Positions 1 to 39,728 of a DNA stretch of 39,728 nt are shown here, piece by piece. This DNA comes from an uncultured Prochlorococcus sp. (GTDB lineage: Bacteria > Cyanobacteriota > Cyanobacteriia > PCC-6307 > Cyanobiaceae): positions 1 to 39,728 of the forward strand of contig NZ_CACMSM010000013.1 in the NCBI RefSeq assembly GCF_902616385.1. Reading direction: 5' to 3'. Within the stretch, counting starts at the first letter, position 1, and the number at the start of each line of letters is the position of its first letter. Below the pieces are notes generated by a model. That model was not told the origin of the DNA and did no database searches. It saw only the letters and a list, made by a program, of their open reading frames with translations. A program made the position numbers and the translations under genes.

Positions 1-144
1 TCTCTCAATCTTTATAGAAAAACTAAACCCGAAGATTTAATCTATCTAGATAGGCTTCCAGAAAAAAAAGAAAGTTTGTTTAAGAAAAATTTAAGTAGTT
101 TCGTTGAAGGTTTTAGTGATAGCAAATATCAAAGGGGATATTGA
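1..144 (+). CDS. C-terminal end of an unidentified protein (partial)
   Basis: Frame 1 is open from the left edge to a TGA at 142-144 and encodes about 47 residues ending in SDSKYQRGY. The composition is charged and Lys-rich with no membrane segment. The stop overlaps the ATG of ftsI as TGATG, the usual sign of translational coupling, so this fragment is probably the tail of a real gene in the same operon as ftsI. I do not recognise the family from this short piece. An untranslated leader of ftsI is the alternative, but 47 sense codons without a stop in such AT-rich DNA argues for coding. Confidence 0.55.
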   Translation, partial: SLNLYRKTKPEDLIYLDRLPEKKESLFKKNLSSFVEGFSDSKYQRGY

Positions 145-1895
145 TGAAAAAATACAAAAAAATTGTTCGTCTAATACCCCTTGATCAAAGAAGATTTAAA
201 TTTCTCTATATTTTTGGCTTACTATTAATTTTTTGTTTGTTTGGTAGGTTAGTTAAATTGCAAGTCTTTAACGCCTCTGATTTGCAAAGGAAAGCTAGAT
301 TAATACAGTCTTCTAAAACTAATGCCTTAAAAAAAAGGAGATCAATTGTTGATAGAAATAATAGACTAGTTGCTTACGATAAACCGCTCTATAAATTATG
401 GGCCCATCCAAAATATTTTAATTTTCCTGGTGATTCAATTAACAGAGTTCGCGGTATTGAAGAAGTTGTAGAAAAATTGTCACCTATCTTGGATATAAAT
501 GGTGAAATACTTTTGAGCAAATTTAATAATAAAATGAGTGGTATCAAGCTTTTGGATAAAATTTCTGAAGAAAAGGCTGGAAAGATTAAGAACCTTCAAA
601 TAAGCGGTATTGATTTATTTAAATATTCGCAGAGATATTATCCACAAGGGAAGCTTTACTCTAATCTTGTCGGTTTTGTTAATGATGAGAATATAGCTTC
701 AGCAGGTTTAGAGCTTCATTTAGATAATCAAATTAAAGTTTTTAATAAAAGTAATTTAATAAAAAGAGGAGGAGATGGAACTCCTTTACCGGATTATTCA
801 GCCCCAGGTGATTTTATTTCTGATTACAAAAGTTTAGGCCTAACTATAGATTCAAAATTACAGAAAGCTTCATTCAATGCATTATCAAAGCAAGTAAGCA
901 AATGGAATGCAAAGAGGGGATTTGCCATAGTTATGGATGTTAATAATGGTCGGATTCTCTCCTTGGTTACAGTCCCATCCTACGATCCAAATAAATTTTG
1001 GCAGTATGATTCTGGACTTTTTAGGGGTTGGTATTCTCAAGATTTATTTGAGCCTGGTTCAACTTTTAAACCTATTAATCTTGCCTTAGCTTTAGAAGAA
1101 AAAGTAATCCAGAAAGATGGAGTAGTCGAAGATATTGGGAAAATTAATGTTGGAGGATGGACAATTTCTAATTGGGATAAAAGAGGTAATGGATACATTG
1201 ACTATCCAAAAGTTTTGCAGGTTTCAAGTAATGTTGGGATGGTAAAAATAATGCAAAATTTAGACCCTACAATTTATTGGGATTGGCTAAAAAATTTAGG
1301 TATAAATAAAAATTTAGAGACTGACTTATTTGAATCAACTGCTGGCCAATTAAAGAATAAAGATTTATTTGTAAATCAATCAATTGAGCCTGCTGTCACT
1401 TCTTTTGGCAAAGGTTTCTCAATCTCGCCGCTTAAATTGCTTCAACTTCATGCGGCCCTGGCAAATGGTGGTTATGAAGTAACTCCACATGTAACCTCAA
1501 CTTTCAAAGAAAGAATAAATAAAAATCCAAAAAAACAATTTTTTTCACACGAAGTATCTAAAACTGTTCTTGAATGGATGGAGAGTGTAGTTGATGAAGG
1601 TAGTGGATCCGGAGTGAAAATCGAGGGTTATAGGATAGCGGGGAAAACGGGCACTTCCCAAAAAGCCTTAAATGGTTCCTATACAAGTAAAAAAGTTTGC
1701 AGTTTTGTGGCGACTTTACCAGTTAATGATCCTAAATATGCTGTCCTTGTAGTCGTTGATGAGCCATCTAAATCTTATGCATATGGTTCAACTGTCGCTG
1801 TACCAGTTGCTAAAGAAATTATCGAGAGCTTAATAGTAATTGAAAAAATACCTCCCAAGATTAAAGATCGTGGAATGATTGTTAAAAAACCCTAA
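144..1895 (+). CDS. ftsI: Penicillin-binding protein, septal peptidoglycan transpeptidase FtsI (PBP3)
   Basis: Cross-links peptidoglycan at the division septum; an inner-membrane protein with a periplasmic catalytic domain. The protein has a basic N-terminus, one membrane segment at about residues 20-40, a dimerisation domain to about residue 220, then the transpeptidase domain. The three penicillin-binding motifs are visible: SxxK as EPGSTFKP with Ser306 and Lys309, SxN as VSSNVG, and KTG as AGKTGTSQ at about residue 501. The length of 583 residues is normal for the family. An in-frame TTG lies one codon upstream at 141, but the GGGG at 134-137 is better spaced for the ATG at 144, which also overlaps the previous stop. 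Confidence 0.93.
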   Translation: MKKYKKIVRLIPLDQRRFKFLYIFGLLLIFCLFGRLVKLQVFNASDLQRKARLIQSSKTNALKKRRSIVDRNNRLVAYDKPLYKLWAHPKYFNFPGDSINRVRGIEEVVEKLSPILDINGEILLSKFNNKMSGIKLLDKISEEKAGKIKNLQISGIDLFKYSQRYYPQGKLYSNLVGFVNDENIASAGLELHLDNQIKVFNKSNLIKRGGDGTPLPDYSAPGDFISDYKSLGLTIDSKLQKASFNALSKQVSKWNAKRGFAIVMDVNNGRILSLVTVPSYDPNKFWQYDSGLFRGWYSQDLFEPGSTFKPINLALALEEKVIQKDGVVEDIGKINVGGWTISNWDKRGNGYIDYPKVLQVSSNVGMVKIMQNLDPTIYWDWLKNLGINKNLETDLFESTAGQLKNKDLFVNQSIEPAVTSFGKGFSISPLKLLQLHAALANGGYEVTPHVTSTFKERINKNPKKQFFSHEVSKTVLEWMESVVDEGSGSGVKIEGYRIAGKTGTSQKALNGSYTSKKVCSFVATLPVNDPKYAVLVVVDEPSKSYAYGSTVAVPVAKEIIESLIVIEKIPPKIKDRGMIVKKP

Positions 1896-1985
1896 AATTT
1901 TCCAATTTTATAAATATTTAGTTCATTATCTGATGATTTCATAAGAAATAAAAGCTAGTTTATGTATATATATGATTATCTAGAT

Positions 1986-2987
1986 ATGAAATCAATTTTA
2001 GAACAATTGTCCTCAATGACCGTTGTTGTTGCTGATACCGGAGATTTAGATTCGATAAAAAAATTTCAACCAAGGGACGCCACCACCAATCCATCGCTAA
2101 TACTTGCTGCTGCTAAGAACCCTTATTATGTGAAATTAATTGATAAAGCTTTAGAAAGTTCAGAAAATGCCATGCCCCAAGGATTCTCCGAAATTGAGTT
2201 AATTAAAGAAACTGTTGACCAAGTTTCAGTATTTTTTGGAAAGGAAATTTTGAAAATTATTTCAGGGCGCGTATCTACAGAAGTTGATGCAAGACTGAGC
2301 TTTGACACTGAAGCTACCGTGGAAAAAGCGAGAAAATTGATCAAACTTTACAAAAATTTTGGAATTGAAAAGGAAAGAATCTTGATTAAGATTGCCGCAA
2401 CTTGGGAGGGAATTAAGGCAGCTGAAATTTTGGAAAAAGAGGGCATTAAGTGCAACTTAACTTTACTTTTTAACTTTTGCCAAGCGGTAACTTGTGCCAA
2501 TGCAAAGATAACTCTAATTTCTCCTTTCGTTGGCCGTATATTAGATTGGCATAAAGCAAAAACTGGTAAAAATAGTTTTGTTGGTGCTGAAGACCCTGGT
2601 GTTATTTCGGTTACTCAAATATACAAGTATTTTAAAGAAAAGGGATTCAAGACAGAAGTAATGGGAGCGAGTTTTAGAAATCTTGATGAAATAAAAGAAT
2701 TAGCAGGTTGCGATCTTTTAACAATCGCACCAAAATTTCTTGAGGAACTGAAAAAAGAAAAAGGAGAGTTATTTAGAAAATTAGATGTAAGTACCCAAAT
2801 AAATAATTCTATCGACTACGAATTTGAAGAAAAAGATTTCAGATTAAGTATGTTAGAAGATCAAATGGCAAGTGAAAAACTTAGTGAAGGTATTACTGGA
2901 TTCAGTAAGGCTATAGAAGAATTGGAAGAGCTGCTACTAAAGAGATATTCAGAGATTAAAAATCATAAATTGATTTCTGCTAACTAA
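1986..2987 (+). CDS. talB: Transaldolase
   Basis: Transfers a dihydroxyacetone unit between sugar phosphates in the cytosolic pentose phosphate pathway. The N-terminal [20 protein letters not shown] followed by [10 protein letters not shown] is the classical TalB signature. The Schiff-base lysine is in [16 protein letters not shown], and NLTLLF and GRILDW are also typical. An ATG at 1962 would add eight residues (MYIYDYLD), but homologues begin at the [10 protein letters not shown] position, so the ATG at 1986 (333 residues) is preferred. It is separated from ftsI by about 90 AT-rich bases and converges with the reductase-like gene on the other strand. Confidence 0.93.
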
Positions 2988-3011
2988 ATTTAAGTTTGAA
3001 TTGAAAAAGAA

Positions 3012-4145
3012 TTAAGTCCCACTTTTTGTTAAAAGCCTTCTGATAACTCTTTTTGCAATATCTTCATAACTCATTTCTCCTGATAATATTTGAGCAATAC
3101 GTTTAGGTGCGGTTTTTCTTTTGACACCTAATTGATATCCAGTTCTGGGAAATCTATAAAATACCTGGGCTATTCTTCTCCCCCAAGCCATTGAGTTCCC
3201 CCAAATGTTGTTAATTTTTTTTGTATAAAGATTTAAATCATCGACTTTTCCTGAAAGGGACTGATCTATGTATTCTGCAGCATAAAAACTGCTAATTAAA
3301 GCTGGTCTAATTCCTTCAGCTAAAAATGGATCACATAGAGATGCGGCATCTCCAACCGCTAAAACTTTGTCACCATTAATTGAGTGGAAGCCATTCCATA
3401 TTCTCAGTTTCTTAATAATTGTTTTATGAGGAAAATCATCAAAACCGAAGCTTCTGATTACTTGTTTATTTATAGCCTGATTTTCTAAAGGACCATTATT
3501 TATAAAAGTACCTAAACCAATATTTAAGCTTTCTCTAAGGGGGAATGCCCATGCAAAGCCATATTTTATAAATCCAAACTCAAATCTAACTGAATCTTTA
3601 GGTATTTCACCTAAGCCTTTTAATCTTAATGAGAGTGTGTTTGCAAATTTCGGTCTTCTTGGCCCTAAATTGAAATAACTCGCCCACATGGATTGGGACC
3701 CATCTGCAATTACAAGAAATTCTGTAATATATCTTTTTTTGTTATTGCAAGTAATTTCCCATTTATCATTTTTTTTTATGATTTTTTCTATCAATAATGG
3801 TCTCATTATCTGAGCTCCATTACTCAAGGATTCATCAAGTAATAATTGATCTAGTTTTTCTCTTTTAACAATCCAAAATGGGGATTCACCAGTCAGATCA
3901 GCAGTTACATTATCGGCAGCCTTCCATCTGAATTCAACATTCTTAATTTTTGATTCTATGCAATCTTCAATATTTAAAGGAAGAAATCTTTGCATTGAAG
4001 ATGCCATCCCCCCTGCACATGATTTGTAATCTTGGGATTTTTCTTTTTCAATAATTAAAACTGAATATCCTTTCTTTGATAGGTTAAGGGCGGCGGAAGA
4101 TCCTGATAAACCTCCACCAATTATTACAACGTCAAATCCTATCAA
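3012..4145 (-). CDS. Geranylgeranyl reductase family FAD-dependent oxidoreductase
   Basis: A flavoprotein of the ChlP/geranylgeranyl reductase superfamily, which hydrogenates isoprenoid chains. The FAD-binding dinucleotide fold is at the N-terminus ([17 protein letters not shown], then the acidic strand end IEKE). A CAGGM motif follows, and the second FAD motif is near residue 265 ([20 protein letters not shown]). It has 377 residues, shorter than typical cyanobacterial ChlP (about 400-450), so it is probably a ChlP paralogue; substrate unknown. Its ATG overlaps the frr stop as ATGA, so the two are translationally coupled at the end of a pyrH-frr run. Confidence 0.82.
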
Positions 4146-4690
4146 ACTTTCAGAATTTCCTTCTCTTTTTCAGATAATTTAGTTTCTATTAAAGCAATAT
4201 ATTTATCAGTAATTTTCTGAATTTCAGATTGATTATCTCTCGATTCATCAATAGAAATAAGGCCATCTTTTTCGTCTTTTTTTTCTTTATCAACAGCATC
4301 TCTTCTGATATTTCTCAAAGCTACTTTTCCTTCCTCTGCATATTTAGAGGCTAATTTACAAAATTCTTTTCTTCTTTCTTCTGTTAAAGGAGGAACATTT
4401 ATTCTTATTACTTTCCCATCATTATTTGGGGTAATACCTAAATCACTCATAGAAATAGATTTCTCTATAGCTTGTAAACATGAAATATCGAAAGGTTGTA
4501 TTGAAATTGTTTGCGAATCAACAGTGCTTATAGTGGCAAGCGATTTGATTGGTGTTTCTGCTCCATAGTACTCAACACTTACTCTGTCTAACAAGGAAGC
4601 ATTAGCTCTGCCTGTTCTTATTGTATTAAAGTTTCTTTGTGTGGCTTCAATACTTTTATTCATATTTTCTTGAATTTCTTTTTCTTTCAT
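4142..4690 (-). CDS. frr: Ribosome recycling factor
   Basis: Splits post-termination 70S ribosomes together with EF-G. The 182-residue length and the domain I helices match the family. Diagnostic stretches are [20 protein letters not shown] near the N-terminus, [15 protein letters not shown] in the middle and [10 protein letters not shown] near residue 130. It lies 22 bases downstream of pyrH, the order found across bacteria, and overlaps the next gene by four bases. Confidence 0.96.
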
Positions 4691-4712
4691 AATTAAAAAA
4701 ATTAAATGATCA

Positions 4713-5417
4713 TTAACTAATTAAAGAGCCTATTTGCTCACCAGCAACAGCCTTGGAAATATTTCCTTTTTTGAATATATCAAAAACCATAATTGGGATA
4801 TTATTATCTTTGCAAAGTGCAATTGCAGTACTATCCATTACTGCAATTTCATCACTAAGAACTTGTTGATAACTGAGAGCTGGATATTTTATTGCATCTT
4901 TAAATTGATTAGGATCACGATCGTATACTCCATCAACTTTAGTAGCCTTCATAACAACTTCAGCGTTTATCTCTGCTGCCCTCAAAGCTGCCGTAGTGTC
5001 AGTTGTAAAAAATGGATTTCCGCATCCACCACCGAAGACTACAACTCTACCTTTTTCTAGGTGCCTCATGGCTCTTCTTCTGATATAGGGTTCGGCAATT
5101 TCCTGCATTTCGATTGCTGTTTGCACTCTGGTGGCAACTCCTACTCTCTCAAGACCATCTTGAAGTGAAATCGCGTTCATTACTGTTGCTAGCATCCCTA
5201 CATAATCAGCAGTCGCGCGATCCATTCCGTCTGCAGATCCTTTAAGCCCCCTAAAAATGTTTCCACCGCCAACAACTATTGCAAGTTGTACTTTATTTTC
5301 GACTACTTTTGAAACATCCTCTGCAATTGACTGAACTATAGCTGGATCGATACCATAAGGTTTTTCACCCATTAGTGCTTCACCACTAAGTTTTAAGAGA
5401 ACTCTTTTGTAAGTCAT
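4713..5417 (-). CDS. pyrH: Uridylate (UMP) kinase
   Basis: Phosphorylates UMP to UDP, a cytosolic hexameric amino-acid-kinase-fold enzyme specific to bacteria. Visible motifs are KLSGEALMG at the N-terminus, [10 protein letters not shown] near residue 50 and [20 protein letters not shown] around residues 128-147. The DGVYDRDPN segment follows. At 234 residues it is the usual size. The 127 bases upstream, between it and cobO, hold no further gene and presumably carry its promoter. Confidence 0.96.
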
Positions 5418-5544
5418 TCAATAATTGTACTTTTAAGACCTTAGCAAGTAAATGTGCCAAAATTATTTTTTGTTCTGATATTGCTTGCGTCTTTAAACAT
5501 TTCTAAACCTGCCTACATGAAATTCAAATAAAAATTTACTTCAA

Positions 5545-6237
5545 CTAAAATTCAATACACTTTTGTGCTTTTATTCCTTGTTCTCTAAAAGGATGTCTTA
5601 TTAGTTTCATTTCTGTAACTAGATCAGCGTAATTAAGTATTAAATCAGATGCTCCCCTTCCAGTTAAAACAATATGATTTTCTCTTTTATTTAAGCTTTT
5701 TAAAAAAGTGATTATTTCTTCAGGTGCAAGATAACCAAGTTTTGTCGCAATATTAATTTCATCAAGAATGATAAGTTTATAAGATTTGTTTTGTATAAAA
5801 TTTTTGGCTAGTTGCCACGCCTCTTGAACTAATTGTTCATCTCTTATTCTGTCTTGTGTTTCCCAAGTAAAACCTTCTCCTAATGAATGCCAAGATATGT
5901 TTGAAGACAAATTTTTAAGTGCTTTTTCTTCTCCAGTGGTCCAGCCTCCTTTTATAAATTGAATGATTGCTACTTTATATCCATGCCCTATCGTTCTTAA
6001 AGCCATACCTAGAGCAGCAGTCGTTTTGCCCTTGCCATTCCCCGTAAAAACAATCAATAATCCTTTTTTTGTTTTTCTAATTTGAAGTCTCTCGGCTTGA
6101 ATATCTTTTCTTTTCTGCATTCTTTTTTTATATAAGATCTCATCACTCTCTGGTGATAGTTTGCCTCCCATTCCTAGCTTATTTGCTTGATTATCGAGGT
6201 TGAATATTTTCTCGGAAGATAAAGGTTTTTCCTGCAT
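5545..6237 (-). CDS. cobO: Cob(I)yrinic acid a,c-diamide adenosyltransferase
   Basis: Transfers the adenosyl group of ATP to cob(I)alamin precursors in coenzyme B12 synthesis; marine picocyanobacteria make pseudocobalamin. The P-loop is VFTGNGKGKTTAALGMAL near residues 63-80, with VAIIQFIKGGW and the Walker-B-like LIILDEINIA following. The 230-residue length includes a basic N-terminal extension typical of cyanobacterial CobO. It lies 35 bases after the recombinase gene on the same strand, with no evident functional link between the two. Confidence 0.92.
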   Translation of the reverse strand: MQEKPLSSEKIFNLDNQANKLGMGGKLSPESDEILYKKRMQKRKDIQAERLQIRKTKKGLLIVFTGNGKGKTTAALGMALRTIGHGYKVAIIQFIKGGWTTGEEKALKNLSSNISWHSLGEGFTWETQDRIRDEQLVQEAWQLAKNFIQNKSYKLIILDEINIATKLGYLAPEEIITFLKSLNKRENHIVLTGRGASDLILNYADLVTEMKLIRHPFREQGIKAQKCIEF

Positions 6238-6272
6238 ATAACTCTAATTTTTTATTTTATAATTATAGTTCT

Positions 6273-7445
6273 TTAAGTATTTTTAGCCCTCTTAACCTTT
6301 AAAAGTGCATTATTAACTGCCTGTTGTTGATCTCTTTTAGTAATCCAGTGGTGATAAGTTTGAGTATGAAGACTCACTGAATGTCCCATCATTCTTGCAG
6401 CAACAGTATCCGGTAAATCATAAAAAATTGTTCTCACCGCCCATGCATGCCTGAGGTCATAAGGTTTTATTTGTAAAGAGTAACGTTTAAACTGGTCTGT
6501 AATTTTTTTTCCAATATTCTGTAAGGTTGTGATTTTAAGGTCTCTATTAATATTTGGTAGTAATTCTGGATTTTTACCAAGTTTTAATAATTCGAATTTT
6601 TCTACCCATTCAGGATGGAATGGCCAGACTTGATGTTCCCCAGTTTTAGTCGTAGGTAAAACTCTAATAATTTTGTCTCCGAAATTAGTTAGAGAACTTA
6701 AATCACAAAAAAATACTTCATGATTCCTTAATCCATAGGTAGCCATTAAACCAAAAACAAATTTCCATGATTTGTTTGGTATTGTCTCCCAAAGCTTTTC
6801 TATTAACTCGTCTTTCGGGAGATCCCTAAATCCTGCTTTGTTCAGACCATATCCTTTGGAATTTAATTTCCAATCTTCTGGTAATTTCATGTCCAAAAAC
6901 TTAGCTAAAACGCTTAGAGAAGTCCCACATTGTTTTCTACTCCTGCTACCTTCCTTATAACTCTCAAGAGTTTTTTGAAATATTTTTTCTAAAGCTAAAT
7001 CTTCATAATCATTGTAAATATTTAGGATTCTTTTCATATACGGTTTGTAAGAACTTCTCCAGGTAGTTTTTCTGGTACTGGTTCGAAAATAACTTTTGTT
7101 TTCTTTAAAAAAAAATTCCTCAAATTGACTTAATCTATTTTGGAATTCAAAAACATCATTTAGTTGCTTTTTGTGGGGTGTTGTTACTTTCCAATTAATC
7201 CAATCAAATTGATTCAATTCCAATTGTAAATTGATTAATTGTAATTTTTTTTTGGCTTCCTCTAATCCAGAAATATCAGCCTTTAAACCGAGAGATATTC
7301 TTTGAATTTTAAAGTTATCTTTATCTTCTTTGGTGGGTAGTGAACCACGAATATTTAATTTTTCTCCTCTTTTCTCAATTTTAAGCTTGCTGCCTTGAGT
7401 AGCAAATTTATCATTGACATTATTAATTTCCTGAATTACGTTCAT
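6273..7445 (-). CDS. Tyrosine recombinase / phage-integrase-family protein
   Basis: A 390-residue protein with a C-terminal tyrosine recombinase domain. The catalytic set can be read as Arg240 (TYGLRNHEV), Lys267 (TTKTGEH), Arg332-His333 (YDLRHAWAVR), His355 (MMGHSVSLH) and nucleophile Tyr364 (QTYHHW). The first histidine of the HxxR box is a tyrosine, a known variant. Residues 1-200 hold the basic, Lys-rich arm and core-binding region. No second phage gene, tRNA or flanking attachment repeat was seen, and base composition matches the neighbours. It is therefore probably a long-resident chromosomal gene rather than a recent prophage; its target is unknown. Confidence 0.85.
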   Translation of the reverse strand: MNVIQEINNVNDKFATQGSKLKIEKRGEKLNIRGSLPTKEDKDNFKIQRISLGLKADISGLEEAKKKLQLINLQLELNQFDWINWKVTTPHKKQLNDVFEFQNRLSQFEEFFFKENKSYFRTSTRKTTWRSSYKPYMKRILNIYNDYEDLALEKIFQKTLESYKEGSRSRKQCGTSLSVLAKFLDMKLPEDWKLNSKGYGLNKAGFRDLPKDELIEKLWETIPNKSWKFVFGLMATYGLRNHEVFFCDLSSLTNFGDKIIRVLPTTKTGEHQVWPFHPEWVEKFELLKLGKNPELLPNINRDLKITTLQNIGKKITDQFKRYSLQIKPYDLRHAWAVRTIFYDLPDTVAARMMGHSVSLHTQTYHHWITKRDQQQAVNNALLKVKRAKNT

Positions 7446-7510
7446 TTACTTATATAATTGTCCATATAATGACGTTTTTAATGTTGATTTTCAATCTCCA
7501 TAAATTTTAA

Positions 7511-8686
7511 ATGGATAAAATTGGCGTCTTACTAATGAATTTAGGAGGGCCTGAACGCATTACTGATGTAGGCCCGTTCTTATACAATCTTTTTTCTGAT
7601 CCAGAAATAATTAGAACCCCTTTTCCTATTTTTCAAAAGCCACTGGCTTGGTTAATTAGTACGCTTAGGAGTACGACTTCACAACAAGCATACCTTTCTA
7701 TTGGTGGTGGTTCACCTATCAGAAGGATAACTGAACAACAAGCAAGAGAATTGCAATCTAAATTAAGGGACAAAGGATTTAATGCTACTACCTATATCGC
7801 TATGAGGTATTGGCATCCTTTTACCGAATCAGCTATCGCTGATATGAAAGCAGATGGTATAGATCAAGTTGTTGTAATACCTTTGTATCCACATTTTTCT
7901 ATAAGTACTAGTGGTTCGAGCTTTAGGGAATTAAAAAAATTGCGAGATTCTGATCAAGAATTTAAGAAGATTCCAATGAGGTGTGTCAGGAGTTGGTTTA
8001 GTCAATCAGGTTATTTAAAATCAATGGTTGAATTAATTTCTGAACAAATTTCACTTTGTGAATTGCCTTCAAAAGCACATATATTTTTTACTGCCCATGG
8101 AGTTCCTAAGAGTTACGTAGAGGAAGCTGGAGACCCTTATAAACAACAAATAGAAGATTGTTCTCTATTAATAATAAATGAGCTGGAAAAATGTTTAGGG
8201 CATAGTAACCCGTATACACTTTCTTATCAAAGTAGAGTTGGTCCTGTTGAATGGTTGAAGCCCTATACAGAAGAAGTTTTAGCTGATCTTGGAAAGTTAA
8301 ATGTTAATGATCTGATTGTGGTTCCCATAAGTTTTGTTGGAGAGCATATCGAAACATTGCAAGAAATTGATATTGAATATAAAGAAATTGCTGAAGATGC
8401 TGGTATTAAAAACTTTCGTAGAGTTAAGGCTCTAAATACTCATCCTACTTTTATTGAAGGTCTTAGTGATCTTGTGATTTCCTGCTTGGAAGGGCCTATA
8501 GTTAATATAGAGGAGGCTTCTAAGTTGCCTGAAAAGGTTAAACTTTATCCTCAAGAGAAATGGCAATGGGGTTGGAATAATAGTTCAGAGGTGTGGAACG
8601 GAAGGGTTGCAATGATTATTTTTCTTTTCCTTTTTATTGAACTTATTTCAGGCTCTGGACCTCTACATAAATTGGGAATTTTATAA
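7511..8686 (+). CDS. hemH: Ferrochelatase with C-terminal chlorophyll-binding-like helix
   Basis: Inserts Fe2+ into protoporphyrin IX, the last step of heme synthesis. It starts [15 protein letters not shown]. The iron-site histidine is in [12 protein letters not shown] and the conserved glutamate in [14 protein letters not shown]. Of the 391 residues about 320 form the catalytic core. The tail, at about residues 355-391, contains [18 protein letters not shown], a membrane helix with the NGR-A signature of the LHC/high-light-inducible family. That fusion is typical of cyanobacterial and plastid type II ferrochelatase and would place the enzyme at the thylakoid. Two TATAAT sequences lie in the 65-base gap upstream. 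Confidence 0.96.
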
Positions 8687-8821
8687 AGAATACTTGATAT
8701 TTATTTGAAAATTTTAACTTTATTGAAAGATTTGTTAAATATATTTCTGACATTACATTTCTAAATGAGGCAAAAGTATTTAATTAAGTTTAATATTTAG
8801 AGTAAATATTGAATTTCTTTA

Positions 8822-10585
8822 GTGACTCTTACTTCGAGATCCTTTTCAAAGGGTAGTTCAAATCATGAAAATCCAGTTTGGATAACTGGTGCAGATGCAC
8901 TAATGGATTCTTTAAAAATTCATGGGGTAAAAGTTATATTTGGATATCCTGGGGGAGCCATACTGCCAATATATGATGCTGTTCATAAGGCAGAACAGGA
9001 TGGTTGGTTAAAGCATTTTATGGTAAGGCATGAACAAGGTGGTTCCCATGCCGCTGATGGATATGCAAGATCTACTGGTGAAGTAGGAGTATGTTTTGGG
9101 ACTTCAGGTCCAGGGGCAACAAATTTGGTAACTGGAATTGCAACTGCTCAAATGGATTCAGTTCCCCTAGTTGTAGTTACAGGTCAAGTCCCAAGACCTG
9201 CTATAGGAACAGACGCTTTTCAAGAAACTGATATTTTTGGTATAACACTTCCAATAGTGAAACATTCATGGGTAATAAGAGATCCTTCAGATATCGCGAA
9301 AGTAGTTTCTGAAGCTTTTTTTATAGCCTCATCTGGAAGGCCTGGCCCTGTTTTAATTGATATTCCCAAAGATGTAGGTCAAGAGTTCTTTAATTACCAA
9401 AGAGTCTTGCCTGGTGAAATTATTCCTAAAGGATTTAAAAGGAATGGAGAAATAAATGATTGCGATATCAATAAAGCAATTAAATTAATACAGGATTCTC
9501 AAAGACCTCTTCTATACGTTGGAGGTGGGGCAATATCTTCAGGGGCTCATGATGAAATAAAAACTTTGGCAAAAAATTATCAAATACCAGTTACCACAAC
9601 ATTAATGGGGAAGGGTGCTTTTGATGAAAAAGATAATTTATCAGTAGGGATGTTAGGAATGCATGGAACTGCTTACGCAAATTTCGCTGTTACAGAATGC
9701 GATCTTTTAATTGCTATTGGAGCTAGATTCGATGATAGGGTGACAGGAAAATTAGATACTTTTGCGCCTAATGCAAAGGTGATTCATATAGATATCGACC
9801 CAGCAGAAGTTAATAAAAATAGACGTGTAGATGTCGCAATTGTTTCTGATGTTTCAAAAGCTGTTCTCAAAATTAATGAACAATCTCTAAAAAATAAATT
9901 TACTTGTCAGACGAAAAACTGGTTAGAAAAAATTGATTTTTGGAAAAATAAACACCCTTTATATGACCCGCCTAAAGAAGGAGAAATTTATCCTCAGGAG
10001 GTTCTTTTAAAAGTAAGGGAACTTTCACCAGAAGCTTATATAACTACAGATGTAGGACAACATCAAATGTGGGCTGCTCAATATCTTAGGAATTCTCCAA
10101 GAAAATGGATTAGTAGTGCAGGCTTAGGAACTATGGGTTTTGGATTGCCAGCGGCAATTGGAGTAAAAGCAGCCTTACCTAATTCAGATGTAATTTGTAT
10201 TGCAGGAGATGCAAGTGTCTTAATGAATATTCAAGAATTAGGTACTTTATCTCAATATGGTCTAAAGGTGAAATTGATTATTATTAATAATCGCTGGCAA
10301 GGGATGGTAAGACAATGGCAGGAAAGTTTCTATGATGAAAGATATTCCTCATCTGATATGAGTTGTGGTGAACCTGATTTTGTAAAACTTGCTGAGTCTT
10401 TTGGAGTTAAAGGATACTTAATTTCTGATAGAAAACAATTACAGAATGAATTAAAAAATGCGCTTGATCATGACGGCCCTGCCTTGATTAATATCCTTGT
10501 CAGAAGAGGTGAAAATTGTTATCCAATGGTTCCTCCTGGTAAAAGTAATGCGCAAATGGTTGGCTATGTTAATTGTGAAGACTAA
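8822..10585 (+). CDS. ilvB: Acetolactate synthase large (catalytic) subunit
   Basis: Condenses pyruvate with pyruvate or 2-oxobutyrate in branched-chain amino acid synthesis, using thiamine diphosphate, FAD and Mg2+. The N-terminal [17 protein letters not shown] and [14 protein letters not shown] carry the catalytic glutamate region. The [15 protein letters not shown] to IIINN segment near residues 470-500 is the ThDP-Mg motif. The protein is 587 residues, normal for the family. The start is a GTG at 8822 without a clear ribosome binding site and gives a 17-residue extension before ITGADALMD. No small subunit (ilvN) is adjacent. Confidence 0.95.
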
Positions 10586-10649
10586 TTTTTCAATGCGTCA
10601 TTTTAAAAAATTAACTTTAAGATAATTTAAAAACTTAGAAATTTCTGAA

Positions 10650-11000
10650 TTGAAAAAATTATCAAAAATTTTAATTATAGTCTGCTTGATTGTTCTTAAT
10701 CCTGTAATAGTAAACTCGGCCGAAATTCTTCAAGTTAAAAGTTCAAATACTATTTTGGTGGGGGATCAAAATAGGAATTTAACGATTGGACTATTTTGTG
10801 TAGATGTAAATGAAAATAATGAGCTTGAAGCAACTAACTTACTAAAGAGTGAATTCCCAAGGGGAAGCAAAGTAAAAATAAAACCTTTTGGTTTCAAAGA
10901 GAATGTTTTGTTAGCCAAAGTTTTTAATATTAAAGGTACTAAGGAGATGACCGAAATATTAGTCGCTAAAGACTTTACTAGTGAAATTTGTCCAAGTTAA
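10650..11000 (+). CDS. Small exported protein, possibly a degenerate SNase-like fold
   Basis: A 116-residue protein with a clear signal peptide: KK at the N-terminus, a hydrophobic core (ILIIVCLIVLNPVIV) and a probable cleavage after VNSA near residue 24. The mature part has the order of elements of a staphylococcal-nuclease domain: a strand with LTIGLFCVDV, then EATNLL, a GSKVKIKPFG strand, LLAKVFN and a helix with EILVAKDF. The catalytic Asp/Arg/Glu set is not evident, so I infer a degenerate, probably non-catalytic relative; this is weak. The start is TTG; no ATG is available. Its stop abuts the convergent pgeF-like gene. Confidence 0.6.
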   Translation: MKKLSKILIIVCLIVLNPVIVNSAEILQVKSSNTILVGDQNRNLTIGLFCVDVNENNELEATNLLKSEFPRGSKVKIKPFGFKENVLLAKVFNIKGTKEMTEILVAKDFTSEICPS

Positions 11001-11789
11001 CTATCTCTTTGAGCAAATAAAATTCCATTGTCTCGATAATGTTTTGCTCTTTCTCCAAGAATTAAATTCATTTTTTAATTTGTATGTGCATAAATTTGAA
11101 ATGTCTATATTTGTATCAGGAATGTTTTCACTTAAAAGTTGTCTATAGGCAGATCTTTTGAGATCAAGTTGATTTAATTTTTGCTCTTTGAAGTGATTTG
11201 AATCACTAAAATAAAGTTCTTTTTCAGTTTTAGTCAAATTCACCATTATTTTTTTGTTTTCGGCCTTTCTATAAAATTCCTTGAGTGTCAATCCATCAAC
11301 AAGATAATGATCCTTAGAAATAGCTGGTCCTATGGCAACAAGTAAGTCATCTCTAGATGTCCCAAAATTATCAAAAATTTTAAGTAGGTTTTTTATTATT
11401 TTTTTTTCTAAACCTTTTCTTCCACAATGTAAGGCTGCTACATTTCTTGTCCTTTTATCTGCAAAAAATATTGGCATGCAATCAGCTGTATAAATCCATA
11501 AGTTTTGATTGCATTTATTGCCAATAAGACCATCTGCATCAGTCTTACTGCCTTCTTGCGAAAGTGAGCCAAGGACTATCACATTACTGTGAATTTGATT
11601 GGAAACACAATTTATGTAATTTTCATTAAAGTGATTTCCCAATAATTGAAGAAATTTCTCAGAGCTAGACTTCGTAAAATATGCATGTTTGAAATTATAT
11701 TGACTAAGGATAGGCGATGCATAATACTCAAATTTTTTGCTCTGAATAAAGATTTCAGCTTTTGAGAAATATATTTCTTTGTATGGAAT
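11001..11789 (-). CDS. pgeF: PgeF/YfiH-type multicopper oxidoreductase (laccase-domain) protein, probable ATT start
   Basis: Member of the YfiH/YlmD family (COG1496), whose members act as purine nucleoside phosphorylases/deaminases or remove misincorporated serine from peptidoglycan precursors. Zinc ligands are present as NQIHSN (His), TADCMP (Cys) and AALHCG (His). The first standard start codon is a TTG at 11642, giving only 213 residues and cutting into the fold. The frame continues upstream without a stop to 11819 and encodes family-like sequence (YYASPILS, FKHAYFTK). An ATT at 11789-11787 has an AGGAG eight bases upstream and gives 262 residues, the usual size. The start is inferred; the gene itself is secure. 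The family's usual GWRG is GRKG here. Confidence 0.8.
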   Translation of the reverse strand: MPYKEIYFSKAEIFIQSKKFEYYASPILSQYNFKHAYFTKSSSEKFLQLLGNHFNENYINCVSNQIHSNVIVLGSLSQEGSKTDADGLIGNKCNQNLWIYTADCMPIFFADKRTRNVAALHCGRKGLEKKIIKNLLKIFDNFGTSRDDLLVAIGPAISKDHYLVDGLTLKEFYRKAENKKIMVNLTKTEKELYFSDSNHFKEQKLNQLDLKRSAYRQLLSENIPDTNIDISNLCTYKLKNEFNSWRKSKTLSRQWNFICSKR

Positions 11790-11811
11790 AGTTCCTGCTC
11801 CTAAACCGAAT

Positions 11812-12717
11812 TTATGAAATTAATTCAATATCTCTCAAGATCCAGAATCCTGCAAATTTTTCGATATATGGCGTTGACTGTATGGAAATAAATTGATAAC
11901 CAAAAGAATTTTTTTTATTCTCTAAAAACTTTGTATTCAAAATGTTTGCATCTTTTTCTGGTAAATCAGTTACCAGCCACTTATCATCTTCTGAAGCTTC
12001 AAGTATGAGTTGGTTCTTATTTACGACTAATTTAATAGGTTCTAAACAACTAAACCATGCAGAAAGCGCCAAAGATCTATCTTTGCTAAAAAGTCTTAAT
12101 CCTGGAACTAAGTAATTATCATCTAAATCTTGCTGAATTGGAAAAATATCTCCAAATTCCATAGGCCAATTTTCTGCTGATTTTAGTTCGCCAATTGATA
12201 TTTCAGAGATAGTTAAGGCATCACCCCTTACTGCTTCTGGTAGAGGTGTAGGAGGGTTTTCCATTTTAGAAGTAAAAGTAGGAGCTAATACACCTCTTAC
12301 ATAACCTTTTTCCTTTGGATAAATCTCTTTTTCAAGAAATTCGATTCTATCCAATAAATTGTAAGTTCTCCTACTTACAATAGCCTCAATACTTACGGCC
12401 TCCAGAGATTTCCTAATGATCGATTTCATTGACGACCTCCAGAATCGAACAATTGAAGGTTTCTCCCACCCTTGTTTTTTTGCTTCACTTATTGCTTCAT
12501 GTAAAGCCTTTGTAAGCCACAATGAATTAACTTCATTAGCGGGGCACTTTTTATTCCAAAGAAAAATATCTTCTGTCTTATAACTTCTAGTAGAACAAAT
12601 AATTAATTCCCACCTTTTTTTTCCATTTGATTCAATAATTGGTCTTGAGTAAAAGTCTAATTCCCAATCTGAAATTTTTAATTTAAGACTCGACTCCATT
12701 TTTTTTTTATTGTTCAT
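11812..12717 (-). CDS. Tab2/Atab2-like RNA-binding protein (DUF1092)
   Basis: A 301-residue homologue of Chlamydomonas Tab2 and Arabidopsis ATAB2, which are needed for translation of photosystem I mRNAs in chloroplasts; cyanobacterial members are uncharacterised or linked to photosystem accumulation. The family pattern is recognisable: WELDFYSRPI near the N-terminus, KRWELIIC, WEKPSIVRFWRSSM near residue 90, PPTPLPEAVRGDAL near residue 166 and WFSCLEP near 230. It overlaps the end of the S1-domain gene by four bases (ATGA), so two RNA-related proteins appear translationally coupled. Confidence 0.85.
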   Translation of the reverse strand: MNNKKKMESSLKLKISDWELDFYSRPIIESNGKKRWELIICSTRSYKTEDIFLWNKKCPANEVNSLWLTKALHEAISEAKKQGWEKPSIVRFWRSSMKSIIRKSLEAVSIEAIVSRRTYNLLDRIEFLEKEIYPKEKGYVRGVLAPTFTSKMENPPTPLPEAVRGDALTISEISIGELKSAENWPMEFGDIFPIQQDLDDNYLVPGLRLFSKDRSLALSAWFSCLEPIKLVVNKNQLILEASEDDKWLVTDLPEKDANILNTKFLENKKNSFGYQFISIQSTPYIEKFAGFWILRDIELIS

Positions 12718-13904
12718 TTATCTTGTTCTTTTTTATCGAAGAGTGCTTTAGTTTTTAGTGCTCTCTCAGTGGCTTCTTGCATAACTTTTTGCTTATCAAT
12801 AATTAATTCTCCCGCGGAGTCTTCTAGGAGTGCTGTATTGAGACCAATACGACCTTTTTCGAGGTCGATTTCAGATATCAAAGCTTTTATAATTTCCCCT
12901 TCTCTAAAAACTTCTCGTAAAGAACGAATCGATCCATTTGTTAGTGAGGATTGATGAAGAAGTCCACTAGCTCCCCCTAAATCAATAAAAAAGCCATATG
13001 GTTTTACAGCTAAAACTTCTCCTTCAATTAATTGACCTAATTCAAGACTTGTAAGTTTAGAAACTAATAATGCTTTCTTCTCAGAGAGAACTAATTTTCT
13101 GGATTCTGGATTAACCTCAAGAAACGCCACTTTTAGATTTTTGCCAACAAAAGATTGATAATCTTGACCATCTTCAAGTTGGGATCTGGGGATAAATCCT
13201 CTTAATCCATCCACATCACAAGTAAGCCCGCCTCTGTTAAATCCATTAATTAAAACGTTAATTAATTCTCCATTTTTTGCGGAACTTGATACTTTCTCCC
13301 AACTTTGCCTGAGAATTAATGCCCGAGCGCTCACTGTTACCATCCCATCAGCATTTTGTTCTTTGATAACCAAAACTTCCATTTCAAGGCCTATAGAAAA
13401 CTTTTCTTTAAAGTTCGTTATGACTCCCAAACCACATTCTTTTTTGGGCATATAACCAGGTGCCTTTCCACCAATGTCAACATATAATCCATCACTTTCG
13501 ATTGCTATTACCTTACCTGAAATTGTTTCTCCAGTAGCCCCAATTGGTTCATTTGCATTTAAAGCCTCCAAAAAAGCACTTTCATCAAAATCGAATTCAT
13601 CAACTGTTCTTTCTAATTGAAAATCTGTATTTTGCTCAGAAAAATTAAGTGGTTTATTTAAGTCTTGTTGAGAAATATCAAATGTTTTAGTGTTTTCATT
13701 ATTGTCCTCAATTTCTTGAACTGATTCATCATTAGTTATTTTGGGTTTGATTGCAATATTTTCTTTTTTTATATCTTCTTGCGAATTGTTTTGCTCATTA
13801 TTTATTTCTTGAGAATCTTTCTTGCTTATGTGAAGTACCTGAAGAGGTTTTTTATTGCCCTTTGTTTGGATATTATCTTGGGCATTTTTATTACTTGCTC
13901 CCAT
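12714..13904 (-). CDS. rps1b: S1-domain RNA-binding protein (ribosomal protein S1 homologue, Rps1b type)
   Basis: A 396-residue protein with a low-complexity, Asn/Gln/Glu/Lys-rich N-terminal tail of about 115 residues followed by three S1 RNA-binding domains. Domain landmarks are ETISGKVIAIESDGLYVDIG (about residue 125), INVLINGFNRGGLTCDVDG (about 215) and LIEGEVLAVKPYGFFIDLGG (about 290). Cyanobacteria usually carry a main S1 (rps1a) and a second shorter one (rps1b/nbp1); the divergent tail and three domains fit the second. Coupling to the Tab2-like gene supports a role in mRNA binding or translation. Confidence 0.85.
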   Translation of the reverse strand: MGASNKNAQDNIQTKGNKKPLQVLHISKKDSQEINNEQNNSQEDIKKENIAIKPKITNDESVQEIEDNNENTKTFDISQQDLNKPLNFSEQNTDFQLERTVDEFDFDESAFLEALNANEPIGATGETISGKVIAIESDGLYVDIGGKAPGYMPKKECGLGVITNFKEKFSIGLEMEVLVIKEQNADGMVTVSARALILRQSWEKVSSSAKNGELINVLINGFNRGGLTCDVDGLRGFIPRSQLEDGQDYQSFVGKNLKVAFLEVNPESRKLVLSEKKALLVSKLTSLELGQLIEGEVLAVKPYGFFIDLGGASGLLHQSSLTNGSIRSLREVFREGEIIKALISEIDLEKGRIGLNTALLEDSAGELIIDKQKVMQEATERALKTKALFDKKEQDK

Positions 13905-13970
13905 CGTAGGTAAAATAAGAATAATTAATTATTAACATACTCTAAATGTTAGTACTCAAAATTAAAATTA

Positions 13971-14765
13971 ATGAACTTTAAACCAATATCTAATAAATTT
14001 GAATATTTAAATTGGCAAGAAATTGAGAGTATTGCAAAAGAAAAAAGATCAACAGTGATTTGGCCATTTGGTGCTGTTGAGCAACATGGACCTCATTTGC
14101 CTCTTGCTACAGATAGTATTTTTGTTGATGACATCATTAGCGAAGTTTTTAAATTATTACCTGCCGATATTCCATTAAAAAAACTTCCAACTCAATATAT
14201 TGGGTTTTCGCCAGAACATAAAGGTTTTGCTGGGACAATTTCACTTTCCTCAAATTTAATAACCTCAATGGTTAAGGAAGTCGGAGGTCAATTATCTGAA
14301 ATGGGTTTTAAAAGATTGATATTAATAAATGGACATGGAGGTCAAATCTCACTACTAAATACAGCGGCAAGAGAGCTAAGAAGTTTCTCACCAGGGATGG
14401 CAGTTTTCCCTTGTTTTCTATGGAGTGGTGTTAATGGATTAAATGAATTGTTAACAAAAACTGAGATCGAGGATGGGCTTCATGCCTCTTTAGCTGAAAC
14501 AAGTTTGATGCTCGCTTTGAAACCAGAATTAGTAGGTGATGAACGCCCAAATGAGGGCATTAAAGGACAAAAACCAGAAGGCTGGAGTCTAGAGGGGCAT
14601 GCGCCTACTGCTTGGCTTACTGACGACTTCAGTAAATCAGGTGTTATTGGAGATAGTAGAGGAGCAAATGAGTCTTTGGGGAAAAATTTAAAGGAATTAT
14701 TGATTAATCATTGGTTCAAATTGATTATGAATCTGATGCAATCAGATTGGCCAAACAATTCTTAA
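13971..14765 (+). CDS. Creatininase-family amidohydrolase
   Basis: A 264-residue metal-dependent hydrolase. Conserved ligands are visible in FGAVEQHGPHLPLATDS (Glu, His, Asp), in INGHGGQ and in HASLAETSLM (Glu). The family includes creatininase, 3-dehydro-scyllo-inosose hydrolase and enzymes of redox-cofactor (mycofactocin) maturation, so the substrate cannot be read from sequence. It is divergent from the S1 gene (66-base gap) and precedes the alkane genes on the same strand. Confidence 0.85.
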   Translation: MNFKPISNKFEYLNWQEIESIAKEKRSTVIWPFGAVEQHGPHLPLATDSIFVDDIISEVFKLLPADIPLKKLPTQYIGFSPEHKGFAGTISLSSNLITSMVKEVGGQLSEMGFKRLILINGHGGQISLLNTAARELRSFSPGMAVFPCFLWSGVNGLNELLTKTEIEDGLHASLAETSLMLALKPELVGDERPNEGIKGQKPEGWSLEGHAPTAWLTDDFSKSGVIGDSRGANESLGKNLKELLINHWFKLIMNLMQSDWPNNS

Positions 14766-14831
14766 ATAAGTTTAAGTAAAAAATGTGACTTAACAATTGA
14801 AACTATTTTCATGATATTTAAATAAACTCTC

Positions 14832-14837
14832 TATAAT
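14832..14837 (+). promoter_or_regulatory. Probable -10 box upstream of ado
   Basis: A perfect TATAAT sits 45 bases before the ATG at 14877. No good -35 hexamer is at the normal distance. Transcription would begin near 14844, leaving only about 6 bases before an alternative ATG at 14850 but about 33 before the ATG at 14877, which supports the downstream start. Confidence 0.45.
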
Positions 14838-14876
14838 CATGTAATATTCATGCATAATGAGCTAAAGATTACTGAC

Positions 14877-15605
14877 ATGCAAACTCTAGAATCAAATAAA
14901 AAAACTATTGAAGAATCGATTAATCCGATTTCTTTAGATTTACCCGACTTCACTACGGATTCTTATAAGGATGCATATAGCAGAATAAATGCAATTGTTA
15001 TAGAGGGAGAGCAAGAGGCTCATGATAATTACATTTCAATAGCAACTTTAATACCAAATGAGTTAGAGGAATTAACTAAATTGGCGAGAATGGAAATGAA
15101 GCATAAAAAAGGCTTTACTGCATGTGGAAGAAATTTAGGTGTAGTAGCTGATATGGATTTTGCTAAAAAATTCTTTTCTAAATTACATGGTAATTTTCAA
15201 GTTGCTCTTGAAAAAGGTAATTTAACAACATGTCTTTTAATACAAGCTATCTTAATTGAAGCATTTGCAATTTCTGCTTATAACGTTTACATAAGGGTTG
15301 CGGATCCTTTTGCAAAAAAAATAACAGAGGGAGTGGTTAAAGATGAATATCTTCATTTAAATTACGGTCAGGAGTGGCTTAAAGAGAATCTATCAACTTG
15401 CAAAGAGGAATTAATGGAAGCTAATAAGGTTAATCTTCCATTAATTAAAAAGATGTTAGATGAAGTAGCAGATGACGCATCAGTTTTAGCTATGGACAGA
15501 GAAGAATTAATGGAAGAATTTATGATTGCTTATCAAGATACATTGATGGAAATAGGTTTAGACAATAGAGAAATTGCAAGAATGGCTATGGCAGCTATCG
15601 TCTAA
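14877..15605 (+). CDS. ado: Aldehyde-deformylating oxygenase (fatty aldehyde decarbonylase)
   Basis: Converts a fatty aldehyde to an alkane plus formate (second step of cyanobacterial hydrocarbon synthesis) using a ferritin-like di-iron centre. The iron ligands are readable in order: Glu in IEGEQEAHDN, Glu and His in ARMEMKHKKG, Glu in ILIEAFA, and Glu and His in VKDEYLHLNYG. The length from the chosen ATG is 242 residues, as in characterised Prochlorococcus enzymes that begin MQTLE. An ATG nine codons upstream (14850) is possible but lies at the predicted transcription start. It is followed by its partner aar after 108 bases. Confidence 0.95.
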   Translation: MQTLESNKKTIEESINPISLDLPDFTTDSYKDAYSRINAIVIEGEQEAHDNYISIATLIPNELEELTKLARMEMKHKKGFTACGRNLGVVADMDFAKKFFSKLHGNFQVALEKGNLTTCLLIQAILIEAFAISAYNVYIRVADPFAKKITEGVVKDEYLHLNYGQEWLKENLSTCKEELMEANKVNLPLIKKMLDEVADDASVLAMDREELMEEFMIAYQDTLMEIGLDNREIARMAMAAIV

Positions 15606-15713
15606 TTACATTTCTAATTAATTAAGGCTTTTAATAATTAATTAAACCTATTTATGTAGTTACCTCTGTGCTATTGTTCATAACATCGTATAGAAACCAT
15701 TTATAAATTTTCA

Positions 15714-16754
15714 ATGTTTGGGTTAATAGGCCACTCAACCAGTTTTGAAGATGCAAAAAGAAAAGCTTCGATGCTAGGCTTTGATCATATTGCTGATGGC
15801 GACTTGGATGTTTGGTGTACTGCTCCTCCTCAACTTGTTGAAAATGTAGAAGTTAAGAGTGCAACTGGAATAGCTATTGAAGGTTCTTATATAGATTCAT
15901 GCTTTGTTCCTGAAATGCTTTCTAGGTTTAAAACCGCTAGAAGAAAAGTACTAAATGCTATGGAACTAGCTCAGAAAAAAGGGATTAATATTACCGCTTT
16001 AGGAGGATTTACTTCTATTATTTTTGAGAATTTTAATCTTCTGCAGCATAAACAAATTAGAAATACTTCATTAGAGTGGGAAAGGTTTACTACTGGCAAT
16101 ACTCATACCGCCTGGGTTATTTGTAAGCAACTAGAAATAAATGCTCCTCGCATTGGGATAGACCTTAAAAAAGCAACTGTTGCTGTAATTGGTGCTACAG
16201 GTGATATTGGTAGCGCTGTTTGTAGGTGGCTTATCAATAAAACTGGGATTTCAGAACTACTTATGGTCGCAAGACAACAAGAACCTCTAGTGCTGTTACA
16301 AAAAGAATTAGATGGTGGCACCATAACAAGTTTGGATGAGGCATTGCCTCAGGCTGACATTGTTGTGTGGGTTGCAAGTATGCCTAAAACTATTGAAATT
16401 GATACTGACAACTTAAAAAAACCATGTTTAATGATTGATGGTGGATACCCCAAAAATCTTGATGAGAAATTTCAGGGTGAAAATATTTATGTTTTAAAAG
16501 GAGGTATAGTAGAGTTTTTTAATGATATTGGTTGGAATATGATGGAACTTGCAGAAATGCAAAACCCTCAGCGAGAGATGTTTGCTTGTTTTGCAGAAGC
16601 TATGATTTTAGAATTTGAAAAGTGTCATACAAACTTTAGTTGGGGAAGAAATAACATTTCCCTTGAAAAGATGGAATTTATTGGAGCAGCTTCTTTAAAG
16701 CATGGTTTTTCCGCCATTGGACTTGATAAGCAGCCTAAAGTATTAACTGTCTAA
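15714..16754 (+). CDS. aar: Long-chain acyl-[acyl-carrier-protein] reductase
   Basis: Reduces fatty acyl-ACP to the fatty aldehyde used by ADO, with NADPH. It starts [19 protein letters not shown], typical of AAR. The Rossmann motif is [15 protein letters not shown] at about residues 157-171, and the likely acyl-accepting cysteine is in [11 protein letters not shown] near residue 290. The length is 346 residues, close to the usual 340. Only three bases separate its stop from the accA start, so the two are probably cotranscribed and coupled. Confidence 0.95.
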
Positions 16755-16757
16755 ATC

Positions 16758-17765
16758 ATGGCTAAACGTTACCTTCTTGATTTTGAAAAGCCTCTTGTTG
16801 AACTTGAGAAGCAGATAGAGCAAATTAAAGAATTAGCTCGAGATTCAGAGGTAGATGTTAGTCAACAGCTTCTACAGCTTGAAACCTTGGCTGCAAGAAG
16901 AAGAGAAGAAATATTTAAATCTCTCACCCCTGCTCAAAAGATTCAGGTAGCTAGACATCCTCAAAGACCAAGTACTTTGGACTTTGTTCAAATGTTTTGT
17001 GATGACTGGATCGAATTACATGGAGACAGAAATGGTGGCGATGATATGGCATTAATTGGGGGGATAGGTTCGATAAATAATCGACCAGTGTTGATGTTAG
17101 GGCATCAAAAAGGAAGGGATACAAAAGAAAATGTAGTAAGAAACTTTGGGATGGCAAAACCAGGAGGTTACAGAAAAGCTCTTAGATTAATGCAGCATGC
17201 TAATAGATTCGCTTTGCCAATTCTTACATTTATTGATACTCCTGGAGCTTACGCTGGTTTAAAAGCTGAAGAACAAGGTCAAGGTGAAGCAATTGCAAGA
17301 AACCTTCGAGAGATGTTTGGATTGAAAGTTCCAATTGTTGCTACTGTCATAGGAGAAGGAGGTTCAGGAGGCGCGCTTGGGATAGGTGTCGCCGATAGGT
17401 TACTAATGTTTGAACACAGTGTTTACACGGTTGCTAGTCCGGAAGCATGTGCATCAATTTTGTGGAGAGATGCTGCGAAGGCACCAGAAGCGGCATCAGC
17501 ACTTAAAATTACAGGCAAAGATTTACTTAAATTAGGTATTATAGATGAGGTTTTACCAGAACCTTCTGGTGGAAATAATTGGGCTCCTTTAGATGCTGGT
17601 AATACACTAAAAGAGGCTATTGAGAAACACCTGAATGCTCTACTTCAAATGCCTGAAGATCAATTAATTGAGGAAAGATACAAAAAGTTCAGGGTTTTAG
17701 GTAAATTTATCGAAGCAAATAATATTGAAGAGATTTATAGTGAAATCCCCCAAAAAACTGAATAA
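16758..17765 (+). CDS. accA: Acetyl-CoA carboxylase carboxyltransferase subunit alpha
   Basis: Together with AccD transfers CO2 from biotin to acetyl-CoA, making malonyl-CoA for fatty acid synthesis. Family signatures are [17 protein letters not shown] near residue 75, [11 protein letters not shown] near 155 and [20 protein letters not shown] near 200. The protein has 335 residues, the normal length. It directly follows aar, a clustering common in cyanobacteria. The last codons overlap the beginning of the next reading frame. Confidence 0.96.
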
Positions 17766-18474
17766 CTTGAAACTAGCTTTTATAACTGGTGCTACGAAAG
17801 GTATTGGTAGATCTACCGCAATTACTTTTGCCAATGCTGGCTGGGATTTAATTTTACTCTCCAGGAATATGGATTTAATGGAGAAACTAAAGAACGAACT
17901 GTTAAACACTAAATCAAAAGTTAACCTAGTAAAATGTGATTTATCTAATTCTATAGAAATAGAGCATTGTGTTAGAGAGGCAATTGAGAAATATGGATGC
18001 CCTTCAGTATTGATAAATAATGCCGGTTGCGCATTTAATAGCCCTTTAGCCGAAACGGAATTAGGTCAATGGGAACAAACTATCCAAATAAACCTTACAA
18101 GTGTTTTTCAAATTTGTAGTTCAATAATTCCTCAAATGAGAAAAAATGGTGGTTTAGTTATTAATGTTAGTAGTCATGCCTCTTATAATGCATTCCCCCA
18201 TTGGGGAGCTTATTGTGTTTCAAAATCTGCATTAGCTATGTTTACTAAATGCTTGAGGGAGGAGGAGAGATCTAATTCAATAAGAGCTTGCACAATAACT
18301 CTTGGTTCAGTCAATACTCCTCTTTGGGACTCCGAATCAATCAATTCTGATTTTGATAGAACTTCTATGCTCTCCTCAAAAGAGGTATCAGAAACTATTC
18401 TGTATATGGCTAATAAACCTCAATCACAATTGATCGAAGACTTGACTTTGATGCCTTCTGGCGGAGCCTTTTAA
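17740..18474 (+). CDS. Short-chain dehydrogenase/reductase family protein
   Basis: NAD(P)-dependent oxidoreductase of about 244 residues with a complete classical SDR signature: cofactor motif TGATKGIG near the N-terminus, NNAG (INNAGCAF), the catalytic Ser in NVSSHAS and the YxxxK pair in AYCVSKSAL. Substrate unknown; FabG-like or other carbonyl reductases are possible. The start is uncertain: a TTG at 17725, a GTG at 17740 and a TTG at 17767, one base past the accA stop, are all in frame. I chose the GTG, which overlaps accA by 26 bases and has GAAGAG upstream. A probable terminator follows the gene. Confidence 0.82.
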
Positions 18475-18479
18475 ACATT

Positions 18480-18517
18480 CTGTTTATCTGATTAATCTTA
18501 AAACAGTGATTTTTTTT
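18480..18517 (+). terminator. Probable intrinsic terminator after the ado-aar-accA-SDR run
   Basis: The arms CTGTTT (18480-18485) and AAACAG (18501-18506) can pair, and a run of eight T residues follows within four bases. The stem is short and AT-rich, so strength is doubtful, but the position just after the SDR stop fits the end of a transcript. Confidence 0.45.
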
Positions 18518-18627
18518 AGTACTATTAGAACCCGATTGAACAAGAGAATGTGATATAGTATATGGGCAATTAAGCTTTTGGAAGATACAGTTAATTAAGT
18601 TGCATACAATTTTCTGTTTAGAATTTT

Positions 18628-19368
18628 ATGACCTCTACATTACCCAACGATAATATTAGAAACTTTGACGACCAGATTACTAATAAACTAATTTCTGAAA
18701 TTATAAGAGACAGAATTAAGAATTCTGGTACAAGATTTAGTGCAAACGATAATATTTCTAATTTTATAAATCCTGGTGAATTAGAAATTTTAGAAAAAGA
18801 AATAGCCTCAAGAGTTAAAGACCTACTAAAGTCCCTCGTAATTGATGTTGAGAATGATCATAATACTCAAGAAACTGCTGAGAGAGTTTCAAAAATGTAT
18901 CTAAACGAAGTTTTTAAAGGCAGATATCATGAACAACCTAAAGTTACAAGTTTTCCTAATGACAAGAATCTTGATGAAATTTATACAGTTGGTCCAATTT
19001 CGGTCAGATCTGCATGTTCACATCACTTAGTTCCAATTCTAGGAGAGTGTTGGATAGGTATTAAACCTGGAAATAAGGTCATAGGACTTTCAAAATTTGC
19101 GAGAGTTGCTGATTGGGTTTTTTCAAGACCTCATATTCAGGAAGAAGCTGTAATGATCCTTGCAGATGAAATTGAAAAACTGTGTGAACCTAAAGGTTTA
19201 GGCATTATTGTAAAGGCCCAACATTATTGTATGAAGTGGAGGGGAGTCAAAGAACCAAATACAAGTATGATTAATTCTGTGGTTAGAGGGGATTTTAGAC
19301 ACGATTTAAGTTTAAAGCAAGAATTTTTTGAGCTTGTAAAACAGCAGTCCGCTACTAATAATTACTAA
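18628..19368 (+). CDS. folE: GTP cyclohydrolase I
   Basis: Converts GTP to 7,8-dihydroneopterin triphosphate, the first step of folate and pterin synthesis; a cytosolic decamer. Zinc ligands are recognisable in ACSHHLVPILGECW (Cys, His) and in KAQHYCMKWRGV (Cys). The segment VIGLSKFARVADWVFSRPHIQ near residue 150 is typical of the family. The 246 residues include about 60 divergent N-terminal residues. The stop overlaps the trpF stop by four bases, tail to tail. Confidence 0.95.
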   Translation: MTSTLPNDNIRNFDDQITNKLISEIIRDRIKNSGTRFSANDNISNFINPGELEILEKEIASRVKDLLKSLVIDVENDHNTQETAERVSKMYLNEVFKGRYHEQPKVTSFPNDKNLDEIYTVGPISVRSACSHHLVPILGECWIGIKPGNKVIGLSKFARVADWVFSRPHIQEEAVMILADEIEKLCEPKGLGIIVKAQHYCMKWRGVKEPNTSMINSVVRGDFRHDLSLKQEFFELVKQQSATNNY

Positions 19369-20036
19369 TTTCTTTTTAAAAAATTAAAAAATTCTTCTGT
19401 TTTTTTTATATCTTTTAAACCTGGAGATATTTCAATACTACTCGAAAGATCTAGTCCATCTGGTTTGAAGTCAGTGAGGATTTCATCAATCCATTCAATT
19501 GATATTCCACCTGCCAATAACCATGGTTTGCTAAATTGCAAATTCTTTAAATAAATAGAATTTATTTTTTTCCCTGAACCTCCATAAGTTTCTTTATTCC
19601 AAGAATCAAGTAGTATCGCATCTACAAAATCTTCAAAAGGTTTTATTTTATCTAAGTCCTTTTCCGTTTTTATTCTGAAGGCCTTCCATAGCCCGATATA
19701 GGGAATTTTTTTCCTTATTTCTTTGCAATAATCAATATCTTCATCTCCATGTAATTGAATGATAGTTTCACTTGGGTTGCCTAAGAAGTTTTTGATAATT
19801 AAATCTATAGGACAATTTTGCACAACAGTTACTCTATCGATTTTTGGATAAAAGTTTTCTAGGGTTTTAAATATTTTTTTCTTAATTTCAGCTGATACAT
19901 ACCTTGGCGACTCTTCAACCGAAATAATGCCAATAGCATTCGCTCCTAATTTAGCGACTTGAAGAGCTTGTTCTTCAGAAGTTAGTCCACAAATTTTAAC
20001 TAAAGGATTAGTCTTGGGCATATCATTATCCTGCAT
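19365..20036 (-). CDS. trpF: Phosphoribosylanthranilate isomerase
   Basis: Third step of tryptophan synthesis, a TIM-barrel enzyme of about 220 residues. The N-terminal VKICGLTSEEQA carries the catalytic cysteine, DAILLDSW and GGSGKKIN form the middle, and LAGGISIEW and DGLDLSSSIE near the C-terminus form the phosphate-binding loops (the second is usually DVSSGVE). The start has two close ATGs (residues 1 and 6). It stands alone, unlinked to other trp genes, as is usual in cyanobacteria. Confidence 0.93.
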   Translation of the reverse strand: MQDNDMPKTNPLVKICGLTSEEQALQVAKLGANAIGIISVEESPRYVSAEIKKKIFKTLENFYPKIDRVTVVQNCPIDLIIKNFLGNPSETIIQLHGDEDIDYCKEIRKKIPYIGLWKAFRIKTEKDLDKIKPFEDFVDAILLDSWNKETYGGSGKKINSIYLKNLQFSKPWLLAGGISIEWIDEILTDFKPDGLDLSSSIEISPGLKDIKKTEEFFNFLKRN

Positions 20037-20076
20037 GTAAGATTAATATTATTGCTAAATATAGCGGAGATTATTT

Positions 20077-21300
20077 TTGAGAAGTTGGCAAATTTTTAAA
20101 ATATGGGGAATTCCCTTTAAAGTTCATCCCTATTGGTTTGTTATTCTCTTTTTATTCTCATGGAGTATAAGTAATCAGGTCAATTTATCTTCTGGCGAAA
20201 TCTACAATAATAAAGAAGCTTGGATTATAGGGTTTTTAACTTCTTTTTTCTTATTATCTTCAATTATTTTTCATGAGGTTTTTCATACTTTTGTTTCACT
20301 TAATCAGGGTGTAAAAATAAAAAAAATTACTTTTTATTTTTTAGGAGCAATTTTACAAATAGATAAGTATTGTCAAACTGCTTTAGGTAATATAAAAATT
20401 GCAATTGTAAGACCTCTTTTATGTTTCGCTACAGCATCTATCTTACTTTTAATTAGTAATAACAGTGCATCTCAGGAACAAATAGCAGTTAATGTAATTT
20501 CAAGAGTAGGTATATTTAATTTATTCTTAGGCTTCTTAAATTTGATTCCAATTGGTTCTTTAGATGGAGGGAATTTATTAAAAAGTATTATTTGGCATTT
20601 CTCAGGTAGTAAAAATAAAGGAAGAAATTTCCTCAATAAAGTAAATTTATTATTATCTTTTTTTGTTTTATTTTTTGGGATAATTTGTTTATTTAGATTT
20701 AACTTTTACTTTGGTTTTATTCTTTCTTTTTTGGGCTTGTTTGGAATTAATTCTTCAAAATCTGAAAGTCAATTTTTTAAAATTGAAAACATACTTAAAT
20801 TTAGTAAAGTTTCTGAGATCAAATTAAAACCTTTGAGGAAAATTGAATACGATTCAAATTTCTCAGAATTTAATAAGTTAATAAAAAATAATAAGGATGC
20901 ATCGGATAAATATTTTTTTGTTGCGAATAATGGCAGGTGGACCGGTTTTGTTGATGAGAATGTTTTAAAAACTGTTTCCTTAAAAAAATGGGAACGGAAC
21001 TTTGTTGGAGATTTTAAGAAACCAATCGATAGTTTTGAAAGTGTATCTTATAACGATAAATTATGGAGAACAATAGAAAGACTTGAAGAAACAAATGAAG
21101 GTTTTTTATTGGTTCTAAATGCTGCAAATATCCCTTTGGGGATAATTGATAGGTCAAAAATTGGAAACTTTGTCTTGAATAAATTAGGTTTTAATTTGCC
21201 TTCAGATATTGTTAACAAATTAAACTTTAAAAATAATTATCCCTTAGGAATTGAATTGCCGAGAATAATTAATTCAATGAAGCAGAAAGGAGATCTTTAA
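20077..21300 (+). CDS. Site-2 protease (M50) family membrane metalloprotease
   Basis: A 407-residue intramembrane zinc protease. It has a hydrophobic N-terminal helix (YWFVILFLFSWSI), the HExxH zinc site as IIFHEVFHTF near residue 67 and the second motif NLIPIGSLDGGNLL near residue 165, plus further membrane helices to about residue 225. The C-terminal half (residues 255-400) looks like a worn pair of CBS repeats, as in the SpoIVFB/YdcA-like subgroup; the ligand is unknown. The TTG start at 20077 is supported by a GGAG seven bases upstream and by the typical RSWQIFKIWGIPFKVHPYW opening. Confidence 0.85.
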   Translation: MRSWQIFKIWGIPFKVHPYWFVILFLFSWSISNQVNLSSGEIYNNKEAWIIGFLTSFFLLSSIIFHEVFHTFVSLNQGVKIKKITFYFLGAILQIDKYCQTALGNIKIAIVRPLLCFATASILLLISNNSASQEQIAVNVISRVGIFNLFLGFLNLIPIGSLDGGNLLKSIIWHFSGSKNKGRNFLNKVNLLLSFFVLFFGIICLFRFNFYFGFILSFLGLFGINSSKSESQFFKIENILKFSKVSEIKLKPLRKIEYDSNFSEFNKLIKNNKDASDKYFFVANNGRWTGFVDENVLKTVSLKKWERNFVGDFKKPIDSFESVSYNDKLWRTIERLEETNEGFLLVLNAANIPLGIIDRSKIGNFVLNKLGFNLPSDIVNKLNFKNNYPLGIELPRIINSMKQKGDL

Positions 21301-21322
21301 TAATTCTTGCCATTAAAAATTT

Positions 21323-22051
21323 CTATTTTTTATTATCAATAACAATATTTTTGAAATTTATATTTGATTTATTTTCCAGGAATGAATTTGTCAAATGTTG
21401 AACTATTTCATCATTTGTTAATTTTAAATTTATTTTTGGTGGAGCTTCTTCTTTGAATAATTTGAACCACAAATCTCTTGAAGGATTTGTTTGAATCTCT
21501 CCATGTTGAAGAAATGCACCTTTTTTACGAAATTGGGCACTACCTATTCTCTTAAACCCATCCTGATCAAGTAAATCAGAAATTAATGAAGTCCCAAAAC
21601 AATTTGTTTTAATGCTTGATTTTCGTGAATCACCATAACTTAAGTTTAGACCTAATTCTCTAAAACTTTTAATTAGCCAATTATTAACCATTTCATAACT
21701 TAAGACTTTATAATATGTTTTTTTAAATGTTAATGCGTATGTTATGCCTCCTGAATGCAGTACAGCACCCCCTCCCGAGGGTCGTCTAACAATATTAATT
21801 TCCCCATTTGATAATAAATTTTCCCAATGAAGAGGTATTTCCTTTTGGTGATAGCCAATTGAAAGCCAATCTCCAGTCCAATAGTAGAACCTTAATGTGA
21901 GAATTGTTTCAGGGTTCGAAATTGTCTGATCTAAAGAATTTAAATCTAAAGCCATTTGATCAAATCCAGGTAGATTATTTGTCGAAAAAATTAAAGCCTG
22001 ATTTTCTATTGCCAAAATTAACTTTGTAGGTTTATTTATGATAATTTTCAA
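21323..22051 (-). CDS. Lipoate-protein ligase A / octanoyltransferase family protein
   Basis: A 242-residue member of the biotin/lipoate A/B ligase family. The lipoate-binding loop is RRPSGGGAVLHSGGITYAL near residues 90-108 and the probable catalytic lysine region follows RIGSAQFRKKGAFLQHG near residue 180. It could attach or transfer lipoate/octanoate to the E2 or GcvH proteins, but which reaction is not decidable here. The start is a TTG; an in-frame ATG lies 32 codons in (QMALDLN), the position where shorter homologues start. Confidence 0.82.
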   Translation of the reverse strand: MKIIINKPTKLILAIENQALIFSTNNLPGFDQMALDLNSLDQTISNPETILTLRFYYWTGDWLSIGYHQKEIPLHWENLLSNGEINIVRRPSGGGAVLHSGGITYALTFKKTYYKVLSYEMVNNWLIKSFRELGLNLSYGDSRKSSIKTNCFGTSLISDLLDQDGFKRIGSAQFRKKGAFLQHGEIQTNPSRDLWFKLFKEEAPPKINLKLTNDEIVQHLTNSFLENKSNINFKNIVIDNKK

Positions 22052-22069
22052 TAAATTTTTTCTTTCAAT

Positions 22070-22098
22070 TTGTTAATTACGTAACATCATTTTGTAAT
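22070..22098 (+). promoter_or_regulatory. Probable psaM promoter
   Basis: TTGTTA (22070-22075) and TGTAAT (22093-22098) are spaced by 17 bases. The spacer contains the palindrome TTACGTAA, nested in TGTTA-N6-TAACA (22071-22086), which could be a protein site. Transcription would begin near 22105, about 50 bases before the psaM ATG. Confidence 0.4.
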
Positions 22099-22109
22099 AG
22101 TGTTTCAAA

Positions 22110-22129
22110 TCTCCTCTTTTCGGTGGAGA
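22110..22129 (+). other. Hairpin in the psaM leader
   Basis: TCTCC (22110-22114) and GGAGA (22125-22129) pair, with two more pairs inside a mismatch. It lies between the predicted promoter and the ATG, followed by a run of T residues directly before the gene. Its role is unknown; the spacing to the T run (about 12 bases) is too long for a normal terminator. Confidence 0.35.
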
Positions 22130-22153
22130 ATATAGAAAATATTTTTTTTTAAC

Positions 22154-22258
22154 ATGGAGCCAACTCAAACAATAAATCTTATTGCATTAAGCCTCATAGT
22201 TGTTATGCATGCAGGAGTTTTAGCACTAAGACTAGGAATTAGTTTAGGTAGGAACTAA
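22154..22258 (+). CDS. psaM: Photosystem I reaction centre subunit XII (PsaM)
   Basis: A 34-residue single-helix thylakoid protein at the interface of photosystem I monomers. The translation starts [20 protein letters not shown] and continues [14 protein letters not shown] before TAA, which matches PsaM along its whole length. The N-terminus is short and polar, and the rest is one hydrophobic helix ending in a basic residue. It is divergent from the lipoate ligase-like gene and has its own likely promoter. Confidence 0.93.
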
Positions 22259-22343
22259 AGTCTAATAGAAAATTTAAAATTTATAAGGTAAAAATATAGT
22301 AAGACTGAATTGATTTATTCAGTAAAAATATCAAGAACTTAAT

Positions 22344-22691
22344 TTGTCAAAATTATTTTATAAAAAAAGTATTTTTTCAAAAAAATATTTGGGACCTGTA
22401 TTTATAAAAAGACAACAAAAACAAGCTAATTTTGTAGCTTTGATTTTTTTAATTATAAAAATTAGCTTTTCCCTTTTATCAATAATAAGCCTGATTAAAC
22501 TTGGCCATAGCTCCAAAGTAAGGTTGACTAGATTAAGGGAAATTGAAGACTCATTTACATACGAAAAATATAGATTTAATGTTTTAACAAATAAGTTTGA
22601 TGATTTATTCTCTCCCGAGGGTGAGCAAAGATTTATGAAGGATCAGGATCAAATAATTTCTAGGGACATAATCAGAGTAATATGGCGTTGA
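22344..22691 (+). CDS. Small membrane protein, conserved hypothetical
   Basis: A 115-residue frame with a strongly basic N-terminus (KK/RQQKQ), one hydrophobic segment at about residues 30-52 (FVALIFLIIKISFSLLSIIS) and a charged C-terminal part (LRLREIEDSFTYEKYR type) that could form a short coiled coil. The stretch FSPEGEQRFMKDQDQIIS is probably the conserved part. The layout, basic tail-one helix-short coil, resembles the FtsL/DivIC class, but I cannot assign it. The start is TTG with no ribosome binding site. It lies between psaM and por. Confidence 0.6.
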   Translation: MSKLFYKKSIFSKKYLGPVFIKRQQKQANFVALIFLIIKISFSLLSIISLIKLGHSSKVRLTRLREIEDSFTYEKYRFNVLTNKFDDLFSPEGEQRFMKDQDQIISRDIIRVIWR

Positions 22692-22745
22692 TAAGGATGA
22701 TCTTGAATCATTCTACTTTTCATTTTTCTATTAACTTTTTTGCTA

Positions 22746-23750
22746 GTGAGTAAGAACATTAAGGGTTTAGCCCTAATAACAGGAACTACTTCAGGAGTTG
22801 GATTAAATACTCTAAAACCTCTATTAAGATTTGGATGGGAGGTTATAGCTGTTAATCGATCAAATAAAAGAGCTATAAACATAGCTGAGGAATCCTTGAC
22901 AAATGAGGAATTTAAAAATGTTCACTTCATAAAAATAGATCTTTCTAACTTGGATGACGTTAGAAAAGGTTGCGATGAAATATTAGAAAGATTTAAGAAG
23001 CCAATAAATTCTTTTATTTGTAATGCAGCAGTTTATAAACCGAGACTAAAGAGGCCTGAAAGGTCTGCTCAAGGGTTTGAAAACTCTATGGCAGTAAATC
23101 ATTTTGGGCATTTTCTTATGATAAACCTTCTTATAGAAAATATTTTATCTTCTGAAAGAGAAATTGTTTTAAATGGCAAATCAACTCTATTCAAGCCAAG
23201 AATCACAATATTAGGAACTGTTACGGCTAATTATTCAGAACTTGGAGGAAGGATCCCAATCCCTGCTCCAGCTGATTTGGGTGATTTATCTGGATTCAAA
23301 AATGGTTTTTTATCTCCAATAAGTATGGCGAATGGAAAGAAATTTAAACCTGGTAAAGCTTATAAAGATAGTAAACTTTGCAATATGGTGACCGTTCAGG
23401 AATTATCAAAGAGATATCCTGCTGAGAAGATTATTGTAAACTCTCTATATCCTGGATGTGTTGCTGATACAAAACTTTTTAGAGATACACCTTGGTTATT
23501 TAGATTCCTTTTCCCGATATTTCAAAAATTCATAACAAAAGGATATGTGTCACAAAGATTGGCAGGAGAGAGGGTCGCTAAAGTGGCAACTTATAAAGAA
23601 TTTGCTAAACCATCAGTCCATTGGAGCTGGGGAAATCGTCAAAAAACTGGTAGAAAAGCTTTTTCTCAAAAGTTGTCTAAAAGAATAATTGATACAAAGA
23701 CCTCTCAACAAACTTATGATTTAACAAGCCAATTGGTTGGATTAGATTAA
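22746..23750 (+). CDS. por: Light-dependent protochlorophyllide oxidoreductase
   Basis: Reduces protochlorophyllide to chlorophyllide with NADPH in the light. It belongs to the SDR superfamily: cofactor motif ALITGTTSGVGLNT near residue 10, CNAAVYKP near residue 88 and the catalytic pair Tyr/Lys in AYKDSKLCNMVTVQEL near residue 205. The C-terminal GNRQKTGRKAFSQ is typical of POR. From the GTG at 22746 it has 334 residues; a TTG two codons upstream is also possible. It converges on chlL, leaving six bases between stops. Confidence 0.95.
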   Translation: MSKNIKGLALITGTTSGVGLNTLKPLLRFGWEVIAVNRSNKRAINIAEESLTNEEFKNVHFIKIDLSNLDDVRKGCDEILERFKKPINSFICNAAVYKPRLKRPERSAQGFENSMAVNHFGHFLMINLLIENILSSEREIVLNGKSTLFKPRITILGTVTANYSELGGRIPIPAPADLGDLSGFKNGFLSPISMANGKKFKPGKAYKDSKLCNMVTVQELSKRYPAEKIIVNSLYPGCVADTKLFRDTPWLFRFLFPIFQKFITKGYVSQRLAGERVAKVATYKEFAKPSVHWSWGNRQKTGRKAFSQKLSKRIIDTKTSQQTYDLTSQLVGLD

Positions 23751-23756
23751 TTTAGA

Positions 23757-24644
<888 letters not shown>

Positions 24645-24788
24645 TTAAAGCTTAAAACACATTATTATTTATATTCTTGCAGCGTAAATACACATGAAAT
24701 ATATTTCTAAGCAAATATGTATTTAATTGTATTAAAAGTGGCGAATATATTCTTATAACTAAATTTTTAGGATTAAATCTATTTGATT

Positions 24789-24806
24789 ATGAGTCAAAAT
24801 ACTCAT
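24789..24806 (-). other. Small inverted repeat between chlB and chlL
   Basis: ATGAGT and ACTCAT flank a six-base spacer about 30 bases past the chlB stop. No T run follows on the transcribed strand, so it is not a convincing terminator; it could be a regulatory site for chlL or an mRNA-end structure. The rest of the 190-base gap is AT-rich with no gene seen. Confidence 0.25.
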
Positions 24807-24834
24807 GACTTAATTGTAGTTTGTTAGTAAAAAT

Positions 24835-26406
24835 TTAACTAAAATATGCTTTAGCGTCGTAAAGGGTTTCATCGCTTATTTCTGGGATTCCCCTCAAGAT
24901 TGCATATTTTTCGGTATTTGTTTTGACTTTACCTCTTACAAAAAATGGAACTTTTGTTAATTCAGCTCTACCAGATTCAGTCCAGATAATTCCTTCATTA
25001 CTATTTTTATCTTCTTTATCCTCAGAATTGACAAAATCTTCTGTTTTTGTGGCTGTATGTCCTAAATGGCTTTGATGACCATCAACAAACTCAAAGTCAT
25101 GTTTAAACATATCAATAAGATGTTCTTCTAATCCCATCATCAGGGGATGCACCCAGTCATCAAAAATTACATTTGCACCTTCCCATCCCATCTGTGGGCT
25201 ATATCTTGCAGGAACATCTTGAACATGCATTGGTGTACTTATTACTGAACAAGGAATGCCAAGTCTCTTGGCACTATGCCTTTCCATTTGAGTACCTAAA
25301 ACCAATTCAGGGGCTGCTTTTTTCATGGCATCTTCTACTTCTAAATAATTATTAGTAATTAGAGCTTCTAAATTTAGTTCTTTTGCAGTTGATCTTAATT
25401 GTCTAGCCATCTCCCTACTGTATGTCCCCAGACCAACTACTTCAAAACCCAATTCCTCTTTGGCAATTTTTGCAGCAGCGATTGCATGAGTTCCATCACC
25501 AAAAATAAAAACCCTTTTCCCAGTTAAGTAATTTGAGTCAACAGATTTTGAGTACCAAGGAAGTTTTGACTTGTGTTCTAACTCTTGTTTATTAGTGATA
25601 GGGAGATCCAACTTATTATGAACTTCATTTATAAATGCAATTGTATTTTTTATTCCAATTGGAATAGTGTTAGTAAATTCCATTCCAAAGTTTCGTCTAA
25701 GCCATTCACATGAGGATTCAGCAATTTCTTGATAAAGGCAGATATTTATTTCAGCATCAATTAATCTTTCAATGTCATCTGGACTAGCACCTAATGGAGC
25801 AACTACGTTTGTATCTATTCCTTGTTCAGAAAGTATACGTTGGATTTCAATGACATCATCCCTGCATCTAAATCCTAGTAATGAAGGACCAAGTATATTT
25901 ACTTTTGGTCTGCGACCTAATTCCTTCCACCTTAGAGGACTAATTTTTTCTATAGAACTTACTTTCTCTTTTAAAAGAGTTCTTGTTAGTTGATAAAAAG
26001 TTTCTGATGCTCCCCAATTTTCTTTCTTACTATAGGCAGGTAATTCAAGATTAACAATTGGCATATCAAACCCCATTCCTTTTGCAAGAGCTCCAGGTTG
26101 GTCTTGGATAAGTTCTGCTGTACAACTTTCTCCAACTAACAGAGTTTTTGGTTTAAATCTTTCTACAGCTTCTTTAATGTTTTTCTTGACTAATTCAGCT
26201 GTATCGCCTCCGAGGTCTCTAGCCTGGAAAGTTGTATAGGTAACTGGAGGCCTTTGCCCCCTCCTCTCAATCATTGTAAAAAGAAGATCTGCATATGTAT
26301 CCCCTTGAGGGGCATGAAGAACATAATGTATATCTTTCATTGAAGAGGCAATTCTCATCGCACCAACATGTGGTGGCCCTTCATATGTCCATAGAGTTAA
26401 TTCCAT
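24835..26406 (-). CDS. chlB: Light-independent protochlorophyllide reductase subunit B
   Basis: Catalytic subunit (NifK-like) that with ChlN binds protochlorophyllide and a 4Fe-4S cluster. The N-terminal [20 protein letters not shown] is diagnostic. Asp36, the unusual aspartate ligand of the cluster known for this subunit, is in place (APQGDTYAD). A catalytic-type region [17 protein letters not shown] is near residue 405. The 523 residues end in the small C-terminal domain ([20 protein letters not shown]). It follows chlN after six bases. Confidence 0.97.
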
Positions 26407-26412
26407 ATTCTC

Positions 26413-27711
<1,299 letters not shown>

Positions 27712-27825
27712 TTAATTTAAGAAAGTAATTAATAAGTTCTCTTACAAAATGAACATATTTAAAAAACTTATATGAATGTTTAAATACTTAAATGGGAATT
27801 ATGAAAACAACTTTTGGAATGTATT

Positions 27826-28194
27826 TTAATTTCTGTAGAAGGAATTTACTTGACTTGTTTTTGAAATCTTCCAAACATTTCTAGCTATTTTCGTTGCTAA
27901 TAATCCTGCTCTTTCTAACTTAGATTTCCCGGGCTTTGCCCCAATTAAAGCTGTCACTTCTGAAGTGGTTAAAGGTGCTCCAGTATTTATAGCTAATTGC
28001 GTTAACTCCAATCTGTCTCTAAGGTTCTTAAGATTTACTTTTTCAATTTTATCTTCTTCTAACCAACTAAAAGATGGGTCTTTTTGAGATAATTTTTGCA
28101 TCAAGCTAAGGCTAACTAATCCAAGGGTTTGATCAGGAGTTAATTCTTTTTCAGTACCAGAAACATTTGGTTCTTTTTTTTGAGAAGTTCCCAT
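27826..28194 (-). CDS. Conserved hypothetical protein beside the carboxysome locus
   Basis: A 122-residue soluble protein with a polar N-terminus, a helix-rich middle ([19 protein letters not shown]) and a C-terminal section, [19 protein letters not shown] to RNVWKISK, that reads like a winged-helix DNA-binding fold: helix, turn, helix, then a basic strand. I do not recognise a named family. It is divergent from csoS1D across 97 bases, so it could share regulation with the carboxysome genes. Confidence 0.6.
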
Positions 28195-28278
28195 AAAAAT
28201 GCATATCTTTTACTTGAAGTTATCGTTTTGTGGGAAGCATGCAAGTAAATTTAATAGAAAAAATGAACCATTATCCGT

Positions 28279-28284
28279 TATAGT
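28279..28284 (+). promoter_or_regulatory. Possible -10 box just before csoS1D
   Basis: TATAGT lies seven bases before the csoS1D ATG. If used, transcription would begin almost at the start codon (near 28290), giving a leaderless or nearly leaderless mRNA. No convincing -35 box is at the expected distance, and no ribosome binding site is seen before this ATG. Confidence 0.3.
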
Positions 28285-28291
28285 CGCCTCA

Positions 28292-29062
28292 ATGGAACCA
28301 ACTTCTAGCTTAAACAGAGGGGAACGAAAAAAGGGGAGTTCTCTAGTCACAGGATCTGAGGTGCAATCTCAGGCCAGTGGTGCTAGCTGTTTTATTACTA
28401 CCGATTCAGAAAAGTCTTTGGTGTCCAGACAAGCAAGTCAAGTTGAGCAAATTGAGTTGAGAACTTATGTTTTTTTAGATTCTCTGCAACCTCAATTAGC
28501 CGCATATATGGGAACTGTTAGTAGAGGTTTTTTACCTATTCCTGGTGATTCATGTCTTTGGATGGAGGTTTCACCAGGAATGGCTGTTCATAGAGTTACT
28601 GATATTGCCCTAAAAGCAAGTAACGTGAGACTTGGTCAGATGATTGTTGAAAGGGCATTTGGATCTCTTGCTCTTTACCATAAAGATCAAAGCACGGTTT
28701 TACATTCTGGAGATGTTGTTCTAGATGCTATTGGGAGTGAAGTTAGAAAAAGAACAAAACCTGCTACAAGTTGGACTGAAGTTATTCGAGCAATTACTCC
28801 AGATCATGCAGTTTTAATAAATAGACAAAACAGAAGTGGATCAATGATTCAATCAGGAATGAGCATGTTTATTTTAGAAACTGAACCAGCTGGTTATGTT
28901 TTAAAAGCAGCTAATGAAGCTGAAAAAGCATCTAATATAACTGTTGTTGATGTTAAGGCAGTTGGGGCTTTTGGTAGATTAACTCTCGCAGGGAAGGAAG
29001 GGGATGTAGAAGAGGCTGCAGCTGCTGCTATAAGAGCAATTGAAGAAATTTCAAATTATTGA
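28292..29062 (+). CDS. csoS1D: Carboxysome shell protein CsoS1D (tandem BMC domains)
   Basis: A minor shell protein of the alpha-carboxysome whose two BMC domains form trimers with a gated pore, proposed to pass larger metabolites. From the ATG at 28292 it starts [17 protein letters not shown] and has 256 residues, as in the characterised MED4 protein. Domain 1 (about residues 50-150) includes [20 protein letters not shown]; domain 2 (about 155-256) ends [19 protein letters not shown]. The open frame extends upstream to 28199, but that part has unrelated composition and is not expected to be translated. It is separated from csoS1 by rdgB on the opposite strand. Confidence 0.96.
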
Positions 29063-29068
29063 GAATTT

Positions 29069-29653
29069 TTAATTTAAACCAATTTCTTTTTTTAGGTAAG
29101 GTGACATAATTTTGGCGGCTTTACCTCTACTTCCTAATTTATTTAGTTGTGATTGTGATAACTCACCGTAAACACAGTTAGCCTCTTTTACCCAAAAAAT
29201 AGATTCGAATTCCCCATTTTGATATTTGGGGTTCTTAAGAATTTCTCCCCAGCATATTCCTGTTGTATCTTTTACTAAGTTTCCTGAGGGATCGCACAAA
29301 ACCATGCAACTTATAAATCTTGCACTCCTATAAGGACTATCAGAAAGTTCATTAATTAATTTTTTAATTTTCTCATCATTAGTTTTGGCATATCGAGCAG
29401 AATAAATTCCTGGCCGACCATCTAAAACATCTACCTCAAGACCCGAGTCATCAGCTAATGACCAAGTTTTAGTCTCTAAAGCAGCTGCTTTTGCTTTTAG
29501 AAGTGCATTCTCAAAATACGTGTTTCCAGTCTCTTCGACATTTAAATATTCTGGTTGCTTCTGAACCTTTAAAGACAAAACATCCAGCATCTCAGAAATT
29601 TCAGATACTTTTCTTTGATTGCCACTAGCAATAGTTAGAACTGGAAAGTTCAA
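29069..29653 (-). CDS. rdgB: Non-canonical purine NTP pyrophosphatase (RdgB/HAM1)
   Basis: Hydrolyses dITP/XTP to the monophosphates, cleaning the nucleotide pool. The N-terminal TIASGNQRKVSEI, the central LADDSGLEVDVLDGRPGIYS with YARYAKT-like continuation, and GKAAKIMSPYLKK near the C-terminus mark the family. It has 194 residues, normal length. Only a TTG start (29653) is available, without a clear ribosome binding site. It is opposite in direction to the carboxysome genes and lies between csoS1D and csoS1, ending six bases from csoS1D. Confidence 0.93.
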   Translation of the reverse strand: MNFPVLTIASGNQRKVSEISEMLDVLSLKVQKQPEYLNVEETGNTYFENALLKAKAAALETKTWSLADDSGLEVDVLDGRPGIYSARYAKTNDEKIKKLINELSDSPYRSARFISCMVLCDPSGNLVKDTTGICWGEILKNPKYQNGEFESIFWVKEANCVYGELSQSQLNKLGSRGKAAKIMSPYLKKEIGLN

Positions 29654-29700
29654 AATAACAAATAAATTTATTGTGAATATTATCTTACTTCAAAGCTTGA

Positions 29701-29758
29701 TACGGAGACAGGAAAGGGTTGAACATTCCACACCTGTGTAGACAGGGCCTGCCTCGTA
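29701..29758. ncRNA. GC-rich foldable element between rdgB and csoS1 (candidate small RNA or leader structure)
   Basis: In a strongly AT-rich gap this segment is markedly GC-rich. GAGACAGG (29705-29712) pairs with CCTGCCTC (29748-29755) with one mismatch, extended by TAC/GTA beyond a bulged G. Inside, CCTGT (29733-29737) and ACAGG (29742-29746) form a hairpin with loop GTAG. It also contains the word TTGAACATTCCACA, found again in the csoS1 leader. Both strands fold; TATTAT at 29678-29683 could serve a plus-strand transcript, while a minus-strand one could be the rdgB leader. No family was recognised. Confidence 0.4.
29719..29732 (+). repeat. 14-base direct repeat, copy 1 (inside the GC-rich element)
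   Basis: TTGAACATTCCACA, identical to copy 2 located 231 bases downstream. Each copy is followed a little later by GTAGACA (29738-29744 here). Confidence 0.8.
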
Positions 29759-29829
29759 CGGAAATAACATAATGTAAATTTTTTCTTAACACAACAGTAT
29801 GTTTTGATGCACTAACTAATTTGCATAAG

Positions 29830-29861
29830 TATTGACATATCAATAGTACCAAGGGTGATAA
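29830..29861 (+). promoter_or_regulatory. Probable csoS1 operon promoter with a dyad over the -35 box
   Basis: TTGACA (29832-29837) and TGATAA (29856-29861) are spaced by 18 bases, which would start transcription near 29868 and leave a leader of about 115 bases. The perfect inverted repeat TATTGA-CATA-TCAATA (29830-29845) covers the -35 box and may be a regulator site. The rest of the 328-base gap between rdgB and csoS1 (29654-29981) holds the GC-rich element, the two 14-base repeats and AAGT/ACTT palindromes; no gene was found in it. Confidence 0.45.
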
Positions 29862-29949
29862 GTTTAACTTATGAATGATAGAAAAAACATTAATGGAGAT
29901 TTTGTCGAAAACGCTTGACTTATAAGTACTTAATGAAGCATTCTTCGAA

Positions 29950-29963
29950 TTGAACATTCCACA
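29950..29963 (+). repeat. 14-base direct repeat, copy 2 (csoS1 leader)
   Basis: TTGAACATTCCACA ends 18 bases before the csoS1 ATG. It overlaps a tandem ATTTAGT-ATTTAGT (29963-29976), and GTAGACA (29975-29981) runs up to the start codon, so the initiation region resembles the upstream element. Confidence 0.8.
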
Positions 29964-29981
29964 TTTAGTATTTAGTAGACA

Positions 29982-30293
29982 ATGGCTACAGAAACAATGG
30001 GTATCGCTCTCGGCATGATCGAGACACGCGGACTTGTACCTGCAATCGAAGCAGCAGACGCAATGACAAAGGCAGCAGAAGTTCGCCTTATTGGTCGTGA
30101 ATTCGTTGGCGGCGGTTATGTAACAGTATTAGTTAGAGGCGAAACAGGCGCAGTTAACGCAGCTGTAAGAGCTGGTGCTGATGCTTGTGAAAGAGTTGGT
30201 GACGGTTTAGTTGCAGCTCACATTATTGCTCGTCCTCATAGAGAAGTTGAACCTGCTCTAGGTAACGGTGAATTTCTTGGTCAAAAGGACTAA
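29982..30293 (+). CDS. csoS1: Major carboxysome shell protein CsoS1 (BMC hexamer)
   Basis: Forms the hexameric tiles of the alpha-carboxysome facets, with a small central pore. The 103 residues are a single BMC domain: MGIALGMIETRGLVPAIEAA, then AEVRLIGREFVGGGYVTVLV and the helix GAVNAAVRAGADACERVG, ending EVEPALGN. The start of the gene is richer in G and C than its surroundings, as often in very highly expressed genes. No ribosome binding site is visible before the ATG, which is odd for such an abundant protein. First gene of the operon. Confidence 0.97.
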   Translation: MATETMGIALGMIETRGLVPAIEAADAMTKAAEVRLIGREFVGGGYVTVLVRGETGAVNAAVRAGADACERVGDGLVAAHIIARPHREVEPALGNGEFLGQKD

Positions 30294-30302
30294 TTAAGTA
30301 AA

Positions 30303-30323
30303 GCAAGATTTTATAAATTTTGC
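30303..30323 (+). other. Hairpin between csoS1 and rbcL
   Basis: GCAAGATTT (30303-30311) pairs with AAATTTTGC (30315-30323) with one G-U pair and a three-base loop. No long T run follows. It could protect the 3' end of a processed csoS1 mRNA or slow transcription into rbcL. Confidence 0.45.
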
Positions 30324-30363
30324 GCAATAATTATTTTCCCTACACAGACCTAAATTTATCTTT

Positions 30364-31779
30364 ATGAGTAAGAAGTATGACGCAGGGGTAAAGGAGTACA
30401 GAGATACCTACTGGACTCCAGAATATGTCCCCCTTGACACCGATTTACTAGCCTGTTTCAAATGTACAGGTCAGGAAGGTGTTCCAAGAGAAGAAGTTGC
30501 AGCTGCTGTTGCTGCTGAATCTTCAACAGGTACTTGGTCAACAGTTTGGTCCGAGTTATTAACCGATTTAGAATTTTATAAAGGACGTTGTTATCGAATC
30601 GAAGACGTCCCTGGAGATCCTGAAGCTTTCTATGCTTTTATTGCATATCCTTTAGATCTTTTTGAAGAAGGCTCAATTACAAACGTATTAACATCTCTTG
30701 TAGGAAACGTTTTTGGATTTAAAGCTCTAAGACATCTACGTCTAGAAGATATTAGATTCCCAATTGCTTTCATTAAAACTTGCGGTGGTCCACCAAATGG
30801 AATCGTAGTTGAAAGAGATCGACTTAACAAATACGGAAGACCTCTACTTGGTTGTACCATTAAACCTAAATTAGGATTATCTGGTAAAAACTATGGTCGA
30901 GTTGTATATGAATGTCTTAGAGGCGGTCTTGATTTAACTAAGGATGATGAGAATATTAATTCTCAACCATTCCAACGTTGGAGAGAGAGATTTGAGTTTG
31001 TTGCAGAAGCAGTTAAGCTTGCTCAAAGAGAAACTGGAGAAGTTAAAGGTCACTATTTAAATTGTACTGCTAACACTCCTGAAGAACTCTATGAAAGAGC
31101 TGAATTTGCTAAAGAGCTAGATATGCCAATCATCATGCATGATTATATAACTGGTGGTTTTACTGCAAATACTGGATTAGCTAATTGGTGTCGTAAAAAT
31201 GGCATGCTTCTGCATATTCACAGAGCTATGCATGCTGTTATTGATAGGCATCCAAAGCATGGTATTCACTTCAGAGTTCTTGCAAAATGTTTGAGACTAT
31301 CTGGTGGAGACCAATTACATACCGGAACAGTTGTTGGAAAACTAGAAGGTGATCGTCAAACAACTCTTGGTTATATTGACAACTTAAGAGAATCATTTGT
31401 TCCTGAAGATAGATCAAGAGGTAACTTCTTTGATCAAGATTGGGGTTCAATGCCTGGAGTATTTGCAGTCGCATCAGGTGGTATCCATGTTTGGCACATG
31501 CCTGCACTCCTAGCGATTTTTGGAGATGATTCTTGTCTTCAGTTTGGTGGAGGAACACATGGTCATCCATGGGGTTCAGCTGCTGGAGCTGCAGCTAACA
31601 GAGTTGCTTTAGAAGCTTGTGTAAAAGCACGCAATGCTGGTCGCGAAATCGAAAAAGAGAGTAGAGACATTCTTATGGAAGCTGCTAAGCATAGTCCTGA
31701 ATTAGCTATTGCTCTAGAAACTTGGAAAGAAATTAAGTTTGAGTTTGACACTGTCGACAAACTTGATGTTCAGGGTTAA
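30364..31779 (+). CDS. rbcL: RuBisCO large subunit, form IA
   Basis: Fixes CO2 on ribulose-1,5-bisphosphate inside the carboxysome. Catalytic motifs are readable: [17 protein letters not shown] (active-site Lys), [13 protein letters not shown] (the lysine that is carbamylated and Mg2+ ligands), [12 protein letters not shown] and loop 6 as [13 protein letters not shown]. It has 471 residues and starts [17 protein letters not shown], the pattern of form IA (proteobacterial-type), which alpha-cyanobacteria gained by ancient transfer with the cso operon. It lies 70 bases after csoS1 and 89 before rbcS. Confidence 0.98.
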
Positions 31780-31793
31780 CTCAAGTTTCGAAA

Positions 31794-31816
31794 TTGAGGG
31801 GATTTATTCTCCTCAA
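31794..31816 (+). other. Hairpin 1 between rbcL and rbcS
   Basis: TTGAGGGGA (31794-31802) and TCTCCTCAA (31808-31816) form a nine-pair stem (one G-U) with a TTTAT loop, 15 bases after the rbcL stop. No T run follows directly, so an mRNA processing or stability element is more likely than a terminator. Confidence 0.55.
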
Positions 31817-31828
31817 ACTTATTAAAAT

Positions 31829-31842
31829 CTCGTTTTTACGAG
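31829..31842 (+). other. Hairpin 2 between rbcL and rbcS
   Basis: A short four-pair stem CTCG/CGAG with loop TTTTTA, 12 bases after hairpin 1. Alone it is weak; together the two may bound the 3' end of rbcL mRNA. Confidence 0.3.
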
Positions 31843-31868
31843 TAATTTCATTCACATTTTGATTCATT

Positions 31869-32210
31869 ATGCCTTTCCAGAGCACAGTAAGCGACTATCA
31901 AACCGTTGCAACCCTGGAAACATTCGGTTTTTTACCACCGATGACCCAGGAAGAAATATATGACCAAATTGCATACATAATTGCTCAAGGTTGGAGTCCA
32001 GTTATTGAGCATGTTCATCCTAGTGGATGTATGCAAACTTATTGGTCTTATTGGAAACTCCCATTCTTTGGTGAAAAAGATCTTAACTTGATCGTGAGCG
32101 AATTAGAGGCATGCCATAGAGCATACCCTGATCATCATGTAAGAATCATCGGATACGATGCTTACACTCAAAGCCAAGGAACAGCTTTTGTAGTTTTCCA
32201 AGGACGTTAA
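31869..32210 (+). CDS. rbcS: RuBisCO small subunit, form IA
   Basis: The 113-residue small subunit that caps the L8S8 complex. Recognisable stretches are YQTVATLETFGFLPPMTQEE at the N-terminus, YWKLPFFGE in the middle and HHVRIIGYDAYTQSQGTAFV at the C-terminus. It lacks the long insert of plant small subunits, as expected for form IA. A strong intrinsic terminator follows it before csoS2. Confidence 0.97.
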   Translation: MPFQSTVSDYQTVATLETFGFLPPMTQEEIYDQIAYIIAQGWSPVIEHVHPSGCMQTYWSYWKLPFFGEKDLNLIVSELEACHRAYPDHHVRIIGYDAYTQSQGTAFVVFQGR

Positions 32211-32233
32211 ATCTACTTTTATGTAGTAAATAT

Positions 32234-32268
32234 CTTTCTCCAAAAAATATTTTTGGAGAAAGTTTTTT
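32234..32268 (+). terminator. Strong intrinsic terminator between rbcS and csoS2
   Basis: CTTTCTCCAAAAA (32234-32246) and TTTTTGGAGAAAG (32250-32262) form a perfect 13-pair stem with a three-base loop, followed at once by six T residues (32263-32268). This is the clearest terminator in the window. It lies inside the operon, so part of the transcripts probably end after rbcS while the rest read through into csoS2. No strong promoter for csoS2 is evident in the remaining 25 bases. Confidence 0.85.
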
Positions 32269-32293
32269 CAAAAGAGTTTCACATTTGAAGATT

Positions 32294-34591
32294 ATGTCAA
32301 AAAAAACCAGTAGAGAGATTGCACTAGAAAGAAGAAAGGCGATGAGTGATAGCGGTAAAAAAGCTGCTGCTTATTCTTCAACTACTAAAGATAGAGTTCG
32401 ATCTTCTCAAGATATACAGATTTCTGGTACTCAGTCTTCTTCGAATAATCAAAATATTACTAAACCAGTTACAAAACATATCCCAAAAACTCAGGTAAGT
32501 AGAAAGTCTTCTTCAACAACTTTATCTAGTAAAGATTTAGTAATAGAGAGAAGAAAAGCAATGTCTACTCATGGGAAATCAGCAATAACTTCATCCGATA
32601 GAACTCGTACTGATGTTAAAAAAGAAAGTCCTGTAAACACAGTTAAAACTTCTAAAAGCAAAAATCAGGAAGTTCAAAACTTACATAATACAGAAATTAA
32701 AACATCAAAACCAAACGTTAAAAGAAGAATTAATCAAAAGAGAAAGCCTATTACTAATACAAGTAGAGATATTGTTTTGGCGAGAAGAGAAGCTCAATCT
32801 AAGCATGGTAAATCAGCAACAAAACAAAATACCAGTGCAGCTTCTTTAGCTAGAAGGGGAGACCCAGATTTGAGTAGTAGAGAGATTTCTCAGAGAGTGA
32901 GAGAGCTGAGAAGTAAAACTGGTGCCACAGGCAAAAAAGGTAATGGTAAATGTAGACCATGTGGTCCAAATAAGAATGGAGCCAAACAAAATATTGCTGA
33001 TGCTAGCTGGAAAGTTGGTAAAAGCGAAACTGATTCAGGTCAAATAGTTACTGGAACACAAGCAAATAGATCTGTAAAAACTACAGGTAATGAAGCAAGT
33101 ACCTGCAGAACTGTCACTGGTACTCAATATATGGGATCAGAAGTAGTTGACCAATTTTGTCAAGATAGACCAAGTTATAAACAACCTCTTAGATCTACTG
33201 TTACCTCTACAACATCAGGTAATAAAGTAACTGGAAATGAAGTCGGTAGATCTGAGAGGGTCACAGGTGATGAGTCTGGGACTTGTAAAAACCTTACAGG
33301 TACTGAATATGTATCTGCTAATCAATCACAGAAGTATTGTGGTGATGTTCCAAGAAATCCTTCAAAGGTTAAACATAGTACTACAACTGATGGATTAAAA
33401 GTATCTGGATCACTTCCTGGTAGATCAACCCTGGTCACTGGAGATGAATCAGGTTCTGGACATCAGTTAACTGGAGATCAATATCTTGGCTCAGAGCAAA
33501 ATCCAAAAGGTAAAGCATTTGAAAAAGTAGGCATTTACAACACTCTTAATGGGAATAATGTAACTGGTACAGGGGTAGGAAGATCAGACCATATGACAGG
33601 CAATGAACATGGTAGTTGCAAGAATGTTACTGGTGATGAGTATATAGGATCTCAACAATATGAGAAGTTTTGTGGTTCAAAACCAAAACCAGAGGCTAGA
33701 AAAGTAGGTTTAAGCCTTTCTTCAAAGTCAAATTTGATAAGCGGGACTATGACAGGAAGATCCAAAATAGTAACTGGGGATGAACCAGGTTCATGCAAAG
33801 TTTTAACAGGAACACCATACGCAGGCTTAGATCAGATTAATGATAATTGTAGTACCGAGATTTCTGAAGATATGAAATCCCGATCAACAGTTAATTCTGG
33901 AAATAATTCAAATGCCAGACTTACAGGACAACAACCTGGAATTGGAGGAGTAATGACAGGTGCTAAGAAAGGTGCTTGTAAAAACCTAACAGGGACTCCT
34001 TATGTTGGAGGAGATCATTTCTCACAAGCTTGTGATAATCCTCCACATGATACTGCTTATGCGAATCCGGAAAAGTCAGCAGGTAACTCTTGGAACGAAT
34101 TCTCTGTTAAATCACCATCAAGAGACAAATATTCTGAAAAAAATACTCAAGGTGTTACGGGGAATGAATATGAAAATGGTTCAAAGGTAACAGGACCTTT
34201 TGATATGGCAGTTGATAAGGTCACTGGTACTGAAAAATTTAGATTTGAACCGAATAAAAATATTACTTATAAACAAAAAATGGAAATTGAAGAGGCAGAC
34301 CGTGCTGCAAAGACACCAGAAAAAAGAGTCGCATCAAGGATTACTGGTGAAGGACAATCAGTAGGAAACGTAACTGGTGATGATTGGGATCGCGGGGATA
34401 AGGTGACAGGTACAGAGGGAGCTTCTTCTAGAAAGCGAAATCCATCAAGAGCAGGATTCATGAGCGCAATGCCGCCTATGGAAGTTAAAAGAAATGAGGA
34501 AACAGAAAAACCAGATTTCTTGATAACTGGATCTAGTGGTAATACTCGTGAAGGACAACTTGTTACCTTTTCTGGTGGTGCAAGAGGTTAA
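32294..34591 (+). CDS. csoS2: Carboxysome assembly scaffold protein CsoS2
   Basis: A 765-residue, mostly disordered scaffold that links RuBisCO to the shell. N-terminal RuBisCO-binding repeats of RxxxxxRRxxxxxxGK type occur four times (REIALERRKAMSDSGKK, KDLVIERRKAMSTHGKS, RDIVLARREAQSKHGKS and a looser fourth near residue 200). Six middle repeats follow at about residues 250-585, each with VTG/LTG and GRS motifs and mostly a pair of cysteines; the third lacks both. The C-terminal region (585-765) ends TFSGGARG. The ATG at 32294 is preferred over a TTG at 32285. A single uninterrupted frame is seen, and csoS3 starts seven bases later. Confidence 0.96.
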   Translation: MSKKTSREIALERRKAMSDSGKKAAAYSSTTKDRVRSSQDIQISGTQSSSNNQNITKPVTKHIPKTQVSRKSSSTTLSSKDLVIERRKAMSTHGKSAITSSDRTRTDVKKESPVNTVKTSKSKNQEVQNLHNTEIKTSKPNVKRRINQKRKPITNTSRDIVLARREAQSKHGKSATKQNTSAASLARRGDPDLSSREISQRVRELRSKTGATGKKGNGKCRPCGPNKNGAKQNIADASWKVGKSETDSGQIVTGTQANRSVKTTGNEASTCRTVTGTQYMGSEVVDQFCQDRPSYKQPLRSTVTSTTSGNKVTGNEVGRSERVTGDESGTCKNLTGTEYVSANQSQKYCGDVPRNPSKVKHSTTTDGLKVSGSLPGRSTLVTGDESGSGHQLTGDQYLGSEQNPKGKAFEKVGIYNTLNGNNVTGTGVGRSDHMTGNEHGSCKNVTGDEYIGSQQYEKFCGSKPKPEARKVGLSLSSKSNLISGTMTGRSKIVTGDEPGSCKVLTGTPYAGLDQINDNCSTEISEDMKSRSTVNSGNNSNARLTGQQPGIGGVMTGAKKGACKNLTGTPYVGGDHFSQACDNPPHDTAYANPEKSAGNSWNEFSVKSPSRDKYSEKNTQGVTGNEYENGSKVTGPFDMAVDKVTGTEKFRFEPNKNITYKQKMEIEEADRAAKTPEKRVASRITGEGQSVGNVTGDDWDRGDKVTGTEGASSRKRNPSRAGFMSAMPPMEVKRNEETEKPDFLITGSSGNTREGQLVTFSGGARG

Positions 34592-34598
34592 GTAAATA

Positions 34599-36128
34599 AT
34601 GCCTTTAAGAGGACTGGCTAGAGCCAAGAACTTCACATTGGGGCCAACAGCTCCAATGAAAACTTTTACTGAAAATGTCCATATACAAACTAAAGAATCA
34701 AATAATTTCCCACATTCTGGAAAGTCTCATAAATTAACTAATAATATCCAAAATGAAAATCTATTTAGGTATGAAAGCAAAATAAAAAGTGATTTTGACG
34801 AAATCGTTCCAACTCTTAAGGAAATTGCTCGAATTCAACATCACGAAGATTTTATAAATAAGGCTCAGAGAATATCAAGAAAAAATTTAGGAATAGATTT
34901 ACCCCTGCATGTATTAGATAAATCTTGGGTTAAACCTCTTGATATGAGAGCATTATATGCATGGTGTGCTTTCAAGCAGCATGAGAAACTTAGCGACAAT
35001 TTTTTTAACAATGATCCACTTGAAGGAGCTTCAGGAAGCAGAGGCGCGGAAGATTTTGAAAAATTTCTTCTAGATTGTGGAATACATTTACTTGATATAA
35101 CTCCTTGCTCAGATGGGCGATTAGCTCATACAGTAGCATATGTACTGAGAATACCTTTTAGTTCAGTAAGAAGAAGATCTCACGCTGGTGCACTTTTTGA
35201 TATTGAAAATACTGTAAATAGATGGGTAAAAACTGAACACAAAAGATATAGAGAGAATATCCCTAATGAAGCGCATAAAGATACGAAGTACTTAAAAGTT
35301 GTAACTTATCATTTTAGTTCTGTAGATCCTTTGCATCAGGGATGTGCAGCTCATGGGAGTAATGACAAGTTAGCTGCAGAAGAAGGTAGAAGCAAGCTAT
35401 ATGCTTTCAAAGAGGCTGTAGAAAACAGCTTTTGCTGTGGTGCTTCCGTGGATTTAATGTTAATTGGACTTGATACAGACACTGATTCATTAAAAATACA
35501 TTTGCCAACAAGCGATGGAGGGATTGATTTAGAAAAAACTATTTCTACTTTAGAAATTTATAATTCAACAATAAACTTTTCACAAGAGGATGCTGAGAGA
35601 GAAATTTGTCAAACAATTTCTAAGCAATCTTCAAAAGATAAACTTAGCGGACTGGAAAAATTTACGTATAAATTAATTATCAATAATATTTCTCAAATTG
35701 ATTATGTTAAAAGTTTTTATAATGGTTCTTATGAAGATATTGGACATGCGGAGAGATTTATCGGAGTAGGTATAGGCTTTAAAGAAGTACATCTCAGAAA
35801 TTTAACTTATTTTGCTCATTTAGATACAGTCGAAGAGGGTGCACCAGATTTAGATGTAGGAGTGAAGATTTTTACCGGATTAAATGTTTCTCAAGATCTA
35901 CCCATTCCGGTAGTAATAAGATTCGATTACTCTGGCAAAGTAACCGGCGCAAAAGAGAGGGCAATAAAAGATTGTGAAAGAGTTAATAATGCGATATCAA
36001 TTAGATATAAAAATTTAGTTGATCAAGGTTTATTACATACTTGCTCTACTATTAGAGATAGGGACAACATTCATTCCGCCCAAATTATTGGAATGTCTTT
36101 AGATAAAAAAACAGAGGAGGCTCACTAA
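34599..36128 (+). CDS. csoS3: Carboxysomal carbonic anhydrase CsoS3 (CsoSCA)
   Basis: Converts bicarbonate to CO2 inside the carboxysome; an epsilon/beta-subclass enzyme. The likely zinc ligands are Cys170 (TPCSDGRLAH), His238 (TYHFSS) and Cys249 (HQGCAAHGSN), with spacing that matches the known enzyme. The N-terminal part of about 50 residues is divergent and contains an MPLRGLARAK opening, probably the segment contacting RuBisCO or CsoS2. It has 509 residues, usual for the family. Two bases separate its stop from csoS4A, whose ribosome binding site lies in its last codons. Confidence 0.96.
   Translation: MPLRGLARAKNFTLGPTAPMKTFTENVHIQTKESNNFPHSGKSHKLTNNIQNENLFRYESKIKSDFDEIVPTLKEIARIQHHEDFINKAQRISRKNLGIDLPLHVLDKSWVKPLDMRALYAWCAFKQHEKLSDNFFNNDPLEGASGSRGAEDFEKFLLDCGIHLLDITPCSDGRLAHTVAYVLRIPFSSVRRRSHAGALFDIENTVNRWVKTEHKRYRENIPNEAHKDTKYLKVVTYHFSSVDPLHQGCAAHGSNDKLAAEEGRSKLYAFKEAVENSFCCGASVDLMLIGLDTDTDSLKIHLPTSDGGIDLEKTISTLEIYNSTINFSQEDAEREICQTISKQSSKDKLSGLEKFTYKLIINNISQIDYVKSFYNGSYEDIGHAERFIGVGIGFKEVHLRNLTYFAHLDTVEEGAPDLDVGVKIFTGLNVSQDLPIPVVIRFDYSGKVTGAKERAIKDCERVNNAISIRYKNLVDQGLLHTCSTIRDRDNIHSAQIIGMSLDKKTEEAH
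36114..36120 (+). promoter_or_regulatory. Strong ribosome binding site for csoS4A
   Basis: GAGGAGG within the last codons of csoS3, ten bases before the csoS4A ATG. It stands out because most genes here lack such a sequence. Confidence 0.7.
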
Positions 36129-36130
36129 TT

Positions 36131-36382
36131 ATGTTAATTTGCAAGGTTGTAAAACCACTTGTTTCTACCAATAGGATTCCAGGTTTTGAGCATAAACATC
36201 TGCAGGTTGTATTAGATGGTTCTTCTAATAAAGTTGCAGTTGATGCTGTTGGTTGTAAACCAGGAGATTGGGTTATTTGTGTAGGAAGTTCTGCTGCTAG
36301 GGAAGCAGCGGGAAGCAAATCTTATCCAAGCGATTTAACGATTGTTGGAATAATTGATCATTGGGATCCTGATAAGTCATAA
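36131..36382 (+). CDS. csoS4A: Carboxysome vertex pentamer protein CsoS4A
   Basis: An 83-residue BMV (CcmL/EutN-fold) protein that closes the twelve vertices of the icosahedral shell. Conserved pieces are MLICKVVKPLVSTNRIPGFE, DAVGCKPGDWVICVGSSAA and DLTIVGIIDHW. It is followed after 18 bases by its paralogue csoS4B; the two align along most of their length. Confidence 0.96.
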   Translation: MLICKVVKPLVSTNRIPGFEHKHLQVVLDGSSNKVAVDAVGCKPGDWVICVGSSAAREAAGSKSYPSDLTIVGIIDHWDPDKS

Positions 36383-36385
36383 AAA

Positions 36386-36392
36386 AGGAGGA
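36386..36392 (+). promoter_or_regulatory. Strong ribosome binding site for csoS4B
   Basis: AGGAGGA lies eight bases before a GTG at 36401 and 17 before an ATG at 36410 in the same frame. The spacing decides for the GTG as the start of csoS4B. Confidence 0.75.
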
Positions 36393-36400
36393 CATAAATT

Positions 36401-36649
36401 GTGGAAATTATGAAGGTATTAGGAAGGATGGTATGCACTCAAAGAGTTGCAGGCTTAGGTCATATGAATTTACGAATTTTAGAAAATAATAAAGGAAAGA
36501 AATTAGTTGCTGTTGATCCTGTTGGAGCGAGAGAAGGTAACTGGGTTTTTACTTCTAGCGGCTCTGCAGCTAGATTTGCATGCCCTAATCCAGAAGTTCA
36601 AACCGATTTGACAATTGGCGGTATTATTGACTATTGGGAGAGTGACTAA
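36401..36649 (+). CDS. csoS4B: Carboxysome vertex pentamer protein CsoS4B
   Basis: Second BMV-fold vertex protein, 82 residues from a GTG start (MEIMKVLGRMVCTQRVAGLG). The pattern DPVGAREGNWVFTSSGSAAR and DLTIGGIIDYWE mirrors CsoS4A. The start is fixed by the AGGAGGA just upstream. It ends the core operon; the acRAF-like gene follows after 74 AT-rich bases. Confidence 0.95.
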   Translation: MEIMKVLGRMVCTQRVAGLGHMNLRILENNKGKKLVAVDPVGAREGNWVFTSSGSAARFACPNPEVQTDLTIGGIIDYWESD

Positions 36650-36723
36650 AAATTTTAAATTCAAAAATTTATTGAGAAACTTTGTTGAAGGTATAGTGTT
36701 ATTAGTCTTGAATAAATAATGTA

Positions 36724-36963
36724 ATGTGGAATGAAAGAGAATCACCTTTAAGGATTGAAAAAAGATTTGAATTTGATCAATACTCAAAAATTAGTAAATT
36801 TATGGGGGAAATTGAGAAATTATGTAAAGAAAGGAATATCTATCCAAATATCAGCTTCGGTAAGAATTTTGTAAGTCTTTCAATTTTTTTAGATAATAAA
36901 GAAATATCAGACAAGGAAAAAAATTTTTCAATGGATATTGATAAATTTTATTTAGAAGATTAG
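36724..36963 (+). CDS. acRAF-like protein (pterin carbinolamine dehydratase-like RuBisCO assembly factor)
   Basis: A small protein of 79 residues with the PCD-like fold pattern: a basic strand (ESPLRIEKRFEF), a helix (KISKFMGEIEKLCKE), then NIYPNISFGKNFVSLSIFL. In alpha-carboxysome clusters a catalytically inactive PCD-like protein, acRAF, sits at this position and assists RuBisCO assembly. The canonical His-His catalytic pair of true PCD enzymes is not seen, which supports the chaperone assignment. It ends seven bases from the convergent small gene. Confidence 0.8.
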   Translation: MWNERESPLRIEKRFEFDQYSKISKFMGEIEKLCKERNIYPNISFGKNFVSLSIFLDNKEISDKEKNFSMDIDKFYLED

Positions 36964-36970
36964 TCTTTTT

Positions 36971-37198
36971 TTAATAATTATTTGGCTTCGCAATATCTCT
37001 TTTGATTAAAGCCATTAAATATGTTGGGGCTTTATATCTACCAGGTAGACATCTATTTAAAGTTTCAAGATGACTCCAACACACTGTCTTTTCTATATCT
37101 TTAACCGAGTTTCCTTTTAAAATTAATAGTCTAAGAGCTTTGCAAAATAAAGGATAACCTGCTTCTAGTTCATCTATATTAAGCTTCGCTGCTGACAT
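36971..37198 (-). CDS. Small conserved cyanobacterial protein (DUF3136-like)
   Basis: A 75-residue soluble protein with an ELEAGYPLFCKALRLL opening, a central VKDIEKTVCWSHLETLNRCL and RYKAPTYLMALIKRD at the end. The two-helix plus WSHLE..NRCLPGRY pattern matches a family restricted to cyanobacteria and found beside picocyanobacterial carboxysome operons; DUF3136 is my recollection and is not certain. The helix-turn-helix-like middle might bind nucleic acid. Function unknown. Confidence 0.75.
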   Translation of the reverse strand: MSAAKLNIDELEAGYPLFCKALRLLILKGNSVKDIEKTVCWSHLETLNRCLPGRYKAPTYLMALIKRDIAKPNNY

Positions 37199-37283
37199 AG
37201 ATCAAAGGTGAATTGCCAACTAATAATCTATACAATTATGGTGCACAATTGGTTCATATTTCAAATTTCTAAATAATTAGAAA

Positions 37284-37676
37284 TTAATCTAGAAATGCGA
37301 CGCAATCTATTTCAACTAAAACTCCTTTTGGTAAAGATGAAACTTCCACACAGGCCCTTGCTGGAGGATTCTCTACATTAAAAAAATCACTATATATTTT
37401 ATTGACAATTTGAAAATTACTTAAGTCCGTCAAGTAAATATTTGTTTTTATTACATCCTCTATTTGGGCTCCACCAGCTTTAAGAACTTCTGCTAGATTT
37501 TTTAAAACTTGAATAGTTTCCTTCTCTATATCACCTAAACATGTTATTTCATTTAAAGCTGGGTCTATAGCAATTTGACCAGAACAGTAGATAAAATCCC
37601 CAGCTTTTATTGCTTGATTATAAGGTCCTACTGGATCTGGAGCATTTGATGTTTTAATTACTTGTTTGGGGGACAT
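37284..37676 (-). CDS. ridA: RidA/YjgF-family enamine/imine deaminase
   Basis: Hydrolyses reactive 2-aminoacrylate and related enamines released by PLP enzymes. The 130 residues carry the family marks: SNAPDPVGPYNQAIKAGDFI near the N-terminus, YCSGQIAIDP, TNIYLTDL, and the catalytic arginine in PARACVEVSSLPKGVLVEID near the C-terminus. It lies 24 bases downstream of gloB on the same strand. Confidence 0.94.
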   Translation of the reverse strand: MSPKQVIKTSNAPDPVGPYNQAIKAGDFIYCSGQIAIDPALNEITCLGDIEKETIQVLKNLAEVLKAGGAQIEDVIKTNIYLTDLSNFQIVNKIYSDFFNVENPPARACVEVSSLPKGVLVEIDCVAFLD

Positions 37677-37700
37677 TTGTTTAAGAGGATACCTATCTAT

Positions 37701-38441
37701 TTAAACCCATAAATCTTTATTTGCTCTTAAAAAAGTAAATTCTTCTAAATTTTTTGCTCTTAAGAAAAGGTTTATTTTCATCTCTTCATCGAGTAAAAAT
37801 GGAATTGTCAATTCATTAAGAGAAAGTTTTTTTTCAACTTCTGAAAGTTTATTTTTTATATTTTGATCTTTTGGCTTGAGATTCAATGCCCATAATATAT
37901 TTGCCTTTGTATATTCATGTGCACAATATATGAGAGTATTTTTTGGTAACGATTTGATTCTTTCTAGTGAAGAATACATTTGTTGATAAGTTCCCTCAAA
38001 AATTCTTCCACAGCCTCCAGAAAATAATGTGTCACCAATAAAAAGAACAGGATTTTCTCCATTCAAAAAGAAGGCAATATGTGAGCTTGTATGTCCTAAT
38101 ACTTCAATTATTTTTACTTCTTCACCTAAAATATTCAAAATTTCTCCATCTTCTACAGATACATTTTGAAAAGGTATTCGCTTTTTTTCTTTGGAGGAAG
38201 CAATTACCTTTACATTTGGCCATCTTTCAATAAGAGACTTCGTCCCTCCAATATGGTCTGAATGATGATGAGTTTGTAAAATAGCTTCTAAATGAAAATT
38301 GTTTTCATTTATATATCTAATGACTGGGTCGTGAACAGATGGATCTATAACCACAACAGATTTATCTTTTACCCATAACCAAATGACATTATCACTTAAA
38401 ACTTTAAGTCCGATTATATTTCGAGCTTTATTAAATTCCAT
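37701..38441 (-). CDS. gloB: Hydroxyacylglutathione hydrolase (glyoxalase II)
   Basis: Splits S-lactoylglutathione to lactate and glutathione, completing methylglyoxal detoxification. It is a metallo-beta-lactamase-fold enzyme: [38 protein letters not shown] and [13 protein letters not shown] supply the metal ligands. From the ATG at 38441 it has 246 residues ([18 protein letters not shown]), the expected size. The same frame stays open for 57 more codons upstream, but that part lies across hisG on the opposite strand and is rejected. Confidence 0.93.
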
Positions 38442-38481
38442 TGTTAACTTAGAATGAATAATCCTTGGAAGAAATTGATCT

Positions 38482-39120
38482 ATGTTTACTATAGCTTTAC
38501 CAAAAGGAGCTCTGTTAAAAGATTCAATTTCAACTTTTAAAAGAGCTGGGTTAGATTTCTCTGATGCGTTGGACGAAAATAATAGATCATTAACCTTTGA
38601 ATCAAATTGCAAACGGGCAAAAGCTTTATTAGTAAGAAATGGAGATGTTCCTGTTTATGTAAGTTATGGTCAGGCTGATTTGGGTATTGTTGGGTATGAC
38701 GTTTTACGAGAATCTGAATTAAAAGTCGCAAAGTTATTAGATTTAGGATTTGGTGGTTGTCATATGTCGTTGGCGGTTAAGAAAAATAGCAATTATTCAA
38801 AACCAACTGATCTTCCAGCGAATTGTAAAGTAGCAAGTAAATTTATAAAAACAGCAAGATCTTATTTTGAAGAATTAAATATTCCTGTAGAAATAGTTCA
38901 TTTGACAGGATCAGTCGAGCTTGGTCCTATTACAGGTATGGCAGAGGCAATAGTTGATTTGGTGGCAACAGGAAAGACTCTTAAAGAAAATGGTTTAATT
39001 AAAATAGATGATCTTTATTATTCTACTGCAAAACTAATTGGAAATCCTTTATCTATGAGGTTAGACGATAATCATCTCAGAGATACTATTTTATCAATAG
39101 AATCAACTAATGCTTTATAG
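38482..39120 (+). CDS. hisG: ATP phosphoribosyltransferase, short form
   Basis: First step of histidine synthesis, joining ATP and PRPP. At 212 residues it is the short HisGS form, which lacks the C-terminal regulatory domain and needs the partner HisZ (not in this window). Recognisable sequences are [30 protein letters not shown], and the PRPP-binding region [18 protein letters not shown] to DLVATGKTL. It is divergent from gloB with 40 bases between. Confidence 0.95.
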
Positions 39121-39132
39121 AAGATTAGCTAA

Positions 39133-39728
39133 ATGTTTTTTAAAGATTTTAGAAGGATTAAAAAGTTAGGTAAATATTTAACTAAAGATAAAAAAACAAT
39201 CTATCTAATCTTGATAGTTTTGTTACCTGTTTCTTTTTCAGGAGCTATTCAACCATTATTAGTTGGTCAAGCAATAACTATTCTAAAAAACGAAACTACA
39301 GATGTTTGGCTAAGTAAAACTTTCTTTGGGCAGTCAATAAATGCCATAATCCTAACTTTATTTATAACTGTATTATTCAGATTAGTTCTGCAGGGATACC
39401 AAACATACAATATCCAAGCAGTGGGACAACGTTTGACAGCAAGAATAAGAAGAGAACTTTTTGATCATTCAATATCTTTATCTCTTAAGTATCACGATAA
39501 AATGCCTGTAGGGAAATTATTAACGAGATTAACAAATGATGTTGATGCTTTAGCGGAGGTTTTTGGGAGTGGGGCAGTTGGAGTCATTGCTGACTTCGTA
39601 AGTCTGATAGTAATTTCTTTGACAATGCTTTCAATTGATAGAGGGCTTGCTATTTTATTACTTTTAACTCAAATCCCAGTTTCATATTTTATTATTTGGC
39701 TTCAAAAACGTTATAGAAGAGCCAATTA
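39133..39728 (+). CDS. ABC transporter, permease/ATP-binding fusion (MsbA-like), N-terminal part
   Basis: A frame starting at ATG 39133, 12 bases after hisG, that runs off the right edge. The 198 residues seen are the membrane domain of a type I ABC exporter. The first helix is IYLILIVLLPVSFSGAI, followed by VGQAITIL, further helices, and the RARIRRELFDHSISLSLKYH-like coupling region (TARIRRELF, KMPVGKLLTRLTNDVDALAE). The ATP-binding domain must lie beyond the window. Lipid, peptide or drug export cannot be told apart here. Confidence 0.9.
   Translation, partial: MFFKDFRRIKKLGKYLTKDKKTIYLILIVLLPVSFSGAIQPLLVGQAITILKNETTDVWLSKTFFGQSINAIILTLFITVLFRLVLQGYQTYNIQAVGQRLTARIRRELFDHSISLSLKYHDKMPVGKLLTRLTNDVDALAEVFGSGAVGVIADFVSLIVISLTMLSIDRGLAILLLLTQIPVSYFIIWLQKRYRRAN

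Follow-up and report, generated by a model that had tools for sequence, protein, structure and literature searches.

The 39,728-nucleotide Prochlorococcus window (the whole stretch of DNA that was analysed) carries the same 14-base word twice between rdgB and csoS1, which raises the question of what a second copy of the csoS1 leader sequence is doing there. The word, TTGAACATTCCACA, occurs exactly at 29719-29732 and at 29950-29963, and the window holds no further match to it at up to two mismatches. The heptamer GTAGACA follows at 29738-29744 and again at 29975-29981, immediately 5′ of the csoS1 ATG at 29982. The initial annotation had reported this exact repeat, the position of its second copy 18 bases before the ATG and the heptamer after both copies, and each of these observations is borne out. 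The csoS1 gene (29982-30293, plus strand; Pfam PF00936, E 1.4e-26) encodes a carboxysome shell protein with a BMC domain and is followed by the rbcL reading frame, while rdgB, of the Ham1 family (29069-29653, minus strand; PF01725, E 1.1e-46), lies on the other side of the gap.

We read 88 loci: the window's own, 20 of its genus (which we take the label HL to denote) and 67 of the wider family. The last group came from 66 genomes among the 195 of a 300-genome family sample that matched the 91-base element at E ≤ 1, a number that includes chance hits and many weak ones. One locus (L156 of G341), which has only the word, within an open frame, and lacks the stem, was dropped from the alignment. 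The alignment was rebuilt from 32 of the 85 rows, and then by a covariance model built from those 32. The segment at the first copy had been described as foldable. Its single-sequence fold of 71 nt is unremarkable on either strand (z -0.87 plus, -1.06 minus), and it is because of covariation among relatives, not folding energy, that we accept the structure. In the 32-row alignment 91.6% of the cells of the two helices are paired, and double-sided changes are seen in 7 of the 14 pairs. In the 85-locus alignment (A3), which is fitted to the covariance model and so biased towards the structure of that model, pairing is found in 97.1% of cells for the outer stem and in 88.6% for the inner helix. 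Among these 85 relatives double-sided changes affect 7/8 pairs of the outer stem and 12/14 pairs of both helices; the stem is therefore retained through compensatory changes. Sliding the structure along the same alignment lowers the paired cells to 20.8-61.3%, and for both helices together none of 500 shuffles reached any of five covariation measures. RNAalifold, run on the first, gappy alignment, did not find the outer stem. The element thus has the conserved secondary structure that is typical of bacterial base-pairing small RNAs. The model (R1) matches the window at 29703-29756 on the minus strand with 55.3 bits, and the predicted small RNA is about 60 nt long, occupying 29700-29759 of that strand with its 5′ end at 29759. 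In its outer stem 29748-29759 pairs with 29700-29712, including one bulged base and a 4-bp extension that was recognised by eye in the window's genus.

The strand of the putative transcript is indicated by two kinds of evidence. The first is a -10-like box, TATGTT (29766-29771, minus strand), 6 nt before the extended stem, preceded at a spacer of 17 nt by a -35-like box, TTGTGT (29789-29794), the latter being read from the window sequence alone. Outside the window's genus group, a minus-strand TANNNT precedes the stem by 6, 7 or 8 nt in all elements (65/65, compared to at most 5 in each of four control windows). In the genus itself the distance is 10 nt in 20/20 elements, which becomes 6 nt once the GUAC/GUAU stem extension (assigned by eye) is counted, and a further TANNNT is found 15 nt before the stem in the same 20/20. 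A promoter of its own on the minus strand, as base-pairing small RNAs have, is thus predicted by a TANNNT at a set distance in 85/85 elements. On the plus strand only 7 of the 65 non-genus elements have such a box within 4-9 nt of the stem. The second kind of evidence comes from wobble pairs: 62 cells are G-U on the minus strand, against 14 that would be G-U on the plus strand and C-A on the minus (the wobble of L111/L112 is on the plus strand). Folding energy could not be used as evidence of strand, being lower on the minus strand for 36 and on the plus strand for 46 of the 85 elements. The suggestion that the element is transcribed on the plus strand, as a decoy or part of the leader, is consequently disfavoured, and outside the genus we rejected it, given the lack of a recurrent box and the C-A mismatches that the wobbles would become. 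Within the window's genus a plus-strand start might still be used: 14/20 elements share plus-strand TANNNT boxes that precede the stem by 18 and 21 nt, and the single hit of a consensus promoter scan, no more than shuffles give, is a plus-strand site that shortly precedes the element (29655-29683). The same scan listed neither the proposed promoter of the small RNA nor that of csoS1.

The csoS1 promoter was recognised by its register in relatives. It consists in the window of TTGACT (29915-29920), 18 nt and CATTCT (29939-29944), and the general pattern is TTGAC with CANNNT. We compared 68 loci in which the element is adjacent to csoS1, 21 of them from the window's genus and sharing one word pair; they represent 67 genomes, L140 and L141 belonging to one. 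The latter two are inverted copies of a region at both ends of one contig (G151:C17) with the same letters in element and leader, probably an assembly artefact. In 68/68 of the adjacent loci the GAAC of the leader motif starts 37 nt after the first T of TTGAC, and in 68/68 an NANNNT precedes it by 7 nt, while a variable 28 to 33 nt separate the motif from the ATG. Because the promoter register is fixed and the distance to the ATG is not, the motif (29950-29963, plus strand) is best read as the predicted 5′ end of the csoS1 mRNA, with +1 at G29952. Further upstream, a dyad, GATAAG-TTTAA-CTTAT, occupies 29857-29872 and starts 58-59 nt before the csoS1 -35 box; similar dyads are present in 51/68 csoS1-adjacent loci. 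It lies between the two divergent promoters and is a candidate binding site for a regulator, perhaps, we assume, a LysR-type carbon regulator.

An RNA from the minus strand would be able to contact the csoS1 mRNA at two places. Site A of the small RNA, UGUGGAAUGUUCAA (29719-29732), is the complement of the predicted mRNA 5′ end, and site B, UGUCUAC (29738-29744), is the complement of the bases immediately before the ATG (29975-29981), so that the repeated GTAGACA is predicted to be a second pairing site. Pairing A was examined in 45 unique element-leader pairs from 87 loci, counting contiguous pairing up to 16 nt. The core GAACATTCC is present in 45/45 of these elements and 44/45 of the leaders, and the pairing extends over at least 14 contiguous nt in 28/45. 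Pairing B joins the part of the RNA before site A to the ribosome-binding and start region of the leader, and its letters differ between lineages: the window pairs UGUCUAC with GUAGACA, several other loci pair GCAUUGCC with GGCAAUG, a segment that takes in the start codon, and the Cyanobium types pair CCUGGAG with CUCCAGG. In shuffle tests that for both sites and for the whole duplex ignore relatedness, contiguous pairing A with the own leader averaged 13.49 nt, against 12.73 ± 0.16 with shuffled partners (0/2000 shuffles), pairing B averaged -10.49 against -8.93 ± 0.22 kcal/mol (0/5000; 77 unique pairs), and the whole duplex in 85 loci reached -34.1 against -30.3 in 20 shuffles. A control for pairing B that used the 3′ part of the element gave no signal (2864/5000). 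On average, then, both pairings appear to fit the own leader better than the leaders of other genomes, the own leader being the single best partner for pairing B in only 5/77 unique pairs (median rank 19). Changes at the edge of site A point in the same direction: of the transitions at positions 10-14, 21 keep a G-U pair and 4 break it, and where the element has T at position 11 (n=9) the leader carries T in 7 cases, A in 2 and never C, compared to C in 29/36 leaders of the other elements. The 21:4 bias could alternatively stem from a more constrained element together with AT drift in the leaders. Pairings A and B thus show the co-evolving complementarity to a target mRNA that is expected of a base-pairing small RNA, as judged by statistics that ignore phylogeny.

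Both copies are conserved well beyond the window. In the window's genus TTGAACATTCCACA is present in 140 of 151 genomes, and 122 are matched by a query of 651 bases that spans the gap and csoS1, a few of these matches extending over only a short stretch. In the family sample, GGTTGAACATTCCA occurs exactly in 149/300 genomes and 34/59 genera, and the covariance model matches at E ≤ 0.1 in 206/300 genomes and 47/59 genera, some hits near E 0.1 being weak, with none in the remaining 94. Outside the family, no match in a phylum sample of 244 was better than E 0.0054, stricter filters being used there. Among the matches listed, the core is found in named records of Prochlorococcus marinus MIT 9314, Synechococcus sp. 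UW105, UW140 and CCY 9618, and Cyanobium sp.; MIT 9314, UW105 and the one Cyanobium tested were confirmed by the model to carry the element. The same matches also include a few unrelated bacteria and one archaeon, five of which scored at most 20.5 bits with the model and were taken as chance. A copy of the element in phages is likewise not supported: 83/85 elements score at least 44 bits (the low-scoring ones being L166 with 24 and L170 with 28 bits), while the best of 12 viral contigs with the 16-mer scores 21 bits, over a region of the model that lacks the outer stem.

The family loci were picked by their match to the element, so that conservation of the element is partly built in; conservation of the leader in the 68 adjacent loci is not. 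In these loci GAACATTCCA is found in the element in 68/68 and in the leader in 64/68, the exceptions being L129, L150 and L152 (last A to C) and L163 (one internal change), all with the element intact. The copies are accordingly conserved together, a 9-base core being intact at both places in 67/68 loci and a 10-base core in 64/68. Their spacing is about 230 nt. In 19 of the other 20 loci the element is kept and the leader copy lies 1.6-2.5 kb away at the csoS1 start, so close spacing is not required; these 19 sbtA-type leaders, located through their own motif, are excluded from the 67/68 count. Of 20 genomes searched for the 12-mer GAACATTCCACC, 18 have exactly two copies. In five Cyanobium-like loci (L118, L123, L134, L195 and L196) sbtA was recognised by eye between the element and csoS1, joined in L195 and L196 by a small sbtB-like gene, also by eye, and here the small RNA is divergent to this bicarbonate transporter gene.

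We also followed the fate of the leader where the element is absent. We chose 24 candidate genomes by hand, not at random, from those without a match to the model or an exact GGTTGAACATTCCA. G193 had no csoS1 match and G205, G234 and G223 proved to hold both copies, leaving 20. Exact GGTTGAACATTCCA is missing in 20/20 of these (G184 has a weak model match, E 0.04), and no element-like word was found up to 5 kb upstream in the 19 genomes read, G254 being left out. In the 20 leaders GAACATTCC is kept in 7, differs by one change in 4 and by more in 9. It is therefore intact in 67/68 loci with the element and in 7/20 without it (Fisher P 8e-10, phylogeny ignored). In the leaders of L325, L326, L328 and L323 the GAAC is kept while the remaining motif is gone, and since GAAC often survives in element-free genomes, it may have a separate role in initiation.

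These observations bear on two other explanations of the repeat. That the element is a functionless, vestigial duplication of the csoS1 leader was the plainest alternative, given two identical words in one gap. It is now very improbable, since the element is matched by the model in 47/59 genera and by exact GGTTGAACATTCCA in 34/59, its stems are compensated, its conservation is long, and the leader motif is mostly lost along with it. A different proposal is that both copies are operators of one DNA-binding regulator, at the csoS1 start site and within the divergent transcript. The nearly palindromic GGGTTGAACATTCCACCC in the element and the fixed promoter register of the leader copy (68/68) would suit this arrangement. 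However, the left half of the palindrome is absent from the csoS1 leaders compared, the distance between the copies varies from 0.23 to about 2.5 kb, and DNA binding leaves the stem covariation, the G-U asymmetry and the tracking of the ribosome-binding site by site B unexplained; we regard an operator pair as improbable. A regulatory RNA from the minus strand, one of the options raised by the initial annotation, is supported instead by the -10-like box at a fixed distance, stem covariation, the G-U asymmetry, pairing with the own genome at two sites and co-loss.

The 3′ end of this putative RNA fits the small-RNA pattern less well. Base-pairing small RNAs have an intrinsic terminator or a defined 3′ end; here there were no terminator-like sites in 29500-30100, and TTTTT occurs within 30 nt 3′ of the stem in 8/85 elements and is absent in 77/85. 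Many small RNAs are processed rather than terminated, so the missing terminator lowers but does not exclude membership in this class. We infer that the RNA ends at the stem, and since no terminator was found, read-through into rdgB with processing is likely. The same findings would be expected if the element were a structured 5′ leader of the rdgB mRNA, either a cis element or a precursor, whose pairing with csoS1 couples the two transcripts, with rdgB perhaps as the regulated partner. Indeed, rdgB is downstream on the same strand, in the window about 46 nt separate the extended stem from the start of its reading frame, and an rdgB-like N-terminus follows within 260 nt of the element in 74/85 loci, and also, by eye, in the sbtA-type loci L118, L123 and L134. 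Against this, CACAATG, a possible separate -10 box of rdgB, lies within 130 nt after the stem in 28/85, with similar boxes elsewhere by eye, and both the match of site B to the csoS1 start and the degradation of most leaders without the element point to csoS1 as the target. We therefore consider an rdgB leader unlikely.

Further copies of the word were sought in the window's own genome (G000; 96.5% complete, 45 contigs), where a search at up to one mismatch returned four copies, all exact, and a control pattern none. Two are those in the rdgB-csoS1 gap, one precedes a sigma-factor gene and one lies within the reading frame of an ABC transporter, the last two products being recognised by eye. 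The sigma-factor copy (G000:C26:1515-1528; L004:1501-1514) is about 290 nt upstream of rpoD, assigned by eye, and 7 nt after TAGTAT. It is kept in most of 48 genus rows, with a conservation of 0.99 in the motif compared to 0.96-0.97 in the flanks. Because the flanks are nearly as conserved and 4/48 rows carry GAACATTACACA, rpoD is only a candidate as a further target of the small RNA. The ABC-transporter copy (G000:C6:9210-9223; L001), in reverse orientation at the 3′ end of the gene, reads in frame as LWNVQ and is probably due to chance.

Taken together, these data lead us to propose, with fair confidence, that the element is a gene, so far unnamed, for an antisense small RNA of about 60 nt, transcribed from its own promoter on the minus strand and pairing with csoS1 at two sites, most likely so as to repress translation. 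Its structure, strand, promoter position, two-site complementarity, fit to its own genome and co-loss with the leader motif are all supported by sequence comparison; that the RNA accumulates and represses is what we infer from them. According to this model, a divergent promoter would produce the RNA opposite the carboxysome operon that begins with csoS1 and rbcL, and the 5′ end of the RNA would be held in the outer stem from its first base. The segment GGAAUGUUC would seed at site A, on up to 16 nt at the beginning of the csoS1 mRNA, and the second segment would then zip onto the Shine-Dalgarno and start-codon region (site B), the bipartite duplex blocking ribosome entry on csoS1 and thereby setting the shell-protein output of the operon. 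Repression is the favoured sign of regulation because site B is located at the ribosome-binding and start region; protection of the mRNA 5′ end, and hence activation, is possible instead. More tentatively, the RNA might be a dedicated regulator as old as the cyanobacterial alpha-carboxysome lineage, pairing with the 5′ bases and the start codon of the mRNA at once, sharing its divergent control region with the operon or, in some genomes, with sbtA, and having added rpoD as a target in the window's clade.

Cyanobiaceae account for a large share of ocean carbon fixation, for which they use alpha-carboxysomes. If this more tentative reading is correct, one RNA would control both access to the 5′ end of the csoS1-rbcL mRNA and the start of its translation, and targeting of rpoD, if real, would tie carbon fixation to global transcription. 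The locus, strand, predicted 5′ end, target and two pairing sites are defined here in a form that can be mutated in cultured Synechococcus, and the family model could join Rfam.

At gathering score, Rfam 15 has no match in the window; within 29640-30000 two matches (E 1.9 and 2.9) fell far short of the gathering scores. Among RNAs described in picocyanobacteria, the gene probably overlaps cluster 87 of Axmann et al. (2005), which in Table 1 of that paper lies upstream of rbcLS in MIT9313 and WH8102 and is scored as a possible RNA element (PMC1242208). In the extract of the same paper that we used, the cluster is described with a conserved promoter and marked NT, and strand, target and family are absent (PMC1242208). 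Yfr10 pulled down csoS1 and csoS2 mRNA in MED4, according to the excerpt of PMC6778093. Yfr1 and Yfr10 are also small RNAs of Prochlorococcus, but with a different motif, in which UCCU was exchanged in the same excerpt (PMC6778093), and they have no Rfam match in the window. Identity with Yfr103, given as a multi-copy RNA of 290-328 nt in the extract of PMC5069720, was rejected, R1 having a single match of 54 bases in the own genome. Going by their descriptions, neither Yfr28 nor any RNA of the Yfr list (PMC2518516, Table 1) corresponds to the locus. An RNA at the rdgB-csoS1 locus is unnamed in the extracts of PMC2518516, PMC7368042, PMC5607370, PMC5069720 and PMC2663038, a statement whose scope is the articles without their supplementary tables. 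Full-text literature searches returned no title or opening of an abstract describing a csoS1-facing RNA, or a regulator RNA dedicated to the operon.

Two further systems invite comparison. RblR is a cis-antisense RNA of rbcL. It regulates RuBisCo in Synechocystis, according to the excerpt of PMC5306279. Unlike RblR, the proposed csoS1 RNA is structured and is encoded outside the transcript that it would target. The other system is OxyS, whose sequence is, to our knowledge, unrelated to that of the csoS1 small RNA. In Escherichia coli, OxyS contacts the fhlA mRNA at two sites, one of which sequesters the ribosome-binding site, as described in the extract of PMC2946933. The proposed csoS1 RNA resembles this pair in making two separate contacts on one mRNA, one of them at the ribosome-binding site, and it differs in that it is encoded beside its target operon, in an unrelated host, and would use the predicted 5′ terminus of the mRNA as one of its two sites.
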